DNA of 64,000 nt from NCBI RefSeq assembly GCF_030686865.1, contig NZ_JAQYUS010000002.1:372001-436000 (forward strand), in the 5' to 3' direction. Every line of letters starts with the position of its first letter. The first letter of the stretch is position 1. This document shows, piece after piece, positions 1 to 64,000 of the stretch. The DNA comes from Kaistella sp. SH40-3 (GTDB lineage: Bacteria; Bacteroidota; Bacteroidia; Flavobacteriales; Weeksellaceae). The translations under genes and the position numbers were made by a program. The notes below the pieces were generated by a model. That model was given only the letters and a program-made list of their open reading frames with translations. It had not been told where the DNA came from and ran no database searches.

Positions 1-1
1 T

Positions 2-649
2 ATTTTAACACTCTTGGCATTTATCTTTGGAGTTGGCATTTTTGCGGCAACCTCCTTTTCTTGCTCGAAAGCCAAAGCAAAACCTATTGCAGAAAACAAA
101 AAAAATGAAACAAATATGGAAGGTAAAAACATTAAAGAAATCTATTTTGCTGGTGGATGTTTCTGGGGAACGGAACATCTTTTTCAACTCGTAAGAGGCG
201 TTGTAGATACTGAAGTTGGATATGCAAACGGAAAGATTAAAAACCCTACTTATGAACAGGTAATCAGTCACACGACAGGTTTCGCTGAAGCGGTGAAAGT
301 AAAGTATGATGCTAATCAAGTAAACTTGCCATTGTTAATTGATCTCTTTTTTAAATCAATTGATCCTACAACTATAGACCGACAGGGAAACGATATTGGA
401 GATAATTACAGAAGTGGAATTTATTCTACCGATGAGACTACAGAAGCCATTGTAAAAACTGAAGTTGCAAAATTGGCTAAGAATTATAATAAACCGGTTG
501 TCGTAGAAACGATTCCTTTGAAAAACTTCTACAAAGCCGAAGATTATCACCAAGATTATTTAGATAAAAATCCGGGTGGATATTGCCACATTCCGCTTTC
601 CGTATTTGAAGAAGCGAAAAAAGCAAACCCGCTGCCAGCAGCGAAGTAA
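2..649 (+). CDS. msrA: Peptide-methionine (S)-S-oxide reductase MsrA, lipoprotein form (5' partial)
   Basis: Reduces methionine-S-sulfoxide in damaged proteins. The reading frame is open to the left edge, so the start lies outside the window; the first in-frame TTG (14) would cut into a hydrophobic signal stretch and is not a credible start. A lipobox-like TSFSC ends the signal, so this is probably an exported lipoprotein acting on envelope proteins. The catalytic GCFWG motif lies about 32 residues after the lipobox Cys, and a C-terminal GGYCHIP supplies the likely resolving Cys. The residues after the lipid Cys (SKAKAK) are basic rather than acidic, so surface export is not indicated. It ends just before a strong terminator and stands alone on its strand. 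Confidence 0.93.
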   Translation: MLTLLAFIFGVGIFAATSFSCSKAKAKPIAENKKNETNMEGKNIKEIYFAGGCFWGTEHLFQLVRGVVDTEVGYANGKIKNPTYEQVISHTTGFAEAVKVKYDANQVNLPLLIDLFFKSIDPTTIDRQGNDIGDNYRSGIYSTDETTEAIVKTEVAKLAKNYNKPVVVETIPLKNFYKAEDYHQDYLDKNPGGYCHIPLSVFEEAKKANPLPAAK

Positions 650-655
650 TAAATT

Positions 656-683
656 AAAGGTTGTCGAAAGGCAACCTTTTTTT
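656..683 (+). terminator. Rho-independent terminator of msrA
   Basis: A 10-bp stem (656-665 with 670-679, one G-T wobble) is closed by a GAAA tetraloop and runs into a T tract (677-683). It starts 7 nt after the msrA stop and borders the convergent gene that ends at 682. Confidence 0.85.
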
Positions 684-1341
684 ATATGAATTTTTTGATG
701 TTTAAAATAGAAACAGTTAGAAGAATAAGAAATCCGAATAGAAGATATAATGATTCTTTAGTTAGAGTTTCGGATAATGCTCTATATTTTTCGACAATAT
801 TTGAAAGAAAAACTCTTTCAACAACCGACCGATTATCGACGTAGTTTACAATAGCATCATTACAAAGTAAGCATTCGATTTCTTCCTTTTTTGCTCGTGA
901 ATCTTGATAATCCACTAAAGCAAAGACATGTCCTGTTTTATCTAAATCTAAACCATAAATCTGGTGTTTTGCAATTGATAAATCATTTAAAATAGATACA
1001 AAATCGTTATATGAATTTTCGTCATCAAGAATAAATTCTATCCCCGTATTTTTCTCATTCCTTTTTTGAAGATTCTTAATTTCTGAAACATAGAATTTTG
1101 AATTTTCTTTTGCCTTAGAAGCAACTTTTATCTTTTTATAATTCCAATTTTTAAAGGTTTCAACAGAAAATTGCTCATTTAATGGAATATTCGGATTGTA
1201 TTTCGCAGGCAAACCTAAATCCATAATATTTGGAATGGGCCGTTGCAGTTCTCTAGTTCCGTAAAACCAAAAAAAAAGCGGGATGATAAGTGCGCTTATC
1301 AATCCTGGTACATAATATTTTTTGGTGAGTTTACTTTTCAT
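682..1341 (-). CDS. Hypothetical membrane protein with two transmembrane segments
   Basis: This 219-residue protein has a basic N-terminus, one hydrophobic segment at about residues 9-27 and a second at about 197-215. Between them lies a mixed, lysine-rich domain of about 165 residues that should face the periplasm if the N-terminus is inside. A CLLC pair sits near residue 157. I do not recognise a family. Its stop codon overlaps the tail of the msrA terminator, so the two genes converge. It lies about 80 bp downstream of the YceI lipoprotein gene but is separated from it by a terminator, so it probably has its own promoter. Confidence 0.7.
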   Translation of the reverse strand: MKSKLTKKYYVPGLISALIIPLFFWFYGTRELQRPIPNIMDLGLPAKYNPNIPLNEQFSVETFKNWNYKKIKVASKAKENSKFYVSEIKNLQKRNEKNTGIEFILDDENSYNDFVSILNDLSIAKHQIYGLDLDKTGHVFALVDYQDSRAKKEEIECLLCNDAIVNYVDNRSVVERVFLSNIVEKYRALSETLTKESLYLLFGFLILLTVSILNIKKFI

Positions 1342-1361
1342 TATTAGAGATAAATTTAAAC

Positions 1362-1394
1362 AAAAAAATCCGTCCCAAAAAATGAGACGGATTT
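1362..1394 (-). terminator. Terminator downstream of the YceI lipoprotein gene
   Basis: The arms 1366-1374 and 1386-1394 are perfect 9-bp complements (AAATCCGTC/GACGGATTT). On the minus strand the stem is followed by a T run, which fits termination of the gene ending at 1420. Confidence 0.8.
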
Positions 1395-1419
1395 CTTTAT
1401 TTTAATTAAGATCAATATC

Positions 1420-2079
1420 TTATTTTTTTTCCATGGCTTTAATTAAAATCTGAAGATTCACCTCATCTTTAATTAAACCGTTTGCAAGGGGCAATTGAAA
1501 TTTCACACCGAAATCTTCGCGCTTAATATCTTTAGGTTCTGTGGCAATACTTGTTTCACCATCTTTTACAGAAACATTTGCATTGAACTGAACTGGCTTT
1601 GTAATTCCTTTGATGGTTAAGTTTCCATCAAGAATCGTATTGTAATCGCCAGACTCCTTTGCTGAAACTTTGGTAATTTCATAAGATGCAGTTGGGAATT
1701 TATCTGTTTCAAAGAAATCTCCACTTTTTAAATGACCATTTAGTTTTGCTAACTGTTCTGCGTCTTCTTTTAAATCAACAGATGTCAATGAATTCATATC
1801 TGCCACAAATTTGCCACTTTCCAGTTTTCCGTCTTTCACGGTTAAATCTCCACTTTCAAATTTAATGGTGCCGAAATGACTTGACTGTTCTGTCTTTACG
1901 ACTTTATAACCTTTCCATTCGATTCTACTGTTCAGAGTATCTACCACATAAGTTGCACCATGACTGGTTGTTTCTACATCTGCCGATTCGCTTGTCAAAG
2001 GTTTATCTTTGGCACAAGAGACCAAGATCATCGCTGAAAAAAGAGCGAGAAAAATTGAATTTTTAACTGATTTCATCAT
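1420..2079 (-). CDS. YceI-family lipoprotein
   Basis: A signal peptide ends in a lipobox (LVSC, Cys22), followed by one YceI-like lipocalin-fold domain with typical strand motifs such as SRIEWKG, the TVKDGKLESG region, ITKPVQF and FGVKFQLP. YceI proteins bind isoprenoid-like lipids in a beta barrel; the exact ligand here is unknown. Two consecutive ATG codons (2079 and 2076) can serve as the start; the choice does not change the signal peptide. A second, non-exported YceI protein is encoded at 56204. Family assignment is secure, function is not. Confidence 0.9.
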   Translation of the reverse strand: MMKSVKNSIFLALFSAMILVSCAKDKPLTSESADVETTSHGATYVVDTLNSRIEWKGYKVVKTEQSSHFGTIKFESGDLTVKDGKLESGKFVADMNSLTSVDLKEDAEQLAKLNGHLKSGDFFETDKFPTASYEITKVSAKESGDYNTILDGNLTIKGITKPVQFNANVSVKDGETSIATEPKDIKREDFGVKFQLPLANGLIKDEVNLQILIKAMEKK

Positions 2080-2145
2080 TAAAAAACTTAAATTAAATTG
2101 TATTGGCTAAAATAATAAAAATATCGGTATTAAAGACAAATATGT

Positions 2146-2153
2146 TATTTTTG
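2146..2153 (+). promoter_or_regulatory. -7 promoter element of the ABC ATPase gene (leaderless type)
   Basis: TATTTTTG matches the Bacteroidota consensus TAnnTTTG exactly and ends 4 nt before the ATG at 2158. The transcript should therefore start at or within a few bases of the start codon. No clear -33 TTG is visible. Confidence 0.6.
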
Positions 2154-2157
2154 CAAC

Positions 2158-3090
2158 ATGCTACTAGAAATTAAGAATCTATTTTTTTCACATCGACCAG
2201 ATTTACGACTTTTTCATAATTTTAATCTAAAAGTTGAGGAAGGAAAAATTATAGCTCTGGCGGGTGAGAGCGGATGTGGAAAATCTACACTTCTCAATTT
2301 AATTTATGGTCTTTTGGAATGGGAAAAAGGTACTATTATATTTAATGGCTCCCCTATTTTAGGTCCTACAAAAAATTTGGTTCCCGGCGAAGAAAACATG
2401 AAACTGGTGGCTCAAAATTATGATTTGATGCCCTATTCTACTGTTGCTGATAATGTGGGGAAATTTATATCAAATATTAATTTAGAAGAAAAAAAAGAAA
2501 GAATACAAGAACTTTTAAAAGTTGTTGGTCTTGAAGAATTCGAAAATACTTTACCTAAATATTTAAGTGGTGGACAAATGCAGCGAGTTGCCATCGCAAG
2601 AGCACTTTCCGTAATGCCGAAATTATTGTTGCTAGATGAGCCATTTAGCAATATCGACTTCTCCAGAAAGATTGAATTGCGCGAAAGATTATTTAATTAC
2701 GTTCGGGAAAAGAATATTTCACTCCTCATTTCTACTCATGAAATTCAGGAAGTGATGCCTTGGCTGGATCAGATTATTGTTTTGCAAGAAGGAAGATTAA
2801 TTCAAAATGACAATGCAGAAGAAACTTACAATAATCCTTATAATGAATATGTTGCGAAACTTTTTGGTGAAGTAAATGTTTTTTCAGACGAAGAAAAAAA
2901 ATCATTAAACCTAAAGAAAAATTTTTGGTATCCGCATGAAATCAAAATTACAGACGATGGGAAAGAAGTTGAAGTTCTAGAAAGTCGTTTTTCTGGAAGC
3001 CACTTCTGGACGAAGGTTTCAATGAATGGTAAAAAACTCATTATTTACACTCCGGAAAAAGTCGAAAATTTAATTAAAATCAATCTTTAA
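2158..3090 (+). CDS. ABC transporter ATP-binding protein
   Basis: A 310-residue nucleotide-binding subunit. Walker A is GESGCGKST (36-44), the Q-loop Gln is near 86, the signature LSGGQ is at 136-140, Walker B LLLLDE at 156-161, and the H-loop His is in STHE (194). About 70 residues follow the ATPase core (from about 240), as in PotA/FbpC-type importers with a regulatory C-terminus. No permease or binding-protein gene is adjacent, so the partner and the substrate cannot be told from the context. The -7 promoter element ends 4 nt before the ATG. Substrate names such as spermidine or iron would be guesses. Confidence 0.88.
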   Translation: MLLEIKNLFFSHRPDLRLFHNFNLKVEEGKIIALAGESGCGKSTLLNLIYGLLEWEKGTIIFNGSPILGPTKNLVPGEENMKLVAQNYDLMPYSTVADNVGKFISNINLEEKKERIQELLKVVGLEEFENTLPKYLSGGQMQRVAIARALSVMPKLLLLDEPFSNIDFSRKIELRERLFNYVREKNISLLISTHEIQEVMPWLDQIIVLQEGRLIQNDNAEETYNNPYNEYVAKLFGEVNVFSDEEKKSLNLKKNFWYPHEIKITDDGKEVEVLESRFSGSHFWTKVSMNGKKLIIYTPEKVENLIKINL

Positions 3091-3096
3091 AAAAGA

Positions 3097-3142
3097 AAAA
3101 AGTCAAGCCAATTCTAGGGTTGCGAATTGATACTTGACTTTT
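3097..3142 (+). terminator. Terminator after the ABC ATPase gene
   Basis: Outer arms AAAAAGTCAAG (3097-3107) and CTTGACTTTT (3133-3142) pair, and an inner CAATTC/GAATTG pair extends the stem. It starts 7 nt after the stop codon. Confidence 0.75.
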
Positions 3143-3301
3143 CTCATCTCTCTTTTATTATTCGAAAACAATTCTTAGATTTGTTATTCAAAACGTAAGG
3201 AAATTTTTGGTTAATTCTCTTTCTGCCCCTGAGACGAAATTAGTGCAATTCATTTGTACAACTAGTCTTCGAAACGGAACCCTGCCAAATTTTTCCTTTT
3301 T

Positions 3302-3634
3302 TTATGCCTTTTTCACAAACTCAGATTTCAAAGCCATCGACCCAAAACCATCAATTTTACAATCGATATTGTGATCATTTCCGGGACGAAGACGAATATT
3401 CTTTACTTTGGTTCCTGCTTTCACAGGTTTCGGCGCACCTCTCACAGGTAAATCTTTTATCACGACTACAGAATCTCCATTTTGTAATTCATGTCCGTGA
3501 GCATCTAAAATCTTATCCTCATCAGCAGTTTCTCCAGGTTTCCACTCATTGAAACATTGTGAACACACCATCATATCATCTTGTTCGTAGGTGAACTCTG
3601 ACTGACATTTCGGACAAAGTACGGTATCACTCAT
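3302..3634 (-). CDS. PhnA/YjdM-type zinc ribbon protein
   Basis: A 110-residue protein with an N-terminal zinc ribbon (Cys7, Cys10, Cys24, Cys27) and a C-terminal PhnA domain marked by the [11 protein letters not shown] and [11 protein letters not shown] segments. The family was once linked to alkylphosphonate use, but that link is weak and the molecular role is not established. No phn genes are nearby, so phosphonate metabolism should not be inferred. A full Bacteroidota promoter lies just upstream. Confidence 0.9.
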
Positions 3635-3648
3635 AATTTTAATTTTTA

Positions 3649-3680
3649 CAAAGATATTATTAAAATAAACAGATTACAAA
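3649..3680 (-). promoter_or_regulatory. Promoter of the PhnA-type gene
   Basis: Read on the minus strand, TTTG (3680-3677), a 20-bp spacer and TATCTTTG (3656-3649) match the Bacteroidota -33/-7 consensus. The 5' leader would be only about 10 nt. Confidence 0.7.
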
Positions 3681-3800
3681 TTTGAAAGTCATTCAAAATA
3701 ATGCGCCTATTTTTTAAGAAACATTCTATTGACTTTAATTTCTTATTTGGTAAATAGTACAACTGGAAACCTAATGACTGCAACCTTCAACCTAAATTAT

Positions 3801-3808
3801 TATCTTTG
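3801..3808 (+). promoter_or_regulatory. -7 promoter element of the esterase gene (leaderless type)
   Basis: TATCTTTG is an exact TAnnTTTG match and ends 4 nt before the ATG at 3813. Its position decides the start: the upstream in-frame codons (from 3729) would lie before the promoter. Confidence 0.65.
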
Positions 3809-3812
3809 CAAA

Positions 3813-4451
3813 ATGGATTTACACTACATCGTTCGCGAACCTCAAAATATTACCTCAAAAACGCCTTTACTCCTTCTACTTCATGGTTATGGAAGCAATG
3901 AGGAAGATCTATTTTCATTCGCTCCAACATTACCAGAAGATTGGTTGATTGTAAGTTTCAGAGCGCCTTTCAGTACGAATTACGAAGGATATTCTTGGTA
4001 TGATATTGATTTAATGAATGAAGAAAACCGAATCGATGTTGCCCAAGCCAAAGAATCACAAGAAGCAATTTTAGAAAACATTTTGAAAATTTCTAATGAA
4101 TACGGCTTAACAGATAATCAAACGCATTTGTGCGGATTTTCGCAAGGTGGAATTTTGAGTTACGCTTTGGCCCTGAATAATCCTGATTTATTTACAAAGG
4201 TTGCTTGTATGAGTTGTTACGCTGAAGAGAAGTTGTTAACGAATATGGTGAAAGACAAAAAGAAAATCGAGAAATTACGGTTCTTTATTTCTCATGGAAC
4301 CGATGATGCGATTATTCCATTGGATTGGGGCAGAAAAGCTGCAGACTTATTGTACGACTTAAGTGCCTATTTTTCTTTCCGTGAATATATGAGCGGGCAC
4401 GGCGTGAATCAAAAAAACTATATGGATTTAATGGATTTCTTTCAAAAGTAA
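3813..4451 (+). CDS. Alpha/beta-hydrolase, phospholipase/carboxylesterase family
   Basis: Cytoplasmic serine esterase of the carboxylesterase 2 (YpfH-like) family, 212 residues from the ATG at 3813. The oxyanion region LLLHGYG is at about 21-27, the nucleophile is Ser110 in GFSQGG, and the acid and base are probably Asp165 (HGTDDAIIP) and His196 (SGHG). The frame is open 28 codons further upstream, but a -7 promoter element sits 4 nt before this ATG, so the longer start is rejected. The natural ester is unknown. Confidence 0.88.
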   Translation: MDLHYIVREPQNITSKTPLLLLLHGYGSNEEDLFSFAPTLPEDWLIVSFRAPFSTNYEGYSWYDIDLMNEENRIDVAQAKESQEAILENILKISNEYGLTDNQTHLCGFSQGGILSYALALNNPDLFTKVACMSCYAEEKLLTNMVKDKKKIEKLRFFISHGTDDAIIPLDWGRKAADLLYDLSAYFSFREYMSGHGVNQKNYMDLMDFFQK

Positions 4452-4460
4452 TCTTAACTT

Positions 4461-4916
4461 TTAAGGTTCAATCACGGTTGAATTTTTAACCTCTTTAATC
4501 ATAAAAGAACTTTGTGTGCTGGCGATATGTTGTAGATTCGTCAGTTTACTTACCATGAATTCTCGGTATTCCTGAATGTCGCGCACGCAAATTTTAAGGA
4601 TATAATCGTAATCTCCGGAAACGTGAAAGCATTCTAAAACCTCAGGAAACTGCGTGATTTCTTTTTCGAATTGAGAGATGTATTCCTTTTTATGCTGAAC
4701 CAACTTCACATGACATAAGACGATGAAATTTTTCTGAACCTTTTCATTATTCAACAGCGCAACATATTTTTTGATAATCTGCTGCTTCTCTAATTTTTTA
4801 ATGCGTTCAAAAACTGCCGTCACTGATAAATCTAATTCGTTGGCTAATTCTTTCGTAGTTTTTTTGGAATCATTCTGCAGTAAAATCAGTAATTTTTTAT
4901 CTTTTGCATCTAACAT
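4461..4916 (-). CDS. Lrp/AsnC-family transcriptional regulator
   Basis: A 151-residue feast/famine regulator: an N-terminal winged helix-turn-helix (about residues 3-60, with LANELDLSVTAVFERIKKL as the recognition region) and a C-terminal RAM ligand-binding domain (about 65-140, with FPEVLECFHVSGDYDY). The start is the ATG at 4916; the TTG just before it is not needed. It is divergent from the gamma-lyase gene at 5074, the usual arrangement for an Lrp-type regulator and its target, so it probably senses an amino acid related to methionine or cysteine. That ligand is inferred from context. Confidence 0.88.
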   Translation of the reverse strand: MLDAKDKKLLILLQNDSKKTTKELANELDLSVTAVFERIKKLEKQQIIKKYVALLNNEKVQKNFIVLCHVKLVQHKKEYISQFEKEITQFPEVLECFHVSGDYDYILKICVRDIQEYREFMVSKLTNLQHIASTQSSFMIKEVKNSTVIEP

Positions 4917-4981
4917 CAAATGAAATATTTTCGGTTAATACTTTTATTATTCATCAAATATAAAATTTAAATCTAATAATC

Positions 4982-5000
4982 ATGAATACAATAGATTCAT
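4982..5000. promoter_or_regulatory. Candidate Lrp-type operator
   Basis: A perfect inverted repeat, ATGAAT - 7 nt - ATTCAT, lies in the 157-bp divergent intergenic region between the Lrp-like regulator and the gamma-lyase gene. The size and place fit a dimer-binding site; no binding data can be read from sequence. Confidence 0.4.
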
Positions 5001-5073
5001 TTTCTAAATATATTTAAAATAATTGTTTTTGATTTTGAAAACACTGACTTTTATCAAAACAAAAATTACTATT

Positions 5074-6276
5074 ATGGAAAACTTTGATGCAGCAAATAAC
5101 ATTCAGGATTTACAATATTTTGGAGAATTCGGAGGCGTAAACCCTTCAATATCTGACAGTTCGACTTATACATTTCTTTCTGCGAAAACCATGTTCGATA
5201 CTTTCGAAGGAAATACAGAAGGTTGTTATTTATACTCAAGACATTCTACACCAAGCAACCTTTATTTAGGAGAAGCCTTGGCACAAATGGAAAATACAGA
5301 AAGTGCAAATGTGACCGCTTCCGGAATGGGCGCAATCACTTCTACTCTGCTTCAACTCTGCAAAGGTGGCGATCATATTATTTCGAGCCGTACCATTTAT
5401 GGCGGAACTTATGCCTTCATGAAAAACTTTTTGCCTGGTTATAATATCAAAACTTCATTTGTTGATATCACCGATTTATCAGCAGTTGAAAATGCGATTA
5501 CGCCAAATACAAAAGTTCTTTTTTGTGAAACGGTGAGCAATCCGCTTTTAGAAATTGCTGACTTGCGTGAACTTTCAAAAATTGCGAAAAAGCATAACCT
5601 TAAATTGATTGTTGACAATACTTTTTCTCCGCTTTCGATTTCTCCGCAAACCTTGGGAACCGATATTACGATTCACAGTTTAACTAAATTCATTAACGGA
5701 AGTAGTGATGCAGTTGCAGGAGTTGTTTGTGCTTCTACTCAATTTATTAATAATTTGAAAGATGTGAATTCTGGCGCTTGTATGTTGCTGGGACCGACTT
5801 TAGACAGTTTCCGTGCGGCGAGTATTCTTAAAAACTTGAGAACGCTTCACATCAGAATTAAAAAGCATAGTGAAAATGCACAATATTTGGCGGAACAATT
5901 TGAAAAAGATGGGCTTGTAGTAAAATATCCAGGTTTGAAAAGTCACAAACAACACGAACTCTTCAAAAGCATGATGAACGCAGAATATGGTTTCGGCGGT
6001 TTATTAACATTAGATGTAACAACCACAGAAAAAGCAAATGAGTTAATGGAATTAATGCAAAAAGAAAACTTGGGTTATTTAGCCGTAAGTCTTGGTTTCT
6101 ACAAAACATTATTCTCTTGCTCAGGAAGTTCAACATCATCGGAAATCCCAGAAGAAGAACAGAAAGAAATGGGACTTTCACAAGGATTAATCCGTATGTC
6201 AATTGGTTTGGATCACGATATTAAAAGAACCTATGACAAAATGAAATGGTGCATGGAACATATTGGAATTTTGTAA
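5074..6276 (+). CDS. PLP-dependent Cys/Met metabolism enzyme, methionine gamma-lyase-like
   Basis: A 400-residue fold-type I PLP enzyme of the trans-sulfuration family. The PLP lysine is Lys205 in SLTKF; TASGMGAITS (about 81-90) binds the cofactor phosphate; YSRHSTPSN (about 54-62) corresponds to the usual YSR-NPT motif. Methionine gamma-lyase would cleave methionine to methanethiol, 2-oxobutyrate and ammonia, but homologues with cystathionine or O-acylhomoserine activity exist. Start at the ATG at 5074, not the upstream TTG at 5023. A second enzyme of the same superfamily, closer to cystathionine gamma-synthase, is encoded at 43211. The divergent Lrp-like regulator suggests amino-acid-responsive control. 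Confidence 0.85.
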   Translation: MENFDAANNIQDLQYFGEFGGVNPSISDSSTYTFLSAKTMFDTFEGNTEGCYLYSRHSTPSNLYLGEALAQMENTESANVTASGMGAITSTLLQLCKGGDHIISSRTIYGGTYAFMKNFLPGYNIKTSFVDITDLSAVENAITPNTKVLFCETVSNPLLEIADLRELSKIAKKHNLKLIVDNTFSPLSISPQTLGTDITIHSLTKFINGSSDAVAGVVCASTQFINNLKDVNSGACMLLGPTLDSFRAASILKNLRTLHIRIKKHSENAQYLAEQFEKDGLVVKYPGLKSHKQHELFKSMMNAEYGFGGLLTLDVTTTEKANELMELMQKENLGYLAVSLGFYKTLFSCSGSSTSSEIPEEEQKEMGLSQGLIRMSIGLDHDIKRTYDKMKWCMEHIGIL

Positions 6277-6302
6277 ATTTTAAAAAACCTTCTTTACTAT
6301 AT

Positions 6303-6333
6303 AAAAAAAGACTTCGTTGTGAAGTCTTTTTTT
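6303..6333. terminator. Bidirectional terminator between the gamma-lyase and purE genes
   Basis: GACTTC (6310-6315) and GAAGTC (6321-6326) form the stem, flanked by an A run before and a T run after, so it can stop transcription from both convergent genes. Confidence 0.85.
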
Positions 6334-6347
6334 GTCAGTTTAAATAT

Positions 6348-6851
6348 TTATTCATCAAAATGATTCGGGTGTTTTTTACTAATTTCAGTAACCGTTCCTA
6401 GAACTTTTTCTTTTAAAGAATTCTGGTAGATCTCTAATTTCTGGGAAATCTCCCCATTTGAAGAACCTAAGATTTTCGCTGCCAAAATCCCGGCATTTGT
6501 TGCACCATTCAGAGCAACCGTTGCTACAGGAATTCCAGACGGCATTTGTAAAATTGATAATACAGAATCCCAACCATCAATAGAGTTAGAAGATAAAATC
6601 GGAACACCAATCACGGGCAAAGTTGTACAACTCGCCACCATTCCCGGAAGATGCGCCGCTCCGCCCGCTCCAGCAATCAGAACTTTTAAGCCGCGAGATT
6701 TTGCAGATTTTGCATATTCAAACATTCTTTCCGGCGTTCTGTGCGCTGATACGACAGTCAATTCATATGGAATTTCTAAAGATTTTAAAAAATCTGCTGC
6801 CTGTTCCATTATTGCCAAATCGCTTTGACTGCCCATTATTATTCCGACCAT
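6348..6851 (-). CDS. purE: N5-carboxyaminoimidazole ribonucleotide mutase PurE
   Basis: Purine biosynthesis: converts N5-CAIR, the product of PurK, to CAIR. The 167-residue length is typical. Conserved motifs are GSQSD (7-11), SAHRTPERM (35-43) with the catalytic His, and the glycine-rich [12 protein letters not shown] segment. It is a class I PurE, matching the presence of purK at 10354. The two genes are 3.5 kb apart on the same strand with unrelated genes between them, so they are not a purEK operon here. Confidence 0.96.
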
Positions 6852-6950
6852 TTTTAGTATAAATTTTAAGGTTTAAAGTTAAGAAAATTTAGAGGTTCTG
6901 AAATGGATATTTAAAAAACCTGCTTCATTTGTAATCATTTTTAATACATT

Positions 6951-7003
6951 CTGTCTCAGATTTTACTGATGACGCAGATTAATTTTGAGATAAATTATAA
7001 CAG
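6951..7003. repeat. Imperfect inverted intergenic repeat
   Basis: The stretch begins with CTGTCTCAG and ends with TGAGA...CAG: TCTCA (6954-6958) pairs with TGAGA (6986-6990) and the outer CTG/CAG also pair. The core ACGCAGATTAATTTTG resembles dispersed intergenic elements I associate with chryseobacteria; that resemblance is from memory. No gene is seen in 6852-7019. Confidence 0.35.
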
Positions 7004-7019
7004 AATTTAAAAAAAATAA

Positions 7020-8186
7020 TTAGGAATTCACAATCGAATTAGCAACAAAAACTCCTGTGCTGAAACACGCCTGCAAAAGATAACCGCCTGTTGGCGCTTC
7101 CCAATCAATCATTTCTCCCGCACAATAAACATTCGGGAAATCCTTTAATTCAAGTTGAGAATTCAGTTCAGAAAATGCGACGCCGCCTGCAGTAGAAATC
7201 ACTTCATCAATTGGTCTAAAACTCAAAATCTCAATTGGAAATTTCTTGATGGTTTTTGCTAGGTTTTCGATATCAAGATAACTTTCCTTATCCAATGTTT
7301 TTAAAACATTGATGGCGGTTGTAGATAATTTTAAATTCCTTTTTAAAACCGAACTTATTTTTGAATTCCCTTTTAATTGTTCCAAAATATCGGTTTCCGA
7401 CAAATTAGGTTTTAGATCAATATGGAGCATTAGTGGGAAATCATGCTTTCGGGTATAACGGTTCATGTAGTAAATTGGACTTCCTTCGATGCCATATTTT
7501 GTGAAAACGATTTCACCAATTTTCTCCTGATTACCAAATGAAACTTTAATATTTTTTAGGTATTGACCTTGTAATGAATGAAATTTTTCTGGCGTATTAT
7601 AACCAGAATTGGCAGATTGCAAAGGAATTATTGTAATATTTTTCTTCGTTAATGTTTCCACCCATTTAGCATCAGAACCTGTTTTTTTCCAAGAACCGCC
7701 GCCCATGGCTAAAATTAATTTTGAATATTTAACTGAAAAATCTCCGCTATTATTTTTAAAATAAATTAAAGAATCATCGAAATCCAGAAAGGTGTTTTCG
7801 TAATGAATGTTGACCCCAAGTTCTTCCAAACGATCCAGCCATGCTTTTAAAACCTGAATCGGTTTGAAATTTTTGGTAGGAAAAATCTTGCCTGAACTTC
7901 CGATATAAGTGGTAATTCCCAGATTAGAAAGCCATTCAACAACTTTTTTATTATCGAATTCTATCACCATATTTTGTATTTCTATGTCTTCATATTTTTG
8001 AATAAAAGAATCCAATTCTTCACTATGAGTCAAATTAAATCCACCATTTCCAGCCACCAAAAACTTTCTGGCTGCAGCTTTATTTTGTTCGTAAACATGA
8101 ACTTTGAAACCTTTTTCGGCTAAAATCTGTGCAGCCATTAATCCTGCAGGACCAGCGCCGATGATGATAATTTGATTTTCTTGCAT
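7020..8186 (-). CDS. FAD-dependent flavoprotein, BaiN/HI0933-like family
   Basis: A 388-residue NAD(P)/FAD-dependent oxidoreductase. The N-terminal IIIIGAGPAG is the dinucleotide-binding GxGxxG; GNGGFNLTHS and the C-terminal CAGEMIDWEAPTGGY segment are hallmarks of the HI0933/YhiN/BaiN family (TIGR03862-like). The physiological substrate of this family is largely unknown; BaiN itself acts on bile acids, which is not implied here. The start is the ATG at 8186. An in-frame TTG at 8195 is part of the -7 promoter element TACTTTTG and cannot be the start if that promoter is used. Confidence 0.88.
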   Translation of the reverse strand: MQENQIIIIGAGPAGLMAAQILAEKGFKVHVYEQNKAAARKFLVAGNGGFNLTHSEELDSFIQKYEDIEIQNMVIEFDNKKVVEWLSNLGITTYIGSSGKIFPTKNFKPIQVLKAWLDRLEELGVNIHYENTFLDFDDSLIYFKNNSGDFSVKYSKLILAMGGGSWKKTGSDAKWVETLTKKNITIIPLQSANSGYNTPEKFHSLQGQYLKNIKVSFGNQEKIGEIVFTKYGIEGSPIYYMNRYTRKHDFPLMLHIDLKPNLSETDILEQLKGNSKISSVLKRNLKLSTTAINVLKTLDKESYLDIENLAKTIKKFPIEILSFRPIDEVISTAGGVAFSELNSQLELKDFPNVYCAGEMIDWEAPTGGYLLQACFSTGVFVANSIVNS

Positions 8187-8192
8187 TTGGTG

Positions 8193-8200
8193 CAAAAGTA
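8193..8200 (-). promoter_or_regulatory. -7 promoter element of the BaiN-like gene (leaderless type)
   Basis: On the minus strand TACTTTTG ends 6 nt before the ATG at 8186, so the mRNA should have almost no 5' leader. Confidence 0.55.
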
Positions 8201-8279
8201 AGGGTTTTGTTTTTCTATTAAAGTAAAACTGGGGAAAGTACCGCGCAAATGCTTAAAGTGATATTATTTTACATATCAA

Positions 8280-8750
8280 TTAATGCCAATCTTTATATGG
8301 TTTAGTAACCAATTTTGAATTGTAATACTTTTCTTCTCCTGTTACTTCTCCATCGATCCAATCTGGAATACCGAACTTTTCATCTTCACTTTTCAGTTCG
8401 ATTTCTGCTACGATTAATCCTTCATTCTTCCCAGAAAACACGTCAACTTCCCAAACATGATTATCGATGGAAATCTTATATCTTATTTTTGACAGTTCCG
8501 CAACTGCAAATTGATCCAATAATTCTTTGGCTTCCGCAAACGGAATTTCATATTCATATTCTGCTCTTGTTGCACCAAAAGAAATTCCTTTGATGGTCAA
8601 AAAACCTTTTTCAGAAGTTTGTCGTACGCGAATTGTTTTCTTCGGATTCGTCAATAAATATCCCTGTCTGTAAAATTCTCCCGCAGGTTTCTTGACCTCT
8701 TCCCATTTCTCATGATTAACCAAAAATTTTCTTTCTATTTCTACTCCCAT
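8280..8750 (-). CDS. CYTH-domain protein
   Basis: A single CYTH domain of 156 residues with the signature ExExK near the N-terminus (Glu4, Glu6, Lys8) and alternating charged strand residues (RVRQT, LTIKG, YEYEI, AEIEL) that line the triphosphate tunnel. Bacterial stand-alone CYTH proteins are often inorganic triphosphatases; adenylate cyclase activity is less likely. It stands alone; a TATTTTTG element at 8789-8796 (minus strand) is a plausible promoter about 38 nt upstream of the start. Confidence 0.88.
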   Translation of the reverse strand: MGVEIERKFLVNHEKWEEVKKPAGEFYRQGYLLTNPKKTIRVRQTSEKGFLTIKGISFGATRAEYEYEIPFAEAKELLDQFAVAELSKIRYKISIDNHVWEVDVFSGKNEGLIVAEIELKSEDEKFGIPDWIDGEVTGEEKYYNSKLVTKPYKDWH

Positions 8751-8845
8751 TTTATAATTCCTAAATATTAAAGATTTTTAAAAGACTACAAAAATAGTTG
8801 AAAATCCGAAGAAGTTTCCGAAAGAAAATTATATTTAAATCGTTG

Positions 8846-8876
8846 TTGGCTATTGCAGTGATAAAATCTACCTTTG
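8846..8876 (+). promoter_or_regulatory. Promoter of the first EamA transporter gene
   Basis: TTG (8846-8848), a 20-bp spacer and TACCTTTG (8869-8876) match the Bacteroidota promoter consensus. The leader to the ATG at 8939 is about 55 nt. Confidence 0.65.
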
Positions 8877-8938
8877 CAAAGTTGTTCTTTTGCAACGAAA
8901 TCCTATTTATTATTTCCACTTTATAATTCAGTTTCTAA

Positions 8939-9838
8939 ATGTTCAAAGATCCCAAATTAGTCCTCGCCATTGTAATTGTAGCTTTGGTTTGGGGAACTAC
9001 ATTTTTAGGGATTCGAATCGCTGTAGAAACTATTCCACCTTGGTTTGTGGCTGGACTTCGTCAGTTTTTAGCTGGAATTATATTATTGGTTGTTCTTCTT
9101 TTTACCAAAAATTTAAAATGGATCGGGTGGAAGAATTACATAAACCAAATCATTCTGGCGTCATTGATGCTGGTGGTCGCAAATGGAATGACAACGGTTG
9201 CCGAGAAGCATTTAACCAGCAGTTTAGCATCACTCATCAGTTCTACTTCTCCCTTGGCAGTTTTTATTTTAAGCATCGTTTTTAGCATGCAAAAATTCAG
9301 TATTCGCGGTTTAGTAGGAGTATTGCTTGGTTTTTCGGGAATCTTATTAATTTTCAAAGATGGACTTCAAGATTTACTCAATCCCGAATACAGAATGGGC
9401 GTGGTTTATATTTTCATCGCTATTGGCGGCTGGGCATTCGGAACTATTTACACCAAAAAAACCAATCATTTGCCGCAGAATATTTCCCTTAATCTTTTCT
9501 ATCAATTTAGTTTTGCGGGAATCGTTCAGATTATTTTCGGCTTCATTGCTTCAGATGAAATTACAGTTTTTACCTGGAGTTCCAAAAGTATTTTGGCCAC
9601 CATTTATTTAGCAATTTTCGGTTCTGTTATCGCTTTTTTCGCTTTTCATTATGCTCTGAAAAAAATCACACCTACGCAGATTTCTATCCTTTCTTATGTG
9701 AATACTATCATTGCTATTTTCCTGGGTTGGCTGATTCTCAACGAACCAATCTCTCTCACTTTTATAATGGCAACGGTTTTAATTATCTGCGGAGTTTTCA
9801 TCACCAATTATCAAAAAGGGATGTTTGCCAAAAAATAA
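8939..9838 (+). CDS. EamA (DMT superfamily) transporter
   Basis: A 299-residue inner-membrane protein with about ten hydrophobic segments forming two EamA repeats (roughly residues 8-140 and 150-290). ALVWGTTF near the N-terminus and the second-repeat end with LNEPIS are typical for drug/metabolite exporters of the RhaT/EamA type. Substrate cannot be inferred. It ends 9 bp from the stop of the convergent CBS gene. A second EamA protein is encoded at 60218. Confidence 0.88.
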   Translation: MFKDPKLVLAIVIVALVWGTTFLGIRIAVETIPPWFVAGLRQFLAGIILLVVLLFTKNLKWIGWKNYINQIILASLMLVVANGMTTVAEKHLTSSLASLISSTSPLAVFILSIVFSMQKFSIRGLVGVLLGFSGILLIFKDGLQDLLNPEYRMGVVYIFIAIGGWAFGTIYTKKTNHLPQNISLNLFYQFSFAGIVQIIFGFIASDEITVFTWSSKSILATIYLAIFGSVIAFFAFHYALKKITPTQISILSYVNTIIAIFLGWLILNEPISLTFIMATVLIICGVFITNYQKGMFAKK

Positions 9839-9846
9839 AAGTTTAC

Positions 9847-10275
9847 TTAACCCTGAATATATTCTTTAAGATGCCGAATGACTTCTTTTTGATCGATTAC
9901 TTTTTCTCTAATAACATCGGTAATTGAAATGATTCCCATCATTTCTTCCTGATCCATTACTGGAAGATAACGTAGATTATGATCGGCCATCAACTGCATA
10001 CAGTGGGTTAAACTATCTTGCGTGTTAAGTACGGGTAAATCCACGGACATCACATCGCGCACTTTGGTATTGGAAGAATGTCGGTTTTTCAAAATAACAT
10101 TTCTGGAATAATTTCTTTCCGTGAAAATTCCGTGATATTTTTCAGCATCCTGCACGACAACTGAGCCCACATTTTGATCGGCCATCAGTTGCAAAGCTTC
10201 TAAAACGGTAGAATCCGGTCCTACAGTAATGTAAGAACTTCCCTTACGGGTGAGAATTGTGTCTATATTGCTCAT
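9847..10275 (-). CDS. CBS-domain protein
   Basis: Two tandem CBS domains (about residues 7-62 and 73-128) fill the 142-residue protein; each shows the typical end of a CBS unit (YHGIFTERNYSR, MGIISITDVI). CBS pairs bind adenine nucleotides or S-adenosylmethionine and usually act as regulatory modules; as a stand-alone protein its partner is unknown. The ATG at 10275 is preferred over the in-frame TTG two codons upstream. Confidence 0.88.
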   Translation of the reverse strand: MSNIDTILTRKGSSYITVGPDSTVLEALQLMADQNVGSVVVQDAEKYHGIFTERNYSRNVILKNRHSSNTKVRDVMSVDLPVLNTQDSLTHCMQLMADHNLRYLPVMDQEEMMGIISITDVIREKVIDQKEVIRHLKEYIQG

Positions 10276-10353
10276 AATCAAAGTTTTTTGTCCTATAAAG
10301 TTATTACAAAAATTAGAATTATGAGCAGGTTTTAAAGATGAAAATAGAAACCC

Positions 10354-11463
10354 TTATGCAGTAACTGTTACCAAAGATTTAATATAAACTAGTTGCTCTA
10401 AAAGTTCTTCGCGTGAATTTGCTAAAACATTAATATGTCCCATTTTTCGCCCAGGTTTGGTTTCTGTTTTTCCGTAAAGGTGCACGTAAGTATTTGGTAG
10501 TTTCAATACATTTTCTAAACCTTCATATTGTACTTTTCCAGAGGATTTCTCTTCTCCGACCAAGTTCAACATTCCGGAAAATCCAAAACTGGAGGTATCT
10601 GCAAGAGGAAGATTTTTAAGTACCCGATAGAATTGTTCAAACTGAGAATTTGCATTTCCCTCTTGGGTTTGATGACCAGAATTATGAAGTCTTGGCGCCG
10701 TTTCATTAACCCAAACCTTTCCACTTTTATCTAGGAATAATTCGATGGCAAATAGTCCTTCCGAATCTGCTGCTTTCATAAATTGTTCTGCGATACGATT
10801 GATTTGATTTTGAACATCATCTGAAATCTGGGTCGGACAAATATTAAAATCCAACAAATTCAATTTCGGATCTGCAACCATTTCAGTCACAGGAAAACTC
10901 TTGATTTCACCCTGTTCATTTTTTGCGATAATCAAAGAGAGTTCTTTATCAATATCTACTAAATTTTCTAAGACTGATGGTTCATCCCACATTTTCTCAA
11001 GATCATTTTCAGACTGAATTACCTGGACACCTTTGCCATCGTAACCACCTGTATTAAGTTTTTGAACAAAAGGAAAACCAATTCTAATTTCCTCTTTTAA
11101 AGATTGGATCACCTGAAAATCCGGACTTGGAATCTGATGATGTTTATACAATTGTTTCTGCAAAATTTTCTGCTGAATAATTTTGATAATATTAGAATTC
11201 GGAATCACCTTTATTCCTAGATTTTCCAGTTCTTCTAACGCCTCTACATTCACATGTTCAATTTCAATGGAAACAACATCTTTATCCTTTCCAAAATCGA
11301 GAACATCTTGTTTATCATTAAAGTTTCCTTTGGTGAAAAAAGAAATATGCGCGCAGGAACAGTCTTCATTGGGATCTAAGACGTAAAATTCGTCATCATA
11401 TTTCAGGGCTTCCTGAATTAACATTCTGCCCAATTGTCCACCACCTAAAATTCCTATTTTCAT
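10354..11463 (-). CDS. purK: N5-carboxyaminoimidazole ribonucleotide synthase PurK
   Basis: ATP-grasp enzyme that makes N5-CAIR from AIR, bicarbonate and ATP. GGGQLGRM (6-13) is the N-terminal fingerprint; GGYDGKGVQV lies in the ATP-grasp region and VNETAPRLHNSGH carries the metal and substrate ligands. It starts 2 nt after the stop of the DUF1543 gene, so the two are co-transcribed. Its product is used by PurE (6348). Confidence 0.96.
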   Translation of the reverse strand: MKIGILGGGQLGRMLIQEALKYDDEFYVLDPNEDCSCAHISFFTKGNFNDKQDVLDFGKDKDVVSIEIEHVNVEALEELENLGIKVIPNSNIIKIIQQKILQKQLYKHHQIPSPDFQVIQSLKEEIRIGFPFVQKLNTGGYDGKGVQVIQSENDLEKMWDEPSVLENLVDIDKELSLIIAKNEQGEIKSFPVTEMVADPKLNLLDFNICPTQISDDVQNQINRIAEQFMKAADSEGLFAIELFLDKSGKVWVNETAPRLHNSGHQTQEGNANSQFEQFYRVLKNLPLADTSSFGFSGMLNLVGEEKSSGKVQYEGLENVLKLPNTYVHLYGKTETKPGRKMGHINVLANSREELLEQLVYIKSLVTVTA

Positions 11464-11465
11464 CT

Positions 11466-12017
11466 TTACTTTAATTTATCAATTTTTAAATAACCAATTG
11501 CGGTTTTATTTTCCTGAACTTCTGCTACAGATTTCTTTAATACAATCGAATATTTCTCTTTCATTTCTAAAGGCAAAATATCATTTACTTTAAAAATATC
11601 ATCAATGTCAACCCCGTGTTTATCGTCGATATGGCTCGTTGCATTTTCGAAACCCATTGTTTTATAAAAAGTAGTTTGTTTTACTCTTTTAATAATTTCT
11701 GACATGGATTTACCAACCATTAAAAACTGTTCATGAAATTCCTGAAACTGCCCAACCTGATACCCACCAAGATTGATGAAAAAAAGTTGATTTTCATCTT
11801 CCTTTACTTTTCGTTCAACGATTTCGATTTCGAAACCATCTACAAATTTTACTTCTTGGTAACAGTCGATGTGAATTTTACCTTTGGCTTCGGGCCAAAA
11901 ATTTTTCACGGCAGGAACAAGATCTTTCAACGTTTCGGCAATACCGAAGAAAACATCGTGTTGTTCGATATTTCTACCATTTGGCGTGGCGCCAAGAATA
12001 ATATGGAATAGTTTCAT
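11466..12017 (-). CDS. DUF1543 domain-containing protein
   Basis: A 183-residue cytosolic protein beginning MKLFHIILGATPNGRNIEQHD, the signature start of DUF1543. The family is widespread in Bacteroidota and has no assigned biochemical function that I know of. It is the first gene of a tight two-gene operon with purK (2-nt gap). A TATTTTTG element (12032-12039, minus strand) lies 14 nt before the ATG, so the leader is very short. Confidence 0.85.
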   Translation of the reverse strand: MKLFHIILGATPNGRNIEQHDVFFGIAETLKDLVPAVKNFWPEAKGKIHIDCYQEVKFVDGFEIEIVERKVKEDENQLFFINLGGYQVGQFQEFHEQFLMVGKSMSEIIKRVKQTTFYKTMGFENATSHIDDKHGVDIDDIFKVNDILPLEMKEKYSIVLKKSVAEVQENKTAIGYLKIDKLK

Positions 12018-12102
12018 TGTAGGGGAAAAAACAAAAATACGGTTTAAATAAATTCTATAAAATTTTAAGTCTAAAAAGTTTATTTAAAAGTTTCAAATTA
12101 CT

Positions 12103-12110
12103 TAAATTTG
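12103..12110 (+). promoter_or_regulatory. -7 promoter element of the TSUP-DUF1634 operon (leaderless type)
   Basis: TAAATTTG matches TAnnTTTG and ends exactly 4 nt before the ATG at 12115, the same spacing as at 2158, 3813 and 45987. Confidence 0.55.
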
Positions 12111-12114
12111 TGAC

Positions 12115-12945
12115 ATGACCGAAATATTAATTCTGTTCTTTGGAGCCGTTGCCGCTGGATTACTGGGATCCTTAACTGGTTTAGGCGGCGGCGTTGTCAT
12201 CATTCCATTATTAACTCTTGGCTTTGGAATACCGATGCATTATGCAATTGGTGCTTCTTTGGTCTCGGTCATCGGAACGTCTTCTGGTGCTGCGGCTGCC
12301 TTCGTAAAAGAAGGTTTTACCAACGTAAGAGTCGGAATGTTTTTAGAAATTGCCACTACAACCGGTGCAATTATTGGTGCTATGATTTCGGGAATATTGA
12401 ATCCCAACACCATCGGAATTATTTTCGCCAGTATCCTAATTCTTACCGTCATATTAAATCTGAAGAAAAAACCTGATCATCAAGAACCTTTAATTAAAGG
12501 GAGTTTAGAAGACAAACTTCAATTGTATGGGACTTTCCCGGATCATGGAATTATTAAAGATTACGCTGCAAGAAACACCGTTCCAGGTTTTCTGATGATG
12601 ATTTTCGCCGGTGCAATGTCCGGATTGCTAGGAATTGGATCTGGCGCACTAAAGGTTTTAGCCATGGATAATATGATGCGACTTCCTTTTAAAGTTTCTA
12701 CAACCACGAGTAATTTTATGATTGGCGTAACTGCGGTGGCAAGTTCACTCATTTATTTTCAACGTGGCGAAATCATTCCGGTGATCGTGGCACCTGTTTT
12801 AATCGGTGTGGTTTTAGGAAGTTACATCGGGTCGAAAACTTTAATTGTTTCCCAAACTAAAAAATTGAAAGTTATTTTCGGAATTGTAGTTACCATTCTT
12901 TCGATTTATATGATGTATAACGGTATTACCAAAAATTTCAAATAA
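12115..12945 (+). CDS. TSUP (TauE/SafE) family anion permease
   Basis: A 276-residue inner-membrane protein with about eight hydrophobic segments in two halves. GLLGSLTGLGGG near the N-terminus and GLLGIGSGALK in the second half are the paired TauE/SafE motifs. Family members move sulfite, sulfonates or organosulfur anions; the substrate here is unknown. The next gene (DUF1634) starts directly after the stop codon, a pairing seen in other genomes, which supports a two-component membrane unit. Confidence 0.88.
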   Translation: MTEILILFFGAVAAGLLGSLTGLGGGVVIIPLLTLGFGIPMHYAIGASLVSVIGTSSGAAAAFVKEGFTNVRVGMFLEIATTTGAIIGAMISGILNPNTIGIIFASILILTVILNLKKKPDHQEPLIKGSLEDKLQLYGTFPDHGIIKDYAARNTVPGFLMMIFAGAMSGLLGIGSGALKVLAMDNMMRLPFKVSTTTSNFMIGVTAVASSLIYFQRGEIIPVIVAPVLIGVVLGSYIGSKTLIVSQTKKLKVIFGIVVTILSIYMMYNGITKNFK

Positions 12946-13323
12946 ATGAAAAGTCATTTTACCGATATCGACCTTAACCGTTCCGTAGGAAACCTTCTGC
13001 GACTTGGCGTAATTTTATCTGTAATCACGTCTCTGTTTGGTTTTATTAAACTTTTTACAGAAGGTTTTAAAATGCCCGACAATTACACTTCCTTGGAAGT
13101 TACGGGAGAAAATATTTGGGGAAACTTCTGGATCTCTCTTTTAAATTTTGAAGGAGTTGGGATTATTCAACTGGGAATTTTACTACTGATTTTCACTCCT
13201 TTGGTAAGGATTATTTTCGCAATGATTGGTTACATTAAAGAAAAAGATTACACTTATGTAATCATTTCTTTAATCGTTTTAGGAATCATGCTCGTGAGTT
13301 TCTTAATGGGGTTTACTCACTAA
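12946..13323 (+). CDS. DUF1634 membrane protein
   Basis: A 125-residue protein with three hydrophobic segments (about 15-35, 62-85 and 100-122), as in DUF1634. It starts at the base after the TSUP stop codon and is surely translated from the same mRNA, so it is probably an accessory subunit of that permease. The function of DUF1634 itself is not established. Confidence 0.85.
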   Translation: MKSHFTDIDLNRSVGNLLRLGVILSVITSLFGFIKLFTEGFKMPDNYTSLEVTGENIWGNFWISLLNFEGVGIIQLGILLLIFTPLVRIIFAMIGYIKEKDYTYVIISLIVLGIMLVSFLMGFTH

Positions 13324-13398
13324 AAGCTTGCGTGTGTTTTTGATGAAAAATCAGAAATTCTCGGTTTTCATTTAGATAGAAAAAAAGAAAGTCAGATT

Positions 13399-14370
13399 TT
13401 AAGTAAAAGATAAATTTTTCAAAATTGCTTCTGCTTTCAGTTCTGTTTCCCGCCATTCTTTTTCGGGCGAACTTTCTGCGGTAATGCCACCGCCGACATA
13501 TAATAATGCGGCATTCCGGAAGATCTCCGCACATCTTAAATTGACAAAATACTGTATCGTTTCCTCATCTTCTACTTTAATATAACCCGCATAAAAAGCG
13601 CGTGAATGCTCTTCAAACTGCGCAATTGCATTTTTACAAAATTCTTTCGGGAAACCACAAACAGCTGGAGTAGGATGCAAGTCTGAAATTAATTTTTCTA
13701 CCTCTTCGCTTTTGATATTCGCTTTAAAATCAGTTCGTAAATGTTTGATGTTTCCGGAAGGATGGTCATGCGTTTCAGAACAGGTAACCTGAGCAGAATA
13801 ATCTTTTAAAACCGTTGCAACATAATCCGTAACCGCTTGTTGTTCTTCAATTTCTTTGGTCGTCCAGTTTTCATTTATGGGAATTGTTCCGGCCAAACTC
13901 ATCGTTTCAAACTCAGACGATTTTTTATTAAACCTTCCCAAAACTTCTGAAAATGCGCCAATCCAACATCGATCATTTTTAATAAAAAAATAGACAAAGG
14001 CATTTGGATAAGAATTGCAAAGATTAAGAAAAGTTTGAGATAAACTGATTTTTTGATGCTCTAACCTCACCAATTTTCTACGGGAAATAACCAGTTTAGA
14101 GAGACTGTTTTCTTTAACAAATTCAATAACCTGCTGAATTTTTTCTAAATAATGCGGTTCTGTTTCTTCCTCAAAATCAATTAATTCTGATAACGAAACA
14201 TCTGAAAAAACCTCATCTTCTAAAAATTGATTTAAGGAAATTTCTTTAATATCTCCTTTAAAATCAACCTGTTCTGAATTGTTAAATGACACAAAACGAA
14301 CCAGATTACTGTTTGAGTTTTCTTCAGTTGTAAAAATTTGGTCAGAAAAAGGATATCGGAAACACAACAT
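13399..14370 (-). CDS. menF: Isochorismate synthase / chorismate-binding enzyme MenF
   Basis: Chorismate-binding fold, here most likely isochorismate synthase for menaquinone. Recognisable motifs are KLVISRRK, SLAGTIP, HLRTDF, PAVCGFPKE and the C-terminal YVGGGI. At 323 residues it is shorter than the about 430-residue E. coli MenF, lacking much of the N-terminal part. The gene just upstream encodes a MenI-like thioesterase of the same pathway, which supports the menaquinone role over siderophore or folate synthesis. ATG at 14370 is chosen over the preceding TTG. Confidence 0.88.
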   Translation of the reverse strand: MLCFRYPFSDQIFTTEENSNSNLVRFVSFNNSEQVDFKGDIKEISLNQFLEDEVFSDVSLSELIDFEEETEPHYLEKIQQVIEFVKENSLSKLVISRRKLVRLEHQKISLSQTFLNLCNSYPNAFVYFFIKNDRCWIGAFSEVLGRFNKKSSEFETMSLAGTIPINENWTTKEIEEQQAVTDYVATVLKDYSAQVTCSETHDHPSGNIKHLRTDFKANIKSEEVEKLISDLHPTPAVCGFPKEFCKNAIAQFEEHSRAFYAGYIKVEDEETIQYFVNLRCAEIFRNAALLYVGGGITAESSPEKEWRETELKAEAILKNLSFT

Positions 14371-14383
14371 CAATTCGTAATAT

Positions 14384-14800
14384 TTAGCGCGGAATAATAT
14401 TATTGGTCATCGTGGTATGATTAATGAGCGTTCCTTTTTCATCGCGAATCTCGATTTCGGAAACATGCATGGTATTTCCTTTTCGAATGAATCTTGCAGT
14501 CCCAGTTACGATCCCGTCTTTTTTACTTCGCAAATGATTTGAGTTAATATTTGTTCCAACAGGAGCAAATTTTTTCGTATCAACGTGGATTACTGATAAG
14601 CAAGAGCCCAAAGTTTCTGCCAAAACGCAACTCGCACCACCGTGCATAATTCCGTAAGGTTGATGAACTCTTGGCGTTACTGGCATTGTTGCAGTTAACG
14701 AATCATCAGTAACATCAGTAAAAATAATATCTAAAGTTTTTCCTAAGGATTCGCCACCCCAGTTATTTAATTTTTCTAAGATTTGTTCTTTGTTTTCCAT
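14384..14800 (-). CDS. menI: Hotdog-fold thioesterase, probable DHNA-CoA thioesterase MenI
   Basis: A PaaI-like hotdog thioesterase of 138 residues. MHGGASCVLAETLGS holds the active-site helix with the catalytic Glu of the MenI/EntH group. In the menaquinone pathway it would release 1,4-dihydroxy-2-naphthoate from its CoA ester. It lies 13 bp upstream of menF and 16 bp downstream of an acyltransferase gene in one transcription unit. Neighbourhood makes menaquinone the best guess; a general acyl-CoA thioesterase remains possible. Confidence 0.8.
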   Translation of the reverse strand: MENKEQILEKLNNWGGESLGKTLDIIFTDVTDDSLTATMPVTPRVHQPYGIMHGGASCVLAETLGSCLSVIHVDTKKFAPVGTNINSNHLRSKKDGIVTGTARFIRKGNTMHVSEIEIRDEKGTLINHTTMTNNIIPR

Positions 14801-14816
14801 AAATTACTTGTTAAAA

Positions 14817-15383
14817 TTAGAAAATCTTCGGATTCCAATTTTCAGGAACTTTCGGGGTTCTGTGGGTATAATATTCTTCGAGTTCGGTCATGATATCTTC
14901 ATAAGATCTGGTTTCTAATTCCTCCACCGAAATCTTTTTACCCAGATAAATCGTTTTCTCCTTAAAATCACCAGAAGCAATTACGATGGGCACTTTTGCA
15001 TTGATCGCCATATGGTAAAATCCTTTTCGCCATTTTGGCACCCAACTTCTAGTTCCTTCTGGAGTAATAACCAAAGAAAAACTTTCCTTTTTAAAGAGGT
15101 CAACCACAAACTTTACCAAATCATTTTTCTGGGAACGATCAATTCCTACACCACCCATTGCTTTGATTAAAAAGCCATACCAAGCTTTGGTATGTTGATC
15201 TTTAATAATAACTTTCAAGGGTTTTCCTAAAGACCAATAAGCGAAGTTACCCAACATATATTCGTCATTTGAAGTATGTGGAGCTACAACGAGAATGCAA
15301 CGATCAAGATTATCTACGTCGCCTTCTAAAACAACTTTCCAGCCGAGAATCTTAAGCATTAATTTACCGAATAGTTTTTTCAT
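14817..15383 (-). CDS. Lysophospholipid acyltransferase (PlsC-like)
   Basis: A 188-residue acyltransferase of the 1-acylglycerol-3-phosphate type, with PEGTRSWVPKWRKGF as the substrate-binding motif III. Motif I reads HTSNDE: the usual HX4D has Glu in place of the final Asp. The ATG at 15383 (MKKLFGK) is preferred; a longer frame from 15437 would run into a hairpin. First gene of an apparent acyltransferase-menI-menF operon, although lipid and menaquinone synthesis share only the membrane. Acyl acceptor not determined. Confidence 0.82.
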   Translation of the reverse strand: MKKLFGKLMLKILGWKVVLEGDVDNLDRCILVVAPHTSNDEYMLGNFAYWSLGKPLKVIIKDQHTKAWYGFLIKAMGGVGIDRSQKNDLVKFVVDLFKKESFSLVITPEGTRSWVPKWRKGFYHMAINAKVPIVIASGDFKEKTIYLGKKISVEELETRSYEDIMTELEEYYTHRTPKVPENWNPKIF

Positions 15384-15435
15384 AAAATTGAAAATTTGGA
15401 ATTGAAAACCAGTATTTTTTAGTGAGTTTTTAAAC

Positions 15436-15479
15436 AAAAAAGTATAACCAAACTCAACTGGTTATACTTTACAAAGATA
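15436..15479 (-). terminator. Perfect hairpin with T run, next to a -7 element
   Basis: The arms 15439-15450 and 15459-15470 are exact 12-bp complements (AAAGTATAACCA/TGGTTATACTTT). On the minus strand the stem is followed by TTTTTT, so it can terminate the PadR-PspC transcript arriving from the right. A TATCTTTG element (15472-15479, minus strand) touches its upstream side, so the same hairpin could instead form at the very 5' end of the acyltransferase-men mRNA. The rest of the 15471-15676 gap shows no gene. Confidence 0.65.
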
Positions 15480-15676
15480 TTGAATTAATATTCTTAGAAT
15501 AATAAACTGCTAACGAAATCTATTATCTTAATTGCTATTTCTAAAACAAACTGTACCATAATACGAGATTTTTAGGTGTTAATTAATCTGTTATAAATTA
15601 ACTGTACGAAATTAAGAATAAAATTCTATAAAAAGAATTTCGTAAATGTTAATTTTTATTAAATATTTCCTATTCA

Positions 15677-17386
15677 TTATTTAGTTTTGATGGAGATTTC
15701 TTTTTTTCCATTTTTAATGGAGATATCTACATTCTCAACATCATCTGAATTAAATTTCATTTTTTTGATGATGAGTTCTGCTTCTTTTTTACCTACTTTT
15801 TTACCATTAACAATAATAGAATCTGCATTATCAGAAGGAACGATGATTGAATTTTTTCCTGATTTCACGGTTACCGAGTCATCATCTTCGCTGCTATTTG
15901 TATTATTGTTACTGTTATCATTATACTCATCATCATCAACCGAAAATCCACGTTCATCATTTAACGAAACAACTTTCATATGTTTCGGAATAACCAACTC
16001 ATAATCAACCCGGTAATCCCGGAAACGATCGGTGTATGGATAAGAGAAGTAATTTGGAAGTGTAATTTTATTGTCAACTATTTCCAATGGTACATTTACT
16101 CTCATCGGCAAATTATAACCGTCTGCTCTTTTTTTGATTTCAAGATACGGCGCTTTTACATCTTTTCTGGTAACATCTAATCTTGGGTAATCCTCTTTAT
16201 AAATGGTTTTCCCATCAGAATAAACATCATCCCAATATGATTTAAAGTTTTGTGGAATGACTACTTTTTTCATATCTATAAGGATAGAATCTGAGGTCGT
16301 ATTGATGGCTACATTCTCTGTATCATCATTGGTTCCGCTGTATTGTGTTTTGAATTTGATGGCAGAAAAACCTGTTGCAGCCCCCAAACCAATCCATAGT
16401 AAAACCAAAGCCCCGATCACATATCCTGTATTATTAAATTTGGTTTTGGGAGAAAATAACTTTATTGCCAAATAGGTAAAGATGAGTCCTGGAATAAAAG
16501 CAGTCAAAAACGACAATGCAATTACGATGAAACCAAGATTACTGTCTTGCAAATAAAATCCAAGGTTGCTAAAAAAGTTGATATTACTGGTTCCGCTAAA
16601 ACCGAAACCTAGGATTGCAAATGACCCTACTAGTAATGAAAGTCCCATCATTGCTAAAATCGCTCCCAGAAAATATCTTACCACTGCCCAAAGTCCACTA
16701 CCTGCTTTGTTGATGTAAGGTTTATTTTCGTTATACAACGCTCCTACCTTCTGTGTAGATTCATTTGCAAACTGTACAATTTTGGTTGATTCTTCCTTAA
16801 GGTTATCGAAATTTAAGGGTTTCCCTTTCATTTTCAAAAAATCGGTTGCATTTTCTGCTCTCGGCAAAACAATCCAAAGAATGATATAAATAAGAATGAT
16901 TAATGAGGTAGAGATCGCGGCTGTAAAAATTCCTAAAATTGCAATTCCTAACCAAATAGCACGCATCGCGCTGATATCCATACCGACATAATGTGCTAAA
17001 CCAGCACAAACACCAGCAATTTTCTCATGTTCAGGATCACGGAACAATTGTTTCTGCCCATTGAAGTTTGCAGAAGATTTTTGTTCTTTTTTACCTTTCG
17101 ATGTTTTTTCGGAAAAATAAGCTTCCTCCTGTTCTTCAATCTTTTCTGGGGTGCCGATTTGAGCAATTACTCTTTCAACATCAGTATCATTAATTACTTC
17201 TCTTTTTCCGAGTGCATCCTTAAAAATCTCGACCATTCTAATTTCGATATCGTGCATCACTTCATCTGCTTCGGTTACATCCAAAGAACTTCTAAGAGCT
17301 GCAAGATAATCGCTAAGTTTTATGTAGGCGTGTTCCTCTATGGTGAAAGAGAAACCGGCAAGTCCTATTGAGAGTGTCTTATTCAT
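15677..17386 (-). CDS. PspC-domain multi-pass membrane protein
   Basis: A 569-residue protein. Residues 1-90 form a cytosolic helical region (TLSIGLAGFSF start) common to flavobacterial PspC proteins. The PspC domain (about 112-175) has FRDPEHEKIAGVCAGLAHY and a transmembrane helix ending in ILWIVLP. Four further hydrophobic segments lie at about 230-345, and a C-terminal soluble domain follows with an acidic, Asn/Asp/Ser-rich linker near 485-505. PspC proteins sense or respond to envelope stress. It starts 4 nt after padR, so both are co-transcribed and probably autoregulated. Confidence 0.88.
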   Translation of the reverse strand: MNKTLSIGLAGFSFTIEEHAYIKLSDYLAALRSSLDVTEADEVMHDIEIRMVEIFKDALGKREVINDTDVERVIAQIGTPEKIEEQEEAYFSEKTSKGKKEQKSSANFNGQKQLFRDPEHEKIAGVCAGLAHYVGMDISAMRAIWLGIAILGIFTAAISTSLIILIYIILWIVLPRAENATDFLKMKGKPLNFDNLKEESTKIVQFANESTQKVGALYNENKPYINKAGSGLWAVVRYFLGAILAMMGLSLLVGSFAILGFGFSGTSNINFFSNLGFYLQDSNLGFIVIALSFLTAFIPGLIFTYLAIKLFSPKTKFNNTGYVIGALVLLWIGLGAATGFSAIKFKTQYSGTNDDTENVAINTTSDSILIDMKKVVIPQNFKSYWDDVYSDGKTIYKEDYPRLDVTRKDVKAPYLEIKKRADGYNLPMRVNVPLEIVDNKITLPNYFSYPYTDRFRDYRVDYELVIPKHMKVVSLNDERGFSVDDDEYNDNSNNNTNSSEDDDSVTVKSGKNSIIVPSDNADSIIVNGKKVGKKEAELIIKKMKFNSDDVENVDISIKNGKKEISIKTK

Positions 17387-17390
17387 CGTT

Positions 17391-17762
17391 TTAGTTATTA
17401 GGTTCGAACGAATTTTCAGGAGCGTTCATTGGGTTATTGTTTTTAGTAATTTGGTTTACAGAATCTGTAAGTTCATTCCAGGTATTGAGCAGTTCTGTCA
17501 GGAATAATTTCCCTTTTTCGGTCAACTGGTAATATTTTCTGGGTGGCCCTCCGGTAGATTCTTCCCAGCGGTAGGAAAGAAACTCGCCGTTTTTCAATCG
17601 GGTAAGGAGCGGATAAAGAGTTCCTTCAACCACATCTAGTTTTCCTTTTTTCAGTTCATCAATGAGATCAGAGACATACATTTCTTTTTCATTAATTAAA
17701 CTTAAAATACAGAATTCCAGAATTCCTTTTCGCATTTGCGCTTTGGTGTTTTCTGTGTTCAT
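17391..17762 (-). CDS. PadR-family transcriptional regulator
   Basis: A 123-residue winged-helix regulator. The hallmark segment is VVEGTLYPLLTRLKNGEFLSYRWEES followed by GGPPRKYYQLTEKGK, covering the recognition helix and the wing (about residues 38-85). First gene of an operon with a PspC membrane protein, an arrangement common in Bacteroidota and Firmicutes, so it is likely a repressor released by an envelope signal. A perfect palindrome lies in its promoter. Confidence 0.92.
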   Translation of the reverse strand: MNTENTKAQMRKGILEFCILSLINEKEMYVSDLIDELKKGKLDVVEGTLYPLLTRLKNGEFLSYRWEESTGGPPRKYYQLTEKGKLFLTELLNTWNELTDSVNQITKNNNPMNAPENSFEPNN

Positions 17763-17856
17763 TATTTATGGGTTATTAATTAGTTTAATAATTACTTGCA
17801 AGATTATCTAAAATCAATCCTTACTAAAATGAATCGTTTTAACCAATCTTACAATG

Positions 17857-17891
17857 CAAAGATATAAAAACATTTTAGTATTATGCAATAC
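17857..17891 (-). promoter_or_regulatory. padR-pspC promoter with overlapping palindrome
   Basis: On the minus strand, TTG, about 20 bp and TATCTTTG (17864-17857) form a good promoter. The palindrome GTATT-ATGC-AATAC (17878-17891) overlaps the -33 region, a suitable place for autorepression by the PadR protein. Confidence 0.55.
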
Positions 17892-17981
17892 AAAGTAGTA
17901 AAATTTTAAATTATTTAAAGTTTATATTAGTTATATTTTAATATTGATGGAAACCCCCATTAAATCATTAAATAAGCAATA

Positions 17982-18010
17982 AAAAAAACCGCCTCAAATT
18001 GAGGCGGTTC
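17982..18010 (-). terminator. Terminator of T9SS cargo gene 1
   Basis: AACCGCCTCA (17988-17997 region) pairs with TGAGGCGGTT, followed on the minus strand by at least seven T. It is nearly the same hairpin as those at 19814 and 22340 behind the two paralogues. Confidence 0.85.
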
Positions 18011-18031
18011 CTACTTTATAATAACTAATTA

Positions 18032-19636
18032 TTATTTTTTGATTGTTTTGAATGATCTAACTGTTCCGTCTTCCATGTTAAGAGTAACGATATACATTCC
18101 AGTTTTTAAATCTGAAAGGTTCAGTTCAGCAGCAGGCTTCATATTTTTAACCTGTCTTCCTGAAACATCACTAACAGAAATTGATTTAACACCTTTAATA
18201 TCTGAAATTTTCAATACATCCTGGAAAGGATTAGGGAAAACAGACAACGAAGTTTTCGTATTATTTCCTACGGCTAAAAACTCTTCATAATTGATTGTAT
18301 AATCTTCAACTTGACCATTAGACATGTCGGTACAAGCAGTCGTAAGCGGAAGATTTATTGTAGTCCCAGAGAAGTTATACTTAATTCTCATTCTCTTAAC
18401 ACCAAAAGTAGTTCCTGCTGGAATGGTAATATTACCAGTTAAAGTAGCTTTGTTTGTTGCAGAAACTACGGTTGTTCTTTTCATTGTGGCCGTAGTATTA
18501 AAGTATGATTCACCTGCATCAACAAAATCACCGTCATCATTCCAGTCTACAAATACTGACATTGCCCAACCATTTCCACCGCCTAGAGCAATACCTTCAA
18601 TAGTTAACGGAACAGAAGTAACGTTATTTTTTACTGAAAAACTAGGATTTAAAAATGCTTGATTAAGATCGAACACCCCGACAGTTGTTGCTGTTTCATC
18701 TGAGGTTTTCGTTTCTCCTGCAAAAATCACAGAAGTAATAGGAGCAAGTTGTGTAGGGGCATTAGTAGCCATTGGTCCGCAATAAGGTTGTAGAGGATTT
18801 GCGCCAGTTGTAAAAGTAGTTTCTACGCAATTCTCTGCATCACCAACACCGTTGTATGCTACTACTTTCGCATAATAAGTAGTATTCGCTTGCAATGGTG
18901 TTAACGAGGTCGGTGCAATATAAGAAGTTGTGCTCGCTGGTAAATTTACGTTTACTACATCGCTTGCACCTGTTGTGGTTCCAACTGTTAATTTATAACC
19001 ACCATCTGCCAATTCAGAATTACTCCAAGTGAAGTTTGGTCTTACAGTAACAGCAGTTGCACCATTTGCAGGTGATGAAATTGATGTGCAAGCAGGAATA
19101 GTTGTTGGCGCTGTATCATTCACAACAGTATCAAAGTATAAATGGAATTGATCCGTATCTACAGCATGAAGACCAACATACACCGTTTGACCAACATAAG
19201 GAGTAAGATCTAAACTCACTTTAGTCCAAGCATTCGGTGCTTTAGAAGTCGCTTTAAGTGTTGTAGTAAAAGCTTCAGCAGTTGGAGTTGTTGTTGACAA
19301 CATAACGTTATAATTTTCCAAATAAGCACTACTATAACTCGCTACCCAAAATGAAATCCTGTCATTAACACCTGCGACTACGGTAATTGCGGGGGTAACT
19401 AAATAATCATCGTGAGCGGCAGCATTAAATGCAATTCTGGCAACGTTAGCACCACTGTGAGCTGCTGGAACACCAGCGCTAGTTGTAGGAATACCAAAAG
19501 TAAAACCATTTGGATCACCACCGTTTATGACTGTCCAACCTGCAGGTACTGTTGTCGCTGCATCAAAATTTTGGGAAAACTGAGCAGTTGCAAAGATTCC
19601 CAGTGCTAAAGAGCACGATAGTAAAATTTTCTTCAT
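18032..19636 (-). CDS. Secreted T9SS cargo protein 1: choice-of-anchor-J-like, FN3, GEVED, sorting domain
   Basis: A 534-residue exported protein. Signal peptide (1-18, ending ATAQ); a choice-of-anchor J/cleaved-adhesin-like beta-sandwich (about 20-175); a fibronectin III-like domain (about 180-280) with YYAKVVAYNGVGDA; a GEVED domain (about 285-455) with VFVDWNDDGDF and GQVEDYTINY; and a type A T9SS C-terminal domain (last about 75 residues) opening with FPNPFQD and ending in KTIKK. The start is MKKILLS at 19636; nine extra codons upstream would precede the signal peptide. Probably a surface or secreted adhesin-like protein; no catalytic domain is seen. Confidence 0.85.
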   Translation of the reverse strand: MKKILLSCSLALGIFATAQFSQNFDAATTVPAGWTVINGGDPNGFTFGIPTTSAGVPAAHSGANVARIAFNAAAHDDYLVTPAITVVAGVNDRISFWVASYSSAYLENYNVMLSTTTPTAEAFTTTLKATSKAPNAWTKVSLDLTPYVGQTVYVGLHAVDTDQFHLYFDTVVNDTAPTTIPACTSISSPANGATAVTVRPNFTWSNSELADGGYKLTVGTTTGASDVVNVNLPASTTSYIAPTSLTPLQANTTYYAKVVAYNGVGDAENCVETTFTTGANPLQPYCGPMATNAPTQLAPITSVIFAGETKTSDETATTVGVFDLNQAFLNPSFSVKNNVTSVPLTIEGIALGGGNGWAMSVFVDWNDDGDFVDAGESYFNTTATMKRTTVVSATNKATLTGNITIPAGTTFGVKRMRIKYNFSGTTINLPLTTACTDMSNGQVEDYTINYEEFLAVGNNTKTSLSVFPNPFQDVLKISDIKGVKSISVSDVSGRQVKNMKPAAELNLSDLKTGMYIVTLNMEDGTVRSFKTIKK

Positions 19637-19813
19637 ATAAATATATTTTTTTAAATGTATCACAAATAAAATGAAATAAATTCATATAAAAAAATAATTA
19701 TACTAATTATTCATAATATTTTTTACATTTTGTTACCATATTCTAATTTAAAAATAATTCTCTTTTTACAATTCGCATTTTCAAATAAAGAAGATATATT
19801 GAAAATTTTCAAT

Positions 19814-19843
19814 AAAAAAAACCGCCTCAAAAATGAGGCGGTT
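19814..19843 (-). terminator. Terminator of T9SS cargo gene 2
   Basis: AACCGCCTCA (19820-19829) pairs with TGAGGCGGTT (19834-19843) around an AAAA loop, with an eight-base A run on the left that reads as T on the minus strand. Confidence 0.85.
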
Positions 19844-19865
19844 CCTATGTTAATAATAAAAAATA

Positions 19866-22157
19866 TTATTTTTTGATTGCTTTAACCGATTTAACCGTTC
19901 CATCTTCCATGTAAAGAGTAACGATATACAGCCCGGTTTTCAAATCTGAAAGGTTTAATTCAGCAGCAGGCTTCATGTTCTTAACCTGTCTTCCTGAAAC
20001 ATCACTTACAGAGATCGATTTAACTCCTTTTACATCAGAGATTTTCAATACATCTTGGAAAGGATTAGGGTAAACAGAAACGCTGTTTTTAGAAACAGAA
20101 GCAGTCGCCTGATTTGGAGCCGCCACGTTAATTGTATAGTCTTGAGTTCTACCCTGACCAGCAATATTACCACAAGCTACAATTGAAGCAGCATTTGCTT
20201 GTCTTGCTAATCTGATTCTCATACGGGTATTCCCTAGTAAAGCATCAGAAGGAATTGTAATATTTCCAGCTGATGAGGTAACACTTGAATAAGTTAATAA
20301 AGTCATTTCAGAATCTTCGAAAACACCATTTTGGTTATAATCAATCCAAACCTTCACTTTATCATTTGCATTACCACTTGCTGCTGTAATAGTCATTGGA
20401 TACATCCCATTAACAACTACGTTTCCTATTACAGCAGTAAAGTCTTCGTAGCCACCTGGTACAGTTGTAAGTGCACTTGGGTTGTTAATATTTGCAAATG
20501 CTACATTAGAAATTCTATCTGCATTTACAGTCGTATGAGTTGCAGCACAGTAAGTCCAGTTTGCTGGCGTAGTAAATGAAATTTCAGCACATCCTGAAGC
20601 ATCTCCCAAATTATTCGTTGGAACAACTTTAGCATAATAGGTTGTGTTTCTCTGAAGTCCATTTATCATAAAACTAAGCGTAGAAACAACCACACCGTTA
20701 GCAATATCTGTTGCTCCAGGAGTAGATCCTACATACACTTTATATCCTGTAGCCATAGTATCTTGAACCCAAGTCAAAGTTGTATTAGGAGCTTGAAGCG
20801 GCAATGCTGTAACAGATGTACAACTTGGTAAAGTACGTTCAATAACATTTATGGTATAGTCCTCAGTCTGACCGTTACCCATATTGGTACAAGCCGTAGA
20901 TAAAGCTTCGTGTAAAGCAGTAGTAGAACTGCTGAAATTGTACTTAATTCTCATTCTTTTGTTCCCAAGAGTAGCAGAAGCTGGAACAGATATATTTCCT
21001 GTCAAATTAACGACTGCACCAGTACCACCCAGAAGAGTTCCAGGAGCAACAAAATACTGCTCTCCAGCATCATCAAAGTTACCATTGTTATTCCAGTCAA
21101 TCCACACAGTCATACCAAATCTGTTTGCACCCAATCCTGTCCCTGATACCAATAATGGATAAGTGTTACCCGCAACCGCATCAAAAACATAACTTGTAAA
21201 ATTTTCATAACCCACAGAACCAACTGTCGCACTTGAAGTATTAGGTCCTTTTCCGGCAAAAGTAACCGCAGAAATTGGATAGGCCGATCCTGGTAGGGTC
21301 GTAATGATTGGACCACAATAAGCAATCTGATCATTTGTACTAAAGGAAACTTCGGTACAACCTGTCGCATCGCCAACATTATTAGATGGCACCAATTTAG
21401 CAAATAAAGTTTTATTGGTCGGTAGTGGAACATTTGCTGAAGTTCCTGCAACAGTTCCATTATAAAGGTCTGAAGCACCAGAAGTAGTCCCTACAGTTAA
21501 TTTATAATTTACCGCTTTGTCTGCACTTGCCCAAGTAAATAAACCTGTTCCACCCGAAATAGTAGAACCTTCAACAGGCGTTACTAAAGATGTACATGCT
21601 GGTGCAGAGTTAACAATTTCTTGACTGATTGTAATATCATCTACGTAAACACTTCCATTCACACCACCTGAAGCAGGTTTTACAATCCATACTCCAAATC
21701 CTATCTTTTGACTAGGCTGCAATGTTCCTGTAGGAATTGTTGCTGTTAGCGTAGTACATGATGTAATTGCTGGTGCAGTTAAACTTGTTGCGGTTCCAAG
21801 CGGATATACTGTCCAGTTGTCTGTTGCATCGTTATAAACAAAGTATGCTAAGGAGATCGTTCCTACAAAACCTGCAGGTTTTTTATAACTTGCGCTTAGA
21901 CTAACCTTTTGCCCGTTTCCAGTCTGTGGCAAATCACTTGTATCAACCATCCAGCCTGAATTGGTATAAGTGTTACTAATTGCAATCTCTCCTCCAAACG
22001 CTCCGTTACACGCTGCTGAGGCAACCACAGCACCGCCACCAAACTGAGCATAACCTGGTCCAGGATTTTCGCCCCCTTCAAAATCGCCAGTATAGTTGTA
22101 CTGAGCGTTTGATGTAATACCTAGTGCCATAAAGCACGCTAGTAGAATTTTTTTCAT
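19866..22157 (-). CDS. Secreted T9SS cargo protein 2: two FN3-GEVED units and sorting domain
   Basis: A 763-residue exported protein. Signal peptide (1-18), an N-terminal beta-rich domain (about 20-185), then FN3 (190-280), GEVED (285-440, with VWIDWNNNGNFDDAGE), FN3 (445-535), GEVED (537-683, with VWIDYNQNGVFEDSE) and a type A T9SS sorting domain (690-763) starting YPNPFQD. Tandem paralogue of the genes on both sides. Its second FN3-GEVED unit and tail are almost identical to those of protein 3, while the N-terminal half differs. Conserved spacing from the promoter region to the ATG suggests similar regulation of all three. Confidence 0.87.
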   Translation of the reverse strand: MKKILLACFMALGITSNAQYNYTGDFEGGENPGPGYAQFGGGAVVASAACNGAFGGEIAISNTYTNSGWMVDTSDLPQTGNGQKVSLSASYKKPAGFVGTISLAYFVYNDATDNWTVYPLGTATSLTAPAITSCTTLTATIPTGTLQPSQKIGFGVWIVKPASGGVNGSVYVDDITISQEIVNSAPACTSLVTPVEGSTISGGTGLFTWASADKAVNYKLTVGTTSGASDLYNGTVAGTSANVPLPTNKTLFAKLVPSNNVGDATGCTEVSFSTNDQIAYCGPIITTLPGSAYPISAVTFAGKGPNTSSATVGSVGYENFTSYVFDAVAGNTYPLLVSGTGLGANRFGMTVWIDWNNNGNFDDAGEQYFVAPGTLLGGTGAVVNLTGNISVPASATLGNKRMRIKYNFSSSTTALHEALSTACTNMGNGQTEDYTINVIERTLPSCTSVTALPLQAPNTTLTWVQDTMATGYKVYVGSTPGATDIANGVVVSTLSFMINGLQRNTTYYAKVVPTNNLGDASGCAEISFTTPANWTYCAATHTTVNADRISNVAFANINNPSALTTVPGGYEDFTAVIGNVVVNGMYPMTITAASGNANDKVKVWIDYNQNGVFEDSEMTLLTYSSVTSSAGNITIPSDALLGNTRMRIRLARQANAASIVACGNIAGQGRTQDYTINVAAPNQATASVSKNSVSVYPNPFQDVLKISDVKGVKSISVSDVSGRQVKNMKPAAELNLSDLKTGLYIVTLYMEDGTVKSVKAIKK

Positions 22158-22340
22158 GTAAATAATTTTTTAAATGTATCACAAATAAAATGAAATATAG
22201 TCACATAAAAAAATAATAAGATTAATTATTCATAAGGTTTTTTAATTTTCATTGCCACATTCATATTTAAGATGTTTTTATTTTGAAATCCTGTTTACAG
22301 TCAGCCTTTAAATAAAAAATAAATCTTGCCAATTTTCAAC

Positions 22341-22369
22341 AAAAAAGCCGCCTCAAAAATGAGGCGGCT
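22341..22369 (-). terminator. Terminator of T9SS cargo gene 3
   Basis: AGCCGCCTCA (22346-22355) pairs with TGAGGCGGCT (22360-22369). Compared with the hairpins at 17982 and 19814, one A-T pair is replaced by G-C on both arms, a compensatory change. Confidence 0.85.
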
Positions 22370-22392
22370 CCTATATAAATAATAACTAAAGA

Positions 22393-24615
22393 TTATTTTT
22401 TAATCGTTTTGAACGTTTTTACAGTTCCATCTTCCATATGAAGAGTAACCATGTACATTCCTGTTTTCAAGTCTGAAAGGTTCAGTTCAGCAGAAGCTTT
22501 CATGTTCTTAACCTCTCTTCCTGAAGCATCACTTACAGAGATTGATTTAACTCCTTTCACATCAGAAATTTTCAATACATCCTGGAAAGGGTTAGGATAA
22601 ACAGAAACGCTGTTTTTAGAAACTGAAGCAGTCGCCTGAGTTGGAGCTGCTACGTTAATTGTGTAGTCTTGAGTCCTACCTTGCCCAGAAATGTTACCAC
22701 AAGCTACAATTGAAGCAGCATTTGCTTGTCTTGCCAATCTGATTCTCATACGAGTATTCCCTAGTAATGCATCTGAAGGAATTGTAATATTTCCAGTTGA
22801 TGAGGTAATACTTGCGTAAGTTAACAGGGTCATTTCAGAATCTTCGAAAACACCATTTTGGTTATAATCGATCCAAACTTTTACCTTGTCATTTGCATTA
22901 CCACTTGCTGCAGTAATAGATATTGGATACATTCCATCAATTACAACATTTCCAACAACAGCAGTAAAGTTTTCATAACCACCTGGTACAGTCGTAAGTG
23001 TACTTGGGTTGTTAATGTTAGCAAATGCTACATTAGAAATTCTATCTGCGTTAACAGTAGTGTGTGTAGCCGCACAGTAAGTCCAGTTTGCAGGAGTCGT
23101 GAATGTAATTTCGGCACATCCTGAAGCATCTCCTAGACTGTTCGTTGGAACAACTTTAGCATAATAGGCTGTGTTTCTCTGAAGTCCATTTACTACAAAG
23201 TTAAGCGTAGAAACAACTACACCGTTAGCAATATCTGTCGCACCCGGAGTAGATCCTACATAAACTTTATATCCTGTAGCCATCGAATCTTCGACCCAAG
23301 TTAATGTTGTATTTGGAGCCTGAAGCGGCGCTGCAGTAACCGTTGTACAGTTTGGTAATGTAGGCTCAGCAATATTTACGGTATAATCTTCAACCTGACC
23401 ATACGACGTAGTCCCACAAGCTTCAGGAGCAGTAGAATAATTTACTCTGATTCTCATTCTTGTATTACCTGTAAGTGCAGTAGTTGGAATTGCAATATTT
23501 CCAGTAGCAGATGCAGTACTTGTAAGATCAACTCTTTCACTAGCACTAAAATCGCCATCTTGGTTATAGTCAATCCACACACTTGTTTTATCGGTATCGA
23601 AACCAGTAATGGTTACAGTCATTGGGTAAGTTTTACCTTTTACCACATTTGCTACAATCGATGTAAAATCTTCATATGCCACTACAGCAGTTGAAGGATT
23701 ATTAATATTAGCAAATTTAACATTAGAAATTCTTTCATAATTTGGATTAAGCGTTGTAACATCTACTGCGCAATAATCAAGTGTTGAATTAGTCATAAAT
23801 GAAATTTCAGTACAACCTGTTGCATCCCCATTAGCATTCGTAGGAACTACTTTTGCATAATAAGTTTTGTTTTTCTGTACTGGCACGAACTTATTAGTAA
23901 CACCACCTGTAATAGTACCACTAAATACATCTGAAGCACCTGGAGTTGTTCCAACTGTCAATTTGTATGCAGTTGCTGTAGCTGTTGGAGCCCACTTCAT
24001 ATTAAACGCTCCATAACCAACAGTAGAACCATCCAAAGGAGCCGTGAATATAGTACAAGCCGGAGCGGTAGCAACAATATCTTGAACAATAGAAATATTA
24101 TCGAAATAAACATTTCCGGTTCCTGATGTTCTTATATACCACGCACCTACACCATAAACACCATCTGCAGTCATAACCCCAGCAGGAATTGTACCGGTAA
24201 TTGTTGCACAAGTGGTAGTTGCAGCAGAGGTTACAGCTACAGGATTACCAATCTGAACTAAACTCCATGAATCAGCATCTTCGTCATATACAAATAACAT
24301 TGGGACCACACTTCCAACTGGACCAGAATCTTTTTTATAACCGATCGTCACAGTAGCTGCCTGGCTATTGTTTGTTTGTGCAGGATTCAAAAGTGTTACC
24401 TCCTCCAATTGCATCATCCAACCAGTCTGCGTTGTTACAGCTGTGGGTGCTAATTGCCCACCAAATGAACCGGTGCAAGCAGCCGCCGCCGTAATGCTAC
24501 CCGTTCCAAATTGTCCATAGATAGCCGCACTTCCCTCGAAGTCCCCGACATAATTGTACTGTGCATTTGCACCAATTCCAAGTGCTAAAAAGCACGATAG
24601 TAAAAGTTTTTTCAT
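22393..24615 (-). CDS. Secreted T9SS cargo protein 3: two FN3-GEVED units and sorting domain
   Basis: A 740-residue exported protein with the same order as protein 2: signal peptide (1-18), N-terminal beta-rich domain (about 20-185), FN3, GEVED (with VWIDYNQDGDFSASE), FN3, GEVED (with VWIDYNQNGVFEDSE) and type A sorting domain ending FKTIKK. GEVED domains are calcium-loop-rich modules found in secreted Bacteroidota proteins, and the DxNxDGxF loops fit metal binding. No enzyme domain is seen, so an adhesin or matrix role is the best inference. It is the 5'-most of the three on this strand, and each copy has its own upstream region and terminator. Confidence 0.87.
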   Translation of the reverse strand: MKKLLLSCFLALGIGANAQYNYVGDFEGSAAIYGQFGTGSITAAAACTGSFGGQLAPTAVTTQTGWMMQLEEVTLLNPAQTNNSQAATVTIGYKKDSGPVGSVVPMLFVYDEDADSWSLVQIGNPVAVTSAATTTCATITGTIPAGVMTADGVYGVGAWYIRTSGTGNVYFDNISIVQDIVATAPACTIFTAPLDGSTVGYGAFNMKWAPTATATAYKLTVGTTPGASDVFSGTITGGVTNKFVPVQKNKTYYAKVVPTNANGDATGCTEISFMTNSTLDYCAVDVTTLNPNYERISNVKFANINNPSTAVVAYEDFTSIVANVVKGKTYPMTVTITGFDTDKTSVWIDYNQDGDFSASERVDLTSTASATGNIAIPTTALTGNTRMRIRVNYSTAPEACGTTSYGQVEDYTVNIAEPTLPNCTTVTAAPLQAPNTTLTWVEDSMATGYKVYVGSTPGATDIANGVVVSTLNFVVNGLQRNTAYYAKVVPTNSLGDASGCAEITFTTPANWTYCAATHTTVNADRISNVAFANINNPSTLTTVPGGYENFTAVVGNVVIDGMYPISITAASGNANDKVKVWIDYNQNGVFEDSEMTLLTYASITSSTGNITIPSDALLGNTRMRIRLARQANAASIVACGNISGQGRTQDYTINVAAPTQATASVSKNSVSVYPNPFQDVLKISDVKGVKSISVSDASGREVKNMKASAELNLSDLKTGMYMVTLHMEDGTVKTFKTIKK

Positions 24616-24740
24616 ATAAATAATTTTTTAAATGTATTACAAATAAAATAAAATATATTCACATAAAAAAATCAACCAATGAAATATCGTTATATTTTTG
24701 ATGTTAAAAATATAATATTCGAATAAAAAACCGCTTTTCT

Positions 24741-25019
24741 TTACAGATTTATATTTTCAGTTAGACTAATTTTTTTGTGCTGAAGTTCTTCAATCTTATG
24801 TAAAAGATGATGGATCACTTCCAAACCGGCAAGATTTACTTCTAGATCATAATGCCAGTTAGTAAACTTTTCAAAAGTTGCTAGTTCGTCATAACGTAAA
24901 TAGGTAGTATTGTTCTCTGTTTCAGTTTTAAGGAGGCCTGCTTCTTCCAATGAATCAAAAAAAGTGATTTCAATATTGTAGATTCTCACCAACTCTTCGC
25001 GTGATATTCTGTCGCTCAT
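24741..25019 (-). CDS. cbpM: MerR-like chaperone modulator CbpM
   Basis: A 92-residue protein with the truncated MerR-type fold of Cbp[13 protein letters not shown] followed by [11 protein letters not shown] and [10 protein letters not shown], then a helical tail. CbpM binds the J domain of CbpA and inhibits it. The ATG overlaps the cbpA stop by 4 bp, so the pair is translationally coupled, as expected for a protein and its modulator. Confidence 0.85.
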
Positions 25020-25939
25020 TTCGATATTTTTTTTAGTTGAAGAAATAACTCTCTTTCCTGATCGGTTAAATTGGTTGGTATTTTCACCACGTAAGTAACA
25101 TACAAATCACCAAACTCTCCTTCTTTTTTATAAACCGGAAAACCTTTGCCTTTTAATTTAACCTTGGTTCCATTCTGCGTTTCTGGCTTCACTTTTAAAT
25201 TTACGGCTCCATCTATTGTTTTCACTAATGTTTCGCCACCCAGAATTGCCGTATACAAATCGATTTCCAGATCGGCAGTCAAATCATTGCCTATTCTTTT
25301 AAACTGATGATCTTCTGCAATATTAAAAGTAATAAACAAATCTCCACTAGGTCCGCCATTATGACCTGGGTTTCCGTGACCTTTTAGTTTAATTTTCTGG
25401 CCATCAGCAATCCCTGCCGGAATGGTAATTCTTACTTTCTTGCCATTAATATCAAAAGTTTGCTGATGTGTTTTCGCAGCATCACGCAAATGCAAATTTA
25501 ATGTTGCTTCCACATCCTGACCCTTAAATTTACCAGAGGCTCTTCCTCTAGAACTTCCTGAAAAACCGCCACTACCTGCGCCAAACATGCTTTGGAAAAA
25601 ATCAGAAAAATCGGCACCTTCGCCAAAATCTGACTCAGAAAACCCACCATAATTCGCACCTTGTCTGGATTGATGGGAGCGGTGTTGCTGTTGAGCCTGT
25701 TCATATTGTTCGCCATGTTTCCAGTGTTCACCATACTGATCATACTTGGCTCTATTCGCCGGATTGCTCAGAACTTCATTGGCTTCATTAAGTTCTTTAA
25801 ATTTTCTTTCCGCTTCCTTATCACCAGGATTTACGTCTGGATGGTATTTCCGTGCCAATTTCCGGTAGGCTTTTTTTATTTCGTCGGCAGTCGCTTTTTT
25901 ATCAATGCCTAAAACTTTGTAATAATCAATATATGCCAT
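25016..25939 (-). CDS. cbpA: DnaJ-class co-chaperone CbpA
   Basis: A 307-residue J protein: J domain (1-70) with HPD at 33-35, a Gly/Ser/Phe-rich linker (about 95-130), and two C-terminal substrate-binding beta domains (about 135-300), without the Cys-rich zinc region of DnaJ. This is the CbpA class, which stimulates DnaK ATPase. The next gene encodes its modulator CbpM, overlapping by 4 bp. Confidence 0.92.
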
Positions 25940-26064
25940 AGAAAAATGATTTACTCAAATTTAAAAAATCTAAAATGAATGATGTGGTAAAGTTCTGTTA
26001 AAACTTTCTATTTATATTTTCCTATTTTTAAAGAAACTAATTTCATTAACAAAGATCTGACACT

Positions 26065-26721
26065 ATGAAAAAACTCGTTTATATATTGATCCTTTTTTCA
26101 ATGGTATTCTGCTCCAAAGAAAGCAAAACCAATTCCGAAATTTCAAAGAAAGATTATACTTCAGTTATTCCGATTGACTCTACTAAAATGGCTGAAACAA
26201 CTACAGAAAGTGAAACTTTAAACAAAGAAGAAAGTTTGAAAATGCTGAACCACGAAATCCTGTCAACCTTGAAGTTTAAAGATTTCGCAAAATTTTCAAA
26301 TTACATCCATCCGCAAAAAGGGGTTCAGTTTTCAATGTATGCTCACCTTAATCCAAAACAAGACAAGCGGTTCACGAAAGAAGATTATTTAAAGTATGCG
26401 CCCAGCACTATTAAATTTACCTGGGGCGAAAAAGATGGAACTGGTGATCCACTCGTACTTTCTATTAGAAAATATTTAGAAGATTGGGTTTTCAGAAAAG
26501 ACTTTACTAAAGGTGAATTTTATTTTAACACTTTTAAAGGCAACGGAAATTCTTTGAACAACCTAAAAAAGGTTTATCCAACCCAATATTTCACAGAAAA
26601 TTACATCCCTGGTTCTGAAGAATACGGCGGCATGGACTGGAATTGCTTGCGATTCGTTTTCGAGGAATTAGATAGAACGTTTTATTTAGTCGCAGTGGTT
26701 AACGATCAATGGACAACTTAA
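26065..26721 (+). CDS. Hypothetical lipoprotein
   Basis: A 218-residue protein with a lipobox (MVFC, Cys at about 16) after a short hydrophobic signal. A Ser/Thr/Glu-rich linker (about 20-55) leads to a globular domain with YIHPQKGVQFS and FTWGEKDGTGDP, segments I have seen in Bacteroidota lipoproteins without assigned function. No catalytic motif is recognised. It is a single-gene unit facing the M1 aminopeptidase gene across a shared terminator. Confidence 0.75.
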   Translation: MKKLVYILILFSMVFCSKESKTNSEISKKDYTSVIPIDSTKMAETTTESETLNKEESLKMLNHEILSTLKFKDFAKFSNYIHPQKGVQFSMYAHLNPKQDKRFTKEDYLKYAPSTIKFTWGEKDGTGDPLVLSIRKYLEDWVFRKDFTKGEFYFNTFKGNGNSLNNLKKVYPTQYFTENYIPGSEEYGGMDWNCLRFVFEELDRTFYLVAVVNDQWTT

Positions 26722-26751
26722 AAAAAGTATGTCTTTTAAAATATTGCACCA

Positions 26752-26790
26752 AAAAAAACGACTCCAGAACCAATTCCAGAGTCATTTTTA
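26752..26790. terminator. Bidirectional terminator between the lipoprotein and M1 aminopeptidase genes
   Basis: GACTC (26760-26764) pairs with GAGTC (26779-26783) and an inner GAA/TTC pair closes a CCAA loop. An A run precedes and a T run follows. Confidence 0.7.
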
Positions 26791-26803
26791 TATTTAGCAA
26801 AAT

Positions 26804-29317
26804 CTATTTTTTATAATTCTCAATCATTCTATTAATTAAATCAATCTGAGCATTAATGGTTGTACTGCTCGGATTCGCTTTTAAAACCTGCATCTTTTTA
26901 GATAGTCCATCTTGTAAAATTTGAACAATCATCATTTTCGCTTGTGGATTGCTCCCGATTTGACCTTTAACCTGACCTAAAACTTTGGTTATGTTTTCGG
27001 TTGCTTTCAAGTTATCAGAACTCATAATCCAGTTATAACCATCTTCTGCGGCGGCTCCCAATTCTGGATTCTGGAATTTTAGAAACGGATAAAACGCTGC
27101 AGTTGATGCAATAGCCGACATTTGCTTTTCGATTTTATTTTTCACAATAATGGGTAAAAGTTCTGCAATCAAATCATCGCTCGCTCCTTCTAAGTCAATC
27201 TTTTCTGCCAAAACTGTGACTCTTGATGGATCAACCGCTGCGATACCTGCCAAGGAATTTGCTTTCACCGAATTAGAAACAGCGTTCATTCCTTTTTCAA
27301 AAAGTGAAAGATATTTCTTGTCTTTTGTTTTTCCTAAAGCAGAAATTGCTGCACCTTGAACCAAAGTTTTCGGATCGGCAGAAGCCATTTTCTCCACTTC
27401 AGAAATTGCCACTTTTGCCTGATCAGGTTTTGATAAATCTAACCCACTCAAGGCTTTCATTCTAATTCTAAAATTAGAATCCTTTAAAGCAGCAACCAAA
27501 GTTTTTAATGCAGTTGGATTTTTAGCAGCGTTTTCGCCAGCATTTTCAACCGCATTAAACCTGCTCAAAAATTCCTTTGAATTTTGATATTGCGTAAAAT
27601 ATTGTTCCGGTGTTTTGGTCTCGGTAATTTCTGAAAGCAAAACTCCATCTGCATTAATATTAACCAATTCAGGATTTTTTGAAACGGTGAAAGTGAAATT
27701 GTTTTTCTCTTTCGCATTTACCCAAACATTCTTACGGGTCGGTTTTCCATTTTCATATAAATCAAGCGCTAACGGAAACTGAAATTTGTCGCCAAGTTGA
27801 TTTTGGTTAATGGTTACCGTAACTTGTTTTTTCACCGGTTCGAAAGTAGTTGTGTAACTAAGTTTGGGATGTCCGCTGCCGTAATACCATTGGTTGAAAT
27901 ACCAGTTCAGATCTTTGCCCGAAACTTTTTCTAATGATAAACGAAGTTGCTGTGCTTCACCGGTTCCATATTCGTTGGTTTTCAAATAATCGTTTAAGCC
28001 AGCAAAAAACGCATCGTCGCCTAAATAATTTCGCAACATGTGAAGAATTGCACCTCCTTTATTATAAGAAACACCATCAAACATATCTTCGCGCGTATGA
28101 TAATTGAAACGCACCAAATCTTTGGTCGGATTAGAAGGATCCATCATGTATCCTTTACTTTCTTTCATCAAACCGTAATCAGCAATATCTTTTCCGTATT
28201 TATGTTCGTTCCACAAATATTGAGAATAGTTTGCAAAAGATTCATTAACCGTTAAATTACTCCAACTTTCAGCCGTTACTAAATCACCAAACCAGTGGTG
28301 AAATAATTCGTGCGCAATGGTATCTTCCCAACCATTTTCATCGATTAAATCTCCAGGTTTTTGTTGCGCAGATTCTTGGTGAAGAACGGCAGTTGTATTT
28401 TCCATGGCACCTGAAACATAATCTCTCGCAGTCATCTGAGCAAATTTGGACCACGGATAATCGTAATTCAATCTTTTAGAAAAGAACTCCAACATCTCTG
28501 GGGTGTTGCCAAAAATCTGTTTTGCATAAGGTTCGTATTCTTTTTCAACATAATAATCCACGTCTATATTTCGCCATTTGTCTTTCACTATTGCATAATC
28601 ACCAACTCCCATGAAAAATAAATACGGTGCATGTTTTTTATCCATTACCCAATGGTCAGTTCGCAAACCATTGCCTTCTTTGGTGGAAGATTTCATTAAA
28701 CCATTCGATAAAGTCACGTATTTATCGGGAACGGTCATGTAGATTTCCTGAGTTGTTTTTTGATTCGGTTTATCGATTGTCGGAAACCAGGCAGAACTTG
28801 CTTCAGTTTCACCTTGAGTCCAAATTTGTGTTGGCTTATCTGGATCTTTTCCCTGCGCATTTATAAAATACAATCCTTTGGCATCGCTAATTGCAGCACT
28901 TCCCTTTTGTGAAACCTCATTCGGACGAGCCGTATATTTAATGTAAACCGTATAATCTTGATTTTTGGTATAGGTTTTATCCAGATTAATTTTGAGCATA
29001 TCATTTTTATACTCAAATTTTAAAGGAGATTTTGTTCCGTTTTTATCCAATGCAACTTCGTGAATCAACATCGCTTTCGCATCCAAAACCAAAGAATCGG
29101 TTGGATAAAAATAAGGCGCAGCAGTAAGCCATTCTTCACCCGCCATCTGTTCTTTTTCATAGTCAAACTTCACCTTTAGTTTGGTATGTTTAAGTTCGGT
29201 TGTAAGCGTATGCGTTTGCTGATAAATTTCTGTTCTACCAGAAGTATTGGTTTGTGCGAAGATATTTCCGGAAAAGAAAATCCCGACTAAACTAATGGAT
29301 ATAATTAGTTTTCTCAT
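26804..29317 (-). CDS. M1-family metallo-aminopeptidase, exported
   Basis: An 837-residue zinc aminopeptidase with signal peptide (1-21, ending IFAQ). GAMEN (303-307) binds the substrate N-terminus; the zinc site is HELFH (336-340) with Glu359 in NESF. After the catalytic core, residues from about 590 form a helical repeat (HEAT-like) domain. It should act in the periplasm or outside on short peptides from protein breakdown. No T9SS tail is visible. A 74-residue protein gene sits 21 bp upstream in the same direction. Confidence 0.93.
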   Translation of the reverse strand: MRKLIISISLVGIFFSGNIFAQTNTSGRTEIYQQTHTLTTELKHTKLKVKFDYEKEQMAGEEWLTAAPYFYPTDSLVLDAKAMLIHEVALDKNGTKSPLKFEYKNDMLKINLDKTYTKNQDYTVYIKYTARPNEVSQKGSAAISDAKGLYFINAQGKDPDKPTQIWTQGETEASSAWFPTIDKPNQKTTQEIYMTVPDKYVTLSNGLMKSSTKEGNGLRTDHWVMDKKHAPYLFFMGVGDYAIVKDKWRNIDVDYYVEKEYEPYAKQIFGNTPEMLEFFSKRLNYDYPWSKFAQMTARDYVSGAMENTTAVLHQESAQQKPGDLIDENGWEDTIAHELFHHWFGDLVTAESWSNLTVNESFANYSQYLWNEHKYGKDIADYGLMKESKGYMMDPSNPTKDLVRFNYHTREDMFDGVSYNKGGAILHMLRNYLGDDAFFAGLNDYLKTNEYGTGEAQQLRLSLEKVSGKDLNWYFNQWYYGSGHPKLSYTTTFEPVKKQVTVTINQNQLGDKFQFPLALDLYENGKPTRKNVWVNAKEKNNFTFTVSKNPELVNINADGVLLSEITETKTPEQYFTQYQNSKEFLSRFNAVENAGENAAKNPTALKTLVAALKDSNFRIRMKALSGLDLSKPDQAKVAISEVEKMASADPKTLVQGAAISALGKTKDKKYLSLFEKGMNAVSNSVKANSLAGIAAVDPSRVTVLAEKIDLEGASDDLIAELLPIIVKNKIEKQMSAIASTAAFYPFLKFQNPELGAAAEDGYNWIMSSDNLKATENITKVLGQVKGQIGSNPQAKMMIVQILQDGLSKKMQVLKANPSSTTINAQIDLINRMIENYKK

Positions 29318-29338
29318 ATTTAAAGTGTAGTTTTCTAT

Positions 29339-29563
29339 TTAAGATTTCTTATTGACAAAGGTTTCGAACAAATCATTCACAAACGATTCATAGTCACCAC
29401 TTTTTAATTGTTCTTTGCTTTTGTTGACGGCTTTTTTCAAATCGCTTTCATCATTTTCATGATTGATGAGTTCAACAGACTTGATGCCTTTAATCAAAAT
29501 TAAAAGTTCGGTTAACTTACCGAGATCAGCATTTTCTTCGAGGTTAATTTTTAATGATTTCAT
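29339..29563 (-). CDS. Small hypothetical protein (DUF2683-like)
   Basis: A 74-residue, acidic and lysine-rich protein starting MKSLKINLEENADLGKL, which resembles small DUF2683-type proteins of Bacteroidota. Such proteins sometimes sit before RelE-like toxins, but the next gene here is the M1 aminopeptidase (21-bp gap), so an antitoxin role has no support. Function unknown. Confidence 0.6.
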   Translation of the reverse strand: MKSLKINLEENADLGKLTELLILIKGIKSVELINHENDESDLKKAVNKSKEQLKSGDYESFVNDLFETFVNKKS

Positions 29564-29597
29564 TAAATGATTGGTATCTAATTTAAAAGAAAAGTTA

Positions 29598-29629
29598 CAA
29601 AAAAAGTGAAGTTATACTACTCCACTTTA
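29598..29629 (-). terminator. Terminator of thyA
   Basis: On the minus strand AAAGTGGAGT and ACTTCACTTT form a stem with one mismatch, followed by a T run. It begins about 10 bp after the thyA stop. Confidence 0.7.
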
Positions 29630-29638
29630 ATTATATTT

Positions 29639-30433
29639 TTAAATCGCAACTGGTGCTTTTATTCCCGGATCTGGAGAATAATTTTCTAAAGTAAAATCTT
29701 CAAAATCAAAATCGAAAATATTTTTAATTTCCGGATTCAATTTCATGGTCGGTAAAGGTTTCGGTGTGCGGGAAAGTTGTTTATGAACCTGTTCAAAATG
29801 ATTGTTGTAAATATGAACATCGCCGAAAGTGTGTACATAATCGCCCACTTCTAAATCACAAACCTGAGCAACCATCATTAATAACAAAGCGTAACTCGCA
29901 ATATTAAAAGGAACCCCCAAAAACACATCTGCACTTCTTTGATACAATTGAAGCGATAATTTTCCATCGGCTACATAAAACTGAAACAAAGCGTGACAAG
30001 GCGCTAAAGCCATGTTCGGAATTTCTGCAGCATTCCAGGCAGAAACGATTAATCTTCTAGAATCCGGATTTTTTTTAATTTGATCAATAACTTCGGTAAT
30101 CTGATCAACTACTTTTCCGTTTGCACCTGTCCAACTTCTCCATTGTGCGCCGTAAACAGGACCGAGATCACCATTTTCATCTGCCCATTCATTCCAGATT
30201 GAAACGAAGTTATCATTCAGATATTTAATATTGGTATCACCTTTTAAAAACCAAAGCAATTCATAAATAATTGATTTCAAATGGACTTTTTTCGTCGTCA
30301 CCATCGGGAAACCTTTTGAAAGATCGTAACGAAGTTGGTAGCCAAAAACGCTGCGAGTTCCAGTTCCGGTTCTATCGGTTTTGTCGGTTCCGTTGTCTAA
30401 AATATGTTGAAGAAGGTCGAGGTAGTTTTGCAT
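29639..30433 (-). CDS. thyA: Thymidylate synthase ThyA
   Basis: Converts dUMP to dTMP with methylene-tetrahydrofolate. The 264-residue length equals that of the E. coli enzyme. Catalytic Cys146 lies in [16 protein letters not shown] near residue 20 binds the nucleotide phosphate; [18 protein letters not shown] is the folate and dUMP site. No dihydrofolate reductase gene is adjacent. Upstream (30440-30482) the spacer is made of short TAATGAG-like repeats. Confidence 0.98.
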
Positions 30434-30439
30434 GTTGTG

Positions 30440-30482
30440 TTATAAGTAATGAGTAATCAATAATGAGCAATGAGTAATTATT
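30440..30482. repeat. Short TAATGAG-type direct repeats
   Basis: The motif AATGAG occurs three times within about 35 bp in the spacer upstream of thyA, mixed with CAAT/TAAT units. It looks like a low-complexity intergenic repeat. Confidence 0.4.
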
Positions 30483-30518
30483 GAAAATTTATTTAATGAT
30501 TTACAAAAATAGGAATTT

Positions 30519-30959
30519 TTACCAAAGGTTCTGAATCGTTTGTTTGGTATTATTTAAAGAAATCTCATCGCCCTTTCTCTTGCCAAATAAGGCTTTACCG
30601 AAAGGACTTTCCGTAGATATAACAAAAATTTTGTTTTCATTAAATATAATTTCACCCAATGAAACTGCAATGTAAAATAGTCCTTTATCAGTTTCGACTA
30701 CACTTCCTAAACCAACTGTTTGGTGAAGATTGGTGTTGATTATTTTTAAAGAATTTCGGGCATTGATATTTTCATTCAACTGAACCTGCAGATTGTTGAT
30801 TTGTTGCTGAACCATTTCTCGCGAAGTTTCATATTTATCGCCCATCGAACTTTTGGTTTCGTTGTTAGAAGCGCGGGTTTCAGAAATCATTTTTTCTAAA
30901 GTTGCGATCTTCTCTGAAAGTTTATCGTGAATGATTTGAAGGATTTCTGATTTGTTCAT
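30519..30959 (-). CDS. GreA/GreB-like C-terminal domain protein
   Basis: A 146-residue protein. Residues 1-75 are predicted coiled coil (heptad-like Leu/Ile/Gln pattern, EREMVQQQINNLQ region), and the C-terminal 70 residues resemble the Gre-factor FKBP-like domain ending in SPFGKALFGKRKGDEI, matching the SPIGRALLGKKVGD motif of GreA. It may bind RNA polymerase; the acidic tip residues of GreA are not clearly placed. Homologues are often mislabelled as 3-oxoacyl-ACP synthase, which this sequence does not support. Confidence 0.75.
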   Translation of the reverse strand: MNKSEILQIIHDKLSEKIATLEKMISETRASNNETKSSMGDKYETSREMVQQQINNLQVQLNENINARNSLKIINTNLHQTVGLGSVVETDKGLFYIAVSLGEIIFNENKIFVISTESPFGKALFGKRKGDEISLNNTKQTIQNLW

Positions 30960-31055
30960 TTGTAATTTAAAAATAAATTTTGGCTAAAGTCATTTAAATA
31001 TCTGGCCAAGTAAAAAGGGCTAAAGTTCGTTCCTATTTATTTCTTTGAACCGACT

Positions 31056-32330
31056 TTATTTCTCCATCACCGCATAACCGCCAATCGGTAAGTAAAAACT
31101 TTTATCTTTTGAAAAATCTTTTATTGGACCAGAAAAAACATTTTTAAAAGTTCCGAAAATATTTTCGTCATCAATCGTAAATGATACGTTTTCTTTGGAG
31201 AAATTTAAAACCGTCAACACCTCATCTTTTCCATTCTTGCGAACGTAAGCCAGTACTTTATCATCTGCTGAAGTTTTTAAAAGATGAGTAATCGCCGCGG
31301 GATCGCCACCTCGCAAGGCTGAATTAGTAGATTTTAAAGTCAATAATATTTTGTAGAAATCTTGAAGTTCATAATTGCCTGTCCACGGAATTGGATCTTT
31401 CTCGAAAAACTCTAAACGTTTTGTTTTCATCGGTAATTCCTGACCATTGTAAAGAAGCGGAACTCCATTCCAAGTCACAGAAAAAACGGCTAAAGGAATT
31501 GCCAAGTCACCGTACTTTTCATACTCGGTTCCGTTCCATGTATTTTCATCGTGATTGCTTGTAAACCAGGCTCTCATTGAAGAGTCTCCGATATTGGAAT
31601 ATTTTGTCAATAAATTTTTTAAATCTGAAAAAGAAATTTTCCCTTCGTTATACTCTTGTGTTTTGTGCATCCAATTCCAAACATAACTGGCATCAAATAC
31701 TTTTCCGTATTCTGGATGATCGAGTTCATCAAATTCTCCTAAAAAGAAAAGCGGTTTTATTTTCTCGATTTCAGGTCTTGCCTGTTCCCAAAAATCAACC
31801 TGAACCCAACTTGCTAAATCACAACGAAATCCATCAATATCGGCTTCAAGAACCCAAAATTTCATCGCTTCGATCATGGCAATTCGCAAATCAGGATTGG
31901 AATAATCCAATTCGATAATATCATCCATTCCGGAAGCGATATGGAATTTACCGTCATCATCTTTCAGATAGTATTCGGGATTAGATTTCGTCCAAATATG
32001 ATCCCAACCCGTGTGATTTGCTACCCAATCAATGATTACTTTGAAACCCATTTTGTGGGCTTCATCAACCAAATTTTTAAAATCTTCCATCGTTCCAAAC
32101 TCAGGATTAATCGCGGTATAATCGTGCGCGGCATACTGACTTCCCAAACTTCCTTTTTTCACTTCCTGCGAAATGGGAGTAATCGGCATGAACCATAGCG
32201 TTTTTACCCCCATCTCTTTCAGTCGCGGCATTTCCTTTTCGAAAGCACGAAAAGTTCCTTCCTGAGTATATTGTCTGAGGTTAACTTCGTAGATATTGGT
32301 TGTGTGTTTCCAATCGCTGGGTAAATCCAT
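31056..32330 (-). CDS. GH13 alpha-amylase family glycosidase, cytosolic
   Basis: A 424-residue (beta/alpha)8 enzyme. The GH13 conserved regions are visible: DWVANHTG (101-108), DGFRCD with nucleophile Asp171, LGEFDE with acid/base Glu199, and SNHDEN with Asp261. A short beta-sandwich domain follows from about 340. There is no signal peptide, so it should act on intracellular alpha-glucans or maltodextrins. No other glycogen or maltose genes are nearby, so the substrate is not defined. Confidence 0.9.
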   Translation of the reverse strand: MDLPSDWKHTTNIYEVNLRQYTQEGTFRAFEKEMPRLKEMGVKTLWFMPITPISQEVKKGSLGSQYAAHDYTAINPEFGTMEDFKNLVDEAHKMGFKVIIDWVANHTGWDHIWTKSNPEYYLKDDDGKFHIASGMDDIIELDYSNPDLRIAMIEAMKFWVLEADIDGFRCDLASWVQVDFWEQARPEIEKIKPLFFLGEFDELDHPEYGKVFDASYVWNWMHKTQEYNEGKISFSDLKNLLTKYSNIGDSSMRAWFTSNHDENTWNGTEYEKYGDLAIPLAVFSVTWNGVPLLYNGQELPMKTKRLEFFEKDPIPWTGNYELQDFYKILLTLKSTNSALRGGDPAAITHLLKTSADDKVLAYVRKNGKDEVLTVLNFSKENVSFTIDDENIFGTFKNVFSGPIKDFSKDKSFYLPIGGYAVMEK

Positions 32331-32530
32331 TTTGTCGTATTTTTTTGATTCTGCAGGAAATTATTAATAAGCCTGAAATTGTAAAAAAAATGAGTCTTTT
32401 TTAGGCTAAGATTTCGGACAAATATATTGTTTATTATTGAAATTCCTGAAGAAAACAGAGGTATATATTAGCAGTTGATGCTATAAAACACTATTGACCT
32501 TTACTTTCTAAAATTCCTTTTTATCCATAA

Positions 32531-32556
32531 AAAAACCCCGAATACATCAGGGTCAT
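32531..32556 (-). terminator. Terminator after the pRiA4b ORF-3-like gene
   Basis: ACCC (32535-32538) and GGGT (32550-32553) pair with an inner GA/TC pair; on the minus strand a run of T follows. The remaining 32331-32530 spacer has no visible gene. Confidence 0.65.
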
Positions 32557-32578
32557 TTATATTGTTTTCTATTTTTGA

Positions 32579-33154
32579 TTAATCTTCATCATCTTCAAAA
32601 TCATCAGTGTCGTTGAAATCATCTTCATCATTAAAATCATCATCATCTTCATCGTCAAAAGCGGTTGCTTTCAGTTCATCTTCAAAACTAGGAAAGTCAT
32701 CATCTAATAACGGCATTACTCCATTTCTCTTCGCTTTTGTTCCTGTTTTACTTGGTGCTTTTAACGGCATTTTACCAAAACGGAAAACAGTAATCGGATA
32801 ATTTACGGCAGGTTTTTCATCGATAATTTCTACCAATTCACAGAAAAACTCCCATAAATCCATAAAACCATACTGGAAGTGAATTTTATCTCCCGGTTTT
32901 TGGAACGCTTCATTGATGTATACATCAGACATAATTTCGCCGTCGCCATCATCACTCATATCTTCCAATGGAACGGATTTAATAACCACACCATCTTCAT
33001 CTAAAATATTAAACACAGACAAGTCATCTCCCATTAATGAAAATGCACTTTTGATTCCTAAATGCAAGTTCCAAAGACATTGCTTGTCTTTAATTTCTAC
33101 ATCTCTGAAAATATCATCCTTGGTGTCTAAAATAATCCGCAGCTTGTAAACCAT
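32579..33154 (-). CDS. Plasmid pRiA4b ORF-3-like family protein with acidic tail
   Basis: A 191-residue cytosolic protein of the pRiA4b ORF-3/IS1096 passenger TnpR family, recognisable from YKLRIILDTKDDIFRDVEI and a central FQYGFMDLWEF segment. Despite the name, no transposase motif is present and no mobile element is nearby. The last about 25 residues are almost entirely Asp/Glu with Asn and Phe, a possible protein- or metal-binding tail. Function unknown. A consensus promoter precedes it. Confidence 0.82.
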   Translation of the reverse strand: MVYKLRIILDTKDDIFRDVEIKDKQCLWNLHLGIKSAFSLMGDDLSVFNILDEDGVVIKSVPLEDMSDDGDGEIMSDVYINEAFQKPGDKIHFQYGFMDLWEFFCELVEIIDEKPAVNYPITVFRFGKMPLKAPSKTGTKAKRNGVMPLLDDDFPSFEDELKATAFDDEDDDDFNDEDDFNDTDDFEDDED

Positions 33155-33201
33155 TATTACCTTAATTTTTTCGATTAATTATTAGCTTTATAATTCGAGT
33201 G

Positions 33202-33230
33202 CAAATATAAAGCAATTGAAATTTGACAAA
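33202..33230 (-). promoter_or_regulatory. Promoter of the pRiA4b ORF-3-like gene
   Basis: On the minus strand, TTTG (33230-33227), a 17-bp spacer and TATATTTG (33209-33202) match the full Bacteroidota consensus. The leader is about 43 nt. Confidence 0.75.
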
Positions 33231-33282
33231 AAAATTATTACCGACTTTTTATTAAAAAGTTTTGCTTAAATTTTGCCCCGAA

Positions 33283-34314
33283 CTAAATGGATTTTTGAAG
33301 AAAAAAACTGAATTTAGTTCCTTCCAGATAGGTGCTTTCTACGGTGATATTTTCGTGATGCGCTTCCAATATATGCTTTACAATTGCGAGGCCTAAACCA
33401 GAGCCGCCATCATTTCTATTTCTACTCGATTCAATGCGGTAGAAACGTTCAAAAATACGCGGAAGCATTTCTGGTTTTATTCCCATTCCATTGTCCTCCA
33501 CTTCTACCAAAACTTTTTGATTCTGAATTTTAGTTTTCACAGTAACAGTGGCACTTTCCCGATTAGAATAGTAAATCGCATTTGAAATTAAATTGAGTAA
33601 AACCTGCGATATTTTTTGTTTATCTGCCTGAACAAAAATTTGGGTTGAAGTGGTTTGCAATACAATTTTAGTATTCTTTTTCTGTGCTTCTAAATCTAAG
33701 ATATCGATTAGTTCACGAATAAGATGGTTAAGGTCGAAGCGGCTTTTAGTCAAAGTAATCATGCCACTTTCAAACTGATTCATCATGTCTAAATCATTAA
33801 CTATATTCAGTAATCGTTCTACAGACTTATCAATTCTTTCTAAGTATTTATCGCGAATTGCCAGGTTTTCTACGCCACCTTCCAATAAAGTATCCACATA
33901 ACCCTGAATGGTAAAAAGAGGAGTTTTCATTTCGTGGGAAATATTACCGATGTATTCTTTCCGATAGGTTTCCATTTCTTTCATGGTATCGATTTCGGTG
34001 GTATTCTTCAAGTTCAGATCAGAAAATCTTTGACTTAATTCTTTGAAATTTAAGTCAGTTTCTTCGTCTCTAATTTCTTCCGGTAAAATGGTTGAAATTT
34101 TCTTGATCTGTCTTTTTCCATAATAATTAAAAAGAAAATCAACGACCAGATAATTGATAATCAAAAGTGCCACACTGCTGATGAGCATGGTCATAAAAAA
34201 CCGCAGGTCAGAATCAGAAAAGTAATGTTTCACCTCATCGAAAAGATAGATAAGCAAAAGCATAACTGCAGTTAGGAATAAAGAGGCAAGAAAAGTAAGG
34301 CGGTAAAATTTCAT
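33283..34314 (-). CDS. Sensor histidine kinase, PhoR-like
   Basis: A 343-residue membrane kinase: transmembrane helices at about 8-26 and 42-62 with only a short loop between, a linker, a HisKA domain with the phospho-acceptor His127 in ISHEMKTPL, and an HATPase domain with the N box (NLISNAIYYSN), DNGMGI and GGSGLGLAIV. It has no large periplasmic sensor, as in PhoR kinases that respond to phosphate through the transport complex. It follows the response-regulator gene with a 26-bp gap; both face away from a TonB receptor gene. The phosphate role is inferred from the type and the upstream repeats. Confidence 0.9.
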   Translation of the reverse strand: MKFYRLTFLASLFLTAVMLLLIYLFDEVKHYFSDSDLRFFMTMLISSVALLIINYLVVDFLFNYYGKRQIKKISTILPEEIRDEETDLNFKELSQRFSDLNLKNTTEIDTMKEMETYRKEYIGNISHEMKTPLFTIQGYVDTLLEGGVENLAIRDKYLERIDKSVERLLNIVNDLDMMNQFESGMITLTKSRFDLNHLIRELIDILDLEAQKKNTKIVLQTTSTQIFVQADKQKISQVLLNLISNAIYYSNRESATVTVKTKIQNQKVLVEVEDNGMGIKPEMLPRIFERFYRIESSRNRNDGGSGLGLAIVKHILEAHHENITVESTYLEGTKFSFFLQKSI

Positions 34315-34340
34315 TGATGATTAATGCTTATTTACCAAAG

Positions 34341-35018
34341 TTACACAACTAATTTATAACCGATTCCCTTCAATGTTTGAATCATATTAATTCCCAGTTT
34401 TTCACGCAATCTACGGATATGCACATCGATGGTTCTTTCTCCAACAACGACATCATTTCCCCATACTTTTTCTAAAATTTCTTCTCGTTTAAAAACCTTT
34501 TCCGTATTGGAAGCCAGAAGATATAAAAGGTCAAATTCTTTTTTAGGCAATAAAAAATGTTGTCCACTTTTGGTGACTTTCACATTGTCTTTGTCGATAA
34601 TCAGATCACCAATTTTAAGAACTTTTGCGTCGTTGCTAACTTTTGAAGTTAACTGTAAAAGCGCATTTATTTTTGAAGTAAGCACTTTTGGTTTAATGAT
34701 TTTCACCACATAATCGTTTGCTCCGGCTTGAAAACCAGCCAACTGAGAAAACTCTTCGCTTCGGGCAGAAAGAAAAACAATGAGTGTATTTTGCAATTCT
34801 TTGATCTGGCGAAGTTCCTGACACGTTTCGATTCCATCTTTTTCCGGCATCATCACATCTAGGAGAATTAAGTCGGGAATCATTTCTTTCGCTTTCTGAA
34901 TTCCTTCATTGCCATTGGTTGCGGTGGTCACCAAATATCCTTCTTTTTCAAGATTATAAGAGAGAATTTCTAGAATATCAACCTCATCGTCGATCAAAAG
35001 AATCTTTTTCTTGTGCAT
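34341..35018 (-). CDS. OmpR/PhoB-type response regulator
   Basis: A 225-residue regulator: receiver domain (1-120) with phospho-acceptor Asp54 in LILLDVMMP and a conserved Lys in VVKIIKPK, and a winged-helix DNA-binding domain (about 130-225) with RTIDVHIRRLREKLG as the recognition helix region. First gene of the two-component operon. A TAATTTTG element (35038-35045, minus strand) lies about 20 nt upstream. Probable binding sites are the 11-bp-spaced repeats at 35113-35145. Confidence 0.92.
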   Translation of the reverse strand: MHKKKILLIDDEVDILEILSYNLEKEGYLVTTATNGNEGIQKAKEMIPDLILLDVMMPEKDGIETCQELRQIKELQNTLIVFLSARSEEFSQLAGFQAGANDYVVKIIKPKVLTSKINALLQLTSKVSNDAKVLKIGDLIIDKDNVKVTKSGQHFLLPKKEFDLLYLLASNTEKVFKREEILEKVWGNDVVVGERTIDVHIRRLREKLGINMIQTLKGIGYKLVV

Positions 35019-35112
35019 TGTTAACTTTTTATTCTTTCAAAATTAGTCAAATTAAAGGTTCCAAAACCCATCAATTTCAGAATTCATAATTAATTAATAT
35101 GACTGCTTTTTT

Positions 35113-35145
35113 GTTAAAGGAATGGTAAAGTAAAGTTAAAACTGA
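35113..35145 (+). promoter_or_regulatory. Pho-box-like array of three 11-bp direct repeats
   Basis: GTTAAAG (35113), GGTAAAG (35124) and GTTAAAA (35135) recur at exactly 11-bp steps, each followed by a 4-bp AT-rich spacer. PhoB/PhoP regulators bind 7+4 bp direct repeats of this geometry. The array ends 27 bp before a near-consensus -7 element (TTCCTTTG, 35173-35180), and no TTG -33 is present between them, as expected for an activator-dependent promoter. Confidence 0.5.
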
Positions 35146-35210
35146 CGCAACATCAAATTAAGCCTTTATTTCTTCCTTTGCCTCGAAAGAAATCTAATTA
35201 AAAAGAAGAA

Positions 35211-37805
35211 ATGAATATCAGAAAACTGAGTATTGCAGTTGTATTGCTAAATTCTGCCACGCCTTTTTTGTATGCACAAAAAACAAAAATGGATACCGTG
35301 AGTAAAGAGAGAAACATCGAAGAAATTCTCCTTAAAACTTCCTCCAACAGGAAATCAGAAAGCGCTCTCTTGGTGGATCAAAAGAAAGCCATTATCCAAA
35401 AACAATCAATGGGTTCTGAAGAAATTTCCCGAAAAGGAATTTCAAATATCGAACAGGCTTTGGTAAAAGTGACCGGAATCACCAGCGTTGAAGGACGAGG
35501 TTTATTTGTAAGAGGTTTAGAAGACCGTTATAATACCTTGCTAATTAATGGATTGGGCTCACCATCAAATAATCCTTTTCAGAAAATTATTGCGTTGAAA
35601 CAATTCCCAACTGATGTGGTTGGAAAACTGAATATTTACAAAACTTTTAATTCTAATCTATACGCGGATTTTGCGGGAGCGACTTTCGATATTGAAACTT
35701 TGACTTACGAAAAGCCATTTTCTAAAATTGAATTTGGAATAGGAGTGAATACTTTGAGTACGTTTAGAAATGATTTTAAAATTAATCCAAACGCGAATTC
35801 TATCGAAGGTTATGTGGGTTTGAATTCAAGAGACAAACAATTGCCAAATGAGATTAAAGGCTATCGACCATCGAGTTATAATTTTAATGCAAATCAGTCC
35901 CGAAATTCTTTTGGCGAAGGCTGGAATGTAGATAATATTAAATCTTTACCGAATACGAGTTTGGGTTTTACGACGGCTCAGAAATTTAAAATCGGTGAAA
36001 CTTCAAACTTAGGTTTTCTCTTTTCATTAAATCAAGGAAACCATTATGAATACAAAGATGGCGTAAAAAACCAGTTTCGTTTAAATGGAAATTCGATTGA
36101 TTATAATAACAACCTCAACCGAAAAGAATATACCTATGAAACCGAATCATCTGTACTGTTAGGTTTAGGTTTAAAAAATAAAGGGACCGCCATTAATTTA
36201 AATGGATTTTTTCTTCAAAACTCCGAGAACCTGATTCAGGATTATTTAGGATTTAGAAATGGAGAAACGAATAATCAGCAGTTCATCCGCGTAAATCAAC
36301 AGGATATTTCAAGATTTACAGATTTACAGTTAACGGCATCACAGAAAATCAACGACAGACATTTCATAAAAGCAGGCGCAAGTTGGGTAAACAATTTCTA
36401 TCAGCAACCGGACCGAAAAATCATGTACGGACAACCTGGTGAAGGAAACGATATTAATTTATCTTTTGGTGGAAACAATTTACTTCGGCAATATTTGGAC
36501 GTAAATGGTAAAAACTACTTTTCAGCATTTGCGGAATATGCGTTAAACCTTGGAGAGAAAGGTGATAAAAAAGATTATCCGTGGCAATTGGCGATTGGTT
36601 ATAATGGCTTCGCAGATATTCGAAATACGTCTTACCGATTTATTTATTCTGTTTTAAATGATCCTTCACAATCACAAGTTACGGTGGACAGAGATAATCC
36701 GCAAGCGATTTTTGATCAGTCGATTTTAAATGGAACTTACCATTATCGCGAAGGTTCAACGTCGGAATATAAAAACAATTTGTATCAGTTTGTGAATGCG
36801 GGTTACCTTAACATTAATTACAAACCCTCGGAATTGTGGGATATTTTAATTGGCGGAAGAGTTGAAAATAACATCAATATTACGCGCTACAAACCCATCA
36901 GTGTTGGTATTAATGATAATTTTGATAATATCACGAAAAACCAATATTATATTCTCCCATCTTTATCGGTTAAGCGTGCTTTGAATGAAAAATCAAACAT
37001 CCGTTTCGCAGCCAGTAAAACCATTACAAGACCGATCCTTATTGAATATATGCCGATCACTTATATCAATCCGGACAACGAAAACATCTTCGGAAATAAG
37101 GATCTGAGCAATAGTGAAAATTATAATATTGATCTGAAATATGAAATGTTCCCAAGCAATAAAGAAATGTTTGCGGTCAACCTTTTTGCAAAGAAAATTG
37201 ACAATGCAATTGAACGTTCTTACATCGCTTCCGGAAATTCAAACGGACAAACAATTACCTTTTTCAATGCTAAAACCGCAAATCTGGCTGGAGTTGAACT
37301 GGAAGGGATTTTATCTTTAAGTAGAATCAGTGAATCTTTGTCAAGATGGACTTTAGCAGCAAACACAACATTGATGTATTCTGATGTCGAAAGAAGCGCC
37401 GATCAAAACCAAGAAACCGATGTTGAAGCGAATAGAAAACGTGCGCTGCAAGGCGCAGCGCCCTGGACCGTGAACGCAGACTTGAAATACGAGTACAAAA
37501 ACAGTCAAAATTTAACCAAAACGTACTCCTTAGTATATAATGTTTCCGGTAAGAAGATTTACGGCGTTGGTTTCTCCCTACTCGATAATATTTTCGAAAT
37601 GCCTTTCCATCAACTGGATTTCGTTTACAATAATCAAATCTCTAAAAACTGGAACGTAAAACTGACCATTCAAAATTTATTGAATTCAGAATATCAACTG
37701 AAACTGGGCGACAACAGTTTGGTTCAGGTTCAGGAAAGTTCGCTGATGATGGAAAATTATAAAAAGGGAACTTCATTTAATATGACCGTTGGTTACACTT
37801 TCTAA
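35211..37805 (+). CDS. TonB-dependent outer-membrane receptor
   Basis: An 864-residue receptor with signal peptide (1-22, ending FLYAQ), a plug domain (about 55-160, with GLFVRGLEDRYNTLLINGL) and a large beta barrel ending in Phe (VGYTF). It has no N-terminal carboxypeptidase-regulatory-like or STN extension. A lipoprotein gene follows 33 bp downstream, in place of a SusD gene. The promoter region carries Pho-box-like repeats and the divergent neighbour is a PhoB-like regulator, so transport of a phosphorus compound is a reasonable hypothesis, not a demonstrated one. Confidence 0.9.
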   Translation: MNIRKLSIAVVLLNSATPFLYAQKTKMDTVSKERNIEEILLKTSSNRKSESALLVDQKKAIIQKQSMGSEEISRKGISNIEQALVKVTGITSVEGRGLFVRGLEDRYNTLLINGLGSPSNNPFQKIIALKQFPTDVVGKLNIYKTFNSNLYADFAGATFDIETLTYEKPFSKIEFGIGVNTLSTFRNDFKINPNANSIEGYVGLNSRDKQLPNEIKGYRPSSYNFNANQSRNSFGEGWNVDNIKSLPNTSLGFTTAQKFKIGETSNLGFLFSLNQGNHYEYKDGVKNQFRLNGNSIDYNNNLNRKEYTYETESSVLLGLGLKNKGTAINLNGFFLQNSENLIQDYLGFRNGETNNQQFIRVNQQDISRFTDLQLTASQKINDRHFIKAGASWVNNFYQQPDRKIMYGQPGEGNDINLSFGGNNLLRQYLDVNGKNYFSAFAEYALNLGEKGDKKDYPWQLAIGYNGFADIRNTSYRFIYSVLNDPSQSQVTVDRDNPQAIFDQSILNGTYHYREGSTSEYKNNLYQFVNAGYLNINYKPSELWDILIGGRVENNINITRYKPISVGINDNFDNITKNQYYILPSLSVKRALNEKSNIRFAASKTITRPILIEYMPITYINPDNENIFGNKDLSNSENYNIDLKYEMFPSNKEMFAVNLFAKKIDNAIERSYIASGNSNGQTITFFNAKTANLAGVELEGILSLSRISESLSRWTLAANTTLMYSDVERSADQNQETDVEANRKRALQGAAPWTVNADLKYEYKNSQNLTKTYSLVYNVSGKKIYGVGFSLLDNIFEMPFHQLDFVYNNQISKNWNVKLTIQNLLNSEYQLKLGDNSLVQVQESSLMMENYKKGTSFNMTVGYTF

Positions 37806-37838
37806 CTCAAATTTAAATCTCATAAAAAATAAAAAGAA

Positions 37839-39062
37839 ATGAAAAAAAACATTTTAACTTTAGTATCGCTGGCCTTGGTTTTATCGGTCACCTCTTGTAC
37901 GGTAGACATTCGTGAAGATAATGACATTCCAACAAACACAGGCGGAAACCAACAAACCACAGGAAATGTAATGGACGGAACCGGAACTTTATCTGGTGAA
38001 ATCTCAAAAGATCTTTTGATTAAAAAAGGAAATTACACGCTGAAAGGAATTGTTAAAGTTGGTTCAGGAGCAACGCTTACGATTGAACCGGGCGCAACAT
38101 TTACCGCAACCACAAGCGATGTAAGCGGATTGGTCATTTTAAAAGGTGCAAAAATTAATGCGGTTGGAACTGCTGATTTACCCATCGTTTTCACCTCTGA
38201 TAACAAAACGCCGGGAGATTGGGGCGGTGTAACTTTGTATGGTGACGCACCAATTAAAGCCTTAAACGGCGCAACAACTGCACTTTCTGAAGATGGTAAC
38301 AATCAATATTACGGTGGCTCTGATGCGAATTCAAACTCCGGAACGATGAAATTCGTAAGAGTGGAATATGGCGGACGTAAAATTGGCGACGGAACTTCGG
38401 AAACGAACTCGATGACTTTTTATGCAGTTGGTGCCGGAACGACTTTAGAAAACTTAGTCGCGTACAAAGGAACCGATGACGGTTACGAATTTTTCGGTGG
38501 AACGGTAAGCGCTAAAAATCTGATTTCTTACGGAAATTACGATGATGCTTTTGACTGGCAGGATTCCTGGAGCGGACAAAACAACTCCAACTGGTTTGCT
38601 TACCAAACGGGAATTGGTAATTTCGGAATGGAAATCGAAGCCTCTTCAAACGCAGATAATATCGCACCAAAAGTGAGCAATATCACTTTGATGAGAGCCG
38701 CAGGAACTTTACCTGAAGTTTCAGGTTCCGCAGAAGTTTCAGCCATTCAGTTTAAAAAACAGGGAACCGGAATTTTCTCCAATGTCTATATCGACGGCTA
38801 CAAAAATACGGGCGGGAAAAATGCATTTGCAGTATTAATCCAGGATTTAGCCACGGAAACGAGTCAATTGGCAACCGGTAAAATTAAAGTTGAACCGCTA
38901 TTTACAACAGCCAACAACGATAATCAATTAAAATTTGGATACGGCTTTACCTCAACAAATCCATTAACCTACACAAATGCTGCAACGGTGACCAAAGTTT
39001 CTATGGTTGGCGGCGCTTGGGCAACGGTAAACGGCCAAAACTTACTTGCGCCACTTCAATAA
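37839..39062 (+). CDS. Beta-helix lipoprotein paired with the TonB receptor
   Basis: A 407-residue lipoprotein with lipobox TSC at Cys20, followed by acidic residues (IREDND) and a Gly/Thr/Asn linker that could favour surface exposure. The body is a repetitive beta-rich fold: GATLTIEPGATF and repeated GG/YGG turns such as VEYGG and EFFGG suggest a right-handed beta helix. It is probably the surface partner of the TonB receptor, binding or presenting the substrate. No enzymatic motif is visible. Transcription ends at a perfect terminator. Confidence 0.82.
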   Translation: MKKNILTLVSLALVLSVTSCTVDIREDNDIPTNTGGNQQTTGNVMDGTGTLSGEISKDLLIKKGNYTLKGIVKVGSGATLTIEPGATFTATTSDVSGLVILKGAKINAVGTADLPIVFTSDNKTPGDWGGVTLYGDAPIKALNGATTALSEDGNNQYYGGSDANSNSGTMKFVRVEYGGRKIGDGTSETNSMTFYAVGAGTTLENLVAYKGTDDGYEFFGGTVSAKNLISYGNYDDAFDWQDSWSGQNNSNWFAYQTGIGNFGMEIEASSNADNIAPKVSNITLMRAAGTLPEVSGSAEVSAIQFKKQGTGIFSNVYIDGYKNTGGKNAFAVLIQDLATETSQLATGKIKVEPLFTTANNDNQLKFGYGFTSTNPLTYTNAATVTKVSMVGGAWATVNGQNLLAPLQ

Positions 39063-39088
39063 ATTCTTCATTTTTTCATATCAAATTA

Positions 39089-39125
39089 AAAGGGCTTTTC
39101 AATATTTTGAAAAGCCCTTTTTTTT
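39089..39125. terminator. Bidirectional terminator after the TonB-lipoprotein operon
   Basis: AAAAGGGCTTTTCAA (39089-39103) and TTGAAAAGCCCTTTT are perfect 15-bp complements with a 4-nt loop, flanked by T runs. It also serves the convergent barstar gene, whose stop overlaps it. Confidence 0.9.
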
Positions 39126-39417
39126 ATTCTGTATCCTCGTCTTCGTATTGCTCCAGATAGTATGCGAAAGAAAAATCTTCAAGTTCCTCATCGGCATCTT
39201 CTAAAGTCGTGAGCAAATCTTCGAAATCTTCAAGTTGTTCCACGCTCATATTTACAAATTCTATATGTAAAGGAAGTTCTACAAATCCGGTAATCGAATC
39301 GTAAAGCGCATCCAGATTATCGCCAAAAGTTTCGGGCAGTTTCAGTTTTTCTTTTAACTGATCGAAGAAATCTTCCATATCTCCGATTTCTGTAAAGTCT
39401 ATATATACAGTGTTCAT
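39124..39417 (-). CDS. Barstar-family RNase inhibitor
   Basis: A 97-residue homologue of barstar. The segment LPETFGDNLDALYD aligns with barstar LPEYYGENLDALWD, keeping both Asp residues (Asp36 and Asp40, equivalent to Asp35 and Asp39) that plug the barnase active site. The C-terminal tail is strongly acidic. The cognate RNase gene lies 202 bp upstream on the same strand, so this is most likely its cytosolic immunity protein. Confidence 0.92.
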   Translation of the reverse strand: MNTVYIDFTEIGDMEDFFDQLKEKLKLPETFGDNLDALYDSITGFVELPLHIEFVNMSVEQLEDFEDLLTTLEDADEELEDFSFAYYLEQYEDEDTE

Positions 39418-39489
39418 GTTTTTAGGTTGTGGGTTTTAGGTAGTAGGTTTTGGTTCTAAATTTTATTGATCTAAAGTGAAAATCTTTTT

Positions 39490-39566
39490 TTAACGCAAAG
39501 ACGCAAAGTTTTTTCTATTTTCTTCTAAAAAAATTACGATCGCAGAGGCGCTTCGCTTAGCAAAGG
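39490..39566. repeat. Interspersed intergenic repeat, copy 1
   Basis: TTAACGCAAAGACGCAAAG, a T-rich middle, then CGCAGAGGCGCTTCGCTTAGCAAAG. A related stretch occurs at 41111-41206 on the other side of nadE. It fills most of the spacer between the RNase and barstar genes. Confidence 0.5.
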
Positions 39567-39619
39567 AAAATACACCAGCATTTCACTTGGCTCTTTTTAC
39601 TTTTTACTTGGTTCTTATC

Positions 39620-40144
39620 TTATTGTTTCTCAAAACTCTTATAATGATTCTTCGTTAACCAAACTTCTCCATTTTTGGTGAAAACGATTCGGTCGGCATT
39701 TCGGTTTCCGCAGTTGTAATTGACGTCGGCTTCGAAATATTTATTTCCGGCTGGTAGTGTTTTTTCCCGATTGCTGAAGTTATCGCCGCCAATTGCTCTT
39801 CCGGGAAGAACATCACAAAGGTTTCCTTTTGAGGCAACCCAACCCTGTTTGCGTGCTTCACCTTTGGTGATATAATAATCCGGAAGTCGGTGATTGGATT
39901 TCACGTAATTAATGACGGTATCTTCGTTCGTGAGTTCATCAATATTTCCGGAGAAATCTGATTCTTTTGAAGTTTTATTTTCTTTAAAGTTTTCATTATT
40001 ATTTTCATTAATGGAAACCTCCGAATTGATGACCTCTTTATTTTTCTTTTCGATGCGGTAATTGTTGATCAGATACATCGCCAGAAATGCCGTGAGCAAT
40101 CCGATGATGAAAAATAAGAAGAGTTTTATGTTTTGTTTGTTCAT
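39620..40144 (-). CDS. Membrane-anchored barnase-like ribonuclease
   Basis: A 174-residue guanyl-specific RNase homologue. An N-terminal transmembrane segment (7-25) and a polar Asn/Glu-rich linker (40-70) precede the barnase domain (72-174). HRLPDYYITKGEARKQGWVASKGNL is close to barnase, and the catalytic triad Glu138, Arg152 and His167 keeps the barnase spacing (14 and 15 residues). Two extra Cys (110, 145) could form a disulfide. The enzyme is probably exported and anchored by its N-terminus. ATG at 40144 chosen; the upstream TTG lies within a promoter-like TTTG. Barstar is encoded downstream. Confidence 0.9.
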   Translation of the reverse strand: MNKQNIKLFLFFIIGLLTAFLAMYLINNYRIEKKNKEVINSEVSINENNNENFKENKTSKESDFSGNIDELTNEDTVINYVKSNHRLPDYYITKGEARKQGWVASKGNLCDVLPGRAIGGDNFSNREKTLPAGNKYFEADVNYNCGNRNADRIVFTKNGEVWLTKNHYKSFEKQ

Positions 40145-40254
40145 ATGATTCAAATGTTACTTCTTGTTTTAGATAGCGTTCCTCCGGAACGCGACTTTCT
40201 TTCTTATTAATTGCTACAGAGATAAAGTTCCTCCGGAACACTCTTAATCTCCAA

Positions 40255-41046
40255 TTAATTCCGCCATTCTTCCGGAATATCGCAAACCGGAATAGGTTGA
40301 ATTTTATGTTGAGCAGCACGATTCATTCTCTGGAAAATTTTAAAAACCTCTAAATCCCGTCCTGAATAATCTGCTTCTGTTTTCGTTCCCCACTCTTTCT
40401 GAATTTTCTCCAATTCCGGATATGTTGCGCCAATCTGCTGCTCATCGGTTCTGGCTTCGTCCCACAATCCATCTGCCGGAATTGCATTTTGAATGGATTC
40501 TACAAGGTCTAATGATTTTGCCAAAGCGTAAACTTCAGTTTTGTACAAGTCTGCAATTGGCGAAACATCTACTCCGCCATCACCGTATTTGGTGAAAAAA
40601 CCAACCCCGAAATCTTCTACTTTATTTCCGGTTCCGCAAACGAGAAGACTGTTTATTTGTCCGTAATAATATAAAGTCAACATTCTCAATCGGCTTCTGG
40701 TATTCGCAAAGGCCAGTTTCTCCGCCGGAAAGTCTTCATCTTTCACATCAAAAGTTTTATAGAGTTCTTCGAAAGCGGGCGTCAAATTCACTGAAATCGC
40801 TTCTACATTTGGGAAGCGTTTTTTCAAATATTCCATGTGTTCCCAGGCACGATTCACTTCATCCTGATTCTGGCGAATCGGCATTTCGAGTAATAACGTT
40901 TTTAGGCCTGTCATGGCACAAAGCGTAGAAACGACTGCGGAATCAACTCCGCCAGAAACTCCGACTACATATCCTTTTACATGTGCTTTTTCAGCGTAAT
41001 CTTTGAGCCAACTAACGATTTTTTCTGTTATTTTATCTGTTTGCAT
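40255..41046 (-). CDS. nadE: NAD+ synthase NadE
   Basis: Amidates nicotinate adenine dinucleotide to NAD+. The ATP-pyrophosphatase loop SGGVDS is at residues 31-36; NTRSRLRM, CGTGNKVEDF and KYGDGGVDVSPI form the active site. The 263-residue length shows that it is the ammonia-dependent form without a glutaminase domain. It lies about 110 bp upstream of the barnase-like gene on the same strand. Confidence 0.96.
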   Translation of the reverse strand: MQTDKITEKIVSWLKDYAEKAHVKGYVVGVSGGVDSAVVSTLCAMTGLKTLLLEMPIRQNQDEVNRAWEHMEYLKKRFPNVEAISVNLTPAFEELYKTFDVKDEDFPAEKLAFANTRSRLRMLTLYYYGQINSLLVCGTGNKVEDFGVGFFTKYGDGGVDVSPIADLYKTEVYALAKSLDLVESIQNAIPADGLWDEARTDEQQIGATYPELEKIQKEWGTKTEADYSGRDLEVFKIFQRMNRAAQHKIQPIPVCDIPEEWRN

Positions 41047-41110
41047 TTAATTTTTTCTTTATTTAAAATCTCATCTAAAAATATGCGTACTAAATTTAAT
41101 GGTCTTGGTC

Positions 41111-41206
41111 TTTTTTAATGCAAAGAATGGCAAAGTTTTCTTTACAAAAATGCTGTTTTTCACTTTTCTTTTAAGGTCGCAAAGGCGTTCCACTTAGCAA
41201 AGTTCA
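41111..41206. repeat. Interspersed intergenic repeat, copy 2
   Basis: TTTTTTAATGCAAAGAATGGCAAAG, a T-rich middle, then GTCGCAAAGGCG and CTTAGCAAAG; related to the stretch at 39490-39566. No gene is seen in 41047-41215. Confidence 0.5.
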
Positions 41207-41215
41207 CAATAACAT

Positions 41216-41764
41216 TTACATCTCTGAATATTTTTCTTTCTTTAGTTCATACCAAAAACAAGTGGCGTTATCGAGTGGATCAACGAAAGTTCCCTGCGAT
41301 TCAAAGCCTAATTTGTCTTTCAAAATTTTATCGGAACTACTGTTTTCAATATCGACACAGGCGTAAATGACCTCTAACTTCATTTCATTAAAACCATAAT
41401 CTAAAACGGCTTTTCCTGCTTCTGTGGCGTAACCTTTTCCCCAAAACTCAGGCAAAAAACGATATCCTAATTCGTATACATTGTTGAAACCGTTGATGGG
41501 TTCCGTCAATAATTTCAAACCGCTCCAGCCAATGAGAAGATCAGATTCCTTTTCAATGACTGCCCATCTTGCGATTCCGTTTTCTTGATATTGTTTTCGG
41601 ATTTTATTAATGGTTTCTTCGGATTCCTCCAGTTTCGTCACCGGTTTTACGATCATATATTTCATGACTTCCGGATTGCTGTCCAGTAAAAATATTCTGT
41701 CAACATCTTCAGTAACAATTTCTCTTAAAATGAGGCTGGATGTTTCAATGAATACTTTTGCCAT
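41216..41764 (-). CDS. GNAT-family N-acetyltransferase
   Basis: A 182-residue acetyltransferase of the RimJ/RimL (Acetyltransf_3) type. SLILREIVTEDVDRIF is the typical start, and ELGYRFLPEFWGKGYATEA holds the acetyl-CoA-binding GKGYA loop (Q/RxxGxG/A). The acceptor cannot be inferred. It is divergent from gldB with 43 bp between the starts. Confidence 0.88.
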   Translation of the reverse strand: MAKVFIETSSLILREIVTEDVDRIFLLDSNPEVMKYMIVKPVTKLEESEETINKIRKQYQENGIARWAVIEKESDLLIGWSGLKLLTEPINGFNNVYELGYRFLPEFWGKGYATEAGKAVLDYGFNEMKLEVIYACVDIENSSSDKILKDKLGFESQGTFVDPLDNATCFWYELKKEKYSEM

Positions 41765-41774
41765 TAATTTTCCT

Positions 41775-41782
41775 TATTTTTG
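41775..41782 (+). promoter_or_regulatory. -7 promoter element of gldB
   Basis: TATTTTTG matches TAnnTTTG and lies 25 nt before the gldB ATG (41808), inside the narrow divergent spacer. Confidence 0.55.
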
Positions 41783-41807
41783 CGTTTCAAAATTCGATGT
41801 AAAAATA

Positions 41808-42788
41808 ATGAAGTTTTTTAAATATCTCCTGTTTTCCGCCGCATTCCTCACAGGATTGAATTCGTGTAAAAAAGATACTGAAAACCTTTGGAAAGTAGAG
41901 GTTAAAAATCCCGTTGAAAAAGTACAGATAACTGACATCTCGAAAGAGTTATACGATCCAAATGTTTCACTGGAAATTTTCACTCAGAAATATCCTTTCT
42001 TTCAGGGAACCGTTCCTAATGAAGATTTTGTGGAGAGAAGAAAAGATCCGGAGGAAATTAAAGTCTATAAGGAAGCTATTTCTAAAATAGATGTTACCAA
42101 ACTCAATAAAGAGTTAGCCGATTTGTTTTCACATATCAAAAATTATTTCCCTGATTTTAAAGAACCACAAGTTTTTCTTTATTCATCTGCTTTGCAGGGA
42201 ATTATGGATCCCATTTTCTATGAACCGGAGAAAGGAATGTTATTCATTGACATCGCGGCATTTATGGGCGAAAACAATCCGAATTACAAAGGTCTGGAAC
42301 AATACTTTCAGAAAAGTATGAATCCGAAAAATATTTTGCCAAAAGTTTCTGAAATCTTTGCTGAACATTTTGTCCCCCACAATTTTGAACATCAAAAATT
42401 CATTGATAACATCGTGTATTACGGCAAACTGATGACTTTGCAGGATGCTTTTTTACCTCAGGAACCTGATGCTTTAAAAATGAATTATACCTCAGAGCAA
42501 TATGAATGGGCAAAAGCAAATGAAGTGAATATCTGGAATTATTTCGTGGAGAACAATCTGGTTTTCAGTGATGATCAAAGACTGGCAGAACGTTTCATCA
42601 ACCCGGCGCCGTTTTCTAAATTCTACACCGAGATCGATAATGAATCATCGCCCCAAATCGGAATATTTAGCGGTTGGCAGATTTGCAGAAAATTCTATAA
42701 AGAAAAACCTGAGACTAAATTAGCAGTTTTTCTAAAAATGAACGCTCAGGAAATTTTTAATCAAAGTAATTATAAACCTAAAAATTAA
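41808..42788 (+). CDS. gldB: Gliding motility lipoprotein GldB
   Basis: A 326-residue lipoprotein with lipobox LNSC (Cys20). The sequence shows the GldB pattern, including YPFFQGTVPNEDF and GWQICRKFY near the C-terminus, and the gene is followed by gldC and preceded by nadE, the order known from flavobacteria. In Flavobacterium johnsoniae, GldB is needed for gliding and T9SS function; whether this strain glides is unknown, since many Chryseobacterium relatives keep gld genes mainly for secretion. The ATG at 41808 is fixed by the signal peptide; upstream in-frame codons are not used. Confidence 0.93.
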   Translation: MKFFKYLLFSAAFLTGLNSCKKDTENLWKVEVKNPVEKVQITDISKELYDPNVSLEIFTQKYPFFQGTVPNEDFVERRKDPEEIKVYKEAISKIDVTKLNKELADLFSHIKNYFPDFKEPQVFLYSSALQGIMDPIFYEPEKGMLFIDIAAFMGENNPNYKGLEQYFQKSMNPKNILPKVSEIFAEHFVPHNFEHQKFIDNIVYYGKLMTLQDAFLPQEPDALKMNYTSEQYEWAKANEVNIWNYFVENNLVFSDDQRLAERFINPAPFSKFYTEIDNESSPQIGIFSGWQICRKFYKEKPETKLAVFLKMNAQEIFNQSNYKPKN

Positions 42789-42836
42789 AGTTAAATAAAA
42801 CATTTCTTTAAAAAATATCATCTTTAAAAATTAAAT

Positions 42837-43163
42837 ATGAAAAAGACTCAAATCACAATAGACGTAGAACTGGACGAAAACCATGTTCCCGAAAGAATGA
42901 CCTGGAATGCAGAAGACGGCGGCGTTGAAAAACAGGAAACCAAAGCAACCATGATTTCGGTGTGGGACGACGAAAAAAGAGAAGCATTGCGAATTGACCT
43001 CTGGACGAAAGATATGCCGGTTGATCAAATGAAAATGTTTCTGCATCAAATCATTCTTTCTATGGGAAACACCTACGAAAGAGCGACTGGCGAAGAAGAT
43101 GTTGCATTCTGGCTGGAACAAATGGCGGAAGAATTTGCACAGAAAGCTGCGATTAAAATGTAA
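42837..43163 (+). CDS. gldC: Gliding motility protein GldC
   Basis: A 108-residue cytosolic protein matching GldC in length and pattern: ITIDVELDENHVPE at the start, MTWNAEDGG, and a tail ending in FWLEQMAEEFAQKA. It lies 48 bp after gldB, as in F. johnsoniae. GldC is accessory there and its biochemical function is unknown. Confidence 0.92.
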   Translation: MKKTQITIDVELDENHVPERMTWNAEDGGVEKQETKATMISVWDDEKREALRIDLWTKDMPVDQMKMFLHQIILSMGNTYERATGEEDVAFWLEQMAEEFAQKAAIKM

Positions 43164-43210
43164 AACTCCCTTTAAAACACCAAGTTGTTTTTAAATAAAA
43201 AAATAAAAAT

Positions 43211-44350
43211 ATGAACTTCAACACCAAAGTAATACACGGTGGTCAGCACCACGAATCAGCGACAGGATCGGTAAATGTTCCGGTATTTTTAACCTCAACA
43301 TTTGCACAGAAATCACCTGGAATTCATTCAGGCTACGAATATTCCCGAGCTGCAAATCCAACCCGCCAAGCCTTAGAAGACAGTTTGGCATCCATTGAAA
43401 ACGGAGCGAGAGGATTAGCATTCGGTTCTGGTTTGGCCGCAATTGACTGTGTTTTGAAATTATTAAATCCCGGAGACGAAGTAGTCGCAGTTGACGATCT
43501 ATACGGTGGCACTTACAGAATGTTCACCCGTTTATTTGAAAAATACCAGTTAAAATTCACCTTTGTTAATTTTGATGATGTTTCAAAAATCGCCGATGTA
43601 ATCACCGATAAAACCAAATTGATCTGGCTGGAAACTCCGACCAATCCATTGATGAAATTGGTTGATATCAAAGCAGTAACCGATTTAGTGAAAGGAAAAG
43701 ATATTTTAGTAGCAGTTGATAATACTTTCGCATCGCCTTATCTGCAACTTCCTTTGGATTTGGGAGCGGATATTGTAATGCATTCTGCAACCAAATATTT
43801 AGGTGGTCACTCCGATGTTATTGCCGGAGCCTTGGTTGCGAAAACTGCAGAACTCGGAGAAAAATTACATTTTATTCAGTTTGCAAGTGGCGGAATTCTG
43901 GGTCCTCACGACTCTTATTTAGTATTGAGAGGAATTAAAACTTTGGCTTTAAGAATGCAAAGACATTCTGAAAATGGGATTGCAGTTGCAAAATATTTAG
44001 AAAGCCATCCGGCGGTAGATAAAGTTTTTTATCCAGGATTGGAATCTCATCCACAACATGAATTGGCGAAAAGACAAATGAAAGATTTCGGTGGAATGGT
44101 TTCGTTCACCTTTAAATCAGGAAAAAAAGAAGATTCGATTAAATTTTTAGAAAAAGTAAAAGTTTTCACTTTAGCAGAATCTTTAGGTGGTGTAGAATCT
44201 TTGGCGAATCATCCAGCATTAATGACACATGCTTCAATTCCTGCAGAAAAACGTGCAGAATTAGGTATTAGTGATGATTTGGTTCGCTTAAGCGTAGGGA
44301 TTGAAGATAAAGAAGATTTAATTGCTGACTTGGAAAAAGCGTTTGGGTAG
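43211..44350 (+). CDS. metB: Cystathionine gamma-synthase-type PLP enzyme
   Basis: A 379-residue trans-sulfuration enzyme. YSRAANPTR (44-52) and GSGLAAI (72-78) are phosphate-binding, and the PLP lysine is Lys195 in HSATKYLGGHSD. The C-terminal FTLAESLGGVESL motif with substrate-carboxylate binding is intact. Cystathionine gamma-synthase and cystathionine gamma-lyase cannot be fully told apart by eye; the synthase is more common in this setting. It is distinct from the methionine gamma-lyase-like protein at 5074. Confidence 0.9.
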   Translation: MNFNTKVIHGGQHHESATGSVNVPVFLTSTFAQKSPGIHSGYEYSRAANPTRQALEDSLASIENGARGLAFGSGLAAIDCVLKLLNPGDEVVAVDDLYGGTYRMFTRLFEKYQLKFTFVNFDDVSKIADVITDKTKLIWLETPTNPLMKLVDIKAVTDLVKGKDILVAVDNTFASPYLQLPLDLGADIVMHSATKYLGGHSDVIAGALVAKTAELGEKLHFIQFASGGILGPHDSYLVLRGIKTLALRMQRHSENGIAVAKYLESHPAVDKVFYPGLESHPQHELAKRQMKDFGGMVSFTFKSGKKEDSIKFLEKVKVFTLAESLGGVESLANHPALMTHASIPAEKRAELGISDDLVRLSVGIEDKEDLIADLEKAFG

Positions 44351-44367
44351 CACTTACTTTGAAATTT

Positions 44368-44501
44368 ATAACCACAAAAGTTACAAAGGAGAAAGTGAAA
44401 CATTTTGCTTTTTAAAAGTCAAATAAAATCAATCAATATCGTTATTTACACTTTAAAAAGTATTTAATTTTAATAAAAACTTTCGTGACTTTTGTGGTTT
44501 A
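44368..44501. repeat. Inverted repeat with ACCACAAAAGT arms
   Basis: The arms TAACCACAAAAGTTAC (44369-44384) and GTGACTTTTGTGGTTTA (44485-44501) are complementary apart from one or two positions, about 100 bp apart. The same ACCACAAAAG word opens the tandem array at 52071. The stretch fills the spacer between the PLP-enzyme gene and the DinB gene. Confidence 0.5.
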
Positions 44502-44516
44502 AAATAAAATTTTTCG

Positions 44517-45029
44517 ATGAATGAATTTCAAAAATATATTCAAAGGTATCTGGATTTAATTTCAAGCGATAATTGGCTCGAAGAAATGAAAAATTCGGGA
44601 AATCAAACGATGGAAATTTATCAGGAATTTTCTGAAGAGGAATCCAACTTTGCTTATGCAGAAGGAAAATGGAGTTTAAAAATTCTTTTACAACATCTCA
44701 TCGATGCGGAACGTATTTTCGTATATCGTGCTTTAAGGTTTTCCAGAAAAGACCCGACGGAATTGGCAGGTTGGGATGAAGAATTATATGCAAAAGAATA
44801 TGACCTTGAAAATGTTTCTCTTAAAAATTTACTTTCAGAATATGAAAGTTTAAGGAAATCAACGATCCATTTTTTTGAAAATCTAAATCAAGAACTTCTT
44901 TCTCAAACAGGCATTGCGAATAAAAATGAAATCTCAGTTGAAACGATTGGGAAATTAATTGTGGGTCACAATATTCACCATCTCAACATTATCAAAGAAA
45001 GGTATTTGCCAATTCTTAATCAGATATAA
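44517..45029 (+). CDS. DinB-family protein
   Basis: A 170-residue four-helix-bundle protein of the DinB/YfiT superfamily. The metal-ligand histidines are visible: LLQHLIDAERIF (first His) and VGHNIHHLNIIKERYL (C-terminal pair). Such proteins often act as thiol-dependent transferases, but no specific reaction is known here. The YchJ-like gene follows 5 bp after the stop, so the two are co-transcribed. Confidence 0.87.
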   Translation: MNEFQKYIQRYLDLISSDNWLEEMKNSGNQTMEIYQEFSEEESNFAYAEGKWSLKILLQHLIDAERIFVYRALRFSRKDPTELAGWDEELYAKEYDLENVSLKNLLSEYESLRKSTIHFFENLNQELLSQTGIANKNEISVETIGKLIVGHNIHHLNIIKERYLPILNQI

Positions 45030-45034
45030 TAAAA

Positions 45035-45412
45035 ATGAATTGCCCTTGTTGCTCCGGAACAACCTACGAAGACTGCTGTAAAACATTTCATAGCGGTGAA
45101 AAAAATGCACCGACTGCTGAAACTTTAATGCGTTCCAGATTTTCCGCCTTTGCAATTCCAAATGGAATCTATTTAATAGAAACCACTTTACCTTCAAAAA
45201 GAAAATTTCACAATACCGAAGACTTGCAGGAATGGGGAGAAATCAATAAATGGACGAAACTGGAAATTGTAAAAACGCCAAACATCAACCAAGTAGAATT
45301 CAAAGCATTTTATACCGATGAAAAGGGGAAACCACAAGTTCATCATGAACTTTCTACTTTCCGCAAAGTAAATGAGCGTTGGTATTATGTTTCGGGGAAA
45401 TTTTTAGAGTAG
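45035..45412 (+). CDS. YchJ-family (UPF0225) protein
   Basis: A 125-residue protein with an N-terminal zinc-binding SEC-C-like motif (CPCCSG...YEDCC) followed by the YchJ core: AETLMRSRFSAFA and a C-terminal HHELSTFRKVNERWYYVSGK. The family lacks an established function. It is translated directly after the DinB gene. Confidence 0.87.
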   Translation: MNCPCCSGTTYEDCCKTFHSGEKNAPTAETLMRSRFSAFAIPNGIYLIETTLPSKRKFHNTEDLQEWGEINKWTKLEIVKTPNINQVEFKAFYTDEKGKPQVHHELSTFRKVNERWYYVSGKFLE

Positions 45413-45597
45413 ATTTTTTTAAGAATAATTAAAAAAAAACAATTCCCTTTGCTGAGTGAAGTCGAAGATTCGACGAAGTCAAACGCCTTTATCTCATTTA
45501 TTTATTGATTTTAATGGAATCGATGAATCTTTGATTTGCGTCCTTTATTTTTGAACAATAATTATTCTAAACCTTTGATTCATTGCGTTAAAAAAAA

Positions 45598-45846
45598 TTA
45601 TTCTTTTAATCTTTCCTGTTTCTTTTTCTGTCTTAAAACGTACAGATACAAACTTTCCACTTTGGTTCTGGCCCAATCGGTTTTTCGTAAAAATTTCAAA
45701 GAAGATTTAATACTCGGATTATCCGTAAAACATTTGATATTAATCTGCTCGCCGAGTTCTTCAAAACCCTCGTAATATTCTACCAGTTCTTCAAGAATTG
45801 CATCTAAGCGTTTTCCGTGTAAAGGATCTTTTGATTTCTGTTCCAT
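45598..45846 (-). CDS. VF530-family DNA-binding protein
   Basis: An 82-residue protein (DUF2132) with the typical KDPLHGKRLDAILEELV start, CFTDNPSIKSSLKFLRKT core and WARTKVESLYLY. The family founder from Vibrio fischeri was reported to bind DNA; the target is unknown. A short symmetric GTCGAAGATTCGAC lies downstream at about 45457-45475. Confidence 0.88.
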   Translation of the reverse strand: MEQKSKDPLHGKRLDAILEELVEYYEGFEELGEQINIKCFTDNPSIKSSLKFLRKTDWARTKVESLYLYVLRQKKKQERLKE

Positions 45847-45974
45847 AATTATTGGTAAAAATAAGGATTTTACAATTCACAATTCACAAAACAATTCTGC
45901 TTCTTTAACAAAAAAAATCAAGTTTAAATTGATTAAAACTTCACGTACCAATTTCAAATCCTCTTTTTGTTTCT

Positions 45975-45982
45975 TACATTTG
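45975..45982 (+). promoter_or_regulatory. -7 promoter element of sbcDC (leaderless type)
   Basis: TACATTTG matches TAnnTTTG and ends 4 nt before the sbcD ATG at 45987. Confidence 0.55.
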
Positions 45983-45986
45983 AGAT

Positions 45987-47192
45987 ATGAAAATTCTGCA
46001 TACCGCCGATTGGCATTTGGGTAAACGTTTGGATCGTTTTTCTCGCTTAGAGGAACAAATTTTAGTCATGGACGAAATTGTTCAGATTGCCGATGAACAA
46101 AACGTCGATATGGTTTTGGTGGCCGGAGATTTATTCGATAATTTTAATCCGAGCGTTGAGGCGATTGAACTTTTTTATAAAACATTGAAACGTTTATCTC
46201 AGAATGGAAAACGTCCCGTAATCGCCATTTCCGGAAACCATGATTCTCCCTATTTAATTGATGCTCCGGATCCTTTAGCCCGGGAATGTGGAATTATTTT
46301 AATTGGTCATCCGAAAGCAAAAGTAACTCCGTTTGAAGTTCAAGGTTTCAAAATTTCAAATTCAGTAGAAGGGATGATTGAAATAGAATTAAAAAGCTAC
46401 GATTTCCCTATTCGAATTGTACATACCGCTTTTGCCAATGAGATCCGGTTAAAAGAATATTTCGGTGAAAATAAAGAAGACGCACTCAATAAGGTTTTGG
46501 CCGAAAACTGGGCAACTATTGCGGACGAATTCTGTGATAAAAATGGCGTCAATATTCTGATGACTCATTTGTATATGAACAAAAGAGGCGCACCAGTTCT
46601 GGAAGAACCAGACGGTGAAAAACCCATCAAAATCGGAAATGCTGATTTGATTTATTCGGATACGATTCCTTCACAAATTCAATATACGGCTTTGGGACAT
46701 TTGCACGCTTTTCGAAATATTGGAACGGAAGAAAAACCGGTTGTTTATTCGTCTTCACCGTTATGTTACAGTTTTAGCGAAGCCGGTCAGACGAAATATG
46801 TTGCTATTATTGAAGCCAAACCGAATCAAAATGTTTCTTACGAAAAGATCGCCTTGAAAAATGGGAAATCTTTGGTCCGTAAAACTTTTGATGAGGTTGA
46901 AAAAGCAATTGAATGGTTGTCTGAAAATCAGAATACTTTCGTCGAACTGACTTTAGAAAGTGAAACGTACTTAAAAGCGGAAGAAAGAAAAATGATCAAT
47001 AATGCGCATCACGGAATTGTGCACCTTATTCCGAAAGTTAAAAATCAGGAATTCAATCAAAAGCAATTGCACGATATCAATCTCAATCAGGATATTCAGA
47101 GTTTGTTTAAAGATTATTTTAAATCTAAAAACAATGCGCAGGAACCCAATGAAGACTTACTCAATTTGTTTAACGAAATTTTAAATGCATAA
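45987..47192 (+). CDS. sbcD: Exonuclease subunit SbcD (Mre11-like)
   Basis: A 401-residue metallophosphoesterase. Its motifs are ADWHLGK (Asp8, His10), GDLFD (from Gly47) and GNHD (83-86), followed by the GHLH-type motif in LGHLHAF. With SbcC it forms the SbcCD nuclease that opens hairpins and processes DNA ends. The sbcC gene follows after 3 bp. Its -7 promoter element ends 4 nt before the ATG. Confidence 0.95.
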   Translation: MKILHTADWHLGKRLDRFSRLEEQILVMDEIVQIADEQNVDMVLVAGDLFDNFNPSVEAIELFYKTLKRLSQNGKRPVIAISGNHDSPYLIDAPDPLARECGIILIGHPKAKVTPFEVQGFKISNSVEGMIEIELKSYDFPIRIVHTAFANEIRLKEYFGENKEDALNKVLAENWATIADEFCDKNGVNILMTHLYMNKRGAPVLEEPDGEKPIKIGNADLIYSDTIPSQIQYTALGHLHAFRNIGTEEKPVVYSSSPLCYSFSEAGQTKYVAIIEAKPNQNVSYEKIALKNGKSLVRKTFDEVEKAIEWLSENQNTFVELTLESETYLKAEERKMINNAHHGIVHLIPKVKNQEFNQKQLHDINLNQDIQSLFKDYFKSKNNAQEPNEDLLNLFNEILNA

Positions 47193-47195
47193 GAA

Positions 47196-50100
47196 ATGAT
47201 TCCTATTCAATTGACTTTAGAAGGTTTGTATTCTTATCAGGAGCGCCAAACAATCGATTTTACAGCATTGACAGACGCTGGTTTATTTGGAATTTTCGGC
47301 TCCGTTGGTTCGGGCAAATCTTCGATTTTAGAAGCGATTACTTTTGCGCTTTATGGCGAAACTGAAAGACTGAATTCTCGCGACAAGCGTGCTTACAATA
47401 TGATGAATCTGAAATCGAACCGGTCTTTTATCGCGTTTGATTTCATGAATTTTGAAAATAAAAAATTTCGTGCAACCCGAGAATTTAAGAGGAATTCTAA
47501 AAATTTCGAAGATGTGAAATCTCCAAATGTGATTTTATATGAATGGAAAGGCGAGCAATGGATTCCGCTGGAAAGTTCCAGTACGGAAGAAATTATTGGA
47601 TTGAGTTACGCCAATTTCAAACGGACCATCATTATCCCACAAGGTCAGTTTAAAGAGTTTATCGAACTCGGTGCCACGGAACGAACCAATATGATGAAGG
47701 AAATTTTTGGTCTTCACCGTTTTGATTTGCAAAATAATGTTTCTGCATTAAACACAAAAAATAAATCTGAACTCGATCAGTTGGAAGGTGAATTAAAAGG
47801 TTTTGAAGAGGTAAATGAAGAACAGATTTTAGTTCAAACTGAAAAATTAAAACTGAAGAAAATTCATTTTAATGAAACTGAAAACAATTTTAAAAAAATT
47901 GATCAACATTATCAACAACTCAAAAATTTAAAAACAGATTTTCAAATTCTGAAACAGAAGAAAGAAGACTTCACAAAATTGTCGGAGAGAAAATCGGCAA
48001 TCGATGCTTTAGAAGTAAAAACAGAACTATTTGACCAAGTTTTTAGAATTTTCAATCCGTTGGTTTTAGAGAAAAATAAACTGCAAAAAGAAATTTCAGG
48101 CCAGAAAAAGGAAAAAGAAAATCAGGACGAACTTTTAAAGAAAATTGAAACTGAAGTGAAGTCGCTTAATGAACAGTTAAAATTAATTCTTCCAAAATAT
48201 GAAGCCTTGAATGAATCCAAAATTCAGGAAAATGATTTGAACTTAATTTTGCAAATTTTGCAGTTTTCGGAAGAAATAAAAACACTAAAAGTTCGTACTA
48301 AAGATGGTTCAGAACAGGTTAAAAAAGTTGAGCAAAACATTAAAAACATTCAGCAACATATTAAAGATCTTTCTGAAAAATCAGAGTTATTAAAAGCCCA
48401 AAAATTAGATTCGAATCTTTTGGTAAATGTTGGAAGTTGGTTTTCAGAAAACAAAAAACTGAAAGAAAATCTGGGAATTCAAACTAAAAAAATTGAAGAA
48501 CTTCAAATCAAAATCAGTAATATTTCAATTGAATTAAAACCTTTTAAAATTAATGTTGAAACATTTAATGAAGATTTTAAAGCAAAAAATGAAGCAATAG
48601 AAATTCTAAAAAAAGAACTTTCCGAAAAAAGAACGCATCTGGAAGTTCAACAAAAGTTAGCGCATTTTTCAACTGATTTGCATGATGGCAAATCCTGTCC
48701 GCTTTGTGGCGCTTTGGAACATCCGAATATTGTTGCTTTCGAAGATGTCGAATCTGAATTGCATTCAATTTTAAAACAACTTGAAAAAACGGAATATCAA
48801 CAGAAAGAACTTCAGAAAAATTTAGGAGAAATTGAGAAAATCCTTTATCGAAAAAAAACTTTTGAAGATCAATTAAATGTGGAACAGAAAACATTCAGCC
48901 AAACAAAAACTCAACTTGATAAGCATCAGCGGGATTTTATCTGGAAAGAATTCAACGCCGAAAATGACTCTGAATTTGAGCAGAAACGCCTCCATTCTTT
49001 TGGTATCGAAAAGCAAATTGAAGAATTAGGTCAATCCATTTCAACCGAGCAGAAAAACCAAGAAAAAGAGCGGGAAACCTTGGAAAAATACAGCAAGGTT
49101 TTGGAAGAATTTAAACTGAAAGAAGCGCAAAAAGAAACGCAGATTAATTCTAATCTTTCCAATCTTAAAGTTTTAAACTGGAATGATTATGAGGAAAAAT
49201 CAATAAATGACGTCAAAGAATCTTTGCAGGAATTATCAAAACGCAATCTTGAAACAGAACGAAATTACAAGCAGTTGGTTGAAAAGGAGAAGGAAATTTC
49301 GCCCAAATTCGCTGCTCAAAAAACAAGTGTCGATCATTTAGTAAAAAGAATCATTGAATTAGAAAAAGAAATTTCGGATAATGAAAAACTTTTAAGTCAA
49401 TCGTTAATCACTCAAAATTTCGGTGATTTCAAAGAGGTTGAAGCCATTTTAGCGCAGGATATTAAGGTCACGGAATCTAGAAATGAAATTCAGAAATTCA
49501 GAATCGAATTTGAAACTTTAAAGAACAGTGTTGACGAATTGGCATTGAAACTGAAAGATTTTTCTTTTGATGAAGAAGAATTTACGAAGGTTGAAACTCA
49601 ATTTCAAACTGCTGAACAGGAATTGAAAATCGCAAATGATGCGGTCGTAAAAACAAATGCTGACCTCGAAAGACTGGAAAAAGAATTTAAGAAAAAAGAA
49701 ACTTTATTAAAAAATTTAGCAAAACTTCAGAAACGGTCAGATGATCTGAAGGTGATGTTTAATCTTTTTAAAGGAGCGGGTTTTGTGCAGTTTGTCTCCT
49801 CTATTTATTTAAGACAATTGTGTGATCACGCCAATGTTCGTTTTCATCGGATGACGAGAAATCAACTGAGTTTGCAACTGAATGAAAATAATGATTTTGA
49901 GATCATCGACTATTTGAATGAAGGAAAATGCCGAAGTGTAAAAACCCTTTCCGGCGGACAAGCATTTCAGGTTTCCCTAAGTTTGGCTTTAGCGCTCGCC
50001 GAAAGTGTACAGTCAAATGCAAAGGCAGAAAAAAATTTTTTCTTTATCGATGAAGGTTTCGGAACGCAGGATTTGGAATCGGTGAATGTGGTTTTTGAAA

Positions 50101-50234
50101 CCTTAACCAATCTTCAAAAAGAAAACAGAATTGTGGGAATAATTTCCCATGTTGAGGAACTGAAAGAGAAAATGCCGGTTTCCCTGAATATCACAAAAGA
50201 TGAGGAAAGGGGAAGTTTGATCGAGGTAATTTAA
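47196..50234 (+). CDS. sbcC: Exonuclease subunit SbcC (Rad50-like)
   Basis: A 1012-residue SMC-like ATPase. Walker A GSVGSGKSS is at 35-43, a long coiled coil follows (about 180-850), and the zinc hook CPLC lies at about residues 501-504 in its middle. The C-terminal lobe has the signature LSGGQAFQVSLSLALA and Walker B FFFIDEGFGTQD. It partners SbcD. Its stop is followed by a terminator. Confidence 0.95.
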   Translation: MIPIQLTLEGLYSYQERQTIDFTALTDAGLFGIFGSVGSGKSSILEAITFALYGETERLNSRDKRAYNMMNLKSNRSFIAFDFMNFENKKFRATREFKRNSKNFEDVKSPNVILYEWKGEQWIPLESSSTEEIIGLSYANFKRTIIIPQGQFKEFIELGATERTNMMKEIFGLHRFDLQNNVSALNTKNKSELDQLEGELKGFEEVNEEQILVQTEKLKLKKIHFNETENNFKKIDQHYQQLKNLKTDFQILKQKKEDFTKLSERKSAIDALEVKTELFDQVFRIFNPLVLEKNKLQKEISGQKKEKENQDELLKKIETEVKSLNEQLKLILPKYEALNESKIQENDLNLILQILQFSEEIKTLKVRTKDGSEQVKKVEQNIKNIQQHIKDLSEKSELLKAQKLDSNLLVNVGSWFSENKKLKENLGIQTKKIEELQIKISNISIELKPFKINVETFNEDFKAKNEAIEILKKELSEKRTHLEVQQKLAHFSTDLHDGKSCPLCGALEHPNIVAFEDVESELHSILKQLEKTEYQQKELQKNLGEIEKILYRKKTFEDQLNVEQKTFSQTKTQLDKHQRDFIWKEFNAENDSEFEQKRLHSFGIEKQIEELGQSISTEQKNQEKERETLEKYSKVLEEFKLKEAQKETQINSNLSNLKVLNWNDYEEKSINDVKESLQELSKRNLETERNYKQLVEKEKEISPKFAAQKTSVDHLVKRIIELEKEISDNEKLLSQSLITQNFGDFKEVEAILAQDIKVTESRNEIQKFRIEFETLKNSVDELALKLKDFSFDEEEFTKVETQFQTAEQELKIANDAVVKTNADLERLEKEFKKKETLLKNLAKLQKRSDDLKVMFNLFKGAGFVQFVSSIYLRQLCDHANVRFHRMTRNQLSLQLNENNDFEIIDYLNEGKCRSVKTLSGGQAFQVSLSLALALAESVQSNAKAEKNFFFIDEGFGTQDLESVNVVFETLTNLQKENRIVGIISHVEELKEKMPVSLNITKDEERGSLIEVI

Positions 50235-50293
50235 TGTGATGGCGGAGAAATATTAAGGAATAAAAAGTATTCAGATTAAAATTTCCTATAAAA

Positions 50294-50320
50294 CAAAAGG
50301 CGGTAAAACCCGCCTTTTTT
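50294..50320 (+). terminator. Terminator of sbcDC
   Basis: AAAGGCGG (50296-50303) and CCGCCTTT (50310-50317) form an 8-bp stem with a TAAAAC loop, followed by TTT. Confidence 0.85.
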
Positions 50321-50343
50321 ATGTATTTCTTTTATTGAAAAAT

Positions 50344-51363
50344 CTATCTGACCAAAGGTGCTATCTTTTCACCGAACAGTTCAATTGATTTCATCATCAC
50401 GTCATTTTCCGGTGCGCCAACATCCATATGTCCAATAAATCGGGTGAGACCGAAAATCTCTTTTACCTGCTGAATTTTGTCTGCAACTTCATTGGTATTT
50501 CCGATAAATAATGCGCCGTCTTTGCTTCTACCGCCGTCGTACTGCATTTTCGTGTAAGGTGCCCAACCTCTGGTCGCGCCGATTCGGTCCATTTGTGCTT
50601 TATAATTTTCAAAGTATCCATCGATCACTTTTTGATCATCACTTACAAAAGTATGCGAATGAATAGCGATCTGCATGTCAGATTCTGCGTGACCTGCGGC
50701 CAGATATTCCTGCTTATAAAAATCGACCAGACTTTTAAACTGAACCGGCATTCCGCCAATGATGGCCACGATAAGCGGCATGCCTAATTTCGCGGCACTT
50801 AAAACCGATTGTGGTGTTCCGCCCACGGCTCGCCAGATTGGGAGTTTGCCGTTATTTTTAGCCCGTGGATAAACCGTCTGATTCTTCATCGGTGCCCGAA
50901 GTTTCCCGGTCCAGGAAACGTTTTCTTCAGAATTTATTTTAAGTAAAAGATCCAGTTTTTCATCGAAGAGTTGCTCGTAATCATTTAGTGAGTAACCATA
51001 AAGCGGAAATGATTCGGTGAAACTGCCACGACCAACGAAAATTTCAGCACGACCATCAGAAATTAAATCTAAAGTTGCAAAATCCTCATATACTTTTACA
51101 GGTTCTGAGGAACTTAAAACAGTTACTCCACTTGCCAATTTGATGTTTTTCGTGATGCTTGCGGCCGCGGCTAAAACCATTTCAGGAGATGAAACCGCAT
51201 AATCCTGGCGGTGATGTTCCCCCATGGCAAAGACGTCGATTCCGACTTCATCCATTAATTTTATCTGACCTAAAATTTCGCGGATTTTAACGCCCGCATC
51301 TTTATATTTTCCGGTATTTTGGTCAACGGCTAAGTCGCCAAACATTCCAATTCCTAATTCCAT
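50344..51363 (-). CDS. LLM-class flavin-dependent oxidoreductase
   Basis: A 339-residue luciferase-like monooxygenase fold. GIDVFAMGEHHRQDY, LASGVTVLSSSEPVKVYE, and GRAEIFVGRGSF are the typical family segments that bind flavin. Substrate not inferable. A TAATTTTG element (51386-51393, minus strand) lies about 22 nt upstream of the start. Confidence 0.9.
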   Translation of the reverse strand: MELGIGMFGDLAVDQNTGKYKDAGVKIREILGQIKLMDEVGIDVFAMGEHHRQDYAVSSPEMVLAAAASITKNIKLASGVTVLSSSEPVKVYEDFATLDLISDGRAEIFVGRGSFTESFPLYGYSLNDYEQLFDEKLDLLLKINSEENVSWTGKLRAPMKNQTVYPRAKNNGKLPIWRAVGGTPQSVLSAAKLGMPLIVAIIGGMPVQFKSLVDFYKQEYLAAGHAESDMQIAIHSHTFVSDDQKVIDGYFENYKAQMDRIGATRGWAPYTKMQYDGGRSKDGALFIGNTNEVADKIQQVKEIFGLTRFIGHMDVGAPENDVMMKSIELFGEKIAPLVR

Positions 51364-51464
51364 AACACTTTGATTTTTGATTTTACAAAATTACTTTAAT
51401 TGAAATTTAAAAGCATTGATGACTGATAAGAACCGATCTTAAAAATTAACGTCAAATTTTTAAT

Positions 51465-51472
51465 TACTTTTG
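51465..51472 (+). promoter_or_regulatory. -7 promoter element of the TsaC-like gene
   Basis: TACTTTTG matches TAnnTTTG; the leader to the ATG at 51514 is about 35 nt. Confidence 0.5.
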
Positions 51473-51513
51473 CATCTATTGAAATTTTAAAAAAAATTCA
51501 CCATAAATCATCC

Positions 51514-52062
51514 ATGGAAAAACTCATCGAAACTTTAAAATCCGGCGGAACCATCCTCTATCCTACCGACACTATTTGGGGAATTGGGTGTGATGCGACC
51601 AATATTGAAGCCATCAATAAAATTTTTGAAATCAAAAAACGGGAGAAAAATAAGTCGATGATTATTCTGGTAGAATCTGCAAAACGTTTGGAAGATTTGG
51701 TTGAAGTTCCCGAAATGGCCTGGGAAATTATGGATTTATCGGAAAAGCCGGTAACTTTAATTTATGATAATCCGAAAGGTTTACCGAAAGAAATCCTGGC
51801 AGAAGATGGAAGTATTGGAATTCGGTTAGTCGATGATTTATTTTTAAAGAAGATTATTACCAAATTAAATAAACCTTTGGTTTCTACCTCAGCGAATTTT
51901 AGCGGAGAAAAATCACCAATGAAATTTTCAGATATTTCACAGGAAATTATTGATTCTGTAGATTTTGTGGCGGAAGAAAACCACGATAAAGTTTCGGAAT
52001 ATTCTGGGTCTTCCGTGATTAGAATTTGGAATGATGGACGAATTAAGGTTATTCGGGAATAA
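51514..52062 (+). CDS. L-threonylcarbamoyladenylate synthase, TsaC/YrdC type
   Basis: A single YrdC domain of 182 residues. GGTILYPTDTIWGIGCDAT at the start, KREKNKSM (the KR and K of the family motif) and STSANFSG are present. It would make threonylcarbamoyl-AMP for the t6A37 modification of tRNAs reading ANN codons. The Sua5 domain is absent. YciO-type paralogues share the fold, so the assignment to t6A is likely but not certain. A tandem repeat array begins about 8 bp after the stop. Confidence 0.88.
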   Translation: MEKLIETLKSGGTILYPTDTIWGIGCDATNIEAINKIFEIKKREKNKSMIILVESAKRLEDLVEVPEMAWEIMDLSEKPVTLIYDNPKGLPKEILAEDGSIGIRLVDDLFLKKIITKLNKPLVSTSANFSGEKSPMKFSDISQEIIDSVDFVAEENHDKVSEYSGSSVIRIWNDGRIKVIRE

Positions 52063-52070
52063 TTTTTTTT

Positions 52071-52660
52071 AAACCACAAAAGGCACAAAAGTTAGTGATT
52101 ACTAAGGTGAAAATTACACTGCATAAAAGTTTATAAAAGATAATGCGTGAAAATGTTTTGGACAACAATAGCCGCAAAAGTTTAGTGATTACTAAGGTGA
52201 AAATTACACTGCATAAAAATTTATAAAAGATAATGCATGAAAATGTTTTGGACAACAATAGCCGCAAAAGTTTAGTGAGTACTAAGGTCTAAATTACACT
52301 GCATAAAAGTTCATAAAAGATAATGCGTGAAAATGTTTTGAACTACAAAAGCCACAAAAGTTTAGTGATTATTAAGGTCTAAATTACACTGCATAAAAGT
52401 TCATAAAAGATAATGCTTGAAAATATTTTGAACCACAAAAGTTTAATGATTACTTACTTGAAAATTATATTTCGTAAAAGTTCATAAAAAGCAATATTGG
52501 AAGTTTTTTAAACTACAAAGATTTTTTTTATTTAAGTAAAATTGTATCGCTGAAAAGTTCACAAAAGGTTGTTTACAAGAGTTCTTCAACCACAAAGTCA
52601 CAAAGATTTTGTCCTTATTAAAGTGAAAATTGTATCGCAGCAGAGTTCACAAAAAGCAAT
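52071..52660. repeat. Tandem array of a 90-bp unit, degenerating rightwards
   Basis: The word AAATTACACT recurs at 52111, 52201, 52291 and 52381, exactly 90 bp apart, and the whole unit (ACCACAAAAGCCACAAAAG, TTAGTGATTACTAAGG, ATGCGTGAAAATGTTTTG) repeats with few changes. A fifth copy starts after an 81-bp step caused by a 9-bp loss, and two or three more, increasingly diverged copies reach 52660. It fills the whole 601-bp gap between the TsaC-like gene and the convergent DUF1801 gene. No spacers of CRISPR type are present. Confidence 0.9.
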
Positions 52661-52663
52661 TGC

Positions 52664-53122
52664 TTACTTCTTTTTAAATTCCTTCTCATACAAGGTAATC
52701 CAATCTTTGGGAGTTATTTTCTGACATAACTCCGCAATTAATTGAAACGGAATATCTTCAACTTTCTTGAATCGAATACAGGATTTTCCCATGTTTAATT
52801 TTCTTTTAGAATATTTTGGATATTCGGCAACAAACCAGTTTAACAATTCTGGACTGCCATAAATTCCCATGTGATACAAGGCAATAAAATTTTTCTGTGA
52901 AGCCAAATTAATAAAAGGTAAAGGCGTATTTGGTGTGCAATGATAACCTGGCGGATAGGTTTCCAAAGGAATGCTCCACCCAATCATCCCATAACTGATT
53001 TGATTATGAAAACCTGCCGGTAAATTCTGCGTAATAATTTCGTACAGTTTTTTAAAGGATTCTGCTCGTTCGTCTGGAACCTGAGTCAAATATTCTTCGA
53101 CTGATTTCGCCTCGCTTTTCAT
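52664..53122 (-). CDS. DUF1801 domain-containing protein
   Basis: A 152-residue cytosolic protein with the DUF1801 core: VEEYLTQVPDERAESFKKLYEII, then ISYGMIGWSIP, FINLASQKNFIALYHMG and KSCIRFKKVEDIP. The family is widespread and of unknown function. It starts 2 nt after the stop of the S9 peptidase gene, so both share one mRNA. Confidence 0.87.
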   Translation of the reverse strand: MKSEAKSVEEYLTQVPDERAESFKKLYEIITQNLPAGFHNQISYGMIGWSIPLETYPPGYHCTPNTPLPFINLASQKNFIALYHMGIYGSPELLNWFVAEYPKYSKRKLNMGKSCIRFKKVEDIPFQLIAELCQKITPKDWITLYEKEFKKK

Positions 53123-53124
53123 TT

Positions 53125-55266
53125 TTATTTTTTCAAATATTCATCGAAATAGTCAGTCACTTTTTGCATTAAATGAACTCTGTCTTTTCCTAAAACATTG
53201 TGCTCATGTCCTGGATAAACAAAATAATCCATCTGCACACCATGGTCCACAGCCGATTTTAGAAAGTTAATCGAATGTTGCCAAACCACAACATTATCTT
53301 GCGCTCCATGAATCATTAATAAATGACCTTTTAGATTTTGAACTTTATCTAAAAGATTGGCCTGTTTGTAACCTTCGGGATTGTTTTGTGGAGAATCCAT
53401 ATATCTTTCGGTGTACATAATTTCATACATATTCCAGTCGATCACTGGACCACCAGCGACGCCAACTTTAAAGACATCTGGATGTTTCAGCATGAAACTT
53501 GTGGTCATAAATCCGCCATAACTCCAACCATGAATTCCCAATCGGTCGGCATCTACATAAGGCAGAGATTTCAAATAAGCAACTCCTTGAAGTTGATCTT
53601 TCATTTCGGTTTCGCCCGCATTTCTGAAAATGGCCTGTTCAAATTTTAATCCACGGTTAGACGAACCTCTTCCGTCCATAGTGAAAACGATGTATCCTTT
53701 TTGCGCCATAAATTCGTACCACAAATTCCCTGAGGCTGGGAAACTGTCCGTGATCAATTGAGCATGCGGACCATTATATAAATATACAATCACTGGATAT
53801 TTCCTGTTCGCATCAAAATCGGTTGGCAGAATAATTTTACCATACAAAGGTGTTCCGTCATCTGCTTTCAATGTGACATTTTTAATTTCCGGTCTTTGGT
53901 AATTTTTTAAAGTGTTTTCAGAGGAAAGTATATTTTTACTTTTTAAAGTATTGGTATTAATAAGATTTACACTTCTGGGCGTAGTCGCATTAGAATACGA
54001 ATCATACAAATGATTTCCGTCTTTGCTCAAAATACCGGAGTGCATTCCTGCTCCCTGATCCAATCGCTGGGTTTTAAAATTCGTCCAGTCTACTTTGTAA
54101 AGATGTCTTTCCAGCGGAGATTCCTGCGTAGAAACGTAGAAAATTTCTTTTTTCTTTTCATTAAAACCGAGAACATCAGTCACCAGCCAAACACCTTTCG
54201 TCAACTGAGCAACCAATCCTTTATCAATATTATAATGGAACAAATGATTATAGCCTGTTCGCTGACTTTGCCAAATAAAATCGGTCGTTGAATTCGGAAA
54301 AAATAATAAGGGCTGTTGTGGTTCAACATATTTATCAGATTTCTCCTCAAACAACATTTTCATGAAACTTCCGGTAGAAGCATTGTATTGATTCATTTTC
54401 AAATCATTCTGATCCCGATTCAAAACTCCAACAAAAATGGATTTAGAATCTGGATTCCATGTAACTACCGTCAAATATTGTTCGGGATCGCCTTCCACAT
54501 TTAAGAAAGTAGTTTTATTCGTTTTAATATCATAAATACCTAAAGTCACATGATGAGACGGAGTTCCCGCCATCGGATATTTAATATTCTTATTCACTGC
54601 CGGCACGGCACTCCAGTCAATAATTGGGTAATTCTTGACCATGGACTGATCCATTCTGTAAAAGGCAATTTTAGAATTGTCCGGTGAAATGAAAATTCCT
54701 TTCGTAATTCCAAACTCCCGTTGATGAACTGCCTGTCCGTTCAGAATATCTTCGTTGGAATCATTGGTAATCTGCGTTACTTTTCCGTTTTTAGTATAGT
54801 ATAAATTATTTTTAATCGTATAGACAAAGCCTTCATTATCACTAAATGCTTCCGCGTTTTCCGCTTCTTTATCCAGCGATATTCCTTCTTTTATTTTCCA
54901 CACTTTGCCGGAACGCTCAATCCAGAAGTTTTGAGAGTTCTGACTGAAATATCCCTTATCTTTAGCTACAAATGTAATTCTGGGAAAAGATTTTAATTTT
55001 TTATCCAAAGACAATGTAGTATTCAACTGATGCAATGAAACCAAAGTATCTTGTTTCTGCGTAGCAAGGTCAGTTACCAAATAACCATTTTTAGTTGCTT
55101 GATAATAGGATTTGCCATCATCAGACCAAGAAAACTGGGAAATGTTTTTCACGGCAAGATTGCTTCTTAAACCGTTTACGGCTTCAGCAATGGTGAATTT
55201 TTGATTTTGGGCAAACAGACAACTTCCGGAAAACAGAACAAGAAAAGAGAGTTTAGATAATTTCAT
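53125..55266 (-). CDS. S9 prolyl oligopeptidase family, DPP4-like dipeptidyl peptidase
   Basis: A 713-residue exported serine peptidase with signal peptide (1-19, ending CLFAQ), a beta-propeller region (about 30-450) and an alpha/beta-hydrolase domain. The nucleophile is Ser582 in GWSYGG; the Asp is in HGAQDNVV and the His in GHEHNV, close to the C-terminus. DPP4-type enzymes remove X-Pro or X-Ala dipeptides. It should act in the periplasm with the M1 aminopeptidase (26804) in peptide use. No T9SS tail is visible. Confidence 0.93.
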   Translation of the reverse strand: MKLSKLSFLVLFSGSCLFAQNQKFTIAEAVNGLRSNLAVKNISQFSWSDDGKSYYQATKNGYLVTDLATQKQDTLVSLHQLNTTLSLDKKLKSFPRITFVAKDKGYFSQNSQNFWIERSGKVWKIKEGISLDKEAENAEAFSDNEGFVYTIKNNLYYTKNGKVTQITNDSNEDILNGQAVHQREFGITKGIFISPDNSKIAFYRMDQSMVKNYPIIDWSAVPAVNKNIKYPMAGTPSHHVTLGIYDIKTNKTTFLNVEGDPEQYLTVVTWNPDSKSIFVGVLNRDQNDLKMNQYNASTGSFMKMLFEEKSDKYVEPQQPLLFFPNSTTDFIWQSQRTGYNHLFHYNIDKGLVAQLTKGVWLVTDVLGFNEKKKEIFYVSTQESPLERHLYKVDWTNFKTQRLDQGAGMHSGILSKDGNHLYDSYSNATTPRSVNLINTNTLKSKNILSSENTLKNYQRPEIKNVTLKADDGTPLYGKIILPTDFDANRKYPVIVYLYNGPHAQLITDSFPASGNLWYEFMAQKGYIVFTMDGRGSSNRGLKFEQAIFRNAGETEMKDQLQGVAYLKSLPYVDADRLGIHGWSYGGFMTTSFMLKHPDVFKVGVAGGPVIDWNMYEIMYTERYMDSPQNNPEGYKQANLLDKVQNLKGHLLMIHGAQDNVVVWQHSINFLKSAVDHGVQMDYFVYPGHEHNVLGKDRVHLMQKVTDYFDEYLKK

Positions 55267-55376
55267 TAGATATAAAATATTATTTTAAAATAGAAAAGAA
55301 CCCTTTAATTATAGGTTTTAAGCCTCTATCAAAGGATGGCTAAAATTAATAAATAAAATTGATTTCAATAAAGCTC

Positions 55377-56084
55377 CTAATTCTTTGGCGAAGTGTACAA
55401 AACGGTGAGCGGATCTTGGTCAGCTTTCGGGCGGTTCCATTTGTACTGATGGGTCCAGTACGCCGCTTTCATGGAGAGAATTCCTAAACCAGCGCCGAAA
55501 AGAACATCGGAAATATAATGTTTATTATTAATCATTCTCATCGCGCCCACGGTTGTTGCAACGCCATACGCAGCGTACGGAACCCATTTGTGCTGCTCCC
55601 CATACTCGATAGAAAGCATAGTCGCCCCTGCAAAAACATTAGCAGTGTGACCGGAAGGAAAAGAATATGCGGTCCCATCGGGACGGGTTTCTTTTAAAGA
55701 TTTTTTCAGCATATAGACCAAACCTAAATTGACTAATTGTCCCTTAACTAAAATCGCCGTTCGGTTCTTATAATCCGTTCTGGGTTTCATACCTGCGATT
55801 TCAAAGCCATAAATTGCGGCGAAGGGTAAAAACTGCGCATAATCATCCAGGTGATTTTCAAAACCAAAAAGATGTTCATTACGTTCTTCTACGATTTCAT
55901 TTTTTAGCGATTCTTTCCCGCGCCCGTCAGCGATGATTCCGGAAATCATTAATCCAGCGGGCACATACAATTTTTTATATTGGAAATCGAAACGCTGATT
56001 TTTAATTTTCACGGAATCTTTTTGTTGAGCGTAATTGTTGCTCATAAAAAAGCACATCAATAAGAAAGCATAATATTTTTTCAT
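55377..56084 (-). CDS. PAP2-superfamily phosphatase, exported
   Basis: A 235-residue protein with an N-terminal signal (1-19). The three PAP2 phosphatase motifs are KKSLKETRP, PSGH, and RMINNKHYISD (R-x5-H-x3-D); the residue before Arg in the last motif is Met instead of the usual Ser. It probably removes phosphate from lipid phosphates such as undecaprenyl pyrophosphate or phosphatidate. Single-gene unit. Confidence 0.9.
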   Translation of the reverse strand: MKKYYAFLLMCFFMSNNYAQQKDSVKIKNQRFDFQYKKLYVPAGLMISGIIADGRGKESLKNEIVEERNEHLFGFENHLDDYAQFLPFAAIYGFEIAGMKPRTDYKNRTAILVKGQLVNLGLVYMLKKSLKETRPDGTAYSFPSGHTANVFAGATMLSIEYGEQHKWVPYAAYGVATTVGAMRMINNKHYISDVLFGAGLGILSMKAAYWTHQYKWNRPKADQDPLTVLYTSPKN

Positions 56085-56159
56085 AGTAAAGTCGTAGTAA
56101 CAAATGTAAAAATTAATACTTTCTTAACCTACATCAATGGATATACATTTATACCGGCA

Positions 56160-56167
56160 TATCTTTG
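56160..56167 (+). promoter_or_regulatory. -7 promoter element of the second YceI gene
   Basis: TATCTTTG matches TAnnTTTG; the leader to the ATG at 56204 is about 31 nt. Confidence 0.55.
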
Positions 56168-56203
56168 CATTATCAAAATTAAAAATACATAAAATATATT
56201 ATT

Positions 56204-56713
56204 ATGGCAAATAAATGGAATTTAGACCCAAGTCACAGCGAAATTACTTTTAAAGTAAGACACATGATGATTTCTAATGTTAAAGGCTCATTCAACACCT
56301 TCACTGCAGAAATGGAAGCAGAAGATGACACTTTTAAAAATGCAAAAGTAAAAGCAACCATTCAGACTGATTCTATCAGTACGAACAGTGCAGATCGAGA
56401 TGCACATTTGAAAGGAGAAGAATTTTTCAATGTAGAAGCAAATCCGCAAATTACTTTTGAAACCGATTCTTTAAGTAATGAAATCACAGGTCACTTGACT
56501 ATGAATGGCGTTACTAAGCCGATTCAATTGGATGTTGATTTCGGTGGAATCAATGTAGATCCTTGGGGACAAACCAAAGCAGGTTTTTCATTTGAGGGAA
56601 AAATTAAAAGAAGTGAGTTCGGATTAAACTGGAATGCAGCGCTTGAAGCAGGTGGTGTAATGGTTTCTGACGACGTAAAAATCGCTGGAGAACTTCAGTT
56701 TGTGAAAGCATAA
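56204..56713 (+). CDS. YceI-family protein, no signal peptide
   Basis: A 169-residue YceI protein starting MANKWNLDPSHSEITFKVRHMMISNVKG, the typical full-length YceI opening without an export signal. ADRDAHLKGEEFFNVE and LTMNGVTKPIQLDVDF complete the family pattern. It may bind a lipid-like ligand in the cytosol. Only distantly like the YceI lipoprotein at 1420. Confidence 0.93.
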   Translation: MANKWNLDPSHSEITFKVRHMMISNVKGSFNTFTAEMEAEDDTFKNAKVKATIQTDSISTNSADRDAHLKGEEFFNVEANPQITFETDSLSNEITGHLTMNGVTKPIQLDVDFGGINVDPWGQTKAGFSFEGKIKRSEFGLNWNAALEAGGVMVSDDVKIAGELQFVKA

Positions 56714-56730
56714 TTTCGCTTCCAATAAAA

Positions 56731-56764
56731 AAGAAGAGTTCACCTTATACGGTGAACTTTTTTC
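56731..56764 (+). terminator. Terminator of the second YceI gene
   Basis: AGTTCACC (56737-56744) and GGTGAACT (56751-56758) are perfect 8-bp complements with a TTATAC loop, followed by TTTTTT. Confidence 0.85.
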
Positions 56765-56778
56765 TTAAAAAAAATTAA

Positions 56779-57606
56779 ATGAATATCAACGACTTATCTA
56801 AGATTTCCGATAGCTTTCAACGAACCGAAAAAATGCCGGTTCTTTTTCTAGGACATGGCTCGCCCATGAATGCTATTGAAGAAAACGAGTTTGTAAACGG
56901 CTTTCGAAACATTTCTAAAGAAATCCCGACACCCAACGCCATTCTCTGCATTTCAGCCCATTGGTTGACCCACGGAACTTTTGTTACCGCGATGAATATG
57001 CCGAGAACCATACATGACTTTGGCGGTTTCCCCAAAGAACTTTTTGAGGTACAATACCCGGCAAAAGGAAGTCCGGAGTTGGCAAAGAAAACGGTAGAAT
57101 TACTGGGTCAAAATGTAGCAGAAGAAGACCATAACTGGGGATTAGATCACGGCGCATGGAGCGTGATCAAACACCTTTACCCCAATGCAGATATTCCCGT
57201 GATTCAATTAAGTATTGATTATACAAAACCTCCACAATATCATTTTGACCTGGCGCAAAAACTTTCAAAATTAAGAGAAAAAGGGATTTTAATTATCGGA
57301 AGTGGAAATATCATCCATAATCTAAGATTGGTAGATTTCAGGAATATTGATACCGTAGGTTACGGTTATGATTGGGCAATTGAAGCACGCGAAAAAACCA
57401 ATAATTGGATTCTCGACGGTAATTTTCAGAATTTAATCCATTACCAAAAAAAGGGAACATTTTTGCAAACTGCTGTACCAACCCCCGATCATTATCTGCC
57501 TTTAATTTATTCTTTAGGTTTAAAGGAAAAATCAGAAAACCTGTCATTATTCAATGATGAATTAATTGGTGGAAGCCTGAGTATGACGAGTGTAAGGATT
57601 GGTTAA
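56779..57606 (+). CDS. ygiD: Extradiol ring-cleavage dioxygenase, LigB/YgiD (4,5-DOPA dioxygenase-like)
   Basis: A 275-residue LigB-fold dioxygenase. LGHGSPMNAI holds a metal-ligand His, ISAHWLTHGT the second, and GLDHGAWSVIKHLYP the catalytic region, as in YgiD. The enzyme opens catechol rings such as DOPA; the physiological substrate in this organism is unknown. Separated from the YceI gene by a terminator, so it needs its own promoter. Confidence 0.9.
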   Translation: MNINDLSKISDSFQRTEKMPVLFLGHGSPMNAIEENEFVNGFRNISKEIPTPNAILCISAHWLTHGTFVTAMNMPRTIHDFGGFPKELFEVQYPAKGSPELAKKTVELLGQNVAEEDHNWGLDHGAWSVIKHLYPNADIPVIQLSIDYTKPPQYHFDLAQKLSKLREKGILIIGSGNIIHNLRLVDFRNIDTVGYGYDWAIEAREKTNNWILDGNFQNLIHYQKKGTFLQTAVPTPDHYLPLIYSLGLKEKSENLSLFNDELIGGSLSMTSVRIG

Positions 57607-57656
57607 AATAAAAAAAATACATAAAATTAGTTCTGAACATTCTTATTTTAGGAAAT

Positions 57657-58265
57657 TCAGAAAAAATACCAAAAATTGTGATTGTACGTTTTTGATATTT
57701 TTTTAATGCATTGTTTACCGGTAACGTTTAATTCTACTAAATCGATTCCCTTTTCATTGGAGAAAGCGAACGTTCCTACTTTTTCATTAGAAACTTTTTT
57801 AGAGCCATTTCTGTAATGAACTGTCCATTGATAATTAAAATTATTATTTGGCGCAATTGCTTCTAAAACTACATTGGTATCAGAAATTCTAACTTCTTTA
57901 AAAGCATCGATTTCAATATTACATTTCTGTGCATTCACATCCAGTACTTTTGAAGTGGGAGCAATTACTTGAATAGACTTTTTACATTTCGAAGTTCCAG
58001 TTACCGTTTTTATTTCTAATGATAAAATCGCATTACCCTGAACTGCACCTTTTATAGTAAGCGGATTAATATGAGTATTGCCTTCTAAAATAATTTTTTG
58101 ATCCATATAAGACCAGTCGTAGCAATCAACGCAATCTGCAATAGCATTTTCTGCAGAATACTGTTGTCTTTCTCCCACTTGTATTTGATCTGCACCAGTA
58201 ATGTTGCACTGGGCAAATAATCCTGCAAAAATGAACAGAAAACCAATTAATAAAATTTTTTTCAT
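57657..58265 (-). CDS. Hypothetical secreted protein with immunoglobulin/PKD-like repeats
   Basis: A 202-residue protein with a cleavable signal (1-19, ending LFAQ). Eight or more Cys residues, several in pairs (ADCVDCYDW), and two beta-rich segments suggest Ig/PKD-like domains held by disulfides. The C-terminus (HNFWYFF) is not a T9SS sorting domain. Family not recognised. It follows the carboxylase gene by 23 bp on the same strand and may be co-transcribed. Confidence 0.72.
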   Translation of the reverse strand: MKKILLIGFLFIFAGLFAQCNITGADQIQVGERQQYSAENAIADCVDCYDWSYMDQKIILEGNTHINPLTIKGAVQGNAILSLEIKTVTGTSKCKKSIQVIAPTSKVLDVNAQKCNIEIDAFKEVRISDTNVVLEAIAPNNNFNYQWTVHYRNGSKKVSNEKVGTFAFSNEKGIDLVELNVTGKQCIKKISKTYNHNFWYFF

Positions 58266-58288
58266 GGTATAAGTTTTTAGAAGTTTAA

Positions 58289-59917
58289 TTAAACCTGAAT
58301 TACGCCCAAATTAAATTTCTCGGTAATCGGCGCGTGGTTTGCCGCTTCGATTCCCATTGAAATCCATTTTCTGGTATCTACAGGATTAATTATTGCATCT
58401 GTCCACAATCTCGCTGCAGCATAAGTTGGTTCGGTTTGTTTCTGATATCTTTCTGAAATGGTTTTCAAAATTTCCTGTTCTTCTTCTGCTGAAATTTCTT
58501 TTCCCTGTTTCTTTAAAGTCGAAGTTTGAATTTGAGCCAAAACTTTTGCCGCCTGACTACCTCCCATTACGGCAAGTTCTGCCCAAGGCCAAGCTACAAT
58601 TAATCTCGGATCATAGGCTTTTCCACACATTGCATAATTACCTGCACCGTAAGAGTTTCCTGTAATAACGGTAAATTTCGGAACTACAGAATTAGAAACG
58701 GCGTTTACCATTTTTGCTCCATCTTTAATGATCCCACCTTGTTCTGATTTTGAGCCTACCATAAATCCGGTAACATCCTGTAAGAATAATAATGGAATTT
58801 TTCTTTGATTACAATTAGCAATAAACCGCGTGGCTTTATCTGCAGAGTCCGAATAAATAACACCACCGAACTGCATTTCTCCTTTTCCGTTTTTTACCAA
58901 TTTTCTTTGATTCGCCACAATTCCTACGCTCCAACCATCAATTCTGGCGGTAGCACAAATAATCGTTTTACCATAATCTCCTTTATATTCTTCGAATTCT
59001 GAATTATCAACCAAACATTTAATAATATCAAAAGTATCATATTGTTCCGATCTTGAAACCGGCATGTGTCCGAAAATATCTTCTATTTTTTGTTTTGGTG
59101 GAAAACTTTCAGTTCTGTCAAAACCGGCTTTTTCGTAATCGCCGATTGATTTCATAATATTTTTAATTCTGTCCAGCGCATCTTTATCATCTTTCGCCTT
59201 ATAATCGGTCACACCCGAAACTTCGCAATGCATTGTTGCACCTCCTAAACTTTCATTATCAATGGTTTCGCCAATGGCTGCTTTCACCAAATAACTTCCA
59301 GCTAAAAAAATAGAACCCGTTTTATCAACGATCATGGCTTCATCACTCATAATTGGCAAATACGCGCCACCCGCAACACAACTTCCCATCACCGCAGAAA
59401 TCTGAATAATTCCCATGGAACTCATTTTTGCATTGTTCCGGAAAATTCGGCCAAAATGTTCTTTATCTGGAAAAATTTCATCCTGCATTGGCAAATAAAC
59501 TCCGGCAGAATCTACCAGATAAATGATTGGTAGTTTATTTTCCATTGAAATTTCCTGAGCACGAAGATTTTTCTTTGCGGTAATCGGAAACCAGGCACCC
59601 GCTTTTACCGAGGCATCATTTGCAACGACCAAACATTGTTTGCCAGAAACGTAACCCATCTTCACCACTACTCCAGCGCTGGGGCAACCGCCTTGTTCTT
59701 CGTACATTTCATACCCTGCAAAAGCGCCAATTTCTATAGAATCAGAGTTTTTATCGAGAAGATAATCGATTCTTTCGCGTGCGGTTAATTTACCCTCATC
59801 ACGCTGTTTTTGCAAACGTTTCTCACCACCACCTTTCTTTATTTCAGAAAGCAAGTTGGTAATTGCACCAAGTTTCAACTTATTTTGATCTTCTCTTTTG
59901 TTAAATTCTAAATTCAT
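58289..59917 (-). CDS. Acyl-CoA carboxylase, carboxyltransferase (beta) subunit
   Basis: A 542-residue carboxyltransferase. ARERIDYLLD near the N-terminus, YLPMQDEIFPDKEHFGRIF, GSCVAGGAYLPIMSDE and GNSYGAGNYAMCG are family motifs. The pattern, with EQGGCPSAG and VTGFMVG, is closest to methylcrotonoyl-CoA carboxylase (leucine breakdown); propionyl-CoA carboxylase is the alternative. The biotin-carrying alpha subunit is not in this window. The start is ATG at 59917. Confidence 0.9.
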   Translation of the reverse strand: MNLEFNKREDQNKLKLGAITNLLSEIKKGGGEKRLQKQRDEGKLTARERIDYLLDKNSDSIEIGAFAGYEMYEEQGGCPSAGVVVKMGYVSGKQCLVVANDASVKAGAWFPITAKKNLRAQEISMENKLPIIYLVDSAGVYLPMQDEIFPDKEHFGRIFRNNAKMSSMGIIQISAVMGSCVAGGAYLPIMSDEAMIVDKTGSIFLAGSYLVKAAIGETIDNESLGGATMHCEVSGVTDYKAKDDKDALDRIKNIMKSIGDYEKAGFDRTESFPPKQKIEDIFGHMPVSRSEQYDTFDIIKCLVDNSEFEEYKGDYGKTIICATARIDGWSVGIVANQRKLVKNGKGEMQFGGVIYSDSADKATRFIANCNQRKIPLLFLQDVTGFMVGSKSEQGGIIKDGAKMVNAVSNSVVPKFTVITGNSYGAGNYAMCGKAYDPRLIVAWPWAELAVMGGSQAAKVLAQIQTSTLKKQGKEISAEEEQEILKTISERYQKQTEPTYAAARLWTDAIINPVDTRKWISMGIEAANHAPITEKFNLGVIQV

Positions 59918-60052
59918 AGGTCGGAAAAATTTGGCTTAAAGGTAAGTTTTTTTAAAATACTATTTCCCTTAAAGTGCATTGAAACTAACGATTTGACTTA
60001 CAGAAATTTATTTTGAAAATAATATAGAACCGTTCAAAATAAAAATACAAAA

Positions 60053-60097
60053 ATGCCGTTATACCTCTTAGGAATTATTCCTAGTTTATTTTTTTAG
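60053..60097 (+). CDS. Possible 14-residue leader peptide ORF
   Basis: ATG at 60053 opens 14 codons rich in Leu, Ile and Phe and ends at a TAG inside the T run of a hairpin (60069-60083). It lies on the plus strand upstream of the second EamA gene, in a gap that otherwise holds only hairpins. No ribosome-binding site is clear and the frame may be chance; it is listed because it overlaps a terminator-like structure. Confidence 0.2.
   Translation: MPLYLLGIIPSLFF
60067..60095 (+). terminator. Orphan terminator-like hairpin 1
   Basis: TAGGAA (60069-60074) and TTCCTA (60078-60083) form a perfect 6-bp stem with a TTA loop, followed by a T-rich run. No annotated plus-strand gene precedes it. Confidence 0.5.
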
Positions 60098-60113
60098 TAG
60101 TTTATTATTTGAA

Positions 60114-60150
60114 GACCCTAAAAGTTCCCAAAATTTTTAGGGTTTTTTTT
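60114..60150 (+). terminator. Orphan terminator hairpin 2
   Basis: ACCCTAAAA (60115-60123) pairs with TTTTAGGGT (60135-60143), followed by eight T. It is a strong plus-strand terminator in the divergent gap between the carboxylase and EamA genes. Confidence 0.7.
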
Positions 60151-60187
60151 ATCCTCAAATCAACCTTTAAACTCAATCGAAAATCTG

Positions 60188-60195
60188 TAGATTTG
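60188..60195 (+). promoter_or_regulatory. -7 promoter element of the second EamA gene
   Basis: TAGATTTG matches TAnnTTTG and lies downstream of both orphan hairpins, 22 nt before the GTG start at 60218. Confidence 0.5.
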
Positions 60196-60217
60196 CAAAA
60201 GTTAAAATATATAAATA

Positions 60218-61111
60218 GTGGTTAAAAATTCTGCACTTTTCCGGCTTCATATGATTGTTTTCCTTTGGGGTTTCACTGCAATTTTAGGAAAATTAATTCA
60301 TGCCAATGCCCAAATATTAACTTTCTACAGGATGCTTTTTGCAGCCTTATTTTTATTTATATTCATTCGTTTTTATAAAAAAGAAAGCATCAAAATTTCT
60401 AAGAAACTATTTATTCAACTCTCTGTAATTGGTGGATTTATGGCTTTTCACTGGTTTTGTTTCTTTTATTCTATCAAGGTTTCCAATGTTTCGATTGCAT
60501 TGAGTTGTTTGTCTTTATCTACTTTATTTGCCGCTATTCTGGAGCCGATTATCTTTAAAAGGAAAATCGATATTTCGGAAGTCATTATGGGAATCGTCAT
60601 CGTGATTTGTATGGGCTTAATTTTCAAGACTGAATTTCAATACAAAGAAGGAATTTTCTATGGAATTCTAACCGCTTTATTTGGGACTATTTTTTCTGTT
60701 TTTAATGGAAAGATATTTGGTAAAACAAGTTCTGGCAATATTATTTTCTATGAAATTTTTTCTGGGTTAATTATTCTAAGTATCTTTTATCTTTTAACCG
60801 GGCAAATTTTTCAACTCAATGAAATAAGTGGACGAGATTTAACGTTAATTATCATATTAGCAAGCTTTTTTACGGCATTCCCTATGTTGGAATCTGTAAA
60901 CTTGATGAAGTATATTTCGCCATTTACCTTAATTTTAACTGTAAATTTAGAACCAATATACGGGATTATCCTTGCTTTTTTTATCTTTGGAGAGTCAGAG
61001 AAAATGAGCCCTATATTTTACGGCGCTTCTTTAGTTATGATATCGGCGATTATTGTTAATGGTATATTGAAATCAAGAAAAAACACAGCCGCAAAAAAAG
61101 AACTGGATTGA
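60218..61111 (+). CDS. EamA (DMT superfamily) transporter
   Basis: A 297-residue inner-membrane protein with about ten hydrophobic segments in two EamA repeats (about 8-140 and 150-285). LHMIVFLWGFTAILGKLI and the closing NLEPIYGIILAFFIFGE are the repeat hallmarks. The start is GTG (60218); an in-frame ATG ten codons later is the alternative. The stop overlaps the start of the PorV-like gene by one base, so the two are coupled. Confidence 0.87.
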   Translation: MVKNSALFRLHMIVFLWGFTAILGKLIHANAQILTFYRMLFAALFLFIFIRFYKKESIKISKKLFIQLSVIGGFMAFHWFCFFYSIKVSNVSIALSCLSLSTLFAAILEPIIFKRKIDISEVIMGIVIVICMGLIFKTEFQYKEGIFYGILTALFGTIFSVFNGKIFGKTSSGNIIFYEIFSGLIILSIFYLLTGQIFQLNEISGRDLTLIIILASFFTAFPMLESVNLMKYISPFTLILTVNLEPIYGIILAFFIFGESEKMSPIFYGASLVMISAIIVNGILKSRKNTAAKKELD

Positions 61112-62193
61112 TGAAAAAATTACTCTTTGCCGTTTTAGTGACTTCCGGAATTTCTTCTGAAGCTCAAATCGTGCGGAAATATTCGAACGAATTTTTAAAT
61201 ATCGGTGCTGGAGCACGGGGACTGGCAATGGGCGGTGCAGTAATTTCTAATCAAAATGATGTGTATTCCCCTATGTGGAATCCGGCAGGATTACTCGGTG
61301 TAGACCGCGATTGGCAAGGTGCAGCCATGCATGCAGAATATTTTGAATCTATTGCGAAGTACGACTATATCGCCTATGCAAAACCTTTGGATAATAATGG
61401 GGGCGTTTTCGCAATTTCAATCGTACGACTTGGGGTAGATAATATTTTAAACACAACGCAATTAATTGATCCTGAAGGGAATATCGATTACGATAAAATT
61501 ACGAGTTTCTCCCAATCAGATTATGCAGCCTTAATTTCTTACGCTTTTCATCCGGGTGGAAATCAAAAATTAGATGTGGGAGTCAATGCAAAACTGGTCT
61601 ATAGAAATGTAGGAAAATTTGCGAGTGGTTACGGTTTCGGATTTGATTTGGGCGCAATTTACCATTCCGATAATGGCTGGAATTACGGTGCCGTAATGAA
61701 AGATATTACCACTACAGTCAACTTCTGGACGGTAAATCAAAAAGAACTTTCTGCCGTAGTGAATGGCGAAGAATTTAATCCCGCACCGAAAGATAAAATG
61801 GAATTGACCATGCCTAAACTCAATTTAGGAATGAGCAGAAATTTCGAAATTAACCGTGATTTAGAATTAATGCCAGAAGCCGGAATTAATGTTGATTTCG
61901 CTAAAACTGCCGCAGTTATTTCTACCGATTTTGCGAGTATCACACCGTATGCTGGCGCTGAACTCAAATTTCAGGATATGATTTTTGTACGGGTTGGTTT
62001 AAATAGATTTCAAACCGTTACCGATATTGAAAATTTAAAAAGAAAAGTTTCCTTCCAGCCAAGTGCCGGAATCGGAATTAAATATCAAGGTCTAACACTC
62101 GATTACGCTATCACTAATTCTGGAATTGGCGGATCTAATTTTTACTCTAATTTCTTTTCTCTGAAATTGGATATGGGTGATTTTAGAAATTAA
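61111..62193 (+). CDS. PorV/PorQ-family outer-membrane beta-barrel protein
   Basis: A 360-residue outer-membrane protein with signal peptide (1-18, ending EAQ). The N-terminal GAGARGLAMGGAVISNQNDVYSPMWNPAGL is the defining FadL-like motif of PorV/PorQ-type proteins linked to type IX secretion. PorV shuttles cargo from the translocon; this copy is a family member next to a secreted-protein gene and may serve a particular cargo. ATG at 61111 overlaps the EamA stop (TGATG). Confidence 0.87.
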   Translation: MKKLLFAVLVTSGISSEAQIVRKYSNEFLNIGAGARGLAMGGAVISNQNDVYSPMWNPAGLLGVDRDWQGAAMHAEYFESIAKYDYIAYAKPLDNNGGVFAISIVRLGVDNILNTTQLIDPEGNIDYDKITSFSQSDYAALISYAFHPGGNQKLDVGVNAKLVYRNVGKFASGYGFGFDLGAIYHSDNGWNYGAVMKDITTTVNFWTVNQKELSAVVNGEEFNPAPKDKMELTMPKLNLGMSRNFEINRDLELMPEAGINVDFAKTAAVISTDFASITPYAGAELKFQDMIFVRVGLNRFQTVTDIENLKRKVSFQPSAGIGIKYQGLTLDYAITNSGIGGSNFYSNFFSLKLDMGDFRN

Positions 62194-62338
62194 AAACAGA
62201 TTCAAAACCTTTTGAAGACGATTACTATTTCTCAGAAATGAATCTAAGAAATGATTCGCGCTTGCTTTTATAGTAAGAAATTCAGACAAAAAAAATTCTT
62301 AAATTCTAAAAATTAGTACATTAGCACAAATTAAATTT

Positions 62339-64000
62339 ATGAAAAAAATTTACTTCTTCTTTTTCTCCCTCTTTTATATTGCAAATTTCTCTCAAACTAT
62401 TGATGCCGAGATTTACGAAATTAATCAAAACACCGGCGTAAATCCTCAGTATTTACAGAAATACAATGACCAGTTACTTTTCTGGAGCGGCGATCTGTGG
62501 AGTTATAATTTTACGACCAAAAAAAGTACTTTAATTAAAAAGATATTTCCATACACACCGCAATTTTCGAGCGATGTTCAATTTACCTTATTCCAAAACA
62601 AGGTTTATTTTTTGGTCGATGTTTCATCGAAAACACAACTTTGGACAACCGACGGAACAGAAACTGGAACCAAACAGATTTTTGAATTTCCAGATGATTA
62701 CGTAATGCAAATCACGGCTGATGAAAACAAAATTCTCATCACCGAAAGAAACAATATTTATATTTCCGATGGAACTTCTGCGGGAACAAAATTGCTCAAA
62801 CAGATGGAAGGGCAGACTTTAGAGTCAAAAGCATTCAAGTTTAATTCTCACTTTATGTATGCCGCAAAAAATGCTAATTACAGTAATGAACTTTGGATCA
62901 CGAACAGCATTGATGAAACTACTACGAAAATAAAAATTGCCGGTACTGAAAATCCATTATACATTCACACTACATTAAAATGTTTCAATTTAAATGGGAC
63001 GATATTGTTTGGCGCTAGAAATGCTAGTGGTACACAAACTGGTTTATGGTCACTAGATCTTGCCACCAAAACAGCGAAATTTATTTATACTACAAGAGGA
63101 GATTTAAGTTCAGGCGAAATTTTAAATAATAAACTTGTTTTCATGGGTAATACTATTGAAAATGGCTCTAATCTTTTCGTTACCGATGGAACTCCTGAAA
63201 ACACCAAAGTACTTAGTTCAACCATGCATTTCGCGTCATCTAACCAGTATGAACTTGGTTTACAAAAATTAGGGAATTCTATTTACTTCTTTCCTTACAG
63301 TCAGGAACGAAACCGCCTTTGGAAAACCGACGGAACGGTAAGTGGAACCGTGCAGACCAACGTTATCATTCCAAATGATTTTTCAGCAAATATGCTTCGA
63401 TATTTTCCCATTAATGAAATGATTTTAATTGAAAATTCTGGACACACGACTTTTTATTTGATGGATCAGTTTGAAAATTTAATTCTCCTCGGGGAGAATA
63501 GATTACACAATTCAATTGAAATCGCTGGGAAAATGATTTTCCCTTATGAGAATCAAAAATATGGAAAAGAACTTTTTCAATATCACCTGGAAACTAAAGA
63601 AGTATCTCTATTTAAAGATACGATGCACGAGCAAGGAAGTAAGCCTATTAACGCAGTTGCTACGGCAGATCATGGTTTAATTTTCACCGCCTTTGATCAG
63701 TATTACAACAATCAATTCTACAAAATAGCAAAGAAAGGCGACGAACCCGAAGCCGTTAAAATCAGCAATTCAATCTACACCAATGTACCGGAAGGCGAAT
63801 TGTTTAGAGTTGGAAATTCTTACTACATCACCCCAAATTCTTACTCCTCACAAATTGTAAAAACAAACGGAACCGAAGCGGGAACAAAGAAAATGACGCT
63901 GCCACAAAATACAGAAGTTAGTGCAAATAGTAAATTCGGAAATCTAAATGATGAGTCGCTCATCACCACTACGTATTACAATGCAGGTGATGGCTCAAAG
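62339..64000 (+). CDS. Secreted protein with DGTxxGT repeats (3' partial)
   Basis: An open frame of 554 codons from ATG 62339 to the right edge without a stop. Residues 1-19 look like a signal peptide (hydrophobic FFFFSLFYIANF). The motif LWTTDGTETGT and variants (ISDGTSAGT, WKTDGTVSGT, VKTNGTEAGT) recur about every 30-150 residues; they are typical of ELWxTDGTxxGT beta-propeller-like surface proteins of Bacteroidota, which often carry T9SS tails. The tail, if any, lies outside the window. It follows the PorV-like gene by 145 bp. Confidence 0.85.
   Translation, partial: MKKIYFFFFSLFYIANFSQTIDAEIYEINQNTGVNPQYLQKYNDQLLFWSGDLWSYNFTTKKSTLIKKIFPYTPQFSSDVQFTLFQNKVYFLVDVSSKTQLWTTDGTETGTKQIFEFPDDYVMQITADENKILITERNNIYISDGTSAGTKLLKQMEGQTLESKAFKFNSHFMYAAKNANYSNELWITNSIDETTTKIKIAGTENPLYIHTTLKCFNLNGTILFGARNASGTQTGLWSLDLATKTAKFIYTTRGDLSSGEILNNKLVFMGNTIENGSNLFVTDGTPENTKVLSSTMHFASSNQYELGLQKLGNSIYFFPYSQERNRLWKTDGTVSGTVQTNVIIPNDFSANMLRYFPINEMILIENSGHTTFYLMDQFENLILLGENRLHNSIEIAGKMIFPYENQKYGKELFQYHLETKEVSLFKDTMHEQGSKPINAVATADHGLIFTAFDQYYNNQFYKIAKKGDEPEAVKISNSIYTNVPEGELFRVGNSYYITPNSYSSQIVKTNGTEAGTKKMTLPQNTEVSANSKFGNLNDESLITTTYYNAGDGSK

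Follow-up and report, generated by a model that had tools for sequence, protein, structure and literature searches.

The first question raised by this locus is whether a short run of direct repeats, between genes for a PhoB-like regulator and a divergent TonB-dependent receptor, could be an operator that places the receptor under phosphate control. The repeats are part of a 64,000-nucleotide stretch of DNA, referred to here as the window, which is contained in a host genome of 3.25 Mb (33 contigs). The kinase and regulator genes, on the reverse strand, diverge from the receptor and lipoprotein genes on the forward strand. Note that the Bacteroidota -7 consensus is TAnnTTTG. The features of the locus are as follows.

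33283..34314, reverse strand: PhoR/PnpS-like sensor histidine kinase (HisKA and HATPase_c in Pfam; PnpS model 242.5 bits and PhoR model 230.7 bits, both below cut-off)
34341..35018, reverse strand: PhoB-like response regulator, OmpR/PhoB family (Pfam Response_reg and Trans_reg_C; the best NCBIfam model is PhoB)
35038..35045, reverse strand: TAATTTTG, putative -7-like element of the regulator gene (from motif position and the general consensus)
35083..35099, no strand assigned: two-repeat box TTCATA-N5-TTAATA, probably of the regulator's own promoter (from conservation)
35113..35145, forward strand: core array of three 11-bp units, GTTAAAGGAAT, GGTAAAGTAAA and GTTAAAACTGA (from sequence and conservation)
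35146..35156, forward strand: fourth, degenerate repeat CGCAACATCAA (word CGCAACA), in register, at the -33 place (AA invariant in 19 sequences)
35157..35167, forward strand: possible fifth repeat ATTAAGCCTTT (word ATTAAGC), in register, 15 bp before the -7 element
35173..35180, forward strand: TTCCTTTG, -7-like promoter element of the TonB operon (from conserved spacing and the general consensus)
35211..37805, forward strand: TonB-dependent receptor, 864 aa (Pfam Plug; TIGR01782 at 130 bits, below the cut-off of 310)
37839..39062, forward strand: FII-like surface lipoprotein, 407 aa (from identity to the F. johnsoniae FII protein)

Among the matches listed, the closest named relative of the regulator is from Kaistella treverensis (91% identical). 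The lipoprotein (37839-39062) has no match in Pfam or NCBIfam. Behind its gene, a small ORF on the reverse strand (39620-40153) begins with a signal-like sequence and matches a ribonuclease domain in Pfam (PF00545).

The triple repeat within the window

The first-pass annotation placed GTTAAAG, GGTAAAG and GTTAAAA at positions 35113, 35124 and 35135, spaced by 11 bp, and these positions are correct. The 27-bp gap between array and -7 element also holds, when the array is counted as 33 bp (35113-35145). As read from the sequence, TTG is indeed absent at the -33 position. The extent given for the array was too narrow; the three repeats are present, as part of a group of four to five, with a separate pair upstream.

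We counted comparable repeats across the window. The strict word GKTAAAR, three times at 11 bp, occurs once when both strands are searched, and this word was chosen post hoc, after the repeats had been seen. Triples of 7-mers with at least this degree of likeness, at 11-bp spacing, were counted at 4 positions, which represent 3 distinct places. Dinucleotide shuffles of the window (20 in total) gave a mean of 2.85 triples with the same likeness, and a maximum of 7. Similarly, 9 of 12 other periods (8 to 20) yielded more than 4 such triples in the window. Taken alone, the bare triple repeat is no rarer than chance within the window.

Conservation of the array in Weeksellaceae-type relatives

At least 80 regulator loci were gathered. 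Counts were made on 52 sequences, being the window plus 51 loci at 77-91% identity, and 29 more distant regulator loci were set aside. A TonB gene like that of the window is beside the regulator in 45 of the 52 sequences (window included) and is absent from 7. We scanned DNA within 200 bp of the regulator for three TTAA cores, and required that at least 11 of 12 letters matched. At period 11, such arrays were detected in 40 of the 45 sequences with the TonB gene, and 22 were perfect. For any other period between 6 and 20, at most 5 of 45 sequences matched and none did so perfectly. Shuffled intergenic regions reached the same threshold in 1.85 of 45 cases, on average. A comparable match was found in one (L044) of the 7 loci with no TonB gene. 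Note that the TTAA core was picked after viewing the sequences; control comes from the other periods and from the shuffles.

The first-pass reading hinged on conservation of the repeats upstream of counterpart TonB genes. Of the 45 sequences, 39 have them at the homologous position (the match in L031 is elsewhere). Measured from the first TTAA, repeats are at +11 and +22, with a degenerate +33 repeat that often reads CTAAAC or CGCAACA. The NNNNTTTG element (four bases and then TTTG) follows at +59 in 13 sequences, and at +60 in 26, accounting for all 39. Many of the genomes are close relatives, and we also compared a non-redundant set of 19 sequences, with no more than 37 of 44 letters identical. 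In this set 11 columns are invariant, every one in a repeat core. The AA of the fourth repeat (alignment columns 37-38) is invariant in all 19. A full TTAA at the place of the fifth repeat was found in only 3 of 39 sequences and, hence, this repeat is doubtful. The array occurs both where the receptor shares 50% identity or more with that of the window (19 loci) and where it shares less than 35% (19 loci).

The remaining 6 of the 45 sequences are of the C. indologenes type, and have a longer intergenic region with their own in-register array farther out. The best four in this run of 11-bp repeats match at 14 of 16 letters, and the run ends approximately 15 bp before TTATTTTG. The distance between the possible fifth repeat and the -7 element, in the window, roughly matches this end point.

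While the bare triple is at chance level, its conservation is specific to the 11-bp period and, hence, we conclude that the array is real. The earlier description is therefore upheld as a conserved arrangement: tandem repeats of PhoB-class type, with an 11-bp period and no TTG in the -33 region, precede a TonB/lipoprotein operon that diverges from the gene for a PhoB-like regulator.

A two-repeat box on the regulator's side

The separate pair of repeats has the conserved form TTCAYA-N5-TTAAYA. This box matches at 11 or more of 12 positions in 45 of the 52 sequences, including 6 of the 7 without the TonB gene. Shuffles reach the same level in 0.95 of 52. The box is missing from L054 and the six C. 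indologenes-type loci. Its start is 31 bp from the first TTAA in 36 of 39 sequences, 30 bp in 2, and 32 bp in 1. Since the box is kept even in loci with no TonB gene, we assign it to the regulator's own promoter, to which it probably belongs. The PhoP box of Bacillus subtilis has TTAACA-type repeats. The box described here closely resembles it, where the comparison is between words only, and across a different phylum and promoter.

In Epilithonimonas-type loci L045, L047, L049 and L051 the TonB gene is gone and the box is intact (12 of 12 positions), equivalent to a natural deletion of the array. In similar loci, L138 to L140, a different gene (MEEEKKSLNFIEQ...) takes the place of the TonB gene.

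A counterpart array in Flavobacterium

We turned to a second genus, read as Flavobacterium. Of 398 genomes drawn from it, 394 encode the regulator (E-values up to 1e-60). Four of the Flavobacterium loci (L143, L144, L145 and L153) were seen to have a divergent receptor-like gene. The set used for counting (n=41) comprised F. johnsoniae and 40 further regions upstream of the regulator, whatever the gene opposite. Of the 41 regions, 23 have three TWACA repeats at period 11 with at least 14 of 15 letters matched, and 34 have at least 13. With other periods from 7 to 16, no region reached 14 letters, and at most 3 reached 13. In 36 of 41 regions the -7 element starts 36 bp from the first repeat and 14 bp from the third; in 2 more it is shifted by whole repeats. 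Hence, position, period, and relation to the promoter are common to both families, with a half-site of TAACA in one and TTAA in the other. The suggestion that GTTAAAG would be a general flavobacterial word is not sustained, with a core of TTAA in Weeksellaceae and TAACA in Flavobacterium. Since the core word differs between the families, no one 33-bp matrix represents flavobacteria as a whole.

These data bear on whether the repeats simply arose by chance in AT-rich DNA between genes. The triple repeat alone, at shuffle level in the window, would fit this explanation. Set against it is period-specific conservation, with fixed spacing, in both Weeksellaceae-type loci and Flavobacterium. We reject a chance origin, which we consider very improbable.

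Arrays and phosphate-responsive genes in F. johnsoniae

A large response to phosphate depletion has been described in Flavobacterium (see the relevant part of PMC8115612). The same part of the paper describes the F. johnsoniae PhoBR operon (PUSIV), whose genes for regulator, kinase, divergent TonB receptor, and lipoprotein (FII) are ordered as they are here. On phosphate depletion, the log2 changes are +8.0 for the divergent receptor, +9.9 for FII, and +3.1 for PhoB (Table 1 of PMC8115612). The term 'pho box' is absent from the text of that paper. For our comparisons, genome G253 was taken as F. johnsoniae UW101, because its genes are ordered as in Fjoh_0541 to Fjoh_0549. Comparing the window with PUSIV, the regulators are 55% identical and the lipoproteins (FII) 37%, with the receptors only 29% identical. 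The window lipoprotein and an FIII-like protein are 43% identical over 201 aa. PUSIV differs from the locus studied here in having TAACA-type repeats, nearer to the -7 element.

To compare promoters, 366 upstream regions were scored, in 708 kb around published low-phosphate genes, using a half-site matrix from other Flavobacterium species. The top two three-repeat scores were for the receptor (Fjoh_0545) and the FIII-like gene, both low-phosphate genes. In the FIII-like promoter, the last TAACA is 14 bp before TAATTTTG. The third-best score was for OprP (Fjoh_0542), preceded by a good three-repeat array at L170:2870-2913 on the reverse strand; according to the part of PMC8115612 that covers this gene, OprP is not induced by phosphate depletion. 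Among the 366 regions, a good array is absent before FI, Fjoh_3857, PusC2, and the phytase receptor. Three of these four genes sit in sigma/FecR clusters, and we infer that a sigma/FecR relay operates for those three.

Low-phosphate regions (19) were then compared with the other 347. At period 11, enrichment has a p-value of 6.5e-5 for two repeats and 1.2e-3 for three. At period 13 the equivalent values are 0.003 and 0.0012, and two repeats at period 14 give 0.017. Since period 13 also gives a p-value of 0.003, the enrichment must result partly from base composition or region length. Note that several of the 19 low-phosphate regions are for inner genes of one operon, and that regions shorter than 80 bp, including that of PusC1, were dropped. 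The PUSII sigma and PUSI FecR genes, which are outside Table 1, were added to the 19 as cluster members, and Fjoh_2225, 3414, 4577, 4721 and 4723, which were not located, were left out. We identified Fjoh_4889 from its interpolated position and from paralogy. For PhoX, which was recognised from its place next to MauG, the candidate protein gave no match in Pfam.

Searches of the whole F. johnsoniae genome gave fewer clear sites. Model R2 produced 19 matches, with only the known site strong (3.3e-6); its training set held close relatives of that site. We inspected 12 of the other 18 matches. Perfect TWAYA, three times, matched 5 places, compared with 8 for a backwards control, and so is not enriched genome-wide. 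Three of these 5 are outside genes; two of the three precede low-phosphate genes, and one of those two is of the type from which the pattern was derived. Models R1 and R2 allow no flexibility, and arrays that vary escape them; the FIII-like promoter, for example, went undetected with R2.

Which regulator, and which signal?

We next consider what might bind the array. The regulator fell short of both PhoB equivalog models, scoring 205.5 with TIGR02154 (cut-off 296.2) and 190.8 with NF053854 (cut-off 270). The PhoB protein of F. johnsoniae, scoring 215.4 and 204.3, also misses both and, hence, the NCBIfam PhoB cut-off is not decisive here. In a PDB search, the best 60 of 66 matches were OmpR-family regulators, other response regulators, or receiver domains only. 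The host genome encodes two other full-length OmpR-type regulators, 33% and 30% identical to that of the locus. The first is RprY-like (G000:C1:620982-621650), with RprY as its best NCBIfam model at 301 bits, below the cut-off of 370.

One possibility is that another OmpR-type regulator, chiefly the RprY-like protein, binds the array, with the PhoB-like gene a co-target or bystander. In support of this, direct repeats at 11 bp also serve ArcA (in the part of PMC3798270 that describes them). Furthermore, Riemerella 'PhoP' binds a TTTAACA motif (PMC9603813, from its binding data), and the interval of the EMSA site, at -156 to -121, has TGTTAAA before the RprXY-like kinase, with none before the PhoB-like orthologue. 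The RprY-like proteins of Riemerella and the host genome are 89% identical. Against this, the Riemerella papers used another strain, and the relevant parts of PMC9603813 and PMC5399024 could concern either regulator. Moreover, the array adjoins the PhoB-like gene in 39 loci from several genera, and a related array is beside the Flavobacterium orthologue. Since the array is constantly linked to the local regulator gene, we favour the local regulator, and binding by another family member seems unlikely.

The Riemerella data raise a separate matter. In Riemerella anatipestifer (L056, L123, L124 and L127) the published 'PhoPR' may be an RprXY-like system. We rejected the DAP-seq results for Riemerella 'PhoP', in the part of the literature concerned, as proof of regulator identity; gene order and identities are ambiguous, and the EMSA position leans towards RprXY.

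A further possibility is that the local regulator does bind the array and activate the operon, with an envelope, metal, or redox signal, rather than phosphate, as its cue in this organism. Consistent with this, the host genome has no PhoU, its only PstS-family lipoprotein gene is behind a TonB-like gene, and the regulator is below the PhoB cut-offs. Yet the F. johnsoniae orthologue, whose operon is phosphate-responsive, misses the same cut-offs. In addition, according to the relevant part of PMC8115612, PstSABC is lacking in plant-associated Bacteroidetes, and the lipoprotein family is induced at low phosphate in F. johnsoniae. We regard a signal other than phosphate as slightly less probable, again, than binding by another regulator. 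The preferred reading, which we consider likely from the sequence comparisons, is that the array is an operator for the PhoB-type regulator, which would activate a low-phosphate TonB/lipoprotein operon.

Other sites and phosphate genes in the host genome

With model R1, 66 matches were obtained in the host genome, at E-values up to 10. Only the array site is strong (2.2e-6), with the next at 0.009. We inspected the next 11 of the 65 other matches, and 6 are inside genes. One site, L097 (G000:C1:807822-807861, R1 E-value 0.055), has four TTAA/TTTA words in register, spaced by 11 bp. It is between genes read as tilS-like and an OmpA-like lipoprotein, and may be a second target.

The search for PhoU (PF01895) gave no match in the host genome, and a match in 13 of 14 control genomes. 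There is one gene for a PstS-family (PBP_like_2) lipoprotein, at 84 bits and above the family cut-off; a second PstS-family match is inside a LysR-type regulator. The PstS-family gene, L089 (G000:C1:820791-821498), is directly behind a TonB-like gene. A plasmid search found nothing.

The first-pass annotation had proposed that the motif be sought upstream of pstS, phoX and phytase genes. There is no array in front of the host's single PstS-family gene or good array in front of the F. johnsoniae phytase receptor gene, and the score for the F. johnsoniae PhoX-like gene is modest.

Comparison with known systems

The PHO box of E. coli PhoB consists of 7+4 bp direct repeats, and the consensus varies by species (in the sections of PMC4415409 that describe it). 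The array studied here is alike in having 11-bp tandem direct repeats, with a PhoB-class regulator, and in lying where the upstream promoter element would be, at a fixed distance from the core promoter. It differs in having a TTAA/TAACA core rather than CTGTCAT, a Bacteroidota -7 element, and four to five repeats. The claim that the half-site is distinct from that of E. coli is thus accurate, with CTGTCAT not matched. Since the consensus is species-dependent (PMC4415409, same sections), CTGTCAT is not family-defining. The predicted operator would be a further case of the PhoB-type operators already known.

The 11-bp spacing had also been taken as a mark of Pho regulation. ArcA boxes comprise between two and five direct repeats, with their centres 11 bp apart (PMC3798270, in the part on binding sites). 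We therefore reject the spacing as diagnostic, or as proof, of 'Pho', since it is common to ArcA and other regulators of the OmpR/PhoB family. Note that ArcA is a redox regulator, whereas the neighbouring regulator here is PhoB-like.

The operon has a likeness in Caulobacter. FI, FII and FIII are related to a low-phosphate Caulobacter lipoprotein (PMC8115612, in the passage on these proteins), taken to be the ElpS of PMC2996285. In the relevant part of the latter, ElpS is a phosphate-starvation surface lipoprotein, elpS homologues co-occur with a TonB receptor gene, and the Caulobacter TonB receptor Cc0171 is expressed in both media. By description, ElpS and Cc0171 can be likened to the lipoprotein and TonB receptor pair of the window.

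Discussion

Our data suggest how the locus might operate. Under phosphate limitation, the PhoR-like kinase would phosphorylate the divergently encoded regulator. Dimers of the regulator would then bind, head to tail, on four to five 11-bp repeats along one helix face. The fourth repeat would take up the position at which a -33 element is missing, and RNA polymerase would be recruited to the -7 element, TTCCTTTG; the geometry is that expected of class-II activation. Transcription of the TonB receptor and FII-type surface lipoprotein genes would follow. The separate two-repeat box, starting 30-32 bp before the first TTAA, would serve the regulator's own promoter.

More tentatively, PhoU-less Bacteroidota could possess a rewired phosphate switch. 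The half-site of a PhoB-class regulator would have drifted to TTAA/TAACA, and a control region of two tiers, with a two-repeat autoregulatory box at a fixed offset from an activating array of four to five repeats, would form a threshold switch for an outer-membrane TonB/ElpS-like module. The kinase would sense a signal other than Pst flux. We think this possible, although clearly less likely than not.

A bioinformatic analysis has reported putative Pho boxes upstream of plcP-cluster genes in marine heterotrophs, with a flavobacterium among the set of organisms covered (in the relevant part of PMC4796936). Our full-text literature search, with most matches judged by title, found no paper that defines a Pho operator for this group. 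If our reading is true, an operator with fixed geometry, in two families, would separate direct targets from genes controlled by a sigma/FecR relay, and phosphate sensing in the absence of PhoU would become testable.
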